From an uncultured Haliea sp. (GTDB lineage Bacteria > Pseudomonadota > Gammaproteobacteria > Pseudomonadales > Halieaceae): DNA of 38,591 bases. The position numbers were made by a program, and so were the translations under genes. The stretch covers positions 1-38,591 of the forward strand of contig CAMYIZ010000066.1 of NCBI GenBank assembly GCA_947258585.1, written 5' to 3'. Shown piece after piece: positions 1-38,591 of the stretch. Below the pieces are notes generated by a model. It was not told the origin of the DNA. It saw only the letters and a list, made by a program, of their open reading frames with translations, and did no database searches. Every line of letters begins with the position of its first letter. The first letter of the stretch is position 1.

Positions 1-546
1 GGCCGTTGGCTGTCGTCCAGGGGTCCTGGCACGCAACCGGTGTCCCGCGCAGACGAAGTCCCGAGCGGGTATTCAAGGTGCCCCGCGTTGATGCGGGGGG
101 TGGGGGCTTCGCTACGGACTTGGAGGGCGTCGGTGCGCCCACCTGATCTCCTTAGTGGCTGCCAAGCTGCAGCCCCTGAAGTGGGAACAGGCACGCGCCA
201 ACCCCACCGGCGCCATGCCTCATGCCTCCCCGGCTCACACCGTGCGGGGCCAGACGGCAGCGCAAGATCACCACAGGAGCGCGCGCCGCATGCGCCCGCA
301 ATGGAGTAGCGAAGTCCCCGCCTCCCGGAGCGACGCAGCGGCCGCCAGGCCGCCACGCGAACGAAGCGGCCCACGAAGCGACGCTGCGGCCATCAGGCCG
401 CCACGCTAACGGAGCCGCGGATGGCGCTATTGATGGAGCGATAGAGCGGACTCGGGGGTCGCCAGGGGGACCGCCGCGGAGGGTTCGTGCTTTACAGAAC
501 ACGCGAGGCTGGGCAGGATGCAAGGCTTGGTCTACGAGGATTGATA
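1..546. other. Region without an intact gene
   Basis: Frames on both strands here are compositionally biased (Arg/Ala/Pro-rich) and match no family I recognise, so I call no gene up to the possible remnant at 547. The stretch holds an imperfect tandem repeat (326-415) and a short inverted pair, one arm near 103-115 and the other near 306-319. The long frame that opens at 222 is only an upstream extension of the transporter gene that really begins near 747. The region could be a decayed gene, a repeat-rich intergenic segment, or the far end of a mobile element whose other parts lie outside the window. Confidence 0.5.
326..415. repeat. Imperfect direct tandem repeat, 48-bp period
   Basis: Two copies, 326-367 and 374-415, are related with a 48-base offset. 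Over the core 38 bases (330-367 against 378-415) I count 33 identities. The shared core includes the string caggccgccacgc with flanking gcgacgc and aacg. The period is a multiple of three, so this could be either repeat DNA or a degenerate repeat in a former coding region. No function is assigned. Confidence 0.6.
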
Positions 547-750
547 ATGCGCATAAGGCCGCTCCTTGCCCTCATGTCTCCCGCGCTGTTCCCGGGCGCT
601 CCTTCCGCAGTGGTAGCCTCGGAGCCCTGCGACCAGGTCGACGACATCCGTTCCACCTGCGGCCTGGCTGCTCCGGAGGACCTGTACACGGACTCTTGTG
701 TAGGGGGTCGCAGCATTCGCCTGCCCATGCCCGGAGCGGCCAGCGCGTGA
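547..750 (+). pseudogene. Possible N-terminal remnant of a secreted protein
   Basis: A 67-codon frame starts at ATG 547 with a short basic N-terminus (MRIRPLLALM), a hydrophobic stretch and an Ala-rich region that could be a signal peptide. It continues into a Cys-containing segment (CDQVDDIRSTCGLAAPEDLY) that looks like the start of a mature secreted domain, possibly a beta-propeller/NHL-like protein in which a CGL-x-x-PEDL string often opens the domain; this resemblance is from memory. The rest of such a protein is absent. The stop TGA (748-750) overlaps the GTG start of the downstream transporter as GTGA, the pattern of translational coupling, so it may instead be a short leader ORF. A chance frame is also possible. 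Confidence 0.3.
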
Positions 751-2126
751 CCGTCTGGCGCAGTCTGTTGCTCTGGGGAACACCACCGCTGGCCGTGGCG
801 GTGGCCTTGCTGTTGCTGCAGGCGGGGTACAGCGGGGATATCGCCATAGTCGGCATGGTGGCGATCTGGTGCGTACTCTGGTGGGTATTCGAGCCGGTGC
901 CGATCCCGGTCACGTCCCTGTTGCCCATCGCCCTCCTGCCCCTGCTGGGGGTGCTGACCCCGGCGGAGGTGGGACAGGCCTACGGCTCCCCGCTGATACT
1001 GCTGTTGCTGGGTGGCTTCCTGTTGTCCAAGGCCATGGAGCACTCCGGCGCCCATCGCCGTATCGCCATTGGCATGGTGCGGCTGGTCGGTGCCGACAGC
1101 GGGCCTCGGCTGGTGCTGGGCTTCATGATTGCCGCCGCCACGCTGAGCATGTGGATTTCCAACACCGCGACCACCCTCATGCTGCTGCCGGTGGCGCTGG
1201 CGGTGCTGGAGGCAACGGACCGGCGCCGGGAGCTGGCGGTGCCATTGCTGCTGGGAGTGGCCTATGCCGCCAGTGTCGGCGGTATCGGCACTCCCATCGG
1301 CACTCCGCCCAACCTTATCTTCATGCAGGTTTACGAGCAGACCACAGGGGCCGCAATCAACTTCACCCAATGGATGGGCTGGGCGGTGCCGGTGGTGGCG
1401 GTGATGATCCCGCTGATGGCCCTGCTGCTGACCCGCGGCTTGCGCGGGCCCATTGTCGTCGAGCTACCCGATACTGGTCGCTGGCGCAGCGAAGAGAAGC
1501 GGGTGTTGCTGGTGTTTGGCCTGACCGCCCTGGCCTGGGTTACCCGCGGCGAGCCCTTTGGCGGTTGGCAGGCCTGGCTGGGCCTGCCCCAGGCCAACGA
1601 CGCCTCGGTGGCGCTGCTGGCCGTGGTGGTGATGTTTGTGCTGCCCAACGGCAAGGGCGGACGCCTGCTCGATTGGGAGCGGGCCAGCAGCATCCCCTGG
1701 GGCGTGCTGCTGCTGTTTTCTGGCGGTATCTGTCTGGCCAGCGGCTTTGTCGCCTCCGGGCTCAGCGAGGTGATGGGACAGTGGCTGGCGGGGACAACGG
1801 ACATGCCGGTGTGGCTGTTGCTGTTGCTGATTTGCCTGGTGGTCACCTTCATGACCGAGACCACGTCCAACACGGCCAGCACCACCCTGCTGATGCCGGT
1901 GCTGGCAGCTGCGGCACTGGCGGCGGATATCCCGCCCGAGCTGATCATGGTGCCCGCGGCGATGAGTGCGAGCTGTGCTTTCATGCTGCCGGTGGCGACG
2001 GCGCCGAACTCGGTGGTCTACGGCAGTGGCCTGATCACCACCGCGCAGATGGCGCGGGAAGGCTTTCTGATAAACCTGATGGGGGCGCTGGTGATCAGCA
2101 CCCTGTGCTTCATTCTGGTGGCCTGA
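747..2126 (+). CDS. SLC13/DASS family sodium-coupled anion (dicarboxylate) transporter
   Basis: This is an inner-membrane transporter of about 459 residues, a usual length for the divalent anion:Na+ symporter family (di- and tricarboxylates, sometimes sulfate). The sequence is almost wholly hydrophobic. It carries both family SNT signatures: SNTATTLMLLP in the first half and TSNTASTTLLMP in the second. It also has GTPIGTPPNLIF after the first SNT and ATAPNSVVYGSG near the end; in DASS proteins these loops hold the sodium and carboxylate sites. I chose GTG 747 because hydrophobic coding begins there (VTVWRSLLLWG) and a GGAG lies about ten bases upstream; the 175 codons upstream in the same frame are low-complexity Arg/Ala-rich. 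It converges on the peroxiredoxin gene across a strong hairpin. The exact substrate cannot be told from sequence. Confidence 0.87.
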   Translation: MTVWRSLLLWGTPPLAVAVALLLLQAGYSGDIAIVGMVAIWCVLWWVFEPVPIPVTSLLPIALLPLLGVLTPAEVGQAYGSPLILLLLGGFLLSKAMEHSGAHRRIAIGMVRLVGADSGPRLVLGFMIAAATLSMWISNTATTLMLLPVALAVLEATDRRRELAVPLLLGVAYAASVGGIGTPIGTPPNLIFMQVYEQTTGAAINFTQWMGWAVPVVAVMIPLMALLLTRGLRGPIVVELPDTGRWRSEEKRVLLVFGLTALAWVTRGEPFGGWQAWLGLPQANDASVALLAVVVMFVLPNGKGGRLLDWERASSIPWGVLLLFSGGICLASGFVASGLSEVMGQWLAGTTDMPVWLLLLLICLVVTFMTETTSNTASTTLLMPVLAAAALAADIPPELIMVPAAMSASCAFMLPVATAPNSVVYGSGLITTAQMAREGFLINLMGALVISTLCFILVA

Positions 2127-2128
2127 TC

Positions 2129-2163
2129 CCCGTCAGCGGGGCACTGCCTGCCCCGCTGACGGG
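2129..2163. terminator. Hairpin between convergent genes
   Basis: A perfect 13-bp stem (cccgtcagcgggg at 2129-2141, complement at 2151-2163) with a 9-base loop lies three bases after the transporter stop and seven bases from the peroxiredoxin stop. There is no clear T-run on either side, so it may be a bidirectional terminator or mRNA 3'-end stabiliser rather than a textbook intrinsic terminator. Confidence 0.6.
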
Positions 2164-2169
2164 CAGTTC

Positions 2170-2649
2170 TCAGAGCAGAGCCATCATGGTGTCGGCGGAG
2201 CTCACATCTATCCCAGGGCCGGGCTCCACGTTCAGGTGGGTTACGGTGCCGTCCTCCACAATCATCGCAAAGCGCTGGCTGCGTTTGCCGAGGCCGAATC
2301 CGGTGCCGTCCAGTTCCAGGCCCAGCGCCGCGGTGAACTCGCCGTTGCCATCGCCCAGCATCAGCAATTCCTCGGCATTCTGGGCCTTGCCCCAGGCGTC
2401 CATGACGAAGGCGTCGTTGACCGCCATGCAGGCGATGGTGTCCACGCCCCTGGCCTTGATCTTGTCAGCGTTGACGACGTAGCCGGGCAGGTGAGTCACG
2501 CTGCAACCTGGGGTAAAGGCGCCGGGCACGGCAAACAGCAGGACCTTCTTGCCCTTGAATATTTCATCGGTCGTGATATCGACCGGACCTTTCTCGCCCA
2601 TGGTCTTGAGGGTTGTTGAGGGGATCTTGTCCCCGACCTTGATTGTCAT
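2170..2649 (-). CDS. Peroxiredoxin, Prx5/type II family
   Basis: A cytosolic thiol peroxidase of 159 residues that reduces H2O2 and organic hydroperoxides using glutathione/glutaredoxin or thioredoxin. It carries the Prx5 active-site string PGAFTPGCS at residues 42-50, so the peroxidatic cysteine is C49 and the conserved threonine T46. The conserved arginine is R126 in GKRSQRFAMI. The only other cysteine is C74 (TIACMAVND), near the non-resolving Cys72 of human PRDX5; no C-terminal resolving cysteine is seen, which fits a 1-Cys, glutaredoxin-dependent mode. Length is typical. The start at 2649 is supported by AAGGAG seven bases upstream. It is a single-gene unit convergent with the transporter. 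Call is secure; the electron donor is inference. Confidence 0.95.
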   Translation of the reverse strand: MTIKVGDKIPSTTLKTMGEKGPVDITTDEIFKGKKVLLFAVPGAFTPGCSVTHLPGYVVNADKIKARGVDTIACMAVNDAFVMDAWGKAQNAEELLMLGDGNGEFTAALGLELDGTGFGLGKRSQRFAMIVEDGTVTHLNVEPGPGIDVSSADTMMALL

Positions 2650-2742
2650 GTGCAGCTCCTTGGTTGCTGGGTTTGGCCTGTGCCTGGGTGGGAGATCATA
2701 ACAGATGAACCGGGGTATGCGCTGCCTCCCGGCGAGGCGCCT

Positions 2743-3396
2743 TCAGCGGCCGTCGACCATGCTTTCGAAGATGGCCTGGCAGTCGCGGTAGAATGTCAAC
2801 TGGGCGTCCCCGAGGTAGGGGGCGACCATGGTCAGCAGCTGCAGGACCCCCTGGTGAATGATCACCTGCGGTGCGCGGGGTTCGTGCAGCAACTGGTCGT
2901 AGCTGAACCAGTAGGTCAGGGCCAGGGTCATGTTGTCGACCAGGCTCAGCAGCTGTTCCTCACCGGTGTCGATCACCGCCTGTTCCAACAGATTATGGCA
3001 GATCGCGAGCAGGGCCGAGCGCTGCAGCTGCAGGAGACGGCGAAAACCCTTGCGGATGGGTGGATAGCGCTGCAGCAGGTCGTCCAGGTTGTGGTAGAGG
3101 AAACGGTACTGCCACATGTCCTCCAGCACCACGTACAGGTAGTACCAGTTGTCTTCCACCCGGCCTGGCTCGGCACTCAGGGGCCCCTCCAGGGGCGCTC
3201 TCAGGGTGTCGCTCAGAGCTATCTCGTATTGCTGGAACAGCTCGCCGATGATCTGGTCCTTGCCCTTGAAGTGGTAGTAGAGATTGCCCGGACTGATGTC
3301 CAGTTCGTTGGCGATGTCGATGGTGGTGGTATGCGCCTCGCCCTCCTCGTTGAACAGGGCGAGACTGGTGACGAGAATGCGGTCGCGGGTTTTCAA
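2743..3396 (-). CDS. TetR family regulator, PhaD-like
   Basis: A 217-residue TetR-fold DNA-binding regulator. The N-terminal helix-turn-helix lies at about residues 24-45 (TTIDIANELDISPGNLYYHF), and the opening MKTRDRIL plus LALFNEEGE closely resembles PhaD of the Pseudomonas pha cluster. The rest is an all-helical ligand domain. The start is TTG 3396, chosen because it gives the PhaD-like N-terminus; no strong ribosome binding site is visible, so coupling to the phasin stop 24 bases upstream is likely. In Pseudomonas PhaD activates phasin and PHA genes, apparently in response to an acyl-CoA-type ligand, and its position directly downstream of two phasin genes supports the same role here. No phaC is in the window. 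Confidence 0.8.
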   Translation of the reverse strand: MKTRDRILVTSLALFNEEGEAHTTTIDIANELDISPGNLYYHFKGKDQIIGELFQQYEIALSDTLRAPLEGPLSAEPGRVEDNWYYLYVVLEDMWQYRFLYHNLDDLLQRYPPIRKGFRRLLQLQRSALLAICHNLLEQAVIDTGEEQLLSLVDNMTLALTYWFSYDQLLHEPRAPQVIIHQGVLQLLTMVAPYLGDAQLTFYRDCQAIFESMVDGR

Positions 3397-3419
3397 GAAG
3401 CGCTGGCCGCGGCCGGGAT

Positions 3420-3905
3420 TCAGGCCGGCTTGCCGCCACTACTTCTGCCGCGGCCTGGTGCCGCCTTGGTCTTGGCCGCGACCTTGCGGGTCGTCGCTTT
3501 TTTCCTGGCGGCGGGTTTGCGACCGCCCTGGGCCGCCAGCGCCGCTGTCAGGTCGTCCACTTTCCGCGTCAGCCGGTCAATTTTTTCATGCAATGCCAGC
3601 AAGTCCTCGCCGCGGGCGGGCAGCTGCAGCTGAAAGCTTTCCCGTACCCGGTGAATGCGCTCTTCCACCGACGCCCGTGCCGCCCTGCTGCTGGATATTC
3701 CCTTGCGGGCCTCGTCTTCCAGTGCGGCGCCGGCCTTGACCAGCTCGCGAAACAGTTTTGGGGTTTCCATCCCGGCTTTCTCCATCCTGTCCTGGGCCTC
3801 ATCCACTGCCCGGCCATAGGCGCCGACGCCCGCCAGCCAGATATTGCGGGCGATCTCGCTGGCTTTGTCGGTGACCTTGTTTTTTTCGTTTTTATCGTCG
3901 CTCAT
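3420..3905 (-). CDS. Phasin (PHA granule-associated protein) with basic C-terminal tail
   Basis: A 161-residue amphipathic helical protein. Residues 15-70 match the phasin family seen in PhaI/PhaF: IARNIWLAGVGAYGRAVDEAQ then a charged helix ending LEDEARKGI. Residues 100-127 look like a short heptad coiled coil (LLALHEKIDRLTRKVDDL). The tail from 129 on is Lys/Arg/Ala/Gly-rich (RKPAARKKATTRK), like the histone-like tail of PhaF that ties granules to the nucleoid. Such proteins coat polyhydroxyalkanoate granules. A GGAGG lies six bases before the ATG. It sits behind the terminator of the second phasin gene and upstream of the PhaD-like regulator, probably cotranscribed with the latter. Phasin identity is strong; the exact subclass is not. 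Confidence 0.88.
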   Translation of the reverse strand: MSDDKNEKNKVTDKASEIARNIWLAGVGAYGRAVDEAQDRMEKAGMETPKLFRELVKAGAALEDEARKGISSSRAARASVEERIHRVRESFQLQLPARGEDLLALHEKIDRLTRKVDDLTAALAAQGGRKPAARKKATTRKVAAKTKAAPGRGRSSGGKPA

Positions 3906-3964
3906 GAGTCATCCTCCGCGCCGGTGGCTGACAATGCCGCCCGGGCAGCCATTTAACCAGAAAC

Positions 3965-3991
3965 AAAAAAAAGGGGCCACATAGTGACCCC
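3965..3991 (-). terminator. Intrinsic terminator after the AT-hook phasin gene
   Basis: Read on the minus strand, an 8-bp stem (GGGGTCAC with GTGGCCCC, one G-U pair) and a 3-base loop are followed by eight Us (3972-3965). It lies 38 bases after the stop of the 4029-4637 gene and should separate it from the next phasin gene. Confidence 0.85.
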
Positions 3992-4028
3992 GAAATCAGT
4001 CCCTGGCCAGCAGGGAGGGAAGCGGTGC

Positions 4029-4637
4029 TCAGGCGGCTGAGCGGAAGCCTACAGATGCGCGCAGCTCGTCGAAGCGGGCGCGGGCCTTTGCCAGGCGCGC
4101 CTCCAGCTTCTTGCGATCCTTGAGGGCGTCCAGCTCCAGGCGCGGCAGCTCGATTTCGCTGATCAGGCCCTTGGCATCTTTCTCTACCTTGCTGCCGCGC
4201 TTGACCAGTTCCGCGTAGGCGACATTGGCCGCCTTGCCGCGCGCGTCCAGGCGGGCCTGCAGCCGGTCCAGGCGTGCCTGCATTTCATCGTAGGCCTTGC
4301 CGTAGAAACCGAGACTGGCGAGGAAGGCGTTGCGGCTTACGGCACGCGCACGACCGGCCAGTTTGGTGGCGGCTTTCTCGGCATCGCGCTCGTAGGCAGT
4401 GGCCGCCTTGGTGGCACGACGCTTGTAGGTACGGGCCTTGGCTTCAACTTTTTCTACGGTTTTCACGGTGGCCGACTTGCTGGCGGCGCGCGGCCGGCCG
4501 GGGCCCCTGCGGGTGGTGGCGGTCGTGCCAGCGGCGGCGGTCTTCGGGGTCGCTTTGCGCTTGGCAGCGGCGCGCTTGGGAGCGGTCGAGGCGCTCGCAG
4601 CGGTTTCGGTTGCAGATGTGGTGTTTTCGTCAGCCAT
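4029..4637 (-). CDS. Phasin-like protein with AT-hook basic N-terminus
   Basis: A 202-residue protein with two halves. Residues 1-100 are Ala/Thr/Lys-rich and strongly basic, with an AT-hook core GRPR at 47-50 (RRGPGRPRAASKS), the kind of motif that binds the minor groove of AT-rich DNA. Residues 100-195 are phasin-like: NAFLASLGFYGKAYDEMQAR resembles the LAGLGAYGKA-DE block of phasins and is followed by long amphipathic coiled-coil helices. The order, DNA-binding part first, is reversed relative to PhaF. A likely role is linking PHA granules to the nucleoid. AAGGAG precedes ATG 4637 by seven bases. It has its own terminator. It might instead be a histone-like nucleoid protein without granule function. 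Confidence 0.78.
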   Translation of the reverse strand: MADENTTSATETAASASTAPKRAAAKRKATPKTAAAGTTATTRRGPGRPRAASKSATVKTVEKVEAKARTYKRRATKAATAYERDAEKAATKLAGRARAVSRNAFLASLGFYGKAYDEMQARLDRLQARLDARGKAANVAYAELVKRGSKVEKDAKGLISEIELPRLELDALKDRKKLEARLAKARARFDELRASVGFRSAA

Positions 4638-4854
4638 GTCAGTACTCCTTGCCGGTTGAGTGCGGTGTAATGCAACACCGATGCGCTCACCTTAGGGATA
4701 AAAATTAGAATGTTCCTACTAGAAGTGACATATTCCCGCTGCAGCCATCCGCCCACACCGAACCTGCGTATTTCCAACTGTTGCCGGTATGATAGGGGTT
4801 CCGGGGCGGGCTGGAGTCCCGGGTGCCCGATAGCCTCGAACAGTCAGGTGTTTC

Positions 4855-6048
4855 ATGGCCTTGAAAACTTCGCGCTCATTGTTGGGAGCAGCCGCTGTCG
4901 CCGTGCTGGGGGTGGTCGTGTCCTGGATTTTGCTGGTGGCCAAACCCGCGCCGGAACCCGAAGCCCTGCCCCCCGAGACCCTGCCCCTGGTGGATGTGGT
5001 CAGCGTTGAGCCCCAGTCACTGGCCCTGAGTGTAACCACCCAGGGGACCGTGCGTCCGGTGCGCGAAATCGACCTCGTGAGCCGGGTGGCGGGCAGGGTC
5101 GAAGCGGTGGCGCCCGATTTCTCCGCCGGCAGTTTTTTTCGCAGCGGTGACCTGCTGGTCAGCATAGAGGACGTCGACTACCGATTTGCCATTGCCCGCG
5201 CCCGCTCTCAGGTGGCGGCGGCGGAACAGCGCGTGGCCGAGGAAGAGGGCAGGGCGTTGCAGGCCAAGCGCGAGTGGCGCGACCTGGGCAACCCAGACGC
5301 CAATGCCCTGTTCCTGCGCCAGCCGCAGCTGGCCTCCGCCAGGTCCGCCCTGGAGGCAGCCAGGGCCGACCTCGGCGCCGCTGAACTGGACCTGGCGCGC
5401 ACCCGAGTGGTCGCCCCCTTCAATGGCCGTATCAGTGAGAAGCTGGTCGATAGCGGGCAGTATGTCACTCCCGGCACCCGCATCGCCCGCGTCTACGCGA
5501 CGGACGCGGTAGAGGTCAGGCTGCCGCTGACCGACCGTCAGGTGGCCTTGCTGGACCTGCCCCTGCACTACCGCCCCGATGACAGCGAGCTGGAGTTGCC
5601 CGCGGTCACTCTGCGCGCAACATTCGCCAATCGCGACTGGGAGTGGCGGGGTCGAATCGTGCGCACCGATGCCCGTATCGACGAAAACAGCCGGGTGGTG
5701 TACGCGGTAGCCGAGGTCCGGGAGCCTTTCGCCCGCGGCCCTGGTGGCGAGCGTCCGCCGCTGGTGCCGGGCATGTTCGTCAGCGCCACCGTGGCCGGGC
5801 GCGACCTCGAGGCGGTAGCCAGCCTTCCCCGTTCGGCCTTGCGCAACGAGGCCGGCGTGATGCTGGTCGACAGCCGCCAGCAGGTGGTGGTGCGTGAGGT
5901 CAGCGTGCTGCAGAGCGAGGGTGGCCGGGTCTGGGTGCAGGGCCTGCAGCGCGGTGACCGGGTCATTGTCCGCGAGCCCACTGTCACGGTTGCCGGTATG
6001 CGGGTCGAAGTCAACGAAGTGGCGCGCGTCGCCGGCGCGAGTCGCTGA
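4855..6048 (+). CDS. RND efflux periplasmic adaptor (membrane fusion protein)
   Basis: A 397-residue adaptor that bridges an inner-membrane RND pump to an outer-membrane channel. One N-terminal membrane anchor spans about residues 11-29, with no lipobox cysteine. A split lipoyl/barrel-sandwich domain lies at about 68-105 and 185-212 (RVVAPFNGRISEKLVDSGQY), separated by an alpha-helical hairpin at 112-183. A beta-barrel and membrane-proximal domain follow. Start is ATG 4855. The permease gene begins two bases after its stop, so the two form an operon. No outer-membrane factor is encoded nearby; a TolC-type protein elsewhere is presumably used. Substrate is unknown. Confidence 0.93.
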   Translation: MALKTSRSLLGAAAVAVLGVVVSWILLVAKPAPEPEALPPETLPLVDVVSVEPQSLALSVTTQGTVRPVREIDLVSRVAGRVEAVAPDFSAGSFFRSGDLLVSIEDVDYRFAIARARSQVAAAEQRVAEEEGRALQAKREWRDLGNPDANALFLRQPQLASARSALEAARADLGAAELDLARTRVVAPFNGRISEKLVDSGQYVTPGTRIARVYATDAVEVRLPLTDRQVALLDLPLHYRPDDSELELPAVTLRATFANRDWEWRGRIVRTDARIDENSRVVYAVAEVREPFARGPGGERPPLVPGMFVSATVAGRDLEAVASLPRSALRNEAGVMLVDSRQQVVVREVSVLQSEGGRVWVQGLQRGDRVIVREPTVTVAGMRVEVNEVARVAGASR

Positions 6049-6050
6049 TC

Positions 6051-9000
6051 GTGGGCGGCCCGGTGCGCTGGTTTATCCACAATCCCATCGCGGCCAACCT
6101 GCTGATGCTGTTCCTGCTGGTGGGCGGAGTACTGGGTGTGCCAGCCCTGGAGAAGCAGTTCTTCCCGACCTTCGAGCTCAACCGCGTCAGCATTGCCCTG
6201 GCCTATCCCGGTGCGGGCCCGCGGGAGGTTGAGGAACAGATTTGCGTCCGCATCGAGGAGGCCATCCACGACCTCAGCGGTATCAAGGAGATACGCTCCA
6301 CTGCCCGCGAAGGGATCGGGACAGTGGTGGTGGAGGCGGAGGCCGGCTATGACATGCAGCGGCTGACGGCGGAGATCAAGACCCGGGTCGATGCCATCAA
6401 TACGTTCCCGGTGGAAGCCGAGCGCCCAATTGTGACCGAGCTGGCTTTTCGCCACTACATGGCGGCGGTGTCGCTGGCGGGCGATCTCAGTGAGCGGGAC
6501 CTGAAGCGCCTCGGGGAGCAGCTGCGCGACGATCTCGCGGCACAGCCCAACGTGTCCGTGGTGGAGCTGGAAACACCGCGTCCCTACGAGGTGTCGGTGG
6601 AAGTCTCCGAATACACCCTGCGGCGCTATGGCCTGACCTTCAGCGACGTGGTGGCCGCGATCCGCAGTTCCTCCCTGAACCTGCCCGCAGGTGCGATCAA
6701 GGATGCGGGGGGCGATATCCGCCTGCAGACCCGGGGCCAGGCCTACGACCGCTTCGAGTTCGAGCGCATTCCGGTGGTGACGCGCCGCGACGGTACCCAG
6801 GTCCTGCTGCGGGACGTGGCCACTGTGGTGGATGGTTTTGAGGACGTCGATGTGCGCACCCGGTTCAACGACAAGCCCTCCCACACGCTGCATGTCTTCG
6901 TGACCACCAGCCCCAATACCCTGGCCACCAGCGATACCGTGCATGCGTGGGTGGAGCAGACCCGCCAGCGCCTCCCCGCAGGTGTCGAGCTGGCGGTCTG
7001 GCGTGACTCTTCGGTGCCCTTCAAGGGGCGCGTGGATACCCTGCTGAAAAACGGTATCGGCGGGCTGCTCCTGGTGTTTCTTGTGCTGGTGTTGTTCCTG
7101 CGTCCCCGGCTCGCCATGTGGGTCTGTGTCGGAATCGCTGTGGCCTTTGTCGGTACCCTGTTCCTGCTGCAGTACACCGGCACCAGCCTGAACATGATCT
7201 CGCTGTTCGCCTTCCTGTTGATCCTGGGGATCGTGGTTGACGACGCGATTATCGTCGGTGAGTCCATTCACGCCCGCCAGGCGGCGGGGGAGCTCGGTGT
7301 CGCCGGGGCTATCAGCGGTACCCAGGCGGTGATCAAGCCCGTGATCTACGCGGTAGTCAGCACCATGATCTTTTTCGTGCCCATGTTCTTCATGCCGGGG
7401 GACATGGCCCAGGCCGCGGTTGCCATTCCCACCGTGGTCATCATCGCCCTGGCCCTGTCGCTGGTGGAGTGCCTGTTGATTCTGCCACCGCACCTGGCAC
7501 ATATGCCGCCGGCAACCCCCAGCCGTTTTGCCGCCATGCGGCGGCTGGAAACCCTGCGCCTGCGCTTCGCCGACGGCATGACGCGCGTGGGCAGGCAGCG
7601 CTACCGTCCGTTCCTGGCCGTCTGCCTGCGGCACAACCTGCTGGTGATGGCAGTGTTCCTGAGCCTGCTGCTGGTGAGCCTGGCACTGTACGGTGGCGGC
7701 TGGTTGCGTTCCGCGTTCTTCCCGTCGATCAACTCCGACTATGTGATTGCCGAAATCGAGCTGCCCGAGGGAGGCGCCTTCAGCGACACCCTGCGCGTCC
7801 TGCGCCAGGTGGAGTCGGCGGCGTTGCAGCTCAAGCAGGAATACAACCAGAACCCGGTCTACTCAGCCCTGGGGCCCGCGATCGGCCACATCGACTCCAG
7901 CGGCAACGCCAACCAGATCCGCGTGATCATCGAAACGGTGTCGGATGAGATCGACACCCGGGAGCTTGCGGACCGCTGGCGGGAGGCCATCGGCGAGCTG
8001 CCTCCGGTGCAGGATTTCCAGATGGACTACACCATCAACGAGATGGGCAAGCCGATCCGGCTGGTGGCGGCAGCGGCATCGCTGGAGGACCTGATAGCAG
8101 TGGCGGCGGACTTGCGCAGGGTGCTGCAGACCTACCAGGGGGTGTACAACATCAACGACAGCCTGCAGGATCCCCAGGAAGAGATTGTACTGGGGCTGAA
8201 GCCGGCGGCGGAGAACCTGGACATCACCCTCGCCGACCTCGCCCGCCAGGTACGGGAGGCCTTCTATGGCGCCGAGGTGCAGCGTATCCCCCGGACCCGG
8301 GAGGACGTGCGGGTCATGGTTCGCTACCCCGAGGCCGAACGCCTGTCGGTGGACAATCTCAATGAAATGCGGGTCCGCACCCCCGCCGGCGACGAGGTTC
8401 CGTTCGCCACCGTGGCCGAGATCCGCTACGAGCCCGGCTACCTCACCATTGACCGCCTCGATCGCAAGCGCACCCTGGAAGTGTCCGCGGAGGTGGTGCC
8501 GGGCAGCGTGGAACCCCGCGCCGTGGTCAATGCCATCCTGCGCGAGCATCTGCCGGGCTGGCAGCAGCGCTACCCAGGGCTCAGTCTCGCCCTGGACGGT
8601 GAGCTGCAGGAAGAGTCCGACTTCATGAACGCCATGCTCAAATACCTGGTGCTGGCGATGCTGGTGATCTACGCCCTGATGGCGATCCCGTTTCGCTCTT
8701 ATTTCCAGCCACTGCTGGTGCTCACCGCGATCCCCTTCGGCATCATGGGGGCGATCTTTGGCCACCTGATTCTCAACTGGCAGGTGAGCATGTTCTCCTT
8801 CCTGGGAGTAATCGCCTGTGCTGGAGTGGTGGTGAACGACAATCTGGTGCTGATCGACCGTATCAATCAGCTGCGGGATGCGGGCAATCCGATTCTGAAG
8901 GCCCTGCTGCAGGGCGCGGAGGATCGTTTCCGCCCCATCATCCTGACCTCACTCACCACCTTTGTCGGCCTGCTGCCGATCATGGCGGAGACCAGTGTGC

Positions 9001-9167
9001 AGGCCCAGTTCCTGATTCCCATGGTCACTTCCCTGGCCTTCGGGGTGCTCTTCGCCACCTTCGTCACCCTGCTGCTGGTGCCCTGCCTGTACCTGGCCGG
9101 GGAGCAGATGGGCAACCGTCTGTTGCATCGCAGGCAGCGCCTGCAGGATCTGATCGAGATCACCTGA
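6051..9167 (+). CDS. RND efflux permease (HAE1/AcrB-like superfamily)
   Basis: A 1038-residue proton-driven inner-membrane pump with the usual duplicated layout: TM1 at about 10-30, a large periplasmic loop, TM2-6 from about 340, TM7 near 525, a second periplasmic loop and TM8-12 from about 860. The TM4 proton-relay pair is present as D397-D398 in ILGIVVDDAIIVGE, matching AcrB D407/D408. In TM10, where AcrB has its essential lysine (K940), this protein reads VVVNDNLVLID (N929-D930), placing it in a subgroup distinct from classical AcrB. Start is GTG 6051, two bases after the adaptor stop; translation is probably coupled. No regulator is adjacent. Substrates cannot be predicted. Confidence 0.93.
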   Translation: MGGPVRWFIHNPIAANLLMLFLLVGGVLGVPALEKQFFPTFELNRVSIALAYPGAGPREVEEQICVRIEEAIHDLSGIKEIRSTAREGIGTVVVEAEAGYDMQRLTAEIKTRVDAINTFPVEAERPIVTELAFRHYMAAVSLAGDLSERDLKRLGEQLRDDLAAQPNVSVVELETPRPYEVSVEVSEYTLRRYGLTFSDVVAAIRSSSLNLPAGAIKDAGGDIRLQTRGQAYDRFEFERIPVVTRRDGTQVLLRDVATVVDGFEDVDVRTRFNDKPSHTLHVFVTTSPNTLATSDTVHAWVEQTRQRLPAGVELAVWRDSSVPFKGRVDTLLKNGIGGLLLVFLVLVLFLRPRLAMWVCVGIAVAFVGTLFLLQYTGTSLNMISLFAFLLILGIVVDDAIIVGESIHARQAAGELGVAGAISGTQAVIKPVIYAVVSTMIFFVPMFFMPGDMAQAAVAIPTVVIIALALSLVECLLILPPHLAHMPPATPSRFAAMRRLETLRLRFADGMTRVGRQRYRPFLAVCLRHNLLVMAVFLSLLLVSLALYGGGWLRSAFFPSINSDYVIAEIELPEGGAFSDTLRVLRQVESAALQLKQEYNQNPVYSALGPAIGHIDSSGNANQIRVIIETVSDEIDTRELADRWREAIGELPPVQDFQMDYTINEMGKPIRLVAAAASLEDLIAVAADLRRVLQTYQGVYNINDSLQDPQEEIVLGLKPAAENLDITLADLARQVREAFYGAEVQRIPRTREDVRVMVRYPEAERLSVDNLNEMRVRTPAGDEVPFATVAEIRYEPGYLTIDRLDRKRTLEVSAEVVPGSVEPRAVVNAILREHLPGWQQRYPGLSLALDGELQEESDFMNAMLKYLVLAMLVIYALMAIPFRSYFQPLLVLTAIPFGIMGAIFGHLILNWQVSMFSFLGVIACAGVVVNDNLVLIDRINQLRDAGNPILKALLQGAEDRFRPIILTSLTTFVGLLPIMAETSVQAQFLIPMVTSLAFGVLFATFVTLLLVPCLYLAGEQMGNRLLHRRQRLQDLIEIT

Positions 9168-9232
9168 CCTTCCGGGTGTAGAAGTGGGTTCAGGCAGAAC
9201 GCGGGCCGGGTGTGGCACCGCGGCCCGAGGGA

Positions 9233-9297
9233 GTCCGGCGAGATCGGCCATGGACGGGAGTGCCCCTACCGACCGGCCATGGCCGATCTCGCCGGGC
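9233..9297. repeat. Long inverted repeat (hairpin) between convergent genes
   Basis: The arms 9236-9253 (cggcgagatcggccatgg) and 9277-9294 are perfect reverse complements over 18 bases. The stem can be extended outward to 9233/9297 with one G-T pair, giving 21 paired positions around a 23-base loop. A smaller inverted pair (cgggcc at 9202-9207, ggcccg at 9222-9227) lies just upstream. It sits in the 215-base gap between the RND permease and pckA, both reading toward it. No T-run follows, so terminator function is uncertain; a REP-like repeat or protein-binding site is equally possible. Confidence 0.75.
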
Positions 9298-9382
9298 GAC
9301 CCACCCGCCGTGAATTGGCGTCTCAGCTGGCTGGCCAGTCACCGCAAGCGGTCGCTGACCCCGCTGCGCGCGGAACCCTGAT

Positions 9383-10942
9383 TCAGCCGACCTGCGGACC
9401 CGCGGCGACGATGGTCGGGGAAACATCGAACTTCTTGATGTTTTCCTGGAACAGGGTCGCCAGTGTGGCGGCCTGCTCATCGTAGGCCTTGATATCGCCC
9501 CAGCTGTTGCGCGGGTTGACGTACTTGGGGTCGACGCCGGGGATGGCGGTGGGGAAATCGAGGTTGAGGATATCCAGGTGCTCGCGCGGGGCATTGAGCA
9601 GGGCGCCGCTCTGGGCCGCTGCCACAATCGCCCGGGTGACCGGAATCGGGAAGCGGGAACCGCTGCCGCCAGGGGCGCCGGAGCCGCCGGTCCAGCCGGT
9701 ATTGATCAGGTAGACCTGGCTGCCGAAATCCTCGATGCGCTTCATCAGCAGCTCGGCGTAGTCGCTGGCGGGGCGCGGCATGAAGGGCGCGCCGAAGCAG
9801 GTGGAGAAGGTGGGGTGGATGCCCGCTGCGGCGCCCAGTTCGGTGGAGCCGACCCGGGCGGTATAGCCACTGAGGAAGTGGAATGCAGCCGCTTCCTTGG
9901 ACAGGATAGAGACCGGGGGCAGTACACCCGAGACGTCACAGGTCAGGAAGATAACGCACTTGGGCTCGCCGCCGGCATTGGCCTCGGTGCGCTTGGCCAC
10001 GTGCTCAAGGGGATAACAGCAGCGCCCGTTCTCGGTGAGCGAGGTGTCGCTGTAGTCGGCGTGACGCTGGTCATCCAGGACCACGTTTTCGATGATGGCG
10101 CCAAAGCGGATGGCGTCCCAGATCACCGGCTCGTTCTTTTGGCTCAGGTCGATGGTCTTGGCGTAGCATCCGCCCTCGATGTTGAAGACGGAACCCTTGG
10201 CCCAGCCGTGCTCGTCGTCGCCGATCAGGTAGCGCTCGGGATCCGCGGACAGGGTGGTCTTGCCGGTGCCCGACAGGCCGAAGAACAGGGTGGTGTCACC
10301 GTCCTCGCCCACGTTGGCAGAGCAGTGCATGGACATCACGTCCTTCTCCGGCAGCAGGAAGTTCTGCACCGAGAACATGGCTTTCTTCATTTCCCCGGCG
10401 TAGTTCATGCCGGCAATCAATACCTTGCGGCGGGCGAAGTTCAGCACCACGATGGCGTCGGAGTTGGTGCCGTGATCCTCCGGGGCGCAGACAAAGCCGG
10501 CGGCGTTGAGCACGGTCCATTCGGGTTTGCGGCCAACGTTGTACTGTGTCGGGCGAATAAACATGTTGCGGCCGAAGAGCCCGTGCCAGGCGGTCTCGGT
10601 GACAACCTTCACCGGCAGGTAGTGGTCGCTGTGCTCGCCCACATGCAGGTGCGAGATGAAGCGGTCGCGCTCACTCAGGTAGGCCTCCACCTCGTCCCAC
10701 AGGGCGTCGAAGCGCTCGCTGTCAAAGGGTCGGTTGACGGAGCCCCACTCAATGCTGTCTTCGGTGCTGGCCTCGCGGACAATGAAGCGATCGGCCGGGG
10801 AGCGGCCGGTGCGGTGGCCGGTGGTGACCAACAGGGCGCCGCTGTCCGCGAGGACGCCTTCGTTGCGTTTCAACGCTTCTTCAACCAGCTGCGCAATACC
10901 CAGGTCGATGAACTCGCGGGGAGTGTTGATATCAAGGGTCAT
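9383..10942 (-). CDS. pckA: Phosphoenolpyruvate carboxykinase (ATP)
   Basis: Cytosolic enzyme that converts oxaloacetate plus ATP to PEP, CO2 and ADP, the first committed step of gluconeogenesis from acids and fatty acids. The 519-residue protein has the kinase-1a P-loop GLSGTGKTT (about 222-230), the metal-binding IGDDEHGW just after it, the RSPADRF substrate segment near the N-terminus and [11 protein letters not shown] near the C-terminus. The length fits the ATP-type and not the GTP-type enzyme (about 600). I prefer ATG 10942 to one five codons upstream, since AGGA lies six to seven bases before it. It is transcribed behind hslO but is separated from it by a terminator and a likely promoter. 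A gluconeogenic role fits the nearby fatty-acid and storage genes. Confidence 0.97.
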
Positions 10943-11023
10943 GGTGTGTCCTGTCATTCATGCTGCCGGGAGCAGCCCGCCAACCTGGGCGGAGTTGCCT
11001 CTGTGGGTCTTTCGGGGGGCGCC

Positions 11024-11029
11024 ATTATG
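11024..11029 (-). promoter_or_regulatory. Candidate extended -10 promoter for pckA
   Basis: On the minus strand the hexamer CATAAT is preceded by TGA, giving TG-n-CATAAT, an extended -10 element about 80 bases upstream of the pckA start. The -35 region is poor. Its place between the hslO terminator and pckA supports an independent transcript. Confidence 0.4.
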
Positions 11030-11063
11030 TCAGAATAGCCCCCGGATGCGAACCAGATTGGAG

Positions 11064-11086
11064 AAAAAATCGGCGATGTTCGCCGA
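11064..11086 (-). terminator. Intrinsic terminator of hslO
   Basis: On the minus strand a 7-bp perfect stem (TCGGCGA with TCGCCGA), a 3-base loop and then six Us begin three bases after the hslO stop codon. Confidence 0.9.
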
Positions 11087-11089
11087 GCT

Positions 11090-11986
11090 TCAATGCAACG
11101 TCGGTGCCGGACCGGCCCGCAGCAGGTCAGCGAGGTCCTCGCGCTCGAACCGGTACTGCTGGTTGCAGAATTCGCAGTCCATGTTGATGCTGCCCTGCTC
11201 CCGGAGGATGTCCTCCAATTCACCGGGGGCTATCGCCGACAGGGCGTTGCGGCTGCGCTGCAACGAGCAGCTGCACTGGAAGGCAACAGGTCGCGGGTCG
11301 AACAGCCGCACCGGATCTTCGTGATACAGGCGGTAGAGCAGGTCCGCCGGGGGCAGCTGCAGGAGCTCATCCGGGGTCACGGTTTCCCCCAGGGTGCAGA
11401 CATGCTGCCACTGCTGCTGGCGCAATTGCGGGTCACGGTTGAGCTGGGCGGGCAGCTGTTGCAACAGCAGGCCGCTCGCGGATTGGCTGTCGCAGGCCAG
11501 CCAGAGCCGGGTCTGCAGCTGCTCGGATTGTTCGAAGTAGGCGTCCAGGCTGGCGGCGAGCGAATGCCGGGACAGGGGGACAATGCCCTGATAGCGCTTG
11601 CCTTTCAACGGCTCGACGGTGATGGCAAGGGTGCCCTCCGCCAGCAGTTGGTCGAAATCCTCGGCGGTTGCCAGCTGGGCACCGCGGGCGATGCCGCGGA
11701 TCTGCAGGTCGCTGCTGCACTCCGCCATCAGTAGCGGGATCTGGCCGCCACTGCGCGCCTGCAGGATGAGCCGACCCTCGAACTTCAGGGTCGTGCTCAG
11801 CAGGGTGGCCGCGGCCAGGAACTCGCCGAGCAGTCGCTGCACCCCCGGGGCGTACTGGTGTACGGCAAGGATCTCGCGCAGGCTGCTGTCCAGCTGGACG
11901 ATCTCGCCACGGATATCGGCCTGTTCGAACAGGAACCGGCGGCTGCTGTCAGTCGCCGGACTGGCGTTGGTGCGGTCAAGGCTCAT
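11090..11986 (-). CDS. hslO: Redox-regulated chaperone Hsp33
   Basis: A cytosolic holdase activated by oxidative stress when its zinc-bound cysteines form disulfides. The C-terminal redox switch is present: CxC (CSC) at residues 238 and 240 and CxxC (CEFC) at 271 and 274, counted from the chosen start. The N-terminal core matches Hsp33, with RFLFEQADIRGEIVQLD near the start, then LKFEGRLILQ and KGKRYQGIVPL. I chose ATG 11986, which leaves the usual short leader before RFLFE; an ATG six codons upstream (12004) is equally open and neither has a good ribosome binding site. Length of about 298 residues is typical. It appears monocistronic, with its own terminator. Confidence 0.96.
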   Translation of the reverse strand: MSLDRTNASPATDSSRRFLFEQADIRGEIVQLDSSLREILAVHQYAPGVQRLLGEFLAAATLLSTTLKFEGRLILQARSGGQIPLLMAECSSDLQIRGIARGAQLATAEDFDQLLAEGTLAITVEPLKGKRYQGIVPLSRHSLAASLDAYFEQSEQLQTRLWLACDSQSASGLLLQQLPAQLNRDPQLRQQQWQHVCTLGETVTPDELLQLPPADLLYRLYHEDPVRLFDPRPVAFQCSCSLQRSRNALSAIAPGELEDILREQGSINMDCEFCNQQYRFEREDLADLLRAGPAPTLH

Positions 11987-12193
11987 GGGACAAGTGTAAT
12001 CCATTCAGGGGCGGGTTGATCCCGGGCCATCGGCCGGGCGTATGCTGGTACAGGGCAAGGTTCAGTATTTGAGGCCAGCGAAGGCTATTTTCAACCCGGC
12101 AATGACCGCCGTGCCCAAGCCGGTTAGAGTGGCGACAGTGACAGCAGCGGGCGCCCCGGGGCGGCCGGCCAACCAACAGACAGGAGCGACACC

Positions 12194-13060
12194 ATGAGAT
12201 TCAGCTACCAGATCGGGATGAGCGACGCCGACCACTATCTGCCCCTGGCGCAGGCGGCGGAAGCGGCGGGTTACGACGGCATTACCATTCCTGACAGCAT
12301 CTGCTATCCACAGGAAGCGAGCTCCAAGTACCCCTATAACAAGGACGGCAGCCGCGAGTTCCTGGAGAGCGTGCCTTTCCTGGAAAGCCTGATCGCAGTG
12401 GCGGCGATGGCGGCGGTGACCGAGAAGATCCGCTTCGCGACGTTTGTCTACAAGCTGGCGGTGCGCCAGGTGGCGGTCGTCGCCAAGCAGGTCCAGAGCA
12501 TCCAGGCCCTGTCCGGCAACCGCTTTGATTTCGGTGTCGGCATCAGCCCCTGGGAAGAGGACTTCGCCGTCTGCGACGTGCCCTGGGACAAGCGCGGTCT
12601 GCGCCTGGACGAGCAGATCGATATTTTGCGGGGCCTGGAGACCGGCGAGTTCTTCGGCTACGACGGCGAGATTCACAAGCTCCCCGCGATCAAGATGTGC
12701 CCGGCCCCCACCGCGCCGACCCCCATTCTCGTGGGCGGCCATGCGGAACCGGCCCTGCGCCGGGCGGCGAAGACAGGGGATGGCTGGATGTGCGCCGGTG
12801 CCGACATGCAGCAGCTCGAGGGCTACATTCGCCGCCTGCATGAGCTGCGCGCCGAGTACGGTACCAGCGACCGCACATTCCGGGTCTACACCACCGGTCA
12901 GGACGCGTTTACCGAGGAGGGTATCCGCAAACTCGAGGACATCGGTGTCACCGATGTGATCATCGGCTTCCGCAATGTCTATGAAATGGAGCCGGACAAG
13001 CCGCTGGACGAGAAGATTGCCATGCTGAACTGGTACGCTGGCGAGTTTATCAAGGGCTGA
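12194..13060 (+). CDS. LLM class flavin-dependent oxidoreductase (luciferase-like)
   Basis: A 288-residue TIM-barrel protein of the bacterial luciferase-like superfamily, which uses FMN or F420. Visible hallmarks are the opening beta strand with an AQAAEAAGYDGITIPDS segment, KIRFATFVYKLAVRQ, the flavin-phosphate region FDFGVGISPWEEDF, and PTAPTPILVGGHAEPALRRAA followed by GDGWM. These fit F420-type LLM proteins, but the cofactor cannot be settled here. AGGAG lies eight bases before the ATG. It is followed 80 bases later by an EamA exporter on the same strand. The substrate is unknown; no pathway partners are adjacent. Confidence 0.85.
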   Translation: MRFSYQIGMSDADHYLPLAQAAEAAGYDGITIPDSICYPQEASSKYPYNKDGSREFLESVPFLESLIAVAAMAAVTEKIRFATFVYKLAVRQVAVVAKQVQSIQALSGNRFDFGVGISPWEEDFAVCDVPWDKRGLRLDEQIDILRGLETGEFFGYDGEIHKLPAIKMCPAPTAPTPILVGGHAEPALRRAAKTGDGWMCAGADMQQLEGYIRRLHELRAEYGTSDRTFRVYTTGQDAFTEEGIRKLEDIGVTDVIIGFRNVYEMEPDKPLDEKIAMLNWYAGEFIKG

Positions 13061-13140
13061 CCCCCCGGCGGCGCTTCTCGCCGCCATAGGCCCGGGCCCG
13101 CAGATACGGTAAAGTCCGCGCTTTGCGCTGGCCGGTGCCC

Positions 13141-14016
13141 ATGAACAATCTGTTGCTGTATGTCATTACGGTGGTGATCTGGGGCTCGACCTGGATCGCC
13201 ATCAAGTTCCAGCTTGGCACCGTGGCACCCATGGTGTCGATAGCCCACCGGTCGATGCTGGCTGCGCTGCTCATTTTCCTCTACCTGGTATTGCGCCGAC
13301 GGCTGTCGCCGCTGTCCGGGCGGGACCATGGCATGGTGTTCATGCAGGGCCTGTGCCTGTTCAGCGGCAACTACATCTTCATTTACGCTGCCAGTGCGGA
13401 GCTGCCCAGCGGCCTGGTGGCGGTGGTGTTCTCCACCCAGGTGATCCTCAACATGGTCAACGGCGCGATTTTTCTGCGCCTGCCGACCAGCAGCATGACG
13501 CTGCTCGGTGCCGGGATAGGTCTGGTGGGCATGCTGGCGGTGTTCCTGCCACAGGTCGAAAGTTTCAGCCTGACCGATGCCAGTCTGCGCGCCCTGTTGC
13601 TGTGTTTTCTGGGTACCTGCTGCGCCTCCTTTGGCAATATCTTTGCTGCCCGCAACAGCAGGGATGGGCTGCCGGTGCTGGTCTGCAACGCCTGGGGAAT
13701 GCTCTACGGCGCAGTGACACTGTACCTCGCCGCCCTGCTGACGGGGACGCCCATTGTCCTCGACTGGAATGTTTCCTACATTGCGTCCCTGCTCTATCTG
13801 GCGGTCTTCGGTTCGGTGATCGCGTTCTGGGCCTACGTCACCCTGATCGGCCAGATAGGCCCGGGCCGTGCCGCCTACAGCTCACTCATGTTCCCGGTCG
13901 TGGCCCTGCTGATATCCACCCTGTTCGAGGGCTATCAATGGACGCTCCCGGGCCTGGCCGGTTTTGCCCTGGTACTGGCGGGGAACTGGCTGGTCATGCA
14001 GCGGGGTAAGGGCTAA
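13141..14016 (+). CDS. EamA/DMT family exporter
   Basis: An inner-membrane protein of about 291 residues with around ten predicted helices arranged as two EamA repeats, the drug/metabolite transporter fold. The opening WGSTWIAIKFQLG and the PSGLVAVVFST helix are typical of this family; the last helices end GNWLVMQRGKG. Members export amino acids, nucleosides or other metabolites; no substrate can be named. I chose ATG 13141 rather than an in-frame TTG six codons upstream because the membrane segment begins directly after it. No strong ribosome binding site is seen for either. The PHA granule-system gene starts 36 bases downstream on the same strand. Confidence 0.88.
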   Translation: MNNLLLYVITVVIWGSTWIAIKFQLGTVAPMVSIAHRSMLAALLIFLYLVLRRRLSPLSGRDHGMVFMQGLCLFSGNYIFIYAASAELPSGLVAVVFSTQVILNMVNGAIFLRLPTSSMTLLGAGIGLVGMLAVFLPQVESFSLTDASLRALLLCFLGTCCASFGNIFAARNSRDGLPVLVCNAWGMLYGAVTLYLAALLTGTPIVLDWNVSYIASLLYLAVFGSVIAFWAYVTLIGQIGPGRAAYSSLMFPVVALLISTLFEGYQWTLPGLAGFALVLAGNWLVMQRGKG

Positions 14017-14052
14017 CCTACTGGCATTACACCATAACAGGCACAGGCGATC

Positions 14053-14328
14053 ATGGCGGGATTCCGGCTCACCAAACCCTACACCATGCCCAAGGAGGAT
14101 CTGCGGCGTGCGGCACAGCAGCTGGCGGACCGGCTTCAGGAAGAGCACGGCGTGCGCTCACGCTGGGAGGGCGACAGCGTGCGCATCAAGGGCGGCGGCA
14201 TTGACGGCCTGCTGTCCTTTCACGACGGGGTAGTGGATGTCTCCGTGCGACTGGGCCTGCTGGTGTCGGCGTTCCAGCGCCCCCTGAAGGCGGAAGTGGA
14301 GCGCTACCTCGACGAGATGATCAGCTGA
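14053..14328 (+). CDS. Polyhydroxyalkanoate granule-system family protein
   Basis: A 91-residue protein matching the small family found in PHA gene regions (PHA_gran_rgn). The pattern is clear: a DLRRAAQQLADRLQEEHGV helix, a WEGDSVRIKGGGIDGLLSF strand pair, then VDVSVRLGLLVSAFQRPLK and a terminal EVERYLDEMIS helix. The biochemical role of this family is not established; it is linked to PHA synthesis by gene neighbourhood in other bacteria. Here it lies about 9 kb from the phasin cluster and follows an EamA exporter. Its last eight bases overlap the end of the convergent patatin gene. It is short but the family match is strong. Confidence 0.85.
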   Translation: MAGFRLTKPYTMPKEDLRRAAQQLADRLQEEHGVRSRWEGDSVRIKGGGIDGLLSFHDGVVDVSVRLGLLVSAFQRPLKAEVERYLDEMIS

Positions 14329-15391
14329 GCAGGGTGACCCCGGCCAGCGGATCCCGGTTCTCCAGCAGGGCCGCGAACTCGTCCGCCAGGGCCTGGCTGC
14401 GATCCAGGCAAACTCGCCAGTAGGCGACCCGTTCCGCGGCATCCAGGCGCCTGAAATCCGACCGGTCAGGGATTTTCCGCTGCGGCAGGGAGGCCACGAA
14501 GTCGCCGCTGGGGCAGAGCAGCACCAGGTCATCCAGGTGGCGGATGCCGCTTGTGCGCCAGGGCAGGAACTTGTCGAACCAGCCGGGGGTGATGCCCGCA
14601 CCGAAGTGGGGATACAGCATCAGGCCCTCGCCCCGGTACTGCCGCAGGTCGAAGTGATAGTCGATAATGCCCCCATCCCAGTATTGTCCCGCAGGGGCGC
14701 CGGCGATATCCCGCTCGCCCGCCAGGAGGAAGGGAATCGAGCCGCTGGCATGCAGGGCGAGAGGCACGGTGGCCGGTCGCAGCGGCGTGTAGACGGTCTC
14801 GAAATCCGTTAACCCGAGCAGCGGTGCCGGAGTGGCGCCGCTGTGGAACACGACGCGCTGGAATGCGAAGTTGAGCAGGCGCCGGTGCAATGAGTTGCCG
14901 ACGGCGGCGGCTCCCATGGCGGCGGCGAGCACGGCGGGCCGGGTTGCTCCCGCCGGGCCGCGGCCGCGGGCGGTGACGATATGGCTGCGGATGCGCGGGT
15001 GAGCGGCGATGGCACTGGCGCCGTCGGTTCCCAGCAGGTGCTCAAGCATGCGCGCGCTGGCCGCACTGATCTCCGCTGGCCCGGGCTTCTGCGAGTAGCT
15101 TTGCTCCAGGTAGGCCTGCTCGAAGCGCGCCAGCGCCGCCACCGGGTCCGGCTGGGCCAGGCAGGCGTGCCGCCAGGCGCCGATGGATGAGCCCAGCACG
15201 GACAGCTCGCGCTGGCCGCGCGGCAGGAACTCGCCAAACAGCAGCCTGTCGAGCCGGCTCAGGATCAGCCATTTGGGGCCGCCGGAGGCGCCCAGCAGGA
15301 GGCTGAACAGGTCCGGGTGCCAGCCCTGCTCCGCGATGGTCGCCGCCGCCCGCTTGCCCAGGTAAACGGACAGGGCGGGGCGACTACTCAC
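14321..15391 (-). CDS. Patatin-like phospholipase
   Basis: A 356-residue acyl hydrolase with a Ser-Asp dyad. The oxyanion-hole segment is LLLGASGGPKWL (32-42), the nucleophile elbow is GSSIG with S69, and the catalytic Asp is D239 in YWDGGIIDYH. These three motifs, in this order, define the patatin family, whose members cleave phospholipids or other lipid esters and, in some bacteria, act in storage-lipid metabolism. No signal peptide is seen, so it is probably cytosolic or membrane-associated. The start is GTG 15391, eight bases inside the end of the AraC gene, so the two are translationally coupled. Substrate is unknown; given nearby PHA genes a granule-lipid or intracellular lipase role is possible but unproven. 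Confidence 0.88.
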   Translation of the reverse strand: MSSRPALSVYLGKRAAATIAEQGWHPDLFSLLLGASGGPKWLILSRLDRLLFGEFLPRGQRELSVLGSSIGAWRHACLAQPDPVAALARFEQAYLEQSYSQKPGPAEISAASARMLEHLLGTDGASAIAAHPRIRSHIVTARGRGPAGATRPAVLAAAMGAAAVGNSLHRRLLNFAFQRVVFHSGATPAPLLGLTDFETVYTPLRPATVPLALHASGSIPFLLAGERDIAGAPAGQYWDGGIIDYHFDLRQYRGEGLMLYPHFGAGITPGWFDKFLPWRTSGIRHLDDLVLLCPSGDFVASLPQRKIPDRSDFRRLDAAERVAYWRVCLDRSQALADEFAALLENRDPLAGVTLLS

Positions 15392-16382
15392 CGCGCAGCT
15401 CCCGCGGTGCCCGTCCGGTCCACTTCTGGTAGGCGCGGCGGAAGTTCGAGGCGTCGTTGAACCCTACCAGGTAGGCGATGGTCGAGAGGGGCAGGCGGCT
15501 GTTCTGCAGATAGCGGGTGGCGTGTTCAGCGCGTACCCGGTCAAGCATGATCTGGTAGGAGGTGTTTTCCTGCTCCAGGCGCCGGCGGTAGGTGCGCGGG
15601 CTTAGATTCAACATCTGCGCGACCTGGGGCATCTGCGGGTACTGCCCCTCCAGTTTCCGCAACAGGCGCAGGGTTTGTTCGGCCACGGAGGCATCTCCCT
15701 CCAGGTCTGCCAGCAGGCGGGCGCACTCCTCCTCGTAGAGGGAGCGCAGTGCCGGGTTGGACAGGGGCAGGGGGGTGTCCAGCAGGGTCGCGTCGAAGGA
15801 TATCCGCCCCAGGGCGCAGTTGAAGTGCACGTCACGGCCAAATACGTCGTAGTAGACCTGCTCGTGGACCGGGGGAGGGTACGGCAGCTCGACGCGCAGT
15901 TGCAGATCGTTCCTGCCCAGCAGGCCGCGCAGGGTATTGAAGATGGCGGCGTACATCATCTCACTGGCGAATTCCACAGGATCTTCCCGCGGGGCGCTCA
16001 CGGTGGTCAGCAGGCAGCGACCGTCGATCACATCCTGTTCCAGGTGCAGCATGGGGGAGGACAGGAGGTGGTAATAGCGCAGGAACAGCTCCATCACCTG
16101 GCCCAGGTCGCGGCAGGTCATGAAGGCCTGGCCCAGCACGGCGTGTGCGCTCAGGTTGAGGCGCAGGCCCAGGTGCAGGCCAAGGGCGGTGTCGCCCGTG
16201 AGGTCAAAGGCATTGCCGACGAGGCGGCTGAAATCCTCCTCGCTGACCCTGGCGCCAATACCGGTGAGCCCGGATGCAGCCAGGGAGGTGCCGGTCAGCA
16301 GGCGATTTCGCGGGTGCCCCTGGCTCTCGACCATGTCGATGAGGATAAGAGCGTACTGTGCGGGCGCGCTGGCTCTGGGCAT
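15384..16382 (-). CDS. AraC family transcriptional regulator
   Basis: A 332-residue regulator. Residues up to about 215 form an N-terminal ligand domain of the type found with OruR/ArgR-like AraC proteins (LTGDTALGLHLGLRLNLSAH, then HFNCALGRISFDATLLDTPL). The C-terminal 100 residues carry two helix-turn-helix motifs, MPQVAQMLNLSPRTYRRRL and LSTIAYLVGFNDASNFRRAY, ending with the conserved KWTGRAPRELR. I chose ATG 16382; an in-frame TTG at 16400 is the alternative. It shares a 113-base divergent region with the diiron protein gene and overlaps the patatin gene, so it likely controls one or both. In this subgroup the ligand is often a lipid or amino-acid derivative. Confidence 0.9.
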   Translation of the reverse strand: MPRASAPAQYALILIDMVESQGHPRNRLLTGTSLAASGLTGIGARVSEEDFSRLVGNAFDLTGDTALGLHLGLRLNLSAHAVLGQAFMTCRDLGQVMELFLRYYHLLSSPMLHLEQDVIDGRCLLTTVSAPREDPVEFASEMMYAAIFNTLRGLLGRNDLQLRVELPYPPPVHEQVYYDVFGRDVHFNCALGRISFDATLLDTPLPLSNPALRSLYEEECARLLADLEGDASVAEQTLRLLRKLEGQYPQMPQVAQMLNLSPRTYRRRLEQENTSYQIMLDRVRAEHATRYLQNSRLPLSTIAYLVGFNDASNFRRAYQKWTGRAPRELRGE

Positions 16383-16392
16383 GGCGCCATTT

Positions 16393-16436
16393 GGCCACAA
16401 ATGACCTTATATTGACAAGACTTTACCTTGTTGGCC
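16393..16436. promoter_or_regulatory. Inverted repeats in the AraC/diiron divergent region
   Basis: An outer inverted pair (ggccacaa at 16393-16400, ttgttggcc at 16428-16436, one bulge) surrounds an inner pair (acaag 16415-16419, cttgt 16427-16431). A TTGACA hexamer starts at 16412 on the plus strand but has no -10 at the right distance, as expected for an activator-dependent promoter. This is the best candidate operator for the AraC protein. Confidence 0.35.
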
Positions 16437-16495
16437 CCGGCGAGTTCTCCCATAGTAGCGTTGTGCAAGGACTATAAGCACTCAGGAGATTGGAC

Positions 16496-17683
16496 ATGAA
16501 AGTAGAATGGAATGGCACCCCCCGCAAGATCCAGCACTTCGCCGGTGCGGACTATCCGCGCGACAACCCCGATCTCGAGGACCTGCTGACCGCGGGCGAT
16601 GTGGATCACATCGCAGAGATATTCAACACCCCCCTGACCGGTTCCTACAACTGGGACTACAAGGTGCAGGACGACCGGATCAAGAAGCTGTACGACCTGG
16701 GCAAGCAGCTAAATTGGGACCCCGAGATGGATATCAACTGGGACCGCCCCTGGCCGGACGAGGAGCGGATGCCGGAGCTGATGAACCTGCATACCTACCA
16801 GCCCTACCTGGACATGGACGAGCCGACTCGCAAGGAATTCTGGCTGCACATGAACGCCTGGAGCCTGTCGCAATTCTTGCACGGCGAGCAGGGTGCCCTG
16901 CTGGTGGCCTCCCAGCTCTGTTCCTGCGCTCCGACCCTGAACGCGAAACTGTATGCCGCGTCGCAGACCTTCGACGAGGCCCGCCACGTCGAGGTGTTCA
17001 ACAAGTACCTGCAGAAGCGCATTGGCGTGATGTATCCCATCAATACCCACCTCAAGTCGATTATTGACAAGATACTGACCGATGCGCGCTGGGACATGAA
17101 GTTCATCGGCATGCAGCTGGTCATCGAGGGCCTGGCCCTGTCGGCCTTCAATACCACCCGCGAAACCACGCCCGACCCGGTGCTCAAGGACGTGGTGTAC
17201 CTGGTGACCCGCGACGAGGCCCGCCATGTGACCTTCGGGGTCAACTACCTGGAGGAATTCGTCAAGACCTTGAGCGACGAAGAACGCGAAGAGCGGGCCC
17301 AGTTCGCCTATGAGGCCTGCGTGGTCAGCCGCGAGCGACTGGTGGCGACTGACGTCTTCGCGCATTTCGGCTGGGATGTGGAAGAGGCCCGCCTGCAGGT
17401 GCTGGAAGGCTTCGTGATGTCCACGTTCCGCAACCTGCTGTTCCAGCGCGTGATTCCGAACCTGAAGCGCATCGGCCTGCTGACCGACAGGATCAGGCCC
17501 AAGTTTGAAGCGCTGGGCATTCTTGAGTTCGAAAACCTGGCGACGGACGGTGATATTGATTGGGCCCTGTTGGAGCGCCCGCTGGATACCGAGGAGGCGC
17601 AAGGCTACGAGCAGAGCATCCTGGCGGATTTCCACAAGCTCAAGGAGCAAGAGCAAGAGGAGGCGCCGCGCAAGGCGAGCTGA
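16496..17683 (+). CDS. Ferritin-like diiron protein of unknown function
   Basis: A soluble 395-residue protein with a four-helix diiron site that can be read directly: E131 (LHGEQGALL), E161 and H164 (FDEARHVEVF), E211 (VIEGLALSAF), E241 and H244 (RDEARHVTFG). This is the full E, ExxH, E, ExxH ligand set of carboxylate-bridged diiron enzymes such as ribonucleotide reductase R2, AurF-type N-oxygenases and multicomponent monooxygenases. No tyrosyl-radical context or partner reductase is seen. ATG 16496 is chosen because AGGAG lies seven bases upstream. It is divergent from an AraC-patatin pair and ends before a strong terminator. An oxygenase or desaturase acting on a lipid or aromatic substrate is a guess; the function is not known to me. 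Confidence 0.75.
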   Translation: MKVEWNGTPRKIQHFAGADYPRDNPDLEDLLTAGDVDHIAEIFNTPLTGSYNWDYKVQDDRIKKLYDLGKQLNWDPEMDINWDRPWPDEERMPELMNLHTYQPYLDMDEPTRKEFWLHMNAWSLSQFLHGEQGALLVASQLCSCAPTLNAKLYAASQTFDEARHVEVFNKYLQKRIGVMYPINTHLKSIIDKILTDARWDMKFIGMQLVIEGLALSAFNTTRETTPDPVLKDVVYLVTRDEARHVTFGVNYLEEFVKTLSDEEREERAQFAYEACVVSRERLVATDVFAHFGWDVEEARLQVLEGFVMSTFRNLLFQRVIPNLKRIGLLTDRIRPKFEALGILEFENLATDGDIDWALLERPLDTEEAQGYEQSILADFHKLKEQEQEEAPRKAS

Positions 17684-17764
17684 GCCGGGGAGGAGAAATC
17701 GGAGGGCGCCAGGTCCCGGGAACTGGCGTCAGCCGCTGCGCGTTCTGGCGCCCGTTTTCTCCAG

Positions 17765-17801
17765 GCACAAAAAAGCCGGCTGACCGCCGGCTTTTTTGTG
17801 C
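17765..17801. terminator. Bidirectional intrinsic terminator
   Basis: A perfect 16-bp inverted repeat, 17765-17780 and 17786-17801, with a 5-base loop. The GC core gccggc is flanked by A6/T6, so a U-run follows the GC stem on both strands. It serves the diiron gene on the plus strand and rpsT on the minus strand, whose stop is 16 bases away. Confidence 0.93.
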
Positions 17802-17816
17802 GGTGCAGATACTCGG

Positions 17817-18086
17817 TCAGGCGGAAGCCAGGCCCTTGATTTGCGCGTTCAGGCGGCTCTTGTGCCGGGCGGCCTTGTTCTTGTGGATGATGCCCTTGTC
17901 GGCCATCCGGTCAATAACCGGTACGGCGCTGTCGTAGGCGGCCTGCGCCTGCTGTGCGTCACCGGTGCCGATGGCAGCGATGACTTTCTTGATGTTGGTG
18001 CGTACCAGCGAACGCAGGCTGGAGTTGTGGGCGCGACGCTTTTCGGCCTGGCGAGCACGCTTCTTGGCTTGTGGGGAGTTGGCCAC
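17817..18086 (-). CDS. rpsT: 30S ribosomal protein S20
   Basis: An 89-residue, Lys/Arg/Ala-rich helical protein that binds 16S rRNA early in small-subunit assembly. The opening [20 protein letters not shown] and the later [18 protein letters not shown] are diagnostic for S20. The start is GTG 18086, giving the normal length; GAGG lies eight bases upstream. An in-frame TTG eight codons earlier would give a non-standard leader. A near-consensus promoter lies 40-70 bases upstream and the terminator directly follows, so the gene is monocistronic. In other bacteria S20 represses its own translation and a non-AUG start helps this; the GTG here is compatible with that. Confidence 0.98.
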
Positions 18087-18125
18087 TGTGGAATCCTCGT
18101 GGGTTGGCAAAATTCAGGAGGCGAG

Positions 18126-18154
18126 ATTATTCACATTGGGCCCTCGCTTGTCAA
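18126..18154 (-). promoter_or_regulatory. Strong sigma-70 promoter of rpsT
   Basis: On the minus strand TTGACA (18154-18149), a perfect -35, is followed after 17 bases by AATAAT (18131-18126), five of six matches to the -10. It points at rpsT with a leader of about 33 bases. Confidence 0.85.
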
Positions 18155-18207
18155 CCGCCGGGAAGTGCGCAGCCCCGGCAGTCATTCATGCTGAGGGCGC
18201 GCTGCGG

Positions 18208-18213
18208 TATACT
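18208..18213 (+). promoter_or_regulatory. Candidate -10 element for the TetR gene
   Basis: TATACT, five of six matches to consensus, lies 19 bases before ATG 18233. The -35 region is weak. The resulting leader would be only about 13 bases. Confidence 0.35.
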
Positions 18214-18232
18214 GCGCAATTGTTTTGCCACC

Positions 18233-18877
18233 ATGGAAACTGTCCGCATGACCAATGGACCTGCCCGGGAGCCCGCGGCGACCACGCCGGAGCGCATTCT
18301 CGATGCGGCCGAGGCCCTGTTTGCGCAAAAGGGTTATAAGGGTACTTCCCTGGGGGACGTCGCCGAGCGGGTCGGCATCCGCTCTCCCAGCCTCTACAAT
18401 CACTTCCGCAACAAGGAGGCGCTCTATCGGGCTGTGCTGGGCCGCCTGCTGGATGACTTTGCGGCGCCGATGGAGGAGCTGACCCGGGGTCCCATCAGCG
18501 ACCAGCGCCTGCAGGACTGGCTGGAGACGATAGTCCGCAAGCACCACGCCAATCCCAACCTGGCGCGCCTGCTACAGCACGCCGCGCTGTCCGGAGGTCC
18601 CGGTACCAACGACCTGATCGAGCGTTTTTTCCAGCCCATGTTCGGCACCGACGAGGGACTGGACCAGCCTGGGCTGCGCGCACTGGGGGATGCGGGGCTT
18701 CAGCCCTGGGCCGTGATGGCCTTCAACAACCTGGTAATGTCCTATGTCACCATGGCGCCAATGTACCGCGACCTGCTGGGTCAGGACCCGTTCAGCGAGG
18801 AGGCGCTGGAGCGCCAGCTAGCACTGGTGAAGACCCTGTTGCGGGCCGTGCTCGCGTTGCCGGCGACCCCTGATTGA
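18233..18877 (+). CDS. TetR family transcriptional regulator
   Basis: A 214-residue TetR-type regulator. The N-terminal segment TPERILDAAEALFAQKGY and helix-turn-helix TSLGDVAERVGIRSPSLYNH (about 38-57) are standard, followed by FRNKEALYRAVL. The ligand domain is not diagnostic, though similar proteins often sense fatty-acid or acyl-CoA-type compounds. Two ATGs are possible, 18233 and 18248; neither has a clear ribosome binding site. A strong GC hairpin closes the gene and separates it from the phosphatase gene 70 bases further on. Its target cannot be read from the sequence; self-regulation through the short upstream region is likely. Confidence 0.88.
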   Translation: METVRMTNGPAREPAATTPERILDAAEALFAQKGYKGTSLGDVAERVGIRSPSLYNHFRNKEALYRAVLGRLLDDFAAPMEELTRGPISDQRLQDWLETIVRKHHANPNLARLLQHAALSGGPGTNDLIERFFQPMFGTDEGLDQPGLRALGDAGLQPWAVMAFNNLVMSYVTMAPMYRDLLGQDPFSEEALERQLALVKTLLRAVLALPATPD

Positions 18878-18882
18878 GGCGT

Positions 18883-18909
18883 CCCCGGCCGGGAGTCTCC
18901 CGGCCGGGG
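18883..18909 (+). terminator. GC-rich hairpin after the TetR gene
   Basis: A perfect 12-bp stem (ccccggccggga, 18883-18894, with its complement at 18898-18909) and a 3-base loop. No T-run follows, so this may be a non-canonical or Rho-assisted terminator. Confidence 0.5.
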
Positions 18910-18947
18910 CGCTGCCAAGCCGATACCTGAACTTCCAGAGAGACCCC

Positions 18948-19943
18948 ATGCCCCTGATTACCGATACCGTACAAATCTGGCGCGCCCCTGAAGGCGACTA
19001 TCACATCGAATGGGCGGCCAGTCACCCGGACACCCGGGTGCGAGTGGATCCGCTCGGCAGTCATGGTCAGGTACAGGCTCACTATGAGGAGGCTACGCCG
19101 CGCGCTCGCATTGCGGGCCTGCCGCCGGCGCAGCGCCACCAGTTCCGCCTGAGCGACCAGCACGGCAACGAGGTGTTGGCCATGGAGCGCAAACTGGGGA
19201 TGCAGGGAACACCCAATTTCCGGGATTTCGGCGGTTATCGTGGAGCCGGTGGTCGTCGCGTACGCTGGGGCTACCTGTTTCGCTCGGGGCAGCTGTCGGG
19301 CCTTACGCCGCAGGATTTGGAGCTGCTGGACAGTCTGCAGCTGGATCTGGTCTGCGACTTCCGCCGCGAGGATGAGCAGCAGAGCAGTCCCAGCCGCTTT
19401 CCCGAATCGAGGCAGCCCCGGGTGGCCAGCCTGCCGATTACCCCCGGCAGCAATGCCGCGGCCTTCACCGAGGGTCGGCTGGACCTGGGTGGGCGCCAGC
19501 CCATGTTCGACTTTATGGTGGAAATCAATCGCGACTTCGTGGAAGGCCAGGGGCCAGCCTATGCGCGCATGTTCCGCGAGATTCTGCAGCGCGAGGATGC
19601 GCGGTTTCTGGTGCACTGCGCTGCGGGCAAGGATCGCACCGGTTTTGCCGTGGCAGTGATCCTGCTGGCATTGGGCGTGTCGGTGGAGCAGGTCATGCAG
19701 GACTACATGCTCACTGCGCGCTTCTTCCATCCGCAGCGGGAGGTGGACCGGTTGCGAGCGAAGTACGGGCTGGAGTCAGTGCCGGAAGAGGCAATCCTGC
19801 CAATGCTGGAGGTGCACGAAGCGTATCTGGACCGCGCCCTGCGGGCCATTGCTGACTACGGCGCGGTCGATACGTATCTGGAGGATGTTCTGGGGGTTGG
19901 CGGCGCCGAGCGCGAAGAGCTGCGTCGGCGCTACCTGGAGTAG
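18948..19943 (+). CDS. Tyrosine-protein phosphatase (MptpB/LipA-like)
   Basis: A 331-residue cysteine-dependent phosphatase. The P-loop signature CxxxxxR is present in extended form as HCAAGKDRTG (223-232) with C224 as nucleophile and R230. This GKDRTG version is typical of the Y_phosphatase3 group that includes mycobacterial MptpB and Listeria LipA, some of which also dephosphorylate phosphoinositides. The signature NFRDFGGY at 90-97 and YLFRSGQLSGL at 109-119 agree. The first 80 residues form an extra beta-rich domain before the catalytic part. No signal peptide is visible, so it is probably cytosolic. It is preceded by a TetR gene and convergent with a small secreted protein gene. Substrate is unknown. 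Confidence 0.9.
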   Translation: MPLITDTVQIWRAPEGDYHIEWAASHPDTRVRVDPLGSHGQVQAHYEEATPRARIAGLPPAQRHQFRLSDQHGNEVLAMERKLGMQGTPNFRDFGGYRGAGGRRVRWGYLFRSGQLSGLTPQDLELLDSLQLDLVCDFRREDEQQSSPSRFPESRQPRVASLPITPGSNAAAFTEGRLDLGGRQPMFDFMVEINRDFVEGQGPAYARMFREILQREDARFLVHCAAGKDRTGFAVAVILLALGVSVEQVMQDYMLTARFFHPQREVDRLRAKYGLESVPEEAILPMLEVHEAYLDRALRAIADYGAVDTYLEDVLGVGGAEREELRRRYLE

Positions 19944-19947
19944 CGGC

Positions 19948-20220
19948 TCAGATGGCGTCGCAGGCGGCTTTGGCGGCCTTGATCTGCTTGCGCTCGCACT
20001 GGTCGTTCTGCTCATTGCCCGCGCACCACTGGCGGCGATTTTCCCAGGCAGTCATGGTCGCGGTCTTGCCGTTGGAGCACTTTACGAGGTACTCGGAGTA
20101 GGCGGCACCGGCGGTTGTTTCATGGTTGCCCTGAAAGACTATGCTGGTGGGCTTGGCGGCGAAAGTGCCGGCGGACAGGGCCAGCAGGGCGGAGGCGGCA
20201 GCGATTTGGGCAAATTTCAT
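19948..20220 (-). CDS. Small secreted protein of unknown function
   Basis: A 90-residue protein with a clear signal peptide (MKFAQIAAASALLALSAGTFA, likely cut at FA-AKP). The mature part of about 70 residues has four cysteines (VKCSNGK, WCAGN, QCERK, KAACDAI), which could form two disulfides in the periplasm. I chose ATG 20220 because AGGA stands about eight bases upstream; an ATG six codons earlier (20238) would put charged residues before the signal. I recognise no family. Its stop lies four bases from the end of the convergent phosphatase gene. Confidence 0.7.
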   Translation of the reverse strand: MKFAQIAAASALLALSAGTFAAKPTSIVFQGNHETTAGAAYSEYLVKCSNGKTATMTAWENRRQWCAGNEQNDQCERKQIKAAKAACDAI

Positions 20221-20496
20221 GACAAGGTCCTTGTTCAACAGTACGAATAGAAGGGGGGCCTGAACCGCAGTGGCGCGATGGCGACCGGACTGGAGTCAGG
20301 ATACCCGTCTCTTACGCGTGTAAAAAAGTTACGGTTTTGTAAGGCTGTGGGAATTAGGGTAACAGGCGGGGCGAAATCAGGGTGTTTGTTTTTTGTAACG
20401 CATTGTTTTTTATAATAAAAATAATTTCAGGGGCAGCCGGGCTCGCCACGTTACAAATGTTTAATTGACGGCGGCCCGGCGGCCCGGCGGTCCGGT
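20221..20496. other. Intergenic, AT-rich island
   Basis: The gap between two minus-strand genes holds a distinctly AT-rich block at about 20380-20435 (for example tttttataataaaaataat) in otherwise GC-rich DNA, and a G/C triplet-like run at 20470-20495 (ggcggcccggcggcccggcg). The latter lies just after the 20497-20718 gene's stop and could fold in its mRNA. TATAAT occurs at 20411 without a convincing -35. Confidence 0.45.
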
Positions 20497-20718
20497 TCAG
20501 GCCAGCCAGATCAGGATGAGCCCGATGAACGCGAGCAGGACTGCCTGGCCGGCCTTGTCCAGGCGGAACAGCGCGTACAGGTAGGCGAACGGCGGCAGGA
20601 TCAGGGTGCAAAGTCCCCAGGCGTAATCTTCTTTCCAGGACTGGATCAACAGCAGGACCCAGCTGGCGAGCAGGGTTGCGAGACCGAAGGTGAGCAGTGA
20701 TGCAGAAGTCGCTTCCAT
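20497..20718 (-). CDS. Small inner-membrane protein of unknown function
   Basis: A 73-residue protein that is mostly hydrophobic, with segments at about 7-26 (LLTFGLATLLASWVLLLI), 34-51 (WGLCTLILPPFAYLYALF) and 58-72 (AVLLAFIGLILIWLA), so two or three membrane helices. A charged loop (QSWKEDYA) separates the first two. The start is well supported by GGAGGAACC before ATG 20718. I do not recognise the family; no partner genes suggest a role. The gene is monocistronic and divergent from the acyltransferase gene. Confidence 0.7.
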   Translation of the reverse strand: MEATSASLLTFGLATLLASWVLLLIQSWKEDYAWGLCTLILPPFAYLYALFRLDKAGQAVLLAFIGLILIWLA

Positions 20719-20883
20719 GGTTCCTCCGAAAAAGGGCGTGACTCTGGCGGGGCGGTCGCAGCGTAGCAGAACACCGCGCCGCTGTCAGCGCTGTGGCCGC
20801 CTTCCCTGTGACCGGATCGGGCGGATGACGCCGCCGGTGAATTTGGGTATCGTGTGCCGCTTCGTTGTCCCGAGGATTCCTGC

Positions 20884-22053
20884 TTGAATGACCCCTTCGC
20901 CGATATCCGCCCCTACCGCGACGCCGAGGTGCCCTCGGTGCTGCAGCGCCTCCTGGGCGACCGGGAGTTGCTGGACTCGATTGCCAGGCTGAGACTGGGG
21001 AAGGTGGCGACCCTGGCGCCGGCCCTGTGCCGGCCGGCGGTGCGCTGGTATCTCGGCCGTCAGTTGCGGGCTGTCAGCGATGTCCACGGGATGCAGATGG
21101 TGATCAAGCACTACGTGGAGAAAGTCATCGAGGACACCACGGCGGGATTTTCCGTCTCCGGCCTCGAGGCCCTGGACCCCGCGCGGCCCTGGTTGTTCAT
21201 GAGCAATCACCGCGATATCGTCATGGACCCGGCGTTCACCAACTATGCATTGCATCGCGGCGGGCACCAGACGGTCCGTATCGCGATTGGCGACAACCTG
21301 CTGACCAAGCCCTGGGTCTCCGACCTGATGCGTCTCAACAAGAGTTTTATTGTCAAGCGCTCTCCCGGCAGTGGCCGCGCCTTGCTGGCGGCGTCGCGCC
21401 ACCTGGCCAACTACATCCGCATGTCGCTGCAGGAGGAGCGGTCACCGGTGTGGATCGCCCAGCGCGAAGGCCGGGCCAAGGACGGCGTCGACCGCACTGA
21501 GCCGGCGGTGGTGAAGATGCTGGCGATGAGCCGGGACAAGCAGGTCGAGAGCTTTGGCGAAGTCGTGAATGCGCTGGGCATCGTGCCGGTGTCGATCTCC
21601 TACGAACTGGACCCCTGCGATGGGCTCAAGGCGCGGGAGCTGTATTTGCGCAGCACCACGGGCAGCTACGCCAAGGCAGAGCAGGAGGATGTGGCTTCGA
21701 TCGCTCGCGGCATCTCCGGCAGCAAGGGCCGGGTCCACGTCGCCTTCGGCACCCCGCTGAGCGGAGAGTTCGCCGACGCGGACCAGGTGGCAGCTGAAAT
21801 CGATCGCCAGGTGGTATCACTGTACTGCCTGCACCCCACCAACCTGTACGCCTACCGCATGCTGCACGGTGACAGCGCACGAATTCCCGACAACCTCACC
21901 CTCGAGGCGGGCAGCTGCTCCGAGGCGGGGTTTCGGGCCAGGATAGAGGCGCTGCCCGCAGAGCACCGGCCATTTGCCCTGGCCATCTACGGCAACGCTG
22001 TCGCCAGCAAGCTGGCCCTGGCGGCCGCCGGGGATAGCGCGCCACCTTGCTGA
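20884..22053 (+). CDS. Glycerolipid-type acyltransferase (PlsC superfamily)
   Basis: A 389-residue protein related to 1-acyl-glycerol-3-phosphate acyltransferases. The catalytic block reads SNHRDIVMDPAF with H109 and D115, a His-x5-Asp spacing instead of the usual His-x4-Asp, though D111 also follows closely. The substrate-binding block appears as WIAQREGRAKDG in place of the common FPEGTRS. Pro-rich VPVSISYELDPCD and RVHVAFGTPLSG follow. No obvious membrane helix is seen. I chose TTG 20884, since GAGGA lies seven bases upstream and the result (NDPFADIRPYRD) is a natural N-terminus; GTG 20854 is the alternative. It overlaps dinG by seven bases. Acyl donor and acceptor are unknown. Confidence 0.78.
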   Translation: MNDPFADIRPYRDAEVPSVLQRLLGDRELLDSIARLRLGKVATLAPALCRPAVRWYLGRQLRAVSDVHGMQMVIKHYVEKVIEDTTAGFSVSGLEALDPARPWLFMSNHRDIVMDPAFTNYALHRGGHQTVRIAIGDNLLTKPWVSDLMRLNKSFIVKRSPGSGRALLAASRHLANYIRMSLQEERSPVWIAQREGRAKDGVDRTEPAVVKMLAMSRDKQVESFGEVVNALGIVPVSISYELDPCDGLKARELYLRSTTGSYAKAEQEDVASIARGISGSKGRVHVAFGTPLSGEFADADQVAAEIDRQVVSLYCLHPTNLYAYRMLHGDSARIPDNLTLEAGSCSEAGFRARIEALPAEHRPFALAIYGNAVASKLALAAAGDSAPPC

Positions 22054-24179
22054 GCGACGTTCTCAAGGACCAGATTCGCGAAGCGTATGCCGCCATCATG
22101 GCGGGCAAGGGCCTGAGTCCGCGCTGGGGCCAGCGGCAGATGATCGCGGAGATTGCCAACACCCTGGCACGCATCGCTCCCGCGACGGGACGCGCCGACC
22201 CGGAGGCTCCCGCGGTCTGTGTGATTGAGGCTGGTACCGGCACCGGCAAGACCATCGCCTATGCCGTAACGGCGATTCCCATGGCCCAGGCACTGGGCAA
22301 GCGACTGGTGGTTGCCACGGCCACCGTCGCCCTGCAGGAACAGTTCGTCAACAAGGACCTGCCGGATATTCGTCATCACAGCGGGCTGGAGTTCAGCTAT
22401 ACCCTGGCCAAGGGCCGGCGCCGCTATGTCTGCCTGTCAAAGCTGGACCGGCAGCTTGCCGGAAGCGGTGGCGGGGATGTCCTGCCCCTGTACCCCGACG
22501 AATTCCAGGCGCCCGAGTCCGCCGAGGCCCTGCCCGTGTACAGCGCGATGGTCGAGGCTCTGGGTCGCGGCGAGTGGGACGGGGACAGGGACAACTGGCC
22601 CGGCCAGGTGCCGGAAGCGGTCTGGTTCGGCGCTACCACCGATCACAGTCAGTGCAGCGGTCGCCGCTGCCCGAATATCAGCCAGTGCAGCTTTTTCCGC
22701 GCCAGGGACCAGCTACAGTACGCCGATGTCATTGTCGCCAACCACGACCTGGTACTGGCCGATCTCGCCCTGGGCGGTGGCGCCATCCTCTCCGCCCCCG
22801 AAGACAGCATCTATATATTCGACGAAGGCCACCATTTGCCGGACAAGGCCCTGTCTCATTTCTCCAGTTTCTGCCGCCTGCACACCACTGGCCAATGGCT
22901 GCAGGAGAGCCGCAAATTGCTGGGCCAGGCCGCCTCGGCGCTGGCGCCGTTTACCGACCTGCAACGCTCGCTGCAGGCGCTGCCCGCGGTGATGGATGAG
23001 GCCCAGGCGGGACTGCAGGTTGCCGAACAGACGGTGGCGACCCTGTTCGCCGATCGCCCCCCGGGCAATGGCCGCGGTGATGATCAGCAGCTGCGCTTTC
23101 CCCACGGGCGCGTGCCCGAGGTCCTGCAGCCGCTGGCCGCCGGACTGGTCAACCAGTTCCAGCAACTCGCCGGCGGCCTGGCAAAGATAGAAAGCCGGCT
23201 CGAAGAGGCGCTGGAAGAAGATGATTCGGGACTGGACAAGGGCGAGATTGAAACCTGGCACCTCAGTCTGGGTGCCCTGCTGGGGCGGGCTGAGTCGACC
23301 CTGGAACTGTGGCAGGAGTACGCGGTGAGCGGTGCGGGCGAAGTTCCGCCCAAAGCGCGCTGGATAAGCTTGCTCGACACTGGTGGCCAGTTCGGTTTCG
23401 ACCTGCGCTGCAGCCCGATCCTCGCTGCGGATATCCTGGAGGAGTACCTCTGGTCCCGAGCGGCGGGCGTGGTGGTGACCTCGGCGACGATTACTGCCCT
23501 GCGCTCATTCGAGCGGTTCATCCTGCACTCCGGTGTGCCCCGGGAAGCCGCTTTCAAAGTGGTAACCAGCCCCTTTGACTATTCCCGTGCCACCCTGCAC
23601 GTGCCCGCCATGGACTGCGATCCCAGTGATGCCGAGGCCCACACTGCGGCCCTGGTGGCGCGGCTGCCCGGCCTGCTGGACCGCGGTGAGGCCAGCCTGG
23701 TGCTGTTCTCTTCCCGGCGCCAGATGCAGGAGGTGTATGAGGGGGTGCGCGAAAGCCTGGGGGAGCTGATCCTGCTGCAGGGAGACGGCAGCAAGCAGGA
23801 AATCCTGCGCCAGCACCGGGAGGCCGTCGATGCCGGGCGGGGCAGCGTTATCTTTGGCCTGGCGAGCTTCGCCGAGGGGGTGGACCTGCCCGGGGCCTAT
23901 TGCCGCCACGTAGTGATCGCCAAGATTCCCTTCGCGGTCCCCGACAGCCCGATAGAAGCGGCGCTGGCGGAGTGGGTCGAGGCCCAGGGGCGCAACGCCT
24001 TCATGGAGATCAGTGTGCCCGACGCAGCGTTGAAGCTGGTCCAGGCCAGCGGTCGTCTGCTGCGCACCGAGCAGGATTCGGGCCGGGTGACCCTGCTGGA
24101 CCGGCGTCTGCTCACCCGTCGCTACGGCCAGGCTATCCTCGATTCACTGCCACCGTTCCGGCGCGACCTGGCCCGCTAG
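22047..24179 (+). CDS. dinG: ATP-dependent DNA helicase DinG
   Basis: A 710-residue superfamily 2, XPD-like 5'-3' helicase with an iron-sulfur cluster; in E. coli it resolves R-loops and helps replication past transcription. The Walker A is EAGTGTGKT (61-69). The four candidate cluster ligands are C129 (RYVCLSK), C203, C208 and C214 (CSGRRCPNISQC). The Walker B/DEAH box is DEGH at 259-262, the DinG variant. Helicase motifs near the end include FGLASFAEGVDLPG and ALKLVQASGRLLR. The start is TTG 22047, overlapping the acyltransferase stop by seven bases; a plain ribosome binding site is weak, so translation is probably coupled. Length agrees with E. coli DinG (716). No LexA box is evident upstream. 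Confidence 0.95.
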   Translation: MLSDVLKDQIREAYAAIMAGKGLSPRWGQRQMIAEIANTLARIAPATGRADPEAPAVCVIEAGTGTGKTIAYAVTAIPMAQALGKRLVVATATVALQEQFVNKDLPDIRHHSGLEFSYTLAKGRRRYVCLSKLDRQLAGSGGGDVLPLYPDEFQAPESAEALPVYSAMVEALGRGEWDGDRDNWPGQVPEAVWFGATTDHSQCSGRRCPNISQCSFFRARDQLQYADVIVANHDLVLADLALGGGAILSAPEDSIYIFDEGHHLPDKALSHFSSFCRLHTTGQWLQESRKLLGQAASALAPFTDLQRSLQALPAVMDEAQAGLQVAEQTVATLFADRPPGNGRGDDQQLRFPHGRVPEVLQPLAAGLVNQFQQLAGGLAKIESRLEEALEEDDSGLDKGEIETWHLSLGALLGRAESTLELWQEYAVSGAGEVPPKARWISLLDTGGQFGFDLRCSPILAADILEEYLWSRAAGVVVTSATITALRSFERFILHSGVPREAAFKVVTSPFDYSRATLHVPAMDCDPSDAEAHTAALVARLPGLLDRGEASLVLFSSRRQMQEVYEGVRESLGELILLQGDGSKQEILRQHREAVDAGRGSVIFGLASFAEGVDLPGAYCRHVVIAKIPFAVPDSPIEAALAEWVEAQGRNAFMEISVPDAALKLVQASGRLLRTEQDSGRVTLLDRRLLTRRYGQAILDSLPPFRRDLAR

Positions 24180-24199
24180 TGGGGCGGGCCCCGTGCTCC

Positions 24200-25090
24200 T
24201 CAGTGCTCTGCCAGCGGGGTATTGACGATTTCCAGGGTGGCAGGATGCTGCAGGCGCCGCTCCGGGGAGATCACGTAAAAGGTGTCGACGAACTCCCGCG
24301 TGCGCCCGATCACGGCTACCCCGTACTGCGACATCACGTAGTCCTCGATAATCGTGGGGGCTGAGAAAATGCCGATTCCGGCCTGGCCGAATGACTTGAG
24401 CAGGGCGCTGTCGTCGAACTCGGCGATGATGTGCGGTGCGAGACCGTGCTTTTCAAACCAGGCCATGAGGAACGACCGCACGCTCGCCTTGCGTCCCGGA
24501 ACCAGGAAGGGTTGCCCGGACAGGCTCTCGGGAAACTGCCTGCTGCAGGTGGCCGCCAGCGCCGGCACGGCAAAAAAAGTAAAGCCGCTGTCCAGTATCC
24601 GGTAGTTCCAGGCCTTGATGTGGCTGCCTGACTTCAGCGGCTGATCGGTAATGATGCAATCCAGCCGGTTTACCGCCAGTTCCGCGAGCAGGGCTTCCTG
24701 GTCGCCTTCCTGGCAGACCAGCCGCATCTGACCCGGGCGCTGCAGGATAGGTTGCAGCAGGCGGTTGGCGAGAATCTTCGGGATGACGTCGGTAATGCCC
24801 ACGCGAAAGACTTCGCTGGCACCGCCGTCTGTCTGCAGCATCTGGCGGATCTCGCCGCCGAGCAGGAATATGGTTTCGGCGTGACCGTAGATCTGCCTGC
24901 CCTTTGCCGACAGCCGCAGCCGGCGACCCTCGCGCAGGAACAGTTTGGTCCCCAGCTGCTCCTCGAAGGCGGCGATCTGCCCGCTGATGGTTTGCGGGGT
25001 CAGGTTCAGGCGCGCGCTGGCGCGGGTAATGCTGCCGTCCGTGGCGACGTGAAAGAAGTAGTAAAGGTGGTTGTAATTGAGTGGGGTCAT
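24200..25090 (-). CDS. LysR family regulator, NhaR-like
   Basis: A 296-residue LysR regulator whose N-terminus (NYNHLYYFFHVATDGSITRA and LTPQTISGQIAAFEEQLG) is strikingly like NhaR, the sodium-responsive activator of the Na+/H+ antiporter gene nhaA in E. coli. The match continues through the body (CIITDQPLKSG, FLVPGRKASVRSFL, AEFDDSALLKSFGQ). The helix-turn-helix is at about 20-39. I chose ATG 25090; an ATG seven codons upstream (25111) is an alternative. It is transcribed away from purE-purK-sbtA-sbtB across a short AT-rich region, the usual layout for a LysR protein and its target operon. No nhaA is present in the window. Confidence 0.88.
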   Translation of the reverse strand: MTPLNYNHLYYFFHVATDGSITRASARLNLTPQTISGQIAAFEEQLGTKLFLREGRRLRLSAKGRQIYGHAETIFLLGGEIRQMLQTDGGASEVFRVGITDVIPKILANRLLQPILQRPGQMRLVCQEGDQEALLAELAVNRLDCIITDQPLKSGSHIKAWNYRILDSGFTFFAVPALAATCSRQFPESLSGQPFLVPGRKASVRSFLMAWFEKHGLAPHIIAEFDDSALLKSFGQAGIGIFSAPTIIEDYVMSQYGVAVIGRTREFVDTFYVISPERRLQHPATLEIVNTPLAEH

Positions 25091-25146
25091 ATAAGATATT
25101 TTCGATTTCAAATATTAAATAATTCGAATATATCATAGCTATTGCT

Positions 25147-25176
25147 TTCTGTAGCACGCACGCCGATCATTATGCT
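25147..25176 (+). promoter_or_regulatory. Candidate promoter of the purEK-sbtAB operon
   Basis: TATGCT at 25171-25176 (-10-like) with TTCTGT at 25147-25152 (weak -35) at 18-base spacing, in an AT-rich segment between the LysR gene and the leader ORF. The weak -35 would suit an activator-dependent promoter. The start would lie about 20 bases before the leader ribosome binding site at 25195. Confidence 0.4.
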
Positions 25177-25204
25177 CCCAATTTGTCCTGACGCGAGGAG
25201 AGCC

Positions 25205-25267
25205 ATGTCCCTGTTCCATTCCCGTATCCCCCCAGTGGTGAGAGCCGTCGCGGGGCGCGAATTGTGA
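25205..25267 (+). CDS. Leader ORF upstream of purE (20 codons)
   Basis: ATG 25205 follows a strong ribosome binding site (gaggag at 25195-25200) and opens a 20-residue frame, [20 protein letters not shown]. Its stop TGA (25265-25267) overlaps the purE GTG start (25264-25266) as GTGA. purE itself has no visible ribosome binding site, so ribosomes finishing the leader probably restart on purE. The peptide is basic and has no run of a single amino acid, so classical attenuation is unlikely. It may be a simple coupling device, or a regulatory leader. Its reality rests on position and the ribosome binding site only. Confidence 0.5.
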
Positions 25268-25764
25268 CGTCCCCGCTGGTGGGGATCACCATGGGCTCCC
25301 GCTCGGACTGGGAAACAATGCAGGGCGCGGCGGATGCCCTCACCGCGCTGCAGATACCGCACGAAGTGGAAGTGGTATCGGCCCATCGCACGCCCGACAA
25401 ATTGTTCGCCTATGCCGAATCCGCGGAACAACGCGGTCTCCGGGTGATTATCGCGGGGGCCGGAGGCGCGGCCCACCTGCCGGGAATGCTGGCAGCCAAG
25501 ACCCTGGTGCCCGTGCTCGGGGTGCCGGTGCAGTCGCGCGCAATGAACGGACTGGATTCACTGCTGTCGATCGTGCAGATGCCGGCCGGGATTCCGGTGG
25601 GGACCCTGGCCATCGGCAGCGCCGGCGCGGTCAACGCCGCGCTGTTGGCTGCGGCTATTCTCTCTGGCACCGATCCGGATTTGCGCGAGCGCCTGCGGCA
25701 GTATCGCACGCAACAGTCGGAACTCGTGCTGGAGCACCCGGACCCGAGGCAGCAGCCGGCATGA
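25264..25764 (+). CDS. purE: N5-carboxyaminoimidazole ribonucleotide mutase
   Basis: Cytosolic class I PurE, 166 residues, which rearranges N5-CAIR to CAIR in purine synthesis. Hallmarks are GSRSDW (11-16), SAHRTP (39-44) with catalytic His41, and [11 protein letters not shown] (65-75). The following [17 protein letters not shown] and PVGTLAIG are standard. The start is GTG 25264, overlapping the leader ORF's stop. Its own stop overlaps the purK ATG by four bases (ATGA). Class I enzymes need PurK to supply N5-CAIR, which fits the pairing here. Confidence 0.97.
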
Positions 25765-26867
25765 AGATAGGTATTCTGGGTGGCGGCCAACTGGCGCGGA
25801 TGCTGGCCCTGGCAGGGCACCCGCTGGGTCTGCAGTGCATTTCCCTGGAGCCTGCGGCTGAAGCCTGCGCGGCGCAGGTGGGCAGCGTCATCGCCGGTGA
25901 CTTTACCGACGAGGACCTGCTGGCGGATTTTGCGGCCGGGATCGATGTGGTGACAACCGAGGTGGAGCATGTGCCTCTGGTCGCCCTGGATTATCTGCAG
26001 CAGCATCGCCGGCTGGCACCCGGTCGCAGGTCAATTGCGGTGGCCCAGGACAGGCTGCTGGAAAAGACCCTGTTCCACGACCTGGAGCTGCCCACTGCGC
26101 ATTTCGTTCCGGTGGACTCGCTGGAGGACCTGGTCGCCGCCATGCAGGTGGTCGGCCTGCCTGCGATACTGAAAACACGCCGCATGGGTTACGACGGCAA
26201 GGGTCAGGTTGTCCTGCGGGAGGCCTCTGCCGCGGAGGCCGCCTGGAGTGCGGTCGCTGGTGCTCCCTGCCTGCTGGAAGCGATGGTGCCCTTTGACCGT
26301 GAAGTGTCGGTCATCGCGGTGCGCAGCCAGGAGGGCGAGTGCCGGTTCTGGCCGCTGACGGAAAACCTGCACCACAACGGCATTCTCAGTGTGTCCCGGG
26401 CGCTCCTGGAAGAGCCCCTGCAAGCGCTCGCCGAACAACATTGCCAGCGCCTGCTGGAGGCCCTCGACTATGTGGGGGTGCTGGCGCTCGAACTGTTCCA
26501 GGTCGGCGACAAACTGCTCGCCAATGAGTACGCACCCCGGGTGCACAACAGCGGGCACTGGACCATAGAGGGCGCGGTGACCTCCCAGTTCGAGAACCAC
26601 CTGCGCGCGGTTGCCGGCCTGCCCCTGGGCGCCACCGATGCGCGCTGCGCCGCCGCCATGGTCAATTTTGTCGGTCATGTCCCGGCGGCGAGCGCGGTGC
26701 TTGCGGTTGCCGATGCCCACCTGCATGTCTATGGCAAGCAGCCCAGGCCCGGTCGCAAAGTTGGTCACGCAACGCTGTGCGCGGCGCATCCCGGTTTGTT
26801 GGAGCCGGGCCTGAAAACGCTGGTACATCTCGCCCAGGGCGGGAGAGAGGGAGACGCGATTGCTTGA
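25761..26867 (+). CDS. purK: 5-(carboxyamino)imidazole ribonucleotide synthase
   Basis: ATP-grasp enzyme of 368 residues that makes N5-CAIR from AIR, ATP and bicarbonate. The N-terminal fold opens with [16 protein letters not shown] (4-19). The central ATP-grasp loop is [12 protein letters not shown], and the C-terminal metal-site region reads [20 protein letters not shown], where most homologues have NEIAPRPHNSGH. The bicarbonate requirement is important for the neighbourhood: the next gene, overlapping by eight bases, encodes a bicarbonate transporter. ATG 25761 overlaps the purE stop. Confidence 0.96.
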
Positions 26868-27807
26868 CCCGGTAGTCATGTTTTTCCTGCTCGGCATCGT
26901 CGCCGGCGTGCTGCGGTCCGAGCTGCGCTTGCCTGTTCAGGTCTACGAGCTGTTGAGTATCCTGCTGCTGCTGGCCATTGGCATGAAAGGCGGGATGGAG
27001 CTTGCCCGGCAGCCCTTCCTTACTTTGGTGCCACAGATGCTGGCGGTGATCGCCATGGGGTTTGTCCTGCCCCTGCTGGCCTATCCGGTACTGCTGTACC
27101 TGGGGCGGCTGCCGCGAACGGACGCGGCTTCCATCGCCGCCCACTACGGCTCCGTCAGCGTCGGCACCTTCGCGGTGGTCGTCGCTTACCTGGCGGCGCG
27201 TGAAATCAGCTACGAAGCCTACATGCCGGTATTTGTGGTGCTGCTGGAGATTCCGGCGATCCTGGTGGGAATCGTGCTCGCCAAGGGCCTGGGCAGCGGC
27301 TCGAGCCTGCGCCGCTCTGCGCATGAGGTCCTGCTGGGTAAAAGCATTGTCCTGTTGGTGGGCGGTCTGCTGATCGGCTGGGCCGCGGGGGAGGAGGGCC
27401 TGAAGGGCCTGGCGCCGCTGTTTTTCAGTCCATTCCAGGGGCTGCTGGCGCTGTTTCTGCTTGAAATGGGGCTGGTCACTGCCAGTCAGCTGGGAACCCT
27501 GCGGCGCTACGGCCTGTTCCTCCTTGGCTTCGGCGTGCTGGCACCGGTGGCGGCAGCCCTCTGTGGCCTGACGCTGGCCTGGCTGCTGGGGCTGTCCGTT
27601 GGCGGCGCCGTGGTGCTGGCCACCCTGGCAGCCAGCGCCTCCTACATAGCGGTTCCGGCGGCGATGCGGATATCCCTGCCCGAGGCCAATCCGGCGCTGT
27701 CACTGGCGGCGTCACTGGGCGTTACCTTCCCCTTCAATGTCGTTGTGGGTATCCCGCTGTACCATTGGCTGACGCGTCACGCCTATGCCATTTTCGGAGG
27801 AGGCTGA
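26860..27807 (+). CDS. sbtA: Sodium-dependent bicarbonate transporter, SbtA family
   Basis: An inner-membrane protein of 315 residues from the SbtA family (Pfam Sbt_1, formerly DUF897), whose cyanobacterial members import HCO3- with Na+. The opening [20 protein letters not shown] and LLLAIGMKGGMELA, and AAHYGSVSVGTFAVVV (about 89-104), are characteristic. About ten membrane helices are expected in two inverted halves. It is shorter than Synechocystis SbtA (374), lacking most of the cytoplasmic linker. The start is TTG 26860 inside the purK end, with a GGGAGAGAGGGAG tract upstream. sbtB follows after two bases. Transport of another small anion cannot be excluded, but the SbtB partner and purK context support bicarbonate. 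Confidence 0.87.
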   Translation: MLDPVVMFFLLGIVAGVLRSELRLPVQVYELLSILLLLAIGMKGGMELARQPFLTLVPQMLAVIAMGFVLPLLAYPVLLYLGRLPRTDAASIAAHYGSVSVGTFAVVVAYLAAREISYEAYMPVFVVLLEIPAILVGIVLAKGLGSGSSLRRSAHEVLLGKSIVLLVGGLLIGWAAGEEGLKGLAPLFFSPFQGLLALFLLEMGLVTASQLGTLRRYGLFLLGFGVLAPVAAALCGLTLAWLLGLSVGGAVVLATLAASASYIAVPAAMRISLPEANPALSLAASLGVTFPFNVVVGIPLYHWLTRHAYAIFGGG

Positions 27808-27809
27808 GC

Positions 27810-28112
27810 ATGCACCAGCATCATCGGCGGCTGTTGACCATCATCACCGAGTCCGCCATCGAGTCCCATCTGTTGCGCGATATCGAGCGCTGGGGCGCAC
27901 ACGGCTACACCATAACGGAGGCCCGCGGCAAGGGTGCGCGCGGGGTCCGGGAGGGGAACTGGGAAGCCAATCGCAATATCCGCATTGAAGTGGTGTGCGA
28001 GGACAGTGTCGCAGAGCTGATAGCCGCGGGGCTGCGCCAGCATTACTACGAGAACTACGCCATGATTCTCTACCTCAGCGATGTCGATGTGCTGAGGCCG
28101 GAGAAATTCTAG
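27810..28112 (+). CDS. sbtB: PII-like protein, SbtB-type partner of SbtA
   Basis: A 100-residue ferredoxin-fold protein of the PII superfamily. Visible pieces are the first strand and helix (RLLTIITESAIESHLLRDIE), a T-loop region at about 38-57 (ARGKGARGVREGNWEAN) and the NIRIEVVCED strand. SbtB proteins bind cAMP, AMP, ADP or ATP and bind SbtA to control HCO3- uptake. The usual SbtB C-terminal redox extension with its CGPxGC motif is missing; the protein ends DVLRPEKF and has a single cysteine. GGAGG lies about nine bases before ATG 27810, and the sbtA stop is two bases upstream. I assign SbtB-like function mainly from fold and context. Confidence 0.83.
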   Translation: MHQHHRRLLTIITESAIESHLLRDIERWGAHGYTITEARGKGARGVREGNWEANRNIRIEVVCEDSVAELIAAGLRQHYYENYAMILYLSDVDVLRPEKF

Positions 28113-28132
28113 CCGCCGGACCGGGGAGGCCG

Positions 28133-28450
28133 ATGCGCACCGAAGTCGCCGAAGTCCTGATCGATATCGAAGCCCAGCTGCGTCAGCTGTCGCTGTGGGA
28201 GCGGCTGCCGCCATCGTCCCGGGCACTGGCCTCGGTGGAACCGTTCTGTGTGGATACGCTGAGCCTGCCGCAGTGGCTGCAGTTCGTCTTTTTGCCAACC
28301 CTTTACCGGATGCTGGAGGAGGGAGCTCCCCTGCCGGAGCGCTGTGCGATCACGCCGATGGCGGAGGAGTTTTTTCGCGGCTCCCAGCTGGCGACGGCGG
28401 ACCTGCTGGCCTCGCTGCGGCGCATGGACCGCCTGTTGAGCGGCGAGTAG
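28133..28450 (+). CDS. YqcC family protein (DUF446)
   Basis: A 105-residue cytosolic helical protein of the YqcC family, recognised by VEPFCVDTLSLPQWLQFVFLP and MLEEGAPLPERCAITPMAEE. The E. coli member has no settled function and lies next to truC, a tRNA pseudouridine synthase gene; here no truC is next to it. GGGGAGG lies four bases before ATG 28133. The gene is 20 bases after sbtB on the same strand, so it probably belongs to the purEK-sbtAB transcript, though this may be chance proximity. It converges with fadA across a hairpin. Confidence 0.85.
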   Translation: MRTEVAEVLIDIEAQLRQLSLWERLPPSSRALASVEPFCVDTLSLPQWLQFVFLPTLYRMLEEGAPLPERCAITPMAEEFFRGSQLATADLLASLRRMDRLLSGE

Positions 28451-28452
28451 CT

Positions 28453-28475
28453 GCTGCGCCCCGAGCGGGCGCAGC
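28453..28475. terminator. Hairpin between yqcC and fadA
   Basis: A perfect 9-bp stem (gctgcgccc at 28453-28461, gggcgcagc at 28467-28475) with a 5-base loop between the two convergent stop codons. No T-run is present. Confidence 0.55.
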
Positions 28476-28486
28476 GCGCGGCAAAC

Positions 28487-29689
<1,203 letters not shown>

Positions 29690-31837
29690 TCAGTAGTAGG
29701 TTTTGCCATCGGCCAGCATGGCCTGCATGCCGTCGGTGAGTTCATAGGACTTGCCCAGGTGGGCAAATTGCCTGGAGGCTTCTGCAATGAATGCGAGCCC
29801 CACGGTATCCATCCAGCGGAAGATACCGCCGCGGAAAGGGGGGAAGCCGAGCCCGTAGAGCAGGGCGAGGTCGGCCTCTGCGGGGGTGCCAACAATGCCC
29901 TCTTCAAGGCAGCGCGCCATTTCCGTGGCCATCGGCAGCATCATGCGCGCCACGATGTCTTCACGGGAGAACTCGGTGCGCGCCCCTTCCACCGCTGCGA
30001 TCAGGCGGTAGACCTCGTCGCTGGGGGTCTTCTTCGGCTTGCCGCGTTTGTCGGGCACATAATCGTAAAAGCCCTTGCCGTTTTTCTGCCCGAGACGCTC
30101 GTTCTCGAACATCACTTCAGTGGCGGTCTTGAAGTCGAGTTGCATGCGGTCGGGGAAGCCTTCGGCCATCACTGCCGCGGCGTGCACACCGGTATCGATG
30201 CCAACCACATCCATCAGATAGGCGGGCCCCATGGGCCAGCCCCAGCGCTCCATCACCTTGTCCACGGCCTGGAAGTCGGCGCCGTCACGTACCAGTTTGG
30301 AAAAACCGTCGAAATAGGGGAACAGCACCCGGTTGACCAGGAACCCGGGGCAGTCCTTCACCACGACGGCTTTCTTGCCCATCTTGTTGGCGTAGGCAAC
30401 CGTGCGGGCAACCGCCTTGTCCGAGGTCTTTTCGCCGCGGATCACCTCGACCAGGGGCATGGCATGCACCGGGTTGAAGAAGTGCATGCCGCAGAAGTTC
30501 TCCGGCCGTTGCAGGGCCTCCGCCAGGTAGGTGATGGAGATGGTGGAGGTGTTGGAGGCGAGGATGGTGTCCTCGCTGATGTGCTTTTCCGTCTCCGCCA
30601 GCACCGCATGTTTGACCTTGGGATTTTCGACCACGGCCTCGACCACAATGTCGACGCCGTCGAAGCCGGTGTAGGTCAGGGTCGGGTCGATGCTGTTCAG
30701 GACCTCGCCCATCTGTGCAGCGGTCATCTGCCCGCGGTCTACGCGCTTGGCCAGCAGCTTGTTGGCTTCAGTCAGGCCCAGGTCGAGACCGGCCTGGTTG
30801 ATGTCCTTCATCAGGATCGGCACGCCCTTGTAGGCGGACTGGTAGGCGATGCCGCCACCCATGATGCCGGCGCCCAGTACAGCTGCCCGAGCGACTTTCC
30901 GGTCGGCCTTTTTCTCCCAGTCCTTCGCTTTCTTGCCCAGTAGCTGGTCGGACAGGAACACCCCCACCAGCGCGGCGGCTACCGGGGTGATCGCCAGTTC
31001 GGCAAAGCCCTCCGCCTCGACCTTCAGGGCATCCTCCAGACCCATGCCCCGAGCCTTTTCGATGACGTCCACGGCTTTCACGGGCGCGGGGTAATTGCGG
31101 CCGGCCTGTTGCTGGACCATGGATTTCATGGTGAAGAACGCCATCATGGCCTCGGTGTCGTTCAGCGGCAGCGGGCTGCTTTTGTCGTGACGGCGCACGG
31201 CGTAATCGAGCTTGCCGGCGATGGCGTTATTGAGGGTCGCCATGGCGACAGCCCGCAGCTCATCGGGGTCCGCAACGGCATCCACGGCGCCGGCCTTGAG
31301 GGCCTTGTCGGCCCTTTGTTCGGCTGCGGTGGCTATCCAGGTCGCGGCCTCGTCGACCCCCACAATCCGCGGCAGGCGCACGGTACCGCCCCAGCCCGGC
31401 AGGATACCCAGCCTGGTTTCCGGCAGGCCCACTTTGGCGGCGCTGCTCATCACCCGGAAGTCGCAGGCCAGGCAGATCTCGAAACCGCCGCCGAGCGCGA
31501 AGCCGTTTATCGCCACACAGCTGGGGAACGGCAGGTTCTGCAGGCGGTTGAGGTTGGCATTATTGGCCGCGGTGAAGCCCTGTATCTCCTCCGGGCCGGC
31601 ACCGAATATGCCGGTAAACTCGGTGATATCCGCGCCCACGATGAATACAGGCTTGCCGCTGGTGACCAGCAGGCCGCGCAGCCCGTGCTCTGCCTCAAGC
31701 GCATCGAGAGCCGCGGTGAGACTGTTGACGGTGGCCTGGTCGAATTTGTTGACAGACTCGCCCTGCCTGTCGAAATGCAGCTCGGCGATGTCGCCATCGA
31801 GGCGGGTCACGGTGAGCGCGTCACTCTGGTAGATCAT
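29690..31837 (-). CDS. fadB: Fatty-acid oxidation complex alpha subunit
   Basis: A 715-residue bifunctional enzyme: N-terminal enoyl-CoA hydratase/isomerase and C-terminal 3-hydroxyacyl-CoA dehydrogenase. Hydratase glutamates are E120 (GFALGGGFE) and E140 (GLPETRLG), aligning with E. coli E119 and E139. The NAD-binding loop is GAGIMGGGIAY (321-331) and the dehydrogenase histidine is H451 in MHFFNPVH. Length is close to E. coli FadB (729). The start at ATG 31837 is backed by AGGA seven bases upstream; the frame stays open upstream for 270 more codons, but that part is out-of-frame antisense-like sequence of the next gene. It heads the fadBA operon. Confidence 0.97.
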   Translation of the reverse strand: MIYQSDALTVTRLDGDIAELHFDRQGESVNKFDQATVNSLTAALDALEAEHGLRGLLVTSGKPVFIVGADITEFTGIFGAGPEEIQGFTAANNANLNRLQNLPFPSCVAINGFALGGGFEICLACDFRVMSSAAKVGLPETRLGILPGWGGTVRLPRIVGVDEAATWIATAAEQRADKALKAGAVDAVADPDELRAVAMATLNNAIAGKLDYAVRRHDKSSPLPLNDTEAMMAFFTMKSMVQQQAGRNYPAPVKAVDVIEKARGMGLEDALKVEAEGFAELAITPVAAALVGVFLSDQLLGKKAKDWEKKADRKVARAAVLGAGIMGGGIAYQSAYKGVPILMKDINQAGLDLGLTEANKLLAKRVDRGQMTAAQMGEVLNSIDPTLTYTGFDGVDIVVEAVVENPKVKHAVLAETEKHISEDTILASNTSTISITYLAEALQRPENFCGMHFFNPVHAMPLVEVIRGEKTSDKAVARTVAYANKMGKKAVVVKDCPGFLVNRVLFPYFDGFSKLVRDGADFQAVDKVMERWGWPMGPAYLMDVVGIDTGVHAAAVMAEGFPDRMQLDFKTATEVMFENERLGQKNGKGFYDYVPDKRGKPKKTPSDEVYRLIAAVEGARTEFSREDIVARMMLPMATEMARCLEEGIVGTPAEADLALLYGLGFPPFRGGIFRWMDTVGLAFIAEASRQFAHLGKSYELTDGMQAMLADGKTYY

Positions 31838-31912
31838 GTCGCTGTCCTGTGTGGGATGAACGGGGCTGGCCGCGGCCGCTTTGGCGCCGGACCAGAGTCG
31901 AAGCGAGGCGCC

Positions 31913-31941
31913 ATTGTAGCGGTGAAAGCCGCAGGCGTGAA
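31913..31941 (-). promoter_or_regulatory. Candidate promoter of fadBA
   Basis: On the minus strand TTCACG (31941-31936) and TACAAT (31918-31913) stand at the ideal 17-base spacing, matching consensus at four and five of six positions. The implied leader is about 70 bases. No convincing full FadR or PsrA box is seen nearby. Confidence 0.6.
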
Positions 31942-32016
31942 CCACAATGTTAGCACCGATAACACTGAAGTGCCATGGCCGCTTCTCACGCTGCCATGGG
32001 GCGTGCCTGGGCGTGG

Positions 32017-33876
32017 CTACAGGGGCCAGATAATGAGCAGCAGGGGCAGGCTGACCGCTACCACCAGCGCTTCCAGCGGCAGGCCCAGGCGCCAGTAGTC
32101 GCCGAAGTGGAAGCCCCCCGGGCCGAGGATCAGGGTATTGTTCTGGTGCCCGATGGGGGTGAGGAAGGCGCAGGACGCGCCTATGGCAACGGCCATCAGG
32201 AAGCTGTCGGGGTTGACGCCCAGTGCCGCTGCGGTGCCCAGTGCAATAGGGCACATCACCGCCGCGGTAGCGGCGTTGTTCATCAGGTCCGAGAGAAACA
32301 TGGTGACCACCAGGACCATCACCAGCGCCGCTACTGCATCCCCGCGAGCCAGGGTGGTGAGCAGAAACCGCGCGATCAGGTCCGCTGTGCCCGTCGCCGC
32401 CATGGCCCCCGCCACGGGTATCAAGGCCGCCAGCAACACGATCACCGGCCAGTCGATCGCGGTATAGACGCTGCGCGGTGGCACCGTGCGCAACGCCATG
32501 GAGGCTAGCACGCCGAGCGCGAAGGAAACCGCCGCGGACAGCAAGCCAAAGGCGGCGCCGCCAATGGCGAGGACCATGACCAGGCTGGCCAGTGCCGCCT
32601 TGCGCTTGTCCGGGATCCGCAGGTCCCGCTTGGCCAGCGGCACGCAACTGTTGTCCCCGGCAAACTCCCCCATGGCGTCAGCGGGGCCCTGCATCAGCAG
32701 CAGATCCCCCGGGCGCAGCGCCAGGGTGCGCAGGCGGGTGTGGGCGCTGGAACCCTCCCGGGACACCGCCAGCAGGTTCAGGCCGTAGCGGGTGCGCAGC
32801 TGCATGTCGCTCGCGGACCGGCCCGTTATGACGGAGCCCGGGAGCACTGCGAGCTCGGTCAGAACGATTTCATCCCCCCCGGGTTTCTCTGGCTCAGCTG
32901 CGTCCTGTTCGCCAGCCCCGGCAGTGTTGTCGACGGGGGTTGCCGCGGGCTCTACGGGCTCAGATTCGTCATCGCCGCTCTCGGGTTTGATCGATTCCTC
33001 CAGCTTCAAGCCCAGGCGCGACAGCACGTCCGCCAGCGCGCCCACCTCTGCCTCAATGACCAGTACATCCCCCGTGTGAACCCGCCGCGCCGAGTGCGGT
33101 GCGATGAGGCGCACCTCATTGCGGACCAGCCCGACCACCTGTGCCCCGACCTCGTCCAGTACCGACTCCACCTGCCCGAGGGTCATCCCCGCGGCCTTGC
33201 TGCCCTCCACGACCCGCGCCTCGGTGAGATAGGCGCCGGTGGCAAAGTCTCCCGCACCCTGTTGCTTGCGGTGGGGCACCAGTTTCCGCCCCAGCAAAAC
33301 GACGAATAGTACCCCGGCGGCGGCGACCGCGAGGCCCACCGGGGTAAAGTCGAACATGACAAAGGCGCTGCCGGTGGTTTGGGCGCGGAACCCGGATACG
33401 ATCAGGTTGGGCGGAGTGCCGATCAAGGTGGTCATGCCACCGAGAATGGTGCCGAAGGCGAGGGGCATCAGCACCTGGCCCGGGGACAACTCGTGCCGTT
33501 TCGCCATCTGAACCGCAATCGGCATCAGCAGGGCCATGGCGCCGACATTGTTCATGAACCCCGACAGCACCGCACCGAGCGCGGTCAGTGCCGCCAGGCT
33601 GAGCAGCGGCCCCCCCCGGCTGGGCAGGGCGTGGCGCGCCAGTACATTGACCGCGCCCGATGTCTGCAAGCCGCGACTCAGCACCAGCACACAGGCTACG
33701 GTAACCACCGCGGGGTGGCCGAAGCCGCTGAAGGCGACGTCCGGAGCGACCAGGCCCGCCACCACGCAGGCGAGCAGGGCACCCAGGGCTACCATATCGT
33801 GGCGCCAGCGCCCCCACAGGAACATGCCCACGGTGGCGGCGAGAATGCAGAGGATCAGTGCCTGGTCAGTAGTCAT
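32017..33876 (-). CDS. SLC13-family permease with two TrkA-C (RCK_C) domains
   Basis: A 619-residue inner-membrane anion transporter. The N-terminal half has membrane helices including GFMNNVGAMALLMPI (106-120) and GGMTTLIGTPPNLIVSGF (146-163); the C-terminal half mirrors it with DLMNNAATAAVMCPI. Between them sit two cytoplasmic RCK_C/TrkA-C domains, about 214-293 and 337-405, a layout found in sulfate/inorganic anion carriers of this group. The two domains are joined by an unusual acidic Pro/Ala-rich linker (about 298-336). Start ATG 33876 is chosen because membrane-coding begins just after it; the upstream part of the frame overlaps the next gene. It is the last gene of a four-gene minus-strand run. 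Sulfate or a related anion is a guess. Confidence 0.87.
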   Translation of the reverse strand: MTTDQALILCILAATVGMFLWGRWRHDMVALGALLACVVAGLVAPDVAFSGFGHPAVVTVACVLVLSRGLQTSGAVNVLARHALPSRGGPLLSLAALTALGAVLSGFMNNVGAMALLMPIAVQMAKRHELSPGQVLMPLAFGTILGGMTTLIGTPPNLIVSGFRAQTTGSAFVMFDFTPVGLAVAAAGVLFVVLLGRKLVPHRKQQGAGDFATGAYLTEARVVEGSKAAGMTLGQVESVLDEVGAQVVGLVRNEVRLIAPHSARRVHTGDVLVIEAEVGALADVLSRLGLKLEESIKPESGDDESEPVEPAATPVDNTAGAGEQDAAEPEKPGGDEIVLTELAVLPGSVITGRSASDMQLRTRYGLNLLAVSREGSSAHTRLRTLALRPGDLLLMQGPADAMGEFAGDNSCVPLAKRDLRIPDKRKAALASLVMVLAIGGAAFGLLSAAVSFALGVLASMALRTVPPRSVYTAIDWPVIVLLAALIPVAGAMAATGTADLIARFLLTTLARGDAVAALVMVLVVTMFLSDLMNNAATAAVMCPIALGTAAALGVNPDSFLMAVAIGASCAFLTPIGHQNNTLILGPGGFHFGDYWRLGLPLEALVVAVSLPLLLIIWPL

Positions 33877-33904
33877 GCTGTGGTCGCCCGCCGCGTCGGA
33901 TACA

Positions 33905-34837
33905 TCAGGCCAGTGAGCTTGCCACCTCGGCGACCACCGCAGCAAGCGCCGGGCCCTGCTCCTCCTGCAGGAAATGTCCTGCGCCACGAATGACAGGGTG
34001 GCTGCGGCCCCGGGCCCCGGGTATGCGTTGCCGGAATACCTCCGCCCAGGCGGCGGTCGCCGGGTCACTGTCGCTGAAGGCAGTGACAAAGGGTTTTTGC
34101 CACTGTGCCAGCAGTTGCCAGGTGCGCCGGTTCTCGGCGACGCCGGCCATGTCCTCGCGGATCGGAATCAGGCTGGGGAACTCCAGCGGGGCTGCCTTGA
34201 ACGCGGCGGTCGGGAACGGGGCGTCGTAGGCGGCGCGCACGGCGTCTGGCAGCGGATTGACGCTGACCGCTGCGATGACATCGGAAACCGGCAGGTCCAC
34301 GGCCGTCCTGGTCGCGGCAACCCACTGCTCGACAATCTCCCCCGGCCAGGGGGCGACCCCTGCGGGTGGGGCCTCACAGTTCGGCAGCAGGGTATTCGCG
34401 GCCACCACTGCCTGGAAGCGGTCCGGCATCCGCGCCAGCACCGAGAGACCTATCGGGCCGCCCCAGTCCTGGCAGACCAGGACGATGTCACGCAGGTCCA
34501 GCGTCGTGACCAGCTCGGCGATCTGCGCAACATGCCCCGCATAGCTGTAGTCACCGCGATCAGCCGGCTTGTCGGAGCGACCGAACCCGATCAGGTCCGG
34601 TGCGACGCAGCGCAGGCCACGCGCGGTGAGGTCGCGAATCATGTGGCGATAGAGGAAGCACCAGCTCGGTTCCCCATGCAACAGCAGTATCACTGGCCCA
34701 CGCTGCGGCCCCTCATCGAGATAGTGCATGCGCAGGGGCCCGAGCCGCGGGTCGGCAAGCTGCAGGTAGCGTGGCTCCCAGGGGAAGTCCGGGAGCCCGG
34801 TAAAGCGGTGGTCGGGTGTGCGCAGAATGGCAGTCAT
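33905..34837 (-). CDS. Haloalkane dehalogenase-like alpha/beta hydrolase
   Basis: A 310-residue alpha/beta hydrolase closest to haloalkane dehalogenase subfamily I (DhlA/DhmA type), which cleaves carbon-halogen bonds with water. Oxyanion-hole motif HGEPSWCFLYRHM (54-66), nucleophile D124 and halide-holding W125 in VCQDWGGPIGL, likely acid D256 or D258 in AFSDSDPAT, and H288 in GAGHFLQEE are all visible. An epoxide hydrolase is the other reading, but the HGEPSW and QDWGG pattern favours dehalogenase. No signal peptide. It starts two bases after the peptidase stop and is 28 bases upstream of the permease gene, so it sits inside the operon. Natural substrate unknown. Confidence 0.85.
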   Translation of the reverse strand: MTAILRTPDHRFTGLPDFPWEPRYLQLADPRLGPLRMHYLDEGPQRGPVILLLHGEPSWCFLYRHMIRDLTARGLRCVAPDLIGFGRSDKPADRGDYSYAGHVAQIAELVTTLDLRDIVLVCQDWGGPIGLSVLARMPDRFQAVVAANTLLPNCEAPPAGVAPWPGEIVEQWVAATRTAVDLPVSDVIAAVSVNPLPDAVRAAYDAPFPTAAFKAAPLEFPSLIPIREDMAGVAENRRTWQLLAQWQKPFVTAFSDSDPATAAWAEVFRQRIPGARGRSHPVIRGAGHFLQEEQGPALAAVVAEVASSLA

Positions 34838-34839
34838 GG

Positions 34840-35820
34840 TCAGGGCAGGTCTCCGGCCAGTTCCCGGCAGTGGGCGGGATCGGTTGGGTGGTCCGCGAGC
34901 TGACTGGCGATATCAGCTGCGGTGCGTATTATTGCGTCCCGGACCCGGGGTGGAAGCCCCGTAACGGCCTCGCTCGCGGGGGTGAGGACAGCGTTGGCGG
35001 CGGCGGGGCAGGAAGCGCCCAGCAGCAGGTCGGCGAAGTTGTTGCGCCCCGACATGTGTGCCGGCGCCGCAAGCAGCAGGCGGCGGTACAGGGCTGCCGC
35101 GCCTTCCGGGTCCCCCCGAAAGCGCCGGGCATTGGCGGTTGCAAACAGTATGTCGGCTTCCCCCGGCCAGCGCCCCAGGGCGCGTTCCCACGCGGCCTGT
35201 GCCAGCGCGGGTTCCAGCAGTGCTTCCTGGCGTGCAAGTTGTGGCCCAATGTGGTCCGCGGTGCCGCTCGCCGGAAGCTCCCCGGGCCGGGGAATCACCA
35301 GTCCCCAGAACCCGGCCCGCTCCCAGCTGGCCATGAATCGCGACCAGCGTTCCTGCCGGCGTCGCTCGGTACCCGAGCGCAGGATGACACGCTGGCGCGC
35401 GGGGTCATAGCCGATGACCACCGCATAATGCCAGCGGGGGAGGGAGCGCAGGCCAAGGTTCTGCAGCACCAGCACCGGATGGCCGGCTTCCAGCTCGGCC
35501 AGCAGTGCCTCCGGGCCGGCAGCCAGGGTGTAGGGAATTCGGCCCGCCCGGCGGGCTGAGGCCTGCAGTTCCAGTTGCAGGCTGCCCAATCTGCCCGGGA
35601 GATAGACCTCGGGGGCCAGCGCCTCGGGCGTGGTGGCGACGCCGCTGTGAACCAGAACCGTCGCCAGGGCGGCTGGTCCGCACTGGTACTCGGCCTGGGG
35701 GAAAAAGGGCACCGGCACAAGTTCGGTGGCGGCCTGGTCGGGTGGGGGTGCGATGACGCTGGCACAGGCTGTCAGTAGCGTCAGCAGCGCCAGCACCACG
35801 ATGCTCCTGGCTGTGGCCAC
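34840..35820 (-). CDS. PA2778-like cysteine peptidase lipoprotein with TPR-like tail
   Basis: A 326-residue predicted outer- or inner-membrane lipoprotein: a hydrophobic signal ends in the lipobox LLTAC with C19. A C39-type papain-fold domain follows, with catalytic C47 (AEYQCGPAALA), H131 (LPRWHYAVVIGYD) and probably D139. The C-terminal 130 residues are helical and TPR-like (ALGRWPGEADILFATANARR). This matches PA2778 of Pseudomonas aeruginosa, which is also paired with a PA2779-type gene. The start is GTG 35820, which keeps a basic residue before the signal; GTG codons at 35799 or 35796 have a better-placed AGGAG. The function of this pair is not established; export or processing of a small peptide is one idea. 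Confidence 0.85.
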   Translation of the reverse strand: MATARSIVVLALLTLLTACASVIAPPPDQAATELVPVPFFPQAEYQCGPAALATVLVHSGVATTPEALAPEVYLPGRLGSLQLELQASARRAGRIPYTLAAGPEALLAELEAGHPVLVLQNLGLRSLPRWHYAVVIGYDPARQRVILRSGTERRRQERWSRFMASWERAGFWGLVIPRPGELPASGTADHIGPQLARQEALLEPALAQAAWERALGRWPGEADILFATANARRFRGDPEGAAALYRRLLLAAPAHMSGRNNFADLLLGASCPAAANAVLTPASEAVTGLPPRVRDAIIRTAADIASQLADHPTDPAHCRELAGDLP

Positions 35821-35861
35821 CTCCCCGGTAGATGTCAGTCTGGCGCCGCGGGGCGCCTCTA

Positions 35862-36236
35862 TCAGAGCTTGGTGAATATGTTGGTTACGCCGACGATTTC
35901 CAGCACCAGCAGGACCAGGAACAGGGCGCCGAGTATCCCCAGTGCGCCACTGCCAGCGGGCAGTGTTTCGAGCTTGTGCGCCAGCTGCTGCAACTCGGCA
36001 TCCGAGAGGGCATTAATACGCGCCATGGCATCAACGTGGCTGACCCCCATGGCTACCATCTGTTGCTGCACGACATCCCGGGTGAGTACAGCATCAACCA
36101 CCGCGATCTGTTGGCTTCGGCTCTGCTGGGCGTAGTGGTCCGCGGTGCCAATGACGGCGGCCTGTGCGGTCCCCACGGTGCTGGCGACGACCAGGCTAAG
36201 AATTTGCAGCAGGACAAGCAACCGGGCATTCAACAT
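35862..36236 (-). CDS. PA2779-like small membrane protein
   Basis: A 124-residue protein with an N-terminal hydrophobic signal or membrane segment (LLVLLQILSLVVASTVGTAQA), a helical, Gln-rich middle (AMARINALSDAELQQLAHKLETLPAGSG) and a C-terminal membrane helix (ALGILGALFLVLLVLEIVGV) ending TNIFTKL. The pattern is that of the PA2779 family, which in Pseudomonas and many proteobacteria accompanies the PA2778 peptidase and may be its substrate or partner; this is from neighbourhood only. AAGGA lies seven bases before ATG 36236. It is the first gene of the four-gene operon and has a good promoter just upstream. Confidence 0.85.
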   Translation of the reverse strand: MLNARLLVLLQILSLVVASTVGTAQAAVIGTADHYAQQSRSQQIAVVDAVLTRDVVQQQMVAMGVSHVDAMARINALSDAELQQLAHKLETLPAGSGALGILGALFLVLLVLEIVGVTNIFTKL

Positions 36237-36268
36237 GACAATTCCTTCTTTGGGTTTCAGGTGTCGTG

Positions 36269-36297
36269 AGTATAGGCAGAAAGCGCTGCCCCGTTAA
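36269..36297 (-). promoter_or_regulatory. Promoter of the PA2779-PA2778-hydrolase-permease operon
   Basis: On the minus strand TTAACG (36297-36292) and TATACT (36274-36269) stand 17 bases apart, with four and five of six consensus matches. The start point would be about 26 bases before the first ATG. The other side of this gap leads to the Nudix gene. Confidence 0.65.
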
Positions 36298-36440
36298 AGT
36301 GCAAAGCGCGGAAAACGGGACTTTGGCAATGACAGCGACATCCCGGCGCAGATGATTGTTGCGCAACCGTTTATACTCGAGACCCGCCGGGCAGGAAGGA
36401 GTGCAGCGATGACGAGAAGCAAGCGGCAGCGGGGGAAACG

Positions 36441-37157
36441 ATGACGCCCGCTGTGCCGGTGCGGGATGCCGCCACGGTCATCCTGGTGCGCGACCACGCC
36501 ACCCGCCCGCGGGTGCTGATGGGGCAGCGCGGGGCGAGGGCGGCGTTCATGCCCAGCAAGTTTGTCTTCCCCGGCGGCGCCGTGGACCCCGGGGATGCCC
36601 GGGTGCCGCTGGCTGGCAAGGTCGGCTCCGTGTGCAGCTCGCGGCTGGCGGAAGGGGCCGCGGCAGAGCGTGTACACGCCCTGCAGGCGGCGGCTGTGCG
36701 CGAGGTGTGGGAGGAGTCCGGCCTGCTGCTGGGGTCGCCCGGGGAGTGGGCTGGCCCGGTCCCTGCCGACTGGCACGCGTTTTCCGCCACCGGTCACCTG
36801 CCCTGCGCCGCGGCCTTCCGCTATGTGTTTCGGGCAATCACTCCCGTTGGTCCACCGCGGCGCTTCGATGCCCGCTTTTTCCTTGTCGATGTCTCCGCGG
36901 TGGCCGGTGACCCGGACGATTTTTCCCGCGCCTCCGAGGAGCTGTCGCAACTGCAGTGGATCGCCCTGGACGAGACCGGCGGCCTCGATCTGCCGCTGAT
37001 TACGGAAGTGGTTCTGGGGGAGGTTGCCCGGGTATTGGCATACCCCGGGCCACCGCCAGAGGTGCCCTGTTTCCGCGACGAGGACGAGCAGAGGTTCCTG
37101 CTGCGGCGGCAGGCGGATTTGCTGCAGATCGAAAAGCGGAAGATTCGCGAGCGATAA
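36441..37157 (+). CDS. Nudix hydrolase
   Basis: A 238-residue Nudix-fold pyrophosphohydrolase. The catalytic helix is [14 protein letters not shown] with R87, E88, E91 and E92, and [15 protein letters not shown] (38-52) is the preceding strand-loop. The segment between the glycine pair and REVWEESG is longer than the classical 23-residue Nudix box, as in the NUDT7/NUDT19-like CoA-diphosphatase relatives; a coenzyme A or acyl-CoA diphosphatase is therefore possible, but ADP-ribose or other dinucleotides cannot be excluded. ATG 36441 has only a weak GGGGAAACG upstream. A short hairpin follows the gene. Confidence 0.83.
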
Positions 37158-37166
37158 CAGGATAGA

Positions 37167-37185
37167 GGGCGCGGGGACCGCGCCC
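37167..37185 (+). terminator. Hairpin after the Nudix gene
   Basis: An 8-bp perfect stem (gggcgcgg at 37167-37174, ccgcgccc at 37178-37185), 3-base loop, ten bases after the stop. No T-run is present; it faces the convergent small gene. Confidence 0.45.
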
Positions 37186-37213
37186 GGGAAGAAGGCCGCA
37201 GAGCGTGGTCAGC

Positions 37214-37399
37214 TCAATGCAGGACCCGGTCTGGACGCATTTCTGCCTGCAGCTCGTTTTGCCGGGTCTCCGCCTGCTCCAGCACGTGAGTGCGCAGGCG
37301 GCCGATGACGCTGGTCATGACGTCGATGGTCTGGCTGATCTGGTCCAGCGCCATCAGGACAGTCTCGCTGTCCTTCGGGGTGTCGTCGCGGTTTTCCAT
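37214..37399 (-). CDS. Small coiled-coil protein of unknown function downstream of nrdB
   Basis: A 61-residue, charged, non-membrane protein. Residues 14-45 show heptad-like spacing (VLMALDQISQTIDVMTSVIG followed by RLRTHVLEQAE), so it is probably a short coiled coil or helical hairpin. GAGG lies nine bases before ATG 37399. It begins 21 bases after the nrdB stop on the same strand and is probably cotranscribed. I recognise no family; a link to ribonucleotide reductase is suggested only by position. Confidence 0.65.
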   Translation of the reverse strand: MENRDDTPKDSETVLMALDQISQTIDVMTSVIGRLRTHVLEQAETRQNELQAEMRPDRVLH

Positions 37400-37420
37400 A
37401 TCAGGTCCTCGGTTGGTGGA

Positions 37421-38591
37421 TCAGTCCCAATTCAGTGCGCCGCCGGTCTGGTATTCGATCACCCGGGTTTCAAAGAAATTTTTCTCTTTGCGCAGGTCCA
37501 TGATCTCCGACATCCATGGGAACGGGTTCTGCACCCCCGGGAACTGTTCGGGCAGGCCCAGCTGGGACAGGCGGCGGTTGGCGATAAAGTGCAGGTACTC
37601 CTCCATCATGGCCGCGTTCATGCCCAGTACCCCGCGCGGCATGGTGTCGCGGGCGTACTCGATCTCCAGCTGGGTGCCCTCCAGGATCATCTGGATGACT
37701 TCCCGCTGGAACTGTTCGGTCCACAGCTGCGGGTTTTCCAGCTTGATCTGGTTGATGACGTCGATGCCGAAGTTCAGGTGCATGGACTCGTCGCGCAGGA
37801 TGTACTGGAACTGCTCAGCCACGCCGGTCATTTTGTTGCGCCGGCCCATGGAGAGGATCTGGGTGAAGCCACAGTAGAAGAAGATGCCCTCGGTCACGGC
37901 GTAGAAGCCGATCAGGTTGCGCAGCAGGGTCTGGTCGTTTTCCAGGGTGCCGGTCTTGAACGTGGGGTCCGATATCTCGTGGGTGTGGCTGATGCTCCAG
38001 GCGGCTTTCTTCGCCACCGAGGGCACTTCCCGGTACATGTTGAACACCGCGCCCTCGTCCATGCCCAGGGACTCGATGCAGTACTGGTAGGCGTGGGTGT
38101 GGATGGCCTCCTCGAAGGCCTGGCGCAGCAGGTACTGGCGGCATTCCGGGTTGGTAATCAGGCGGTAAATAGCGAGCACCAGATTGTTGGCAACCAGCGA
38201 ATCGGCAGTCGAGAAGTAACCGAGGCTGCGCATGACGATGCGGCGCTCATCCTCGGACAGGCCCTCGGGGCTCTTCCAGGTGGCGACGTCGGCCGTCATG
38301 TTGATTTCCTGCGGCATCCAGTGGTTGGCGCAGCCGTCGATGTACTTCTGCCAGGCCCAGTCGTATTTGAAGGGCACCAGCTGGTTGAGGTCGGCGCGGC
38401 AGTTGATCATCGCCTTTTCGTCCACGGACACCCTGGCCGCGCCCATTTCCAGCTCTTCCAGGCCGGTGGCGATGTCCAGGTTTTCCAGTGCTTTCGCCGC
38501 GGCCGCGATGTGTTCAGCGGCTTCGGGGTCGGCAGCGACCGGATCGGCGGCCGCGATCGCGACCTCCGCGGGCGGCGCCGGCCTGGCCACC
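37421..38591 (-). CDS. nrdB: Ribonucleotide reductase class Ia beta subunit, 5' end outside window
   Basis: At least 389 residues of the R2 subunit, which houses the diiron-tyrosyl radical cofactor for reducing ribonucleotides to deoxyribonucleotides with NrdA. The diiron ligand pattern is visible: the first Asp in [12 protein letters not shown], then [11 protein letters not shown], where E and H are ligands and the second Y sits at the place of E. coli Y122; then [11 protein letters not shown]; then [11 protein letters not shown] with E and H. The C-terminus [10 protein letters not shown] matches the family tail that binds NrdA. An in-frame GTG at 38590 is at the window edge, and the Ala-rich start looks internal, so the true start is probably beyond. 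nrdA should lie further upstream. Confidence 0.96.

Follow-up and report, generated by a model that had tools for sequence, protein, structure and literature searches.

A gene for a probable SbtA-like bicarbonate transporter in a predicted purEK operon of an uncultured Haliea, and its recurrence in bacteria in which no RuBisCO gene was found

PurK uses HCO3– and ATP to form N5-CAIR, which PurE then rearranges, and the bicarbonate requirement of PurK is textbook knowledge. Bicarbonate import has mostly been treated in the context of organisms that fix carbon; here a probable importer is encountered in bacteria in which no RuBisCO gene was found. In the excerpts available of the papers cited in this work, cyanobacterial purK mutants are reported as high-CO2-requiring (PMC10880623), and PurK and pyruvate carboxylase of Staphylococcus aureus are named as HCO3–-fixing enzymes (PMC10269494, PMC6689103). 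The authors describing an SBT permease of SAR11 and LD12 point to carbonic anhydrase and anaplerotic enzymes (PMC10030771, excerpt). The phosphate motif of SbtB is R43xxR46, with R-x-x-R holding the ATP phosphates (PMC10117731, excerpt), and a cyanobacterial SbtA-like protein, 24% identical, was reported to be unable to replace missing SbtA (PMC11890772, excerpt). In literature searches covering mainly freely available journal papers, no title or displayed abstract described linkage of sbtA to purEK, and no transport assay of an SbtA of the window's class was noticed.

The window, the whole stretch of 38,591 nucleotides analysed from an uncultured Haliea sp., contains a tight run of purE, purK, sbtA and sbtB in which neighbouring genes overlap or lie 2 bases apart (Table 1). 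The close coupling of these four genes, put forward in an earlier note on this DNA, was confirmed, with a 4-base overlap of purE and purK, an 8-base overlap of purK and sbtA, whose start codon is TTG, and a 2-base spacing between sbtA and sbtB. The same note had placed the start of the run at 25205; a 20-codon frame opens there with an ATG, and purE begins at the GTG at 25264. A leader peptide at 25205 was rejected, as inspection by eye showed the frame in relatives to be lost, ended elsewhere or in-frame with purE. PurK also matches NF004679 (434.4 bits, cut-off 326) and is the sole copy in the genome scoring above the model cut-off. A simple scan of 24150–28800 for promoters and terminators gave three promoter-like sites (0.7 expected), of which a single one lies upstream of purE (25107–25136, TTCAAA-18-TATCAT), and four terminator-like sites (3.2 expected), including a pair on the + strand within purE; no terminator-like site was found between genes of the run.

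Table 1. Features in and around the predicted purEK-sbtAB operon
Feature	Position	Strand	Description
LysR-type regulator, NhaR family by model (PRK11062)	24200-25111	-	Divergent from purE; NF008284 236.9 bits, cut-off 219
Operator-like and promoter-like block	25087-25160		TCGAA repeats, TCGAATATATCAT; between LysR and purE
20-codon frame	25205-25267	+	Overlaps purE start; ATG at 25205; unconserved
purE	25264-25764	+	N5-CAIR mutase; GTG start; TIGR01162 214.8 bits, cut-off 149.6
purK	25761-26867	+	N5-CAIR synthase, uses HCO3–; TIGR01161 373.7 bits, cut-off 318.4
sbtA	26860-27807	+	SbtA-like Na+/HCO3– symporter, SASYIAVPAA class; PF05982 380.7 bits
sbtB	27810-28112	+	SbtB-like PII-family protein; ATG start; PF00543 83.3 bits
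yqcC (DUF446)	28133-28450	+	Final gene in tight run; PF04287 110.1 bits; conserved within genus

The explanation favoured here, with reasonable confidence, is that purE-purK-sbtA-sbtB-yqcC forms one predicted operon in which an importer of HCO3– is made together with a purine enzyme that consumes it. SbtA would import HCO3– coupled to Na+, and PurK would use the imported HCO3– with ATP to form N5-CAIR for rearrangement by PurE. The divergent LysR would turn the operon on under a shortage of inorganic carbon and, where present, SbtB would sense adenine nucleotides and brake SbtA.

To SbtA, the Sbt_1 profile PF05982 aligns over residues 4–305 of 315, while an NCBIfam search assigned a family to neither SbtA nor SbtB. 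The predicted SbtA model (pLDDT 91.5; both proteins were modelled as single chains) superposes on the SbtA structures 8ZOR, 7EGL and 7EGK with TM scores of 0.85–0.89 at 26–27% identity, and its five best PDB chains are all SbtA (TM 0.84–0.89 by query length). By alignment to residues named in excerpts of PMC12093963 and PMC8352866, the pocket positions V99, S100, S261 and I263 are retained. Of the four residues of the docked HCO3– site of Slr1512 (PMC8352866, excerpt), S114 and S324 correspond to S100 and S261, and two are changed (Y140 to V126, S327 to A264). The stretch S-[AGS]-S-Y-I-A is present in 248 of 271 distinct SbtA sequences, and a separate sbtA copy of the SSSDIS class, without adjacent purEK, occurs in five of eight genus genomes (L009–L013). 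Family and predicted fold make the window SbtA a probable Na+-coupled HCO3– importer, its substrate and direction being presumed.

SbtB has a PII fold by both profile and predicted model, the structures closest to the model being TTHA0516 (2CZ4) and SbtB, and its gene adjoins sbtA. It carries R44-x-x-R47, matching the R43xxR46 motif; in the same alignment (A2, 23 rows), some sequences have another residue in place of the first arginine. The CGPxGC R-loop, found in some SbtB only, is absent from its C-terminus, which ends LRPEKF, and residues 41–53 of the T-loop are modelled with low confidence. By fold and motif, SbtB is probably an adenine-nucleotide-binding protein able to brake SbtA. The idea that adenine nucleotide levels feed back on uptake is nevertheless weak: the R-x-x-R motif is present at this locus, but as a general reason for the pairing feedback is unsupported, since 32 of 64 distinct linked loci lack a same-strand sbtB within 2.5 kb. 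Braking by SbtB is best regarded as an optional extra, outside the core of the arrangement.

Loci were called linked when purE or purK lay within 2.5 kb of sbtA on the same strand. The pairing proved not to be confined to one strain: the gene order purE-purK-sbtA-sbtB is conserved in eight of eight genus genomes, and when the taxonomic order was sampled evenly, linkage was seen in 31 of 103 evaluable genomes with sbtA, spread over 20 of 58 genera and 17 of 30 families. In the other 72, sbtA lies away from purEK. A phylum-wide sample gave no linked locus among 60 outside the order, nor among 11 further members of the order. When samples were pooled and identical stretches removed, 271 distinct SbtA sequences remained, 257 with a known state and 64 linked. 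Merging of six pairs with identical sbtA (L027/L220, L062/L184, L077/L186, L085/L233, L138/L223 and L173/L174) had reduced rows from 277 to 271, linked loci from 66 to 64 and loci for neighbour counts from 240 to 236, leaving the order, family and phylum counts unaffected. The 64 linked loci comprise sbtA-purE-purK (31), purE-purK-sbtA-sbtB (13), purK-purE-sbtA-sbtB (10), sbtA-sbtB-purE-purK (8) and two truncated readings, with a gap of at most 60 bases in 52 (median 6). In a relative without sbtA (L353), the same island lacks both sbtA-sbtB and the LysR gene. Probably sbtAB and LysR were added to a resident dinG-purE-purK-yqcC-fadA island; their loss from it could also account for the difference.

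Neighbours were counted within 4 kb of sbtA at 236 distinct loci. LysR and sbtB rank at the top, followed by PurK (36), PurE (31) and beta carbonic anhydrase (18); pyruvate carboxylase subunits come next (biotin carboxylase 10, pyruvate carboxylase B 8), amid recurring unrelated genes such as a CzcA-type pump (13), M17 peptidase (11), ABC ATPase (11), cyclase-like protein (9), Fur (8), acyl-CoA dehydrogenase (8) and RecN-like protein (7). Gene content was surveyed in 50 genomes, including that of the window, 49 of them linked by the 2.5 kb rule and the fiftieth being G207. Neither RuBisCO genes nor microcompartment shell genes were found in any of the 50, and a carboxysome or RuBisCO-linked role was rejected. 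A beta carbonic anhydrase (PF00484) match is present in 49, being a mere short piece at a contig end in G012 and G163, and the sole genome without one is G213, a draft assembly in some 660 contigs; replacement of carbonic anhydrase by the importer was rejected on this count.

Taken together, the recurrence of linkage, the zero counts for RuBisCO and shell genes and the bicarbonate-enzyme neighbours provide good support for inferring that bicarbonate import and use are made together. The tight coupling, the recurrence and the 0/50 counts make a role of SbtA outside carbon fixation likely, as the earlier note had proposed for SbtAB, and since the same pairing occurs elsewhere in several gene orders, bicarbonate supply probably matters for purine synthesis.

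The regulator had been left out of the earlier interpretation. The LysR gene, with a likely ATG start at about 25090, is present in eight of eight genus genomes (the window and seven sister genomes), in which the block 25087–25160 is a run of identical columns; an operator and promoter function of this block is suggested by its sequence. LysR is likely the regulator of the operon and, judging from its other neighbours, the protein named ‘NhaR’ is probably an inorganic-carbon regulator that switches the operon on at carbon shortage. The same evidence serves a reading compatible with the favoured one, in which purEK is simply a convenient place: LysR would induce a shared low-carbon regulon of genes sensitive to scarcity of HCO3– (PurK/PurE, the importer, carbonic anhydrase, pyruvate carboxylase) and SbtA would feed the whole cell. 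Several different bicarbonate enzymes adjoin sbtA, and LysR is transcribed divergently from a carbonic anhydrase gene in G054 and from purK-purE without sbtA in G037. A LysR gene neighbours sbtA at 121 of 236 distinct loci, and the two sbtA-divergent LysRs scanned matched CbbR best, below cut-off. Against this reading, no other metabolic genes neighbour sbtA as often as purEK (36 and 31 loci, the rest 18 or fewer), which is mostly joined with almost no gap, beyond what co-regulation needs. The odds of this reading are about even.

An unlikely alternative is that the SbtA carrier transports formate or some other small anion, perhaps as an exporter, and is linked to purines through formate metabolism. 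In an excerpt of PMC12093963, A269T in Shewanella SO_3758 confers formate tolerance and the authors lean to efflux; by the residues named there, SO_3758 shares the S-A-S-Y-I stretch with the window SbtA. Against this, PurE and PurK work with HCO3–/CO2 rather than formate, and carbonic anhydrase and pyruvate carboxylase neighbours suit HCO3–. A query with the genome's own PurT (E 1e-30) against the frames of loci up to L332 matched its own locus only, and a formate link via PurT was rejected, no PurT adjoining sbtA.

More improbable still is sodium or pH homeostasis by an NhaR-controlled Na+ carrier lying beside purEK by happenstance. LysR does clear the NhaR model cut-off, and seven of 236 distinct loci have nhaA no more than 4 kb from sbtA, yet NhaA (PF06965) was not found in five of seven genomes searched (G000, the window genome, G001, G005, G054 and G132; drafts of the first three are 96–100% complete). 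The other partners of LysR are carbonic anhydrase and purKE, and SbtA would carry Na+ inward. A sodium regulon with NhaA is disfavoured, as no NhaA was found in the window genome.

A chance neighbourhood from a single ancestor is scarcely credible. In its favour, the linkage state is partly inherited (at least 21 changes on the SbtA tree, or 19 once branches below 80% support are collapsed, against a mean of 59 in shuffles), and none of the 60 loci outside the order in the phylum-wide sample is linked. Against it stand the four gene orders, the PII partners of two kinds, the spread over Gammaproteobacteria, Betaproteobacteria and a MAG bearing the label Akkermansia, and an island known with and without sbtAB. 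The separate gene orders already disfavour it, barring the case that rearrangements were frequent and the pair stayed together accidentally.

Several observations count against the favoured explanation itself. A beta carbonic anhydrase, which can already make HCO3–, is present in all but one of the 50 genomes surveyed. The 72 unlinked genomes of 103 in the order, the 0/60 outside it and the unrelated recurring neighbours also weigh against it, as do the altered Y140 and S327 positions, the missing sbtB in 32 of 64 loci, and, as far as the excerpts go, the non-complementation (PMC11890772) and the leaning to efflux (PMC12093963).

The repeated assembly of purEK and sbtA in bacteria in which no RuBisCO was found suggests that selection has acted as though purine synthesis were limited by its bicarbonate supply. 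It would also point to a function of the SbtA class that holds most sequences here (248/271) and to a better name for the LysR annotated as NhaR. More tentatively, and with somewhat more doubt than belief, many heterotrophs, chiefly of this order, may possess a RuBisCO-free ‘carbon-concentrating mechanism’. Its basis would be an inorganic-carbon regulon under LysR control, with SbtA of a distinct class feeding bicarbonate-limited biosynthesis after repeated assembly next to the genes for PurE and PurK, for pyruvate carboxylase or for carbonic anhydrase. Purine synthesis at PurK would be a real low-CO2 bottleneck in such cells, and the ‘NhaR’ of these bacteria an inorganic-carbon sensor.

Among the closest known systems is the cyanobacterial SbtA-SbtB pair (Slr1512/Slr1513) of the CO2-concentrating mechanism, which resembles this locus in fold (TM 0.84–0.89), in adjacent sbtA and sbtB, in the pocket positions V99/S100/S261/I263 and in the R-x-x-R motif of SbtB. 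Unlike it, the window SbtA, 26–27% identical, carries SASYIAVPAA instead of SSSDISGPP, its SbtB has no R-loop, and the genes are set in a purine operon of a genome in which RuBisCO and shell genes were not found. MpsAB/MpsABC of S. aureus likewise serves uptake of inorganic carbon in a heterotroph. MpsAB is, however, a different type of transporter from SbtA and can complement a carbonic anhydrase mutant; S. aureus is without carbonic anhydrase, whereas the window bacterium has carbonic anhydrase as well as a transporter in the purEK operon. Shewanella SO_3758 is of the S-A-S-Y-I class and shares the pocket positions but was studied for formate tolerance (PMC12093963, excerpt); in the single Shewanella locus of the sample (L210), sbtA has no adjacent purEK or sbtB. 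The SBT permease of SAR11 subclade IIIa and LD12 is also an Sbt-family permease of heterotrophs, and differs in that the excerpt describing it makes no mention of purEK linkage (PMC10030771).

The window carries purE, purK, sbtA, sbtB and yqcC as a single run, with a LysR gene upstream, and belongs to a 4.19 Mb draft genome (G000) of 77 contigs. NCBIfam had no model matching SbtA or SbtB. The spacing from purE to sbtB was exactly as an earlier note on this DNA had described; however, the start it gave, 25205, belongs to a 20-codon frame ahead of purE, whose true start is the GTG at 25264. That frame (25205-25267) overlaps the purE start and has a purine-rich stretch ahead of it; a 20-codon frame with unrelated residues lies at the same spot in one sister stretch (L338), and by eye none was present in the other relatives. 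Between LysR and purE is a block strongly conserved across the genus with one promoter-like site. Because purK is the sole copy in the genome scoring over the model cut-off, the run looks like the housekeeping operon for purines rather than a spare.

Features of the window and of related loci
Feature	Position or loci	Strand	Remarks
LysR gene	24200-25111		divergent from purE
purE	25264-25764	+	family model
purK	25761-26867	+	family model; 4-base overlap with purE
sbtA	26860-27807	+	family model; 8-base overlap with purK
sbtB	27810-28112	+	family model; 2-base gap after sbtA
yqcC	28133-28450	+	family model
NhaR-type LysR and divergent beta carbonic anhydrase, genome G054	L383:2981-4768
sbtA loci with carbonic anhydrase nearby	L274, L277, L278, L280, L281, L282, L284, L285, L292, L314
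sbtA loci overlapping or abutting Fur, sample family f13	L089, L090, L091, L098, L109, L110, L116

Linkage, defined as purE or purK within 2.5 kb of sbtA on the same strand, was not confined to the window strain. The run from purE to yqcC was retained in 8/8 genomes of the genus, and the LysR gene ahead of purE in all seven sister stretches fetched. Within the family sbtA was patchy (29/140 genomes), and 22 of the 24 evaluable sbtA genomes were linked, eight of these being of the window's genus. Five genomes were not evaluable by the script's rules (G043, G127, G037, G036 and G038); G043 and G127, which are short, look linked (L034, L033), and G037 has purK-purE on a different contig from sbtA. 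An even sample of the order gave an sbtA match in 115/391 genomes, and removal of five weak matches and seven fragments or contig-end cases left 103 evaluable, of which 31 were linked, representing 20/58 genera and 17/30 families. Two genomes (G207 and G404) in which purEK shares the strand of sbtA but is 2.8-3.0 kb away were scored as not linked. With ~3,500 genes per genome, we estimate that a gene picked at random would adjoin purEK in about 1 genome in 1,000, and the pairing is not due to chance.

Named loci, taken as the best 80 of at least 585 confirmed matches, comprised 14 linked, 59 unlinked and 7 not judgeable, two of the linked (L184 and L220) being stretches already in other samples. 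Linked loci among these 80 include Pseudohongiella, Microbulbifer, Neptuniibacter, Pleionea, Halioglobus, Ferrimonas, Aeromonas enteropelogenes, a Chromatiales MAG, two betaproteobacterial records and one MAG labelled Akkermansia. This last contig (L224, labelled Akkermansia muciniphila) has the order purK-purE-sbtA-sbtB and, if the label holds, would place linkage in Verrucomicrobiota also. A phylum-wide even sample gave an sbtA match in 71/397 genomes; its 60 new loci, which all lie outside the order, were without exception unlinked, and so were the 11 other order members in it. From these counts, the pairing is common in the order, scattered elsewhere and absent from the phylum-wide sample save for the window.

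Pooling of SbtA sequences (277 rows, 271 distinct) gave, among the distinct ones, 64 linked, 193 unlinked and 14 without a known state. A FastTree tree requires no fewer than 21 changes of the linked state, or 19 with branches below 80% support collapsed, against a mean of 59 and never fewer than 53 in 200 shuffles of that state. Being below the shuffles yet many, these changes mark the linked state as partly inherited and often rebuilt. The 64 linked loci were ordered sbtA-purE-purK (31), purE-purK-sbtA-sbtB as in the window (13), purK-purE-sbtA-sbtB (10) or sbtA-sbtB-purE-purK (8), with two truncated readings, and the gap was at most 60 bases in 52 of them (median 6). All 64 linked SbtA contain S-[AGS]-S-Y-I-A, and linkage occurred in 0/10 SbtA with the cyanobacterial-type motif SSSDIS and 0/11 known-state rows with neither motif. 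In five of the eight genus genomes (L009-L013), and not in the window genome, an additional sbtA-sbtB pair of the SSSDIS class was seen with no purEK beside it. One contig carries a tandem pair of sbtA-like genes (L234:6914-8935).

A relative from another genus of the family that has no sbtA (G132) carries a dinG-purE-purK-yqcC-fadA island without sbtAB or LysR, in which yqcC lies 4 bases downstream of purK. G054, of another genus, has sbtAB in the same slot as the window and no such LysR within 6 kb ahead of purE. Most simply, sbtAB was inserted between purK and yqcC, and the window's genus gained LysR ahead of purE; alternatively, loss in G132 may account for its island.

For 240 loci (236 distinct), the reading frames lying up to 4 kb from sbtA were clustered, and one representative of each neighbour listed below, except PurK, was checked against Pfam or NCBIfam. 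The commonest neighbours among the 236 were LysR (121) and SbtB (95), followed by PurK (36), PurE (31), beta carbonic anhydrase (18, 15 on the same strand), a CzcA-type pump (13), M17 peptidase (11), ABC ATPase (11), biotin carboxylase (10), a cyclase-like protein (9), pyruvate carboxylase subunit B (8), Fur (8), acyl-CoA dehydrogenase (8), NhaA (7) and a RecN-like protein (7). Bicarbonate is used or made by the top three metabolic neighbours and by two lower on the list; the remainder look unrelated, some recurring inside one sample family (e.g. Fur and RecN-like in f13). In loci of pseudomonads and relatives, biotin carboxylase, pyruvate carboxylase subunit B and sbtA follow one another in that order, mostly with sbtB, on one strand; eight loci with subunit B have sbtA 3' of the pyruvate carboxylase subunit genes (L074, L076, L078, L094, L103, L182, L192 and L201), which is the same logic as in the window with an anaplerotic enzyme. 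Carbonic anhydrase lies close to sbtA in ten loci of other classes of the phylum. Of the evidence gathered here, these neighbours speak most strongly for bicarbonate as the substrate of the carrier. In three further loci (L096, L107 and L121) sbtA is followed on its own strand by acyl-CoA dehydrogenase, with a biotin-carboxylase-like frame beyond it; to us these resemble leucine breakdown with methylcrotonyl-CoA carboxylase, another bicarbonate user. At seven f13 loci a Fur-family gene (PF01475 in the one member checked) ends right at, or runs into, the start of sbtA.

The window LysR passes the NhaR model, and no NhaA was found in the window genome. In G054 the sole gene over the NhaR cut-off is divergent from a beta carbonic anhydrase 162 bases away, the N-terminus of which is hydrophobic and signal-like. 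An NhaR-type LysR is divergent from purK-purE in G037 and follows sbtB on the opposite strand in G119, G126 and G128. Given these neighbours and with no NhaA found, the window LysR is probably an inorganic-carbon regulator. Where the order is sbtA-purE-purK, the LysR genes that diverge from sbtA look like a group apart from the window LysR; the two checked (L137 and L243) best matched CbbR, below cut-off. Frames related to the G054 carbonic anhydrase (64-72% identity) were seen in three window-genus genomes (L384, L385 and L389).

What the sequences show is the run of genes, its repeated occurrence, an island that has no sbtAB, and the predicted fold. In the preferred mechanism, the import of bicarbonate and its use at PurK would be made together, probably from one transcript, under a LysR that would answer to inorganic carbon; the carrier would work inward, purine synthesis would benefit, and SbtB would be an optional brake. 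Against this, carbonic anhydrase is present in 49/50 genomes (49 linked plus G207), the authors describing a Shewanella relative favour efflux (PMC12093963), and a 24%-identical cyanobacterial SbtA-like protein, which may be of another class, is said not to replace SbtA (PMC11890772). The bicarbonate supply proposed in the earlier note stands as a strong hypothesis, in which substrate, direction and purine benefit are inferred. Its adenine-nucleotide feedback is possible at the window locus but is not a general rule, as sbtB is missing from half of the linked loci.

A review of the inorganic-carbon tools of autotrophs describes these as widespread in heterotrophs too, and cyanobacterial purK mutants as needing high CO2 (PMC10880623). 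Other papers attribute SbtA-like proteins to numerous heterotrophic bacteria (PMC10117731), note an SBT permease in SAR11 with a suggested anaplerotic use (PMC10030771), and give a heterotroph precedent for inorganic-carbon uptake in MpsAB of Staphylococcus (PMC6689103; PMC10269494). The literature searched did not turn up any account of sbtA within a purEK operon. The finding is real and recurrent, and probably meaningful; what is new is the context in which this known transporter system occurs.

The predicted SbtA model (pLDDT 91.5) matched solved SbtA with TM 0.84-0.89 at 26-27% identity, with bile-acid symporters behind (TM 0.54-0.64). Our own alignment, with residues given in PMC8352866 and PMC12093963, places the backbone positions of the Na+ site at Y96, G97, S98, A257 and S259 of the window SbtA and the pocket positions at V99, S100, S261 and I263; across 21 sequences S100, S261 and I263 do not vary and V99 hardly does. 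The window SbtB is PII-like and closest to TTHA0516 and SbtB. In the purK-purE-sbtA type a different PII-like partner (L020:2454-2759 and L036:2471-2773) retains the R-x-x-R motif, that of L020 scoring 48.3 bits to PF00543 and below cut-off to DUF190. Compared with the cyanobacterial proteins, Y140 and S327 of Slr1512, described as required for full activity (PMC8352866), are V126 and A264 in the window SbtA. R44-x-x-R47 of the window SbtB, which is without the R-loop, resembles R43-x-x-R46 reported for Slr1513 (PMC10117731).
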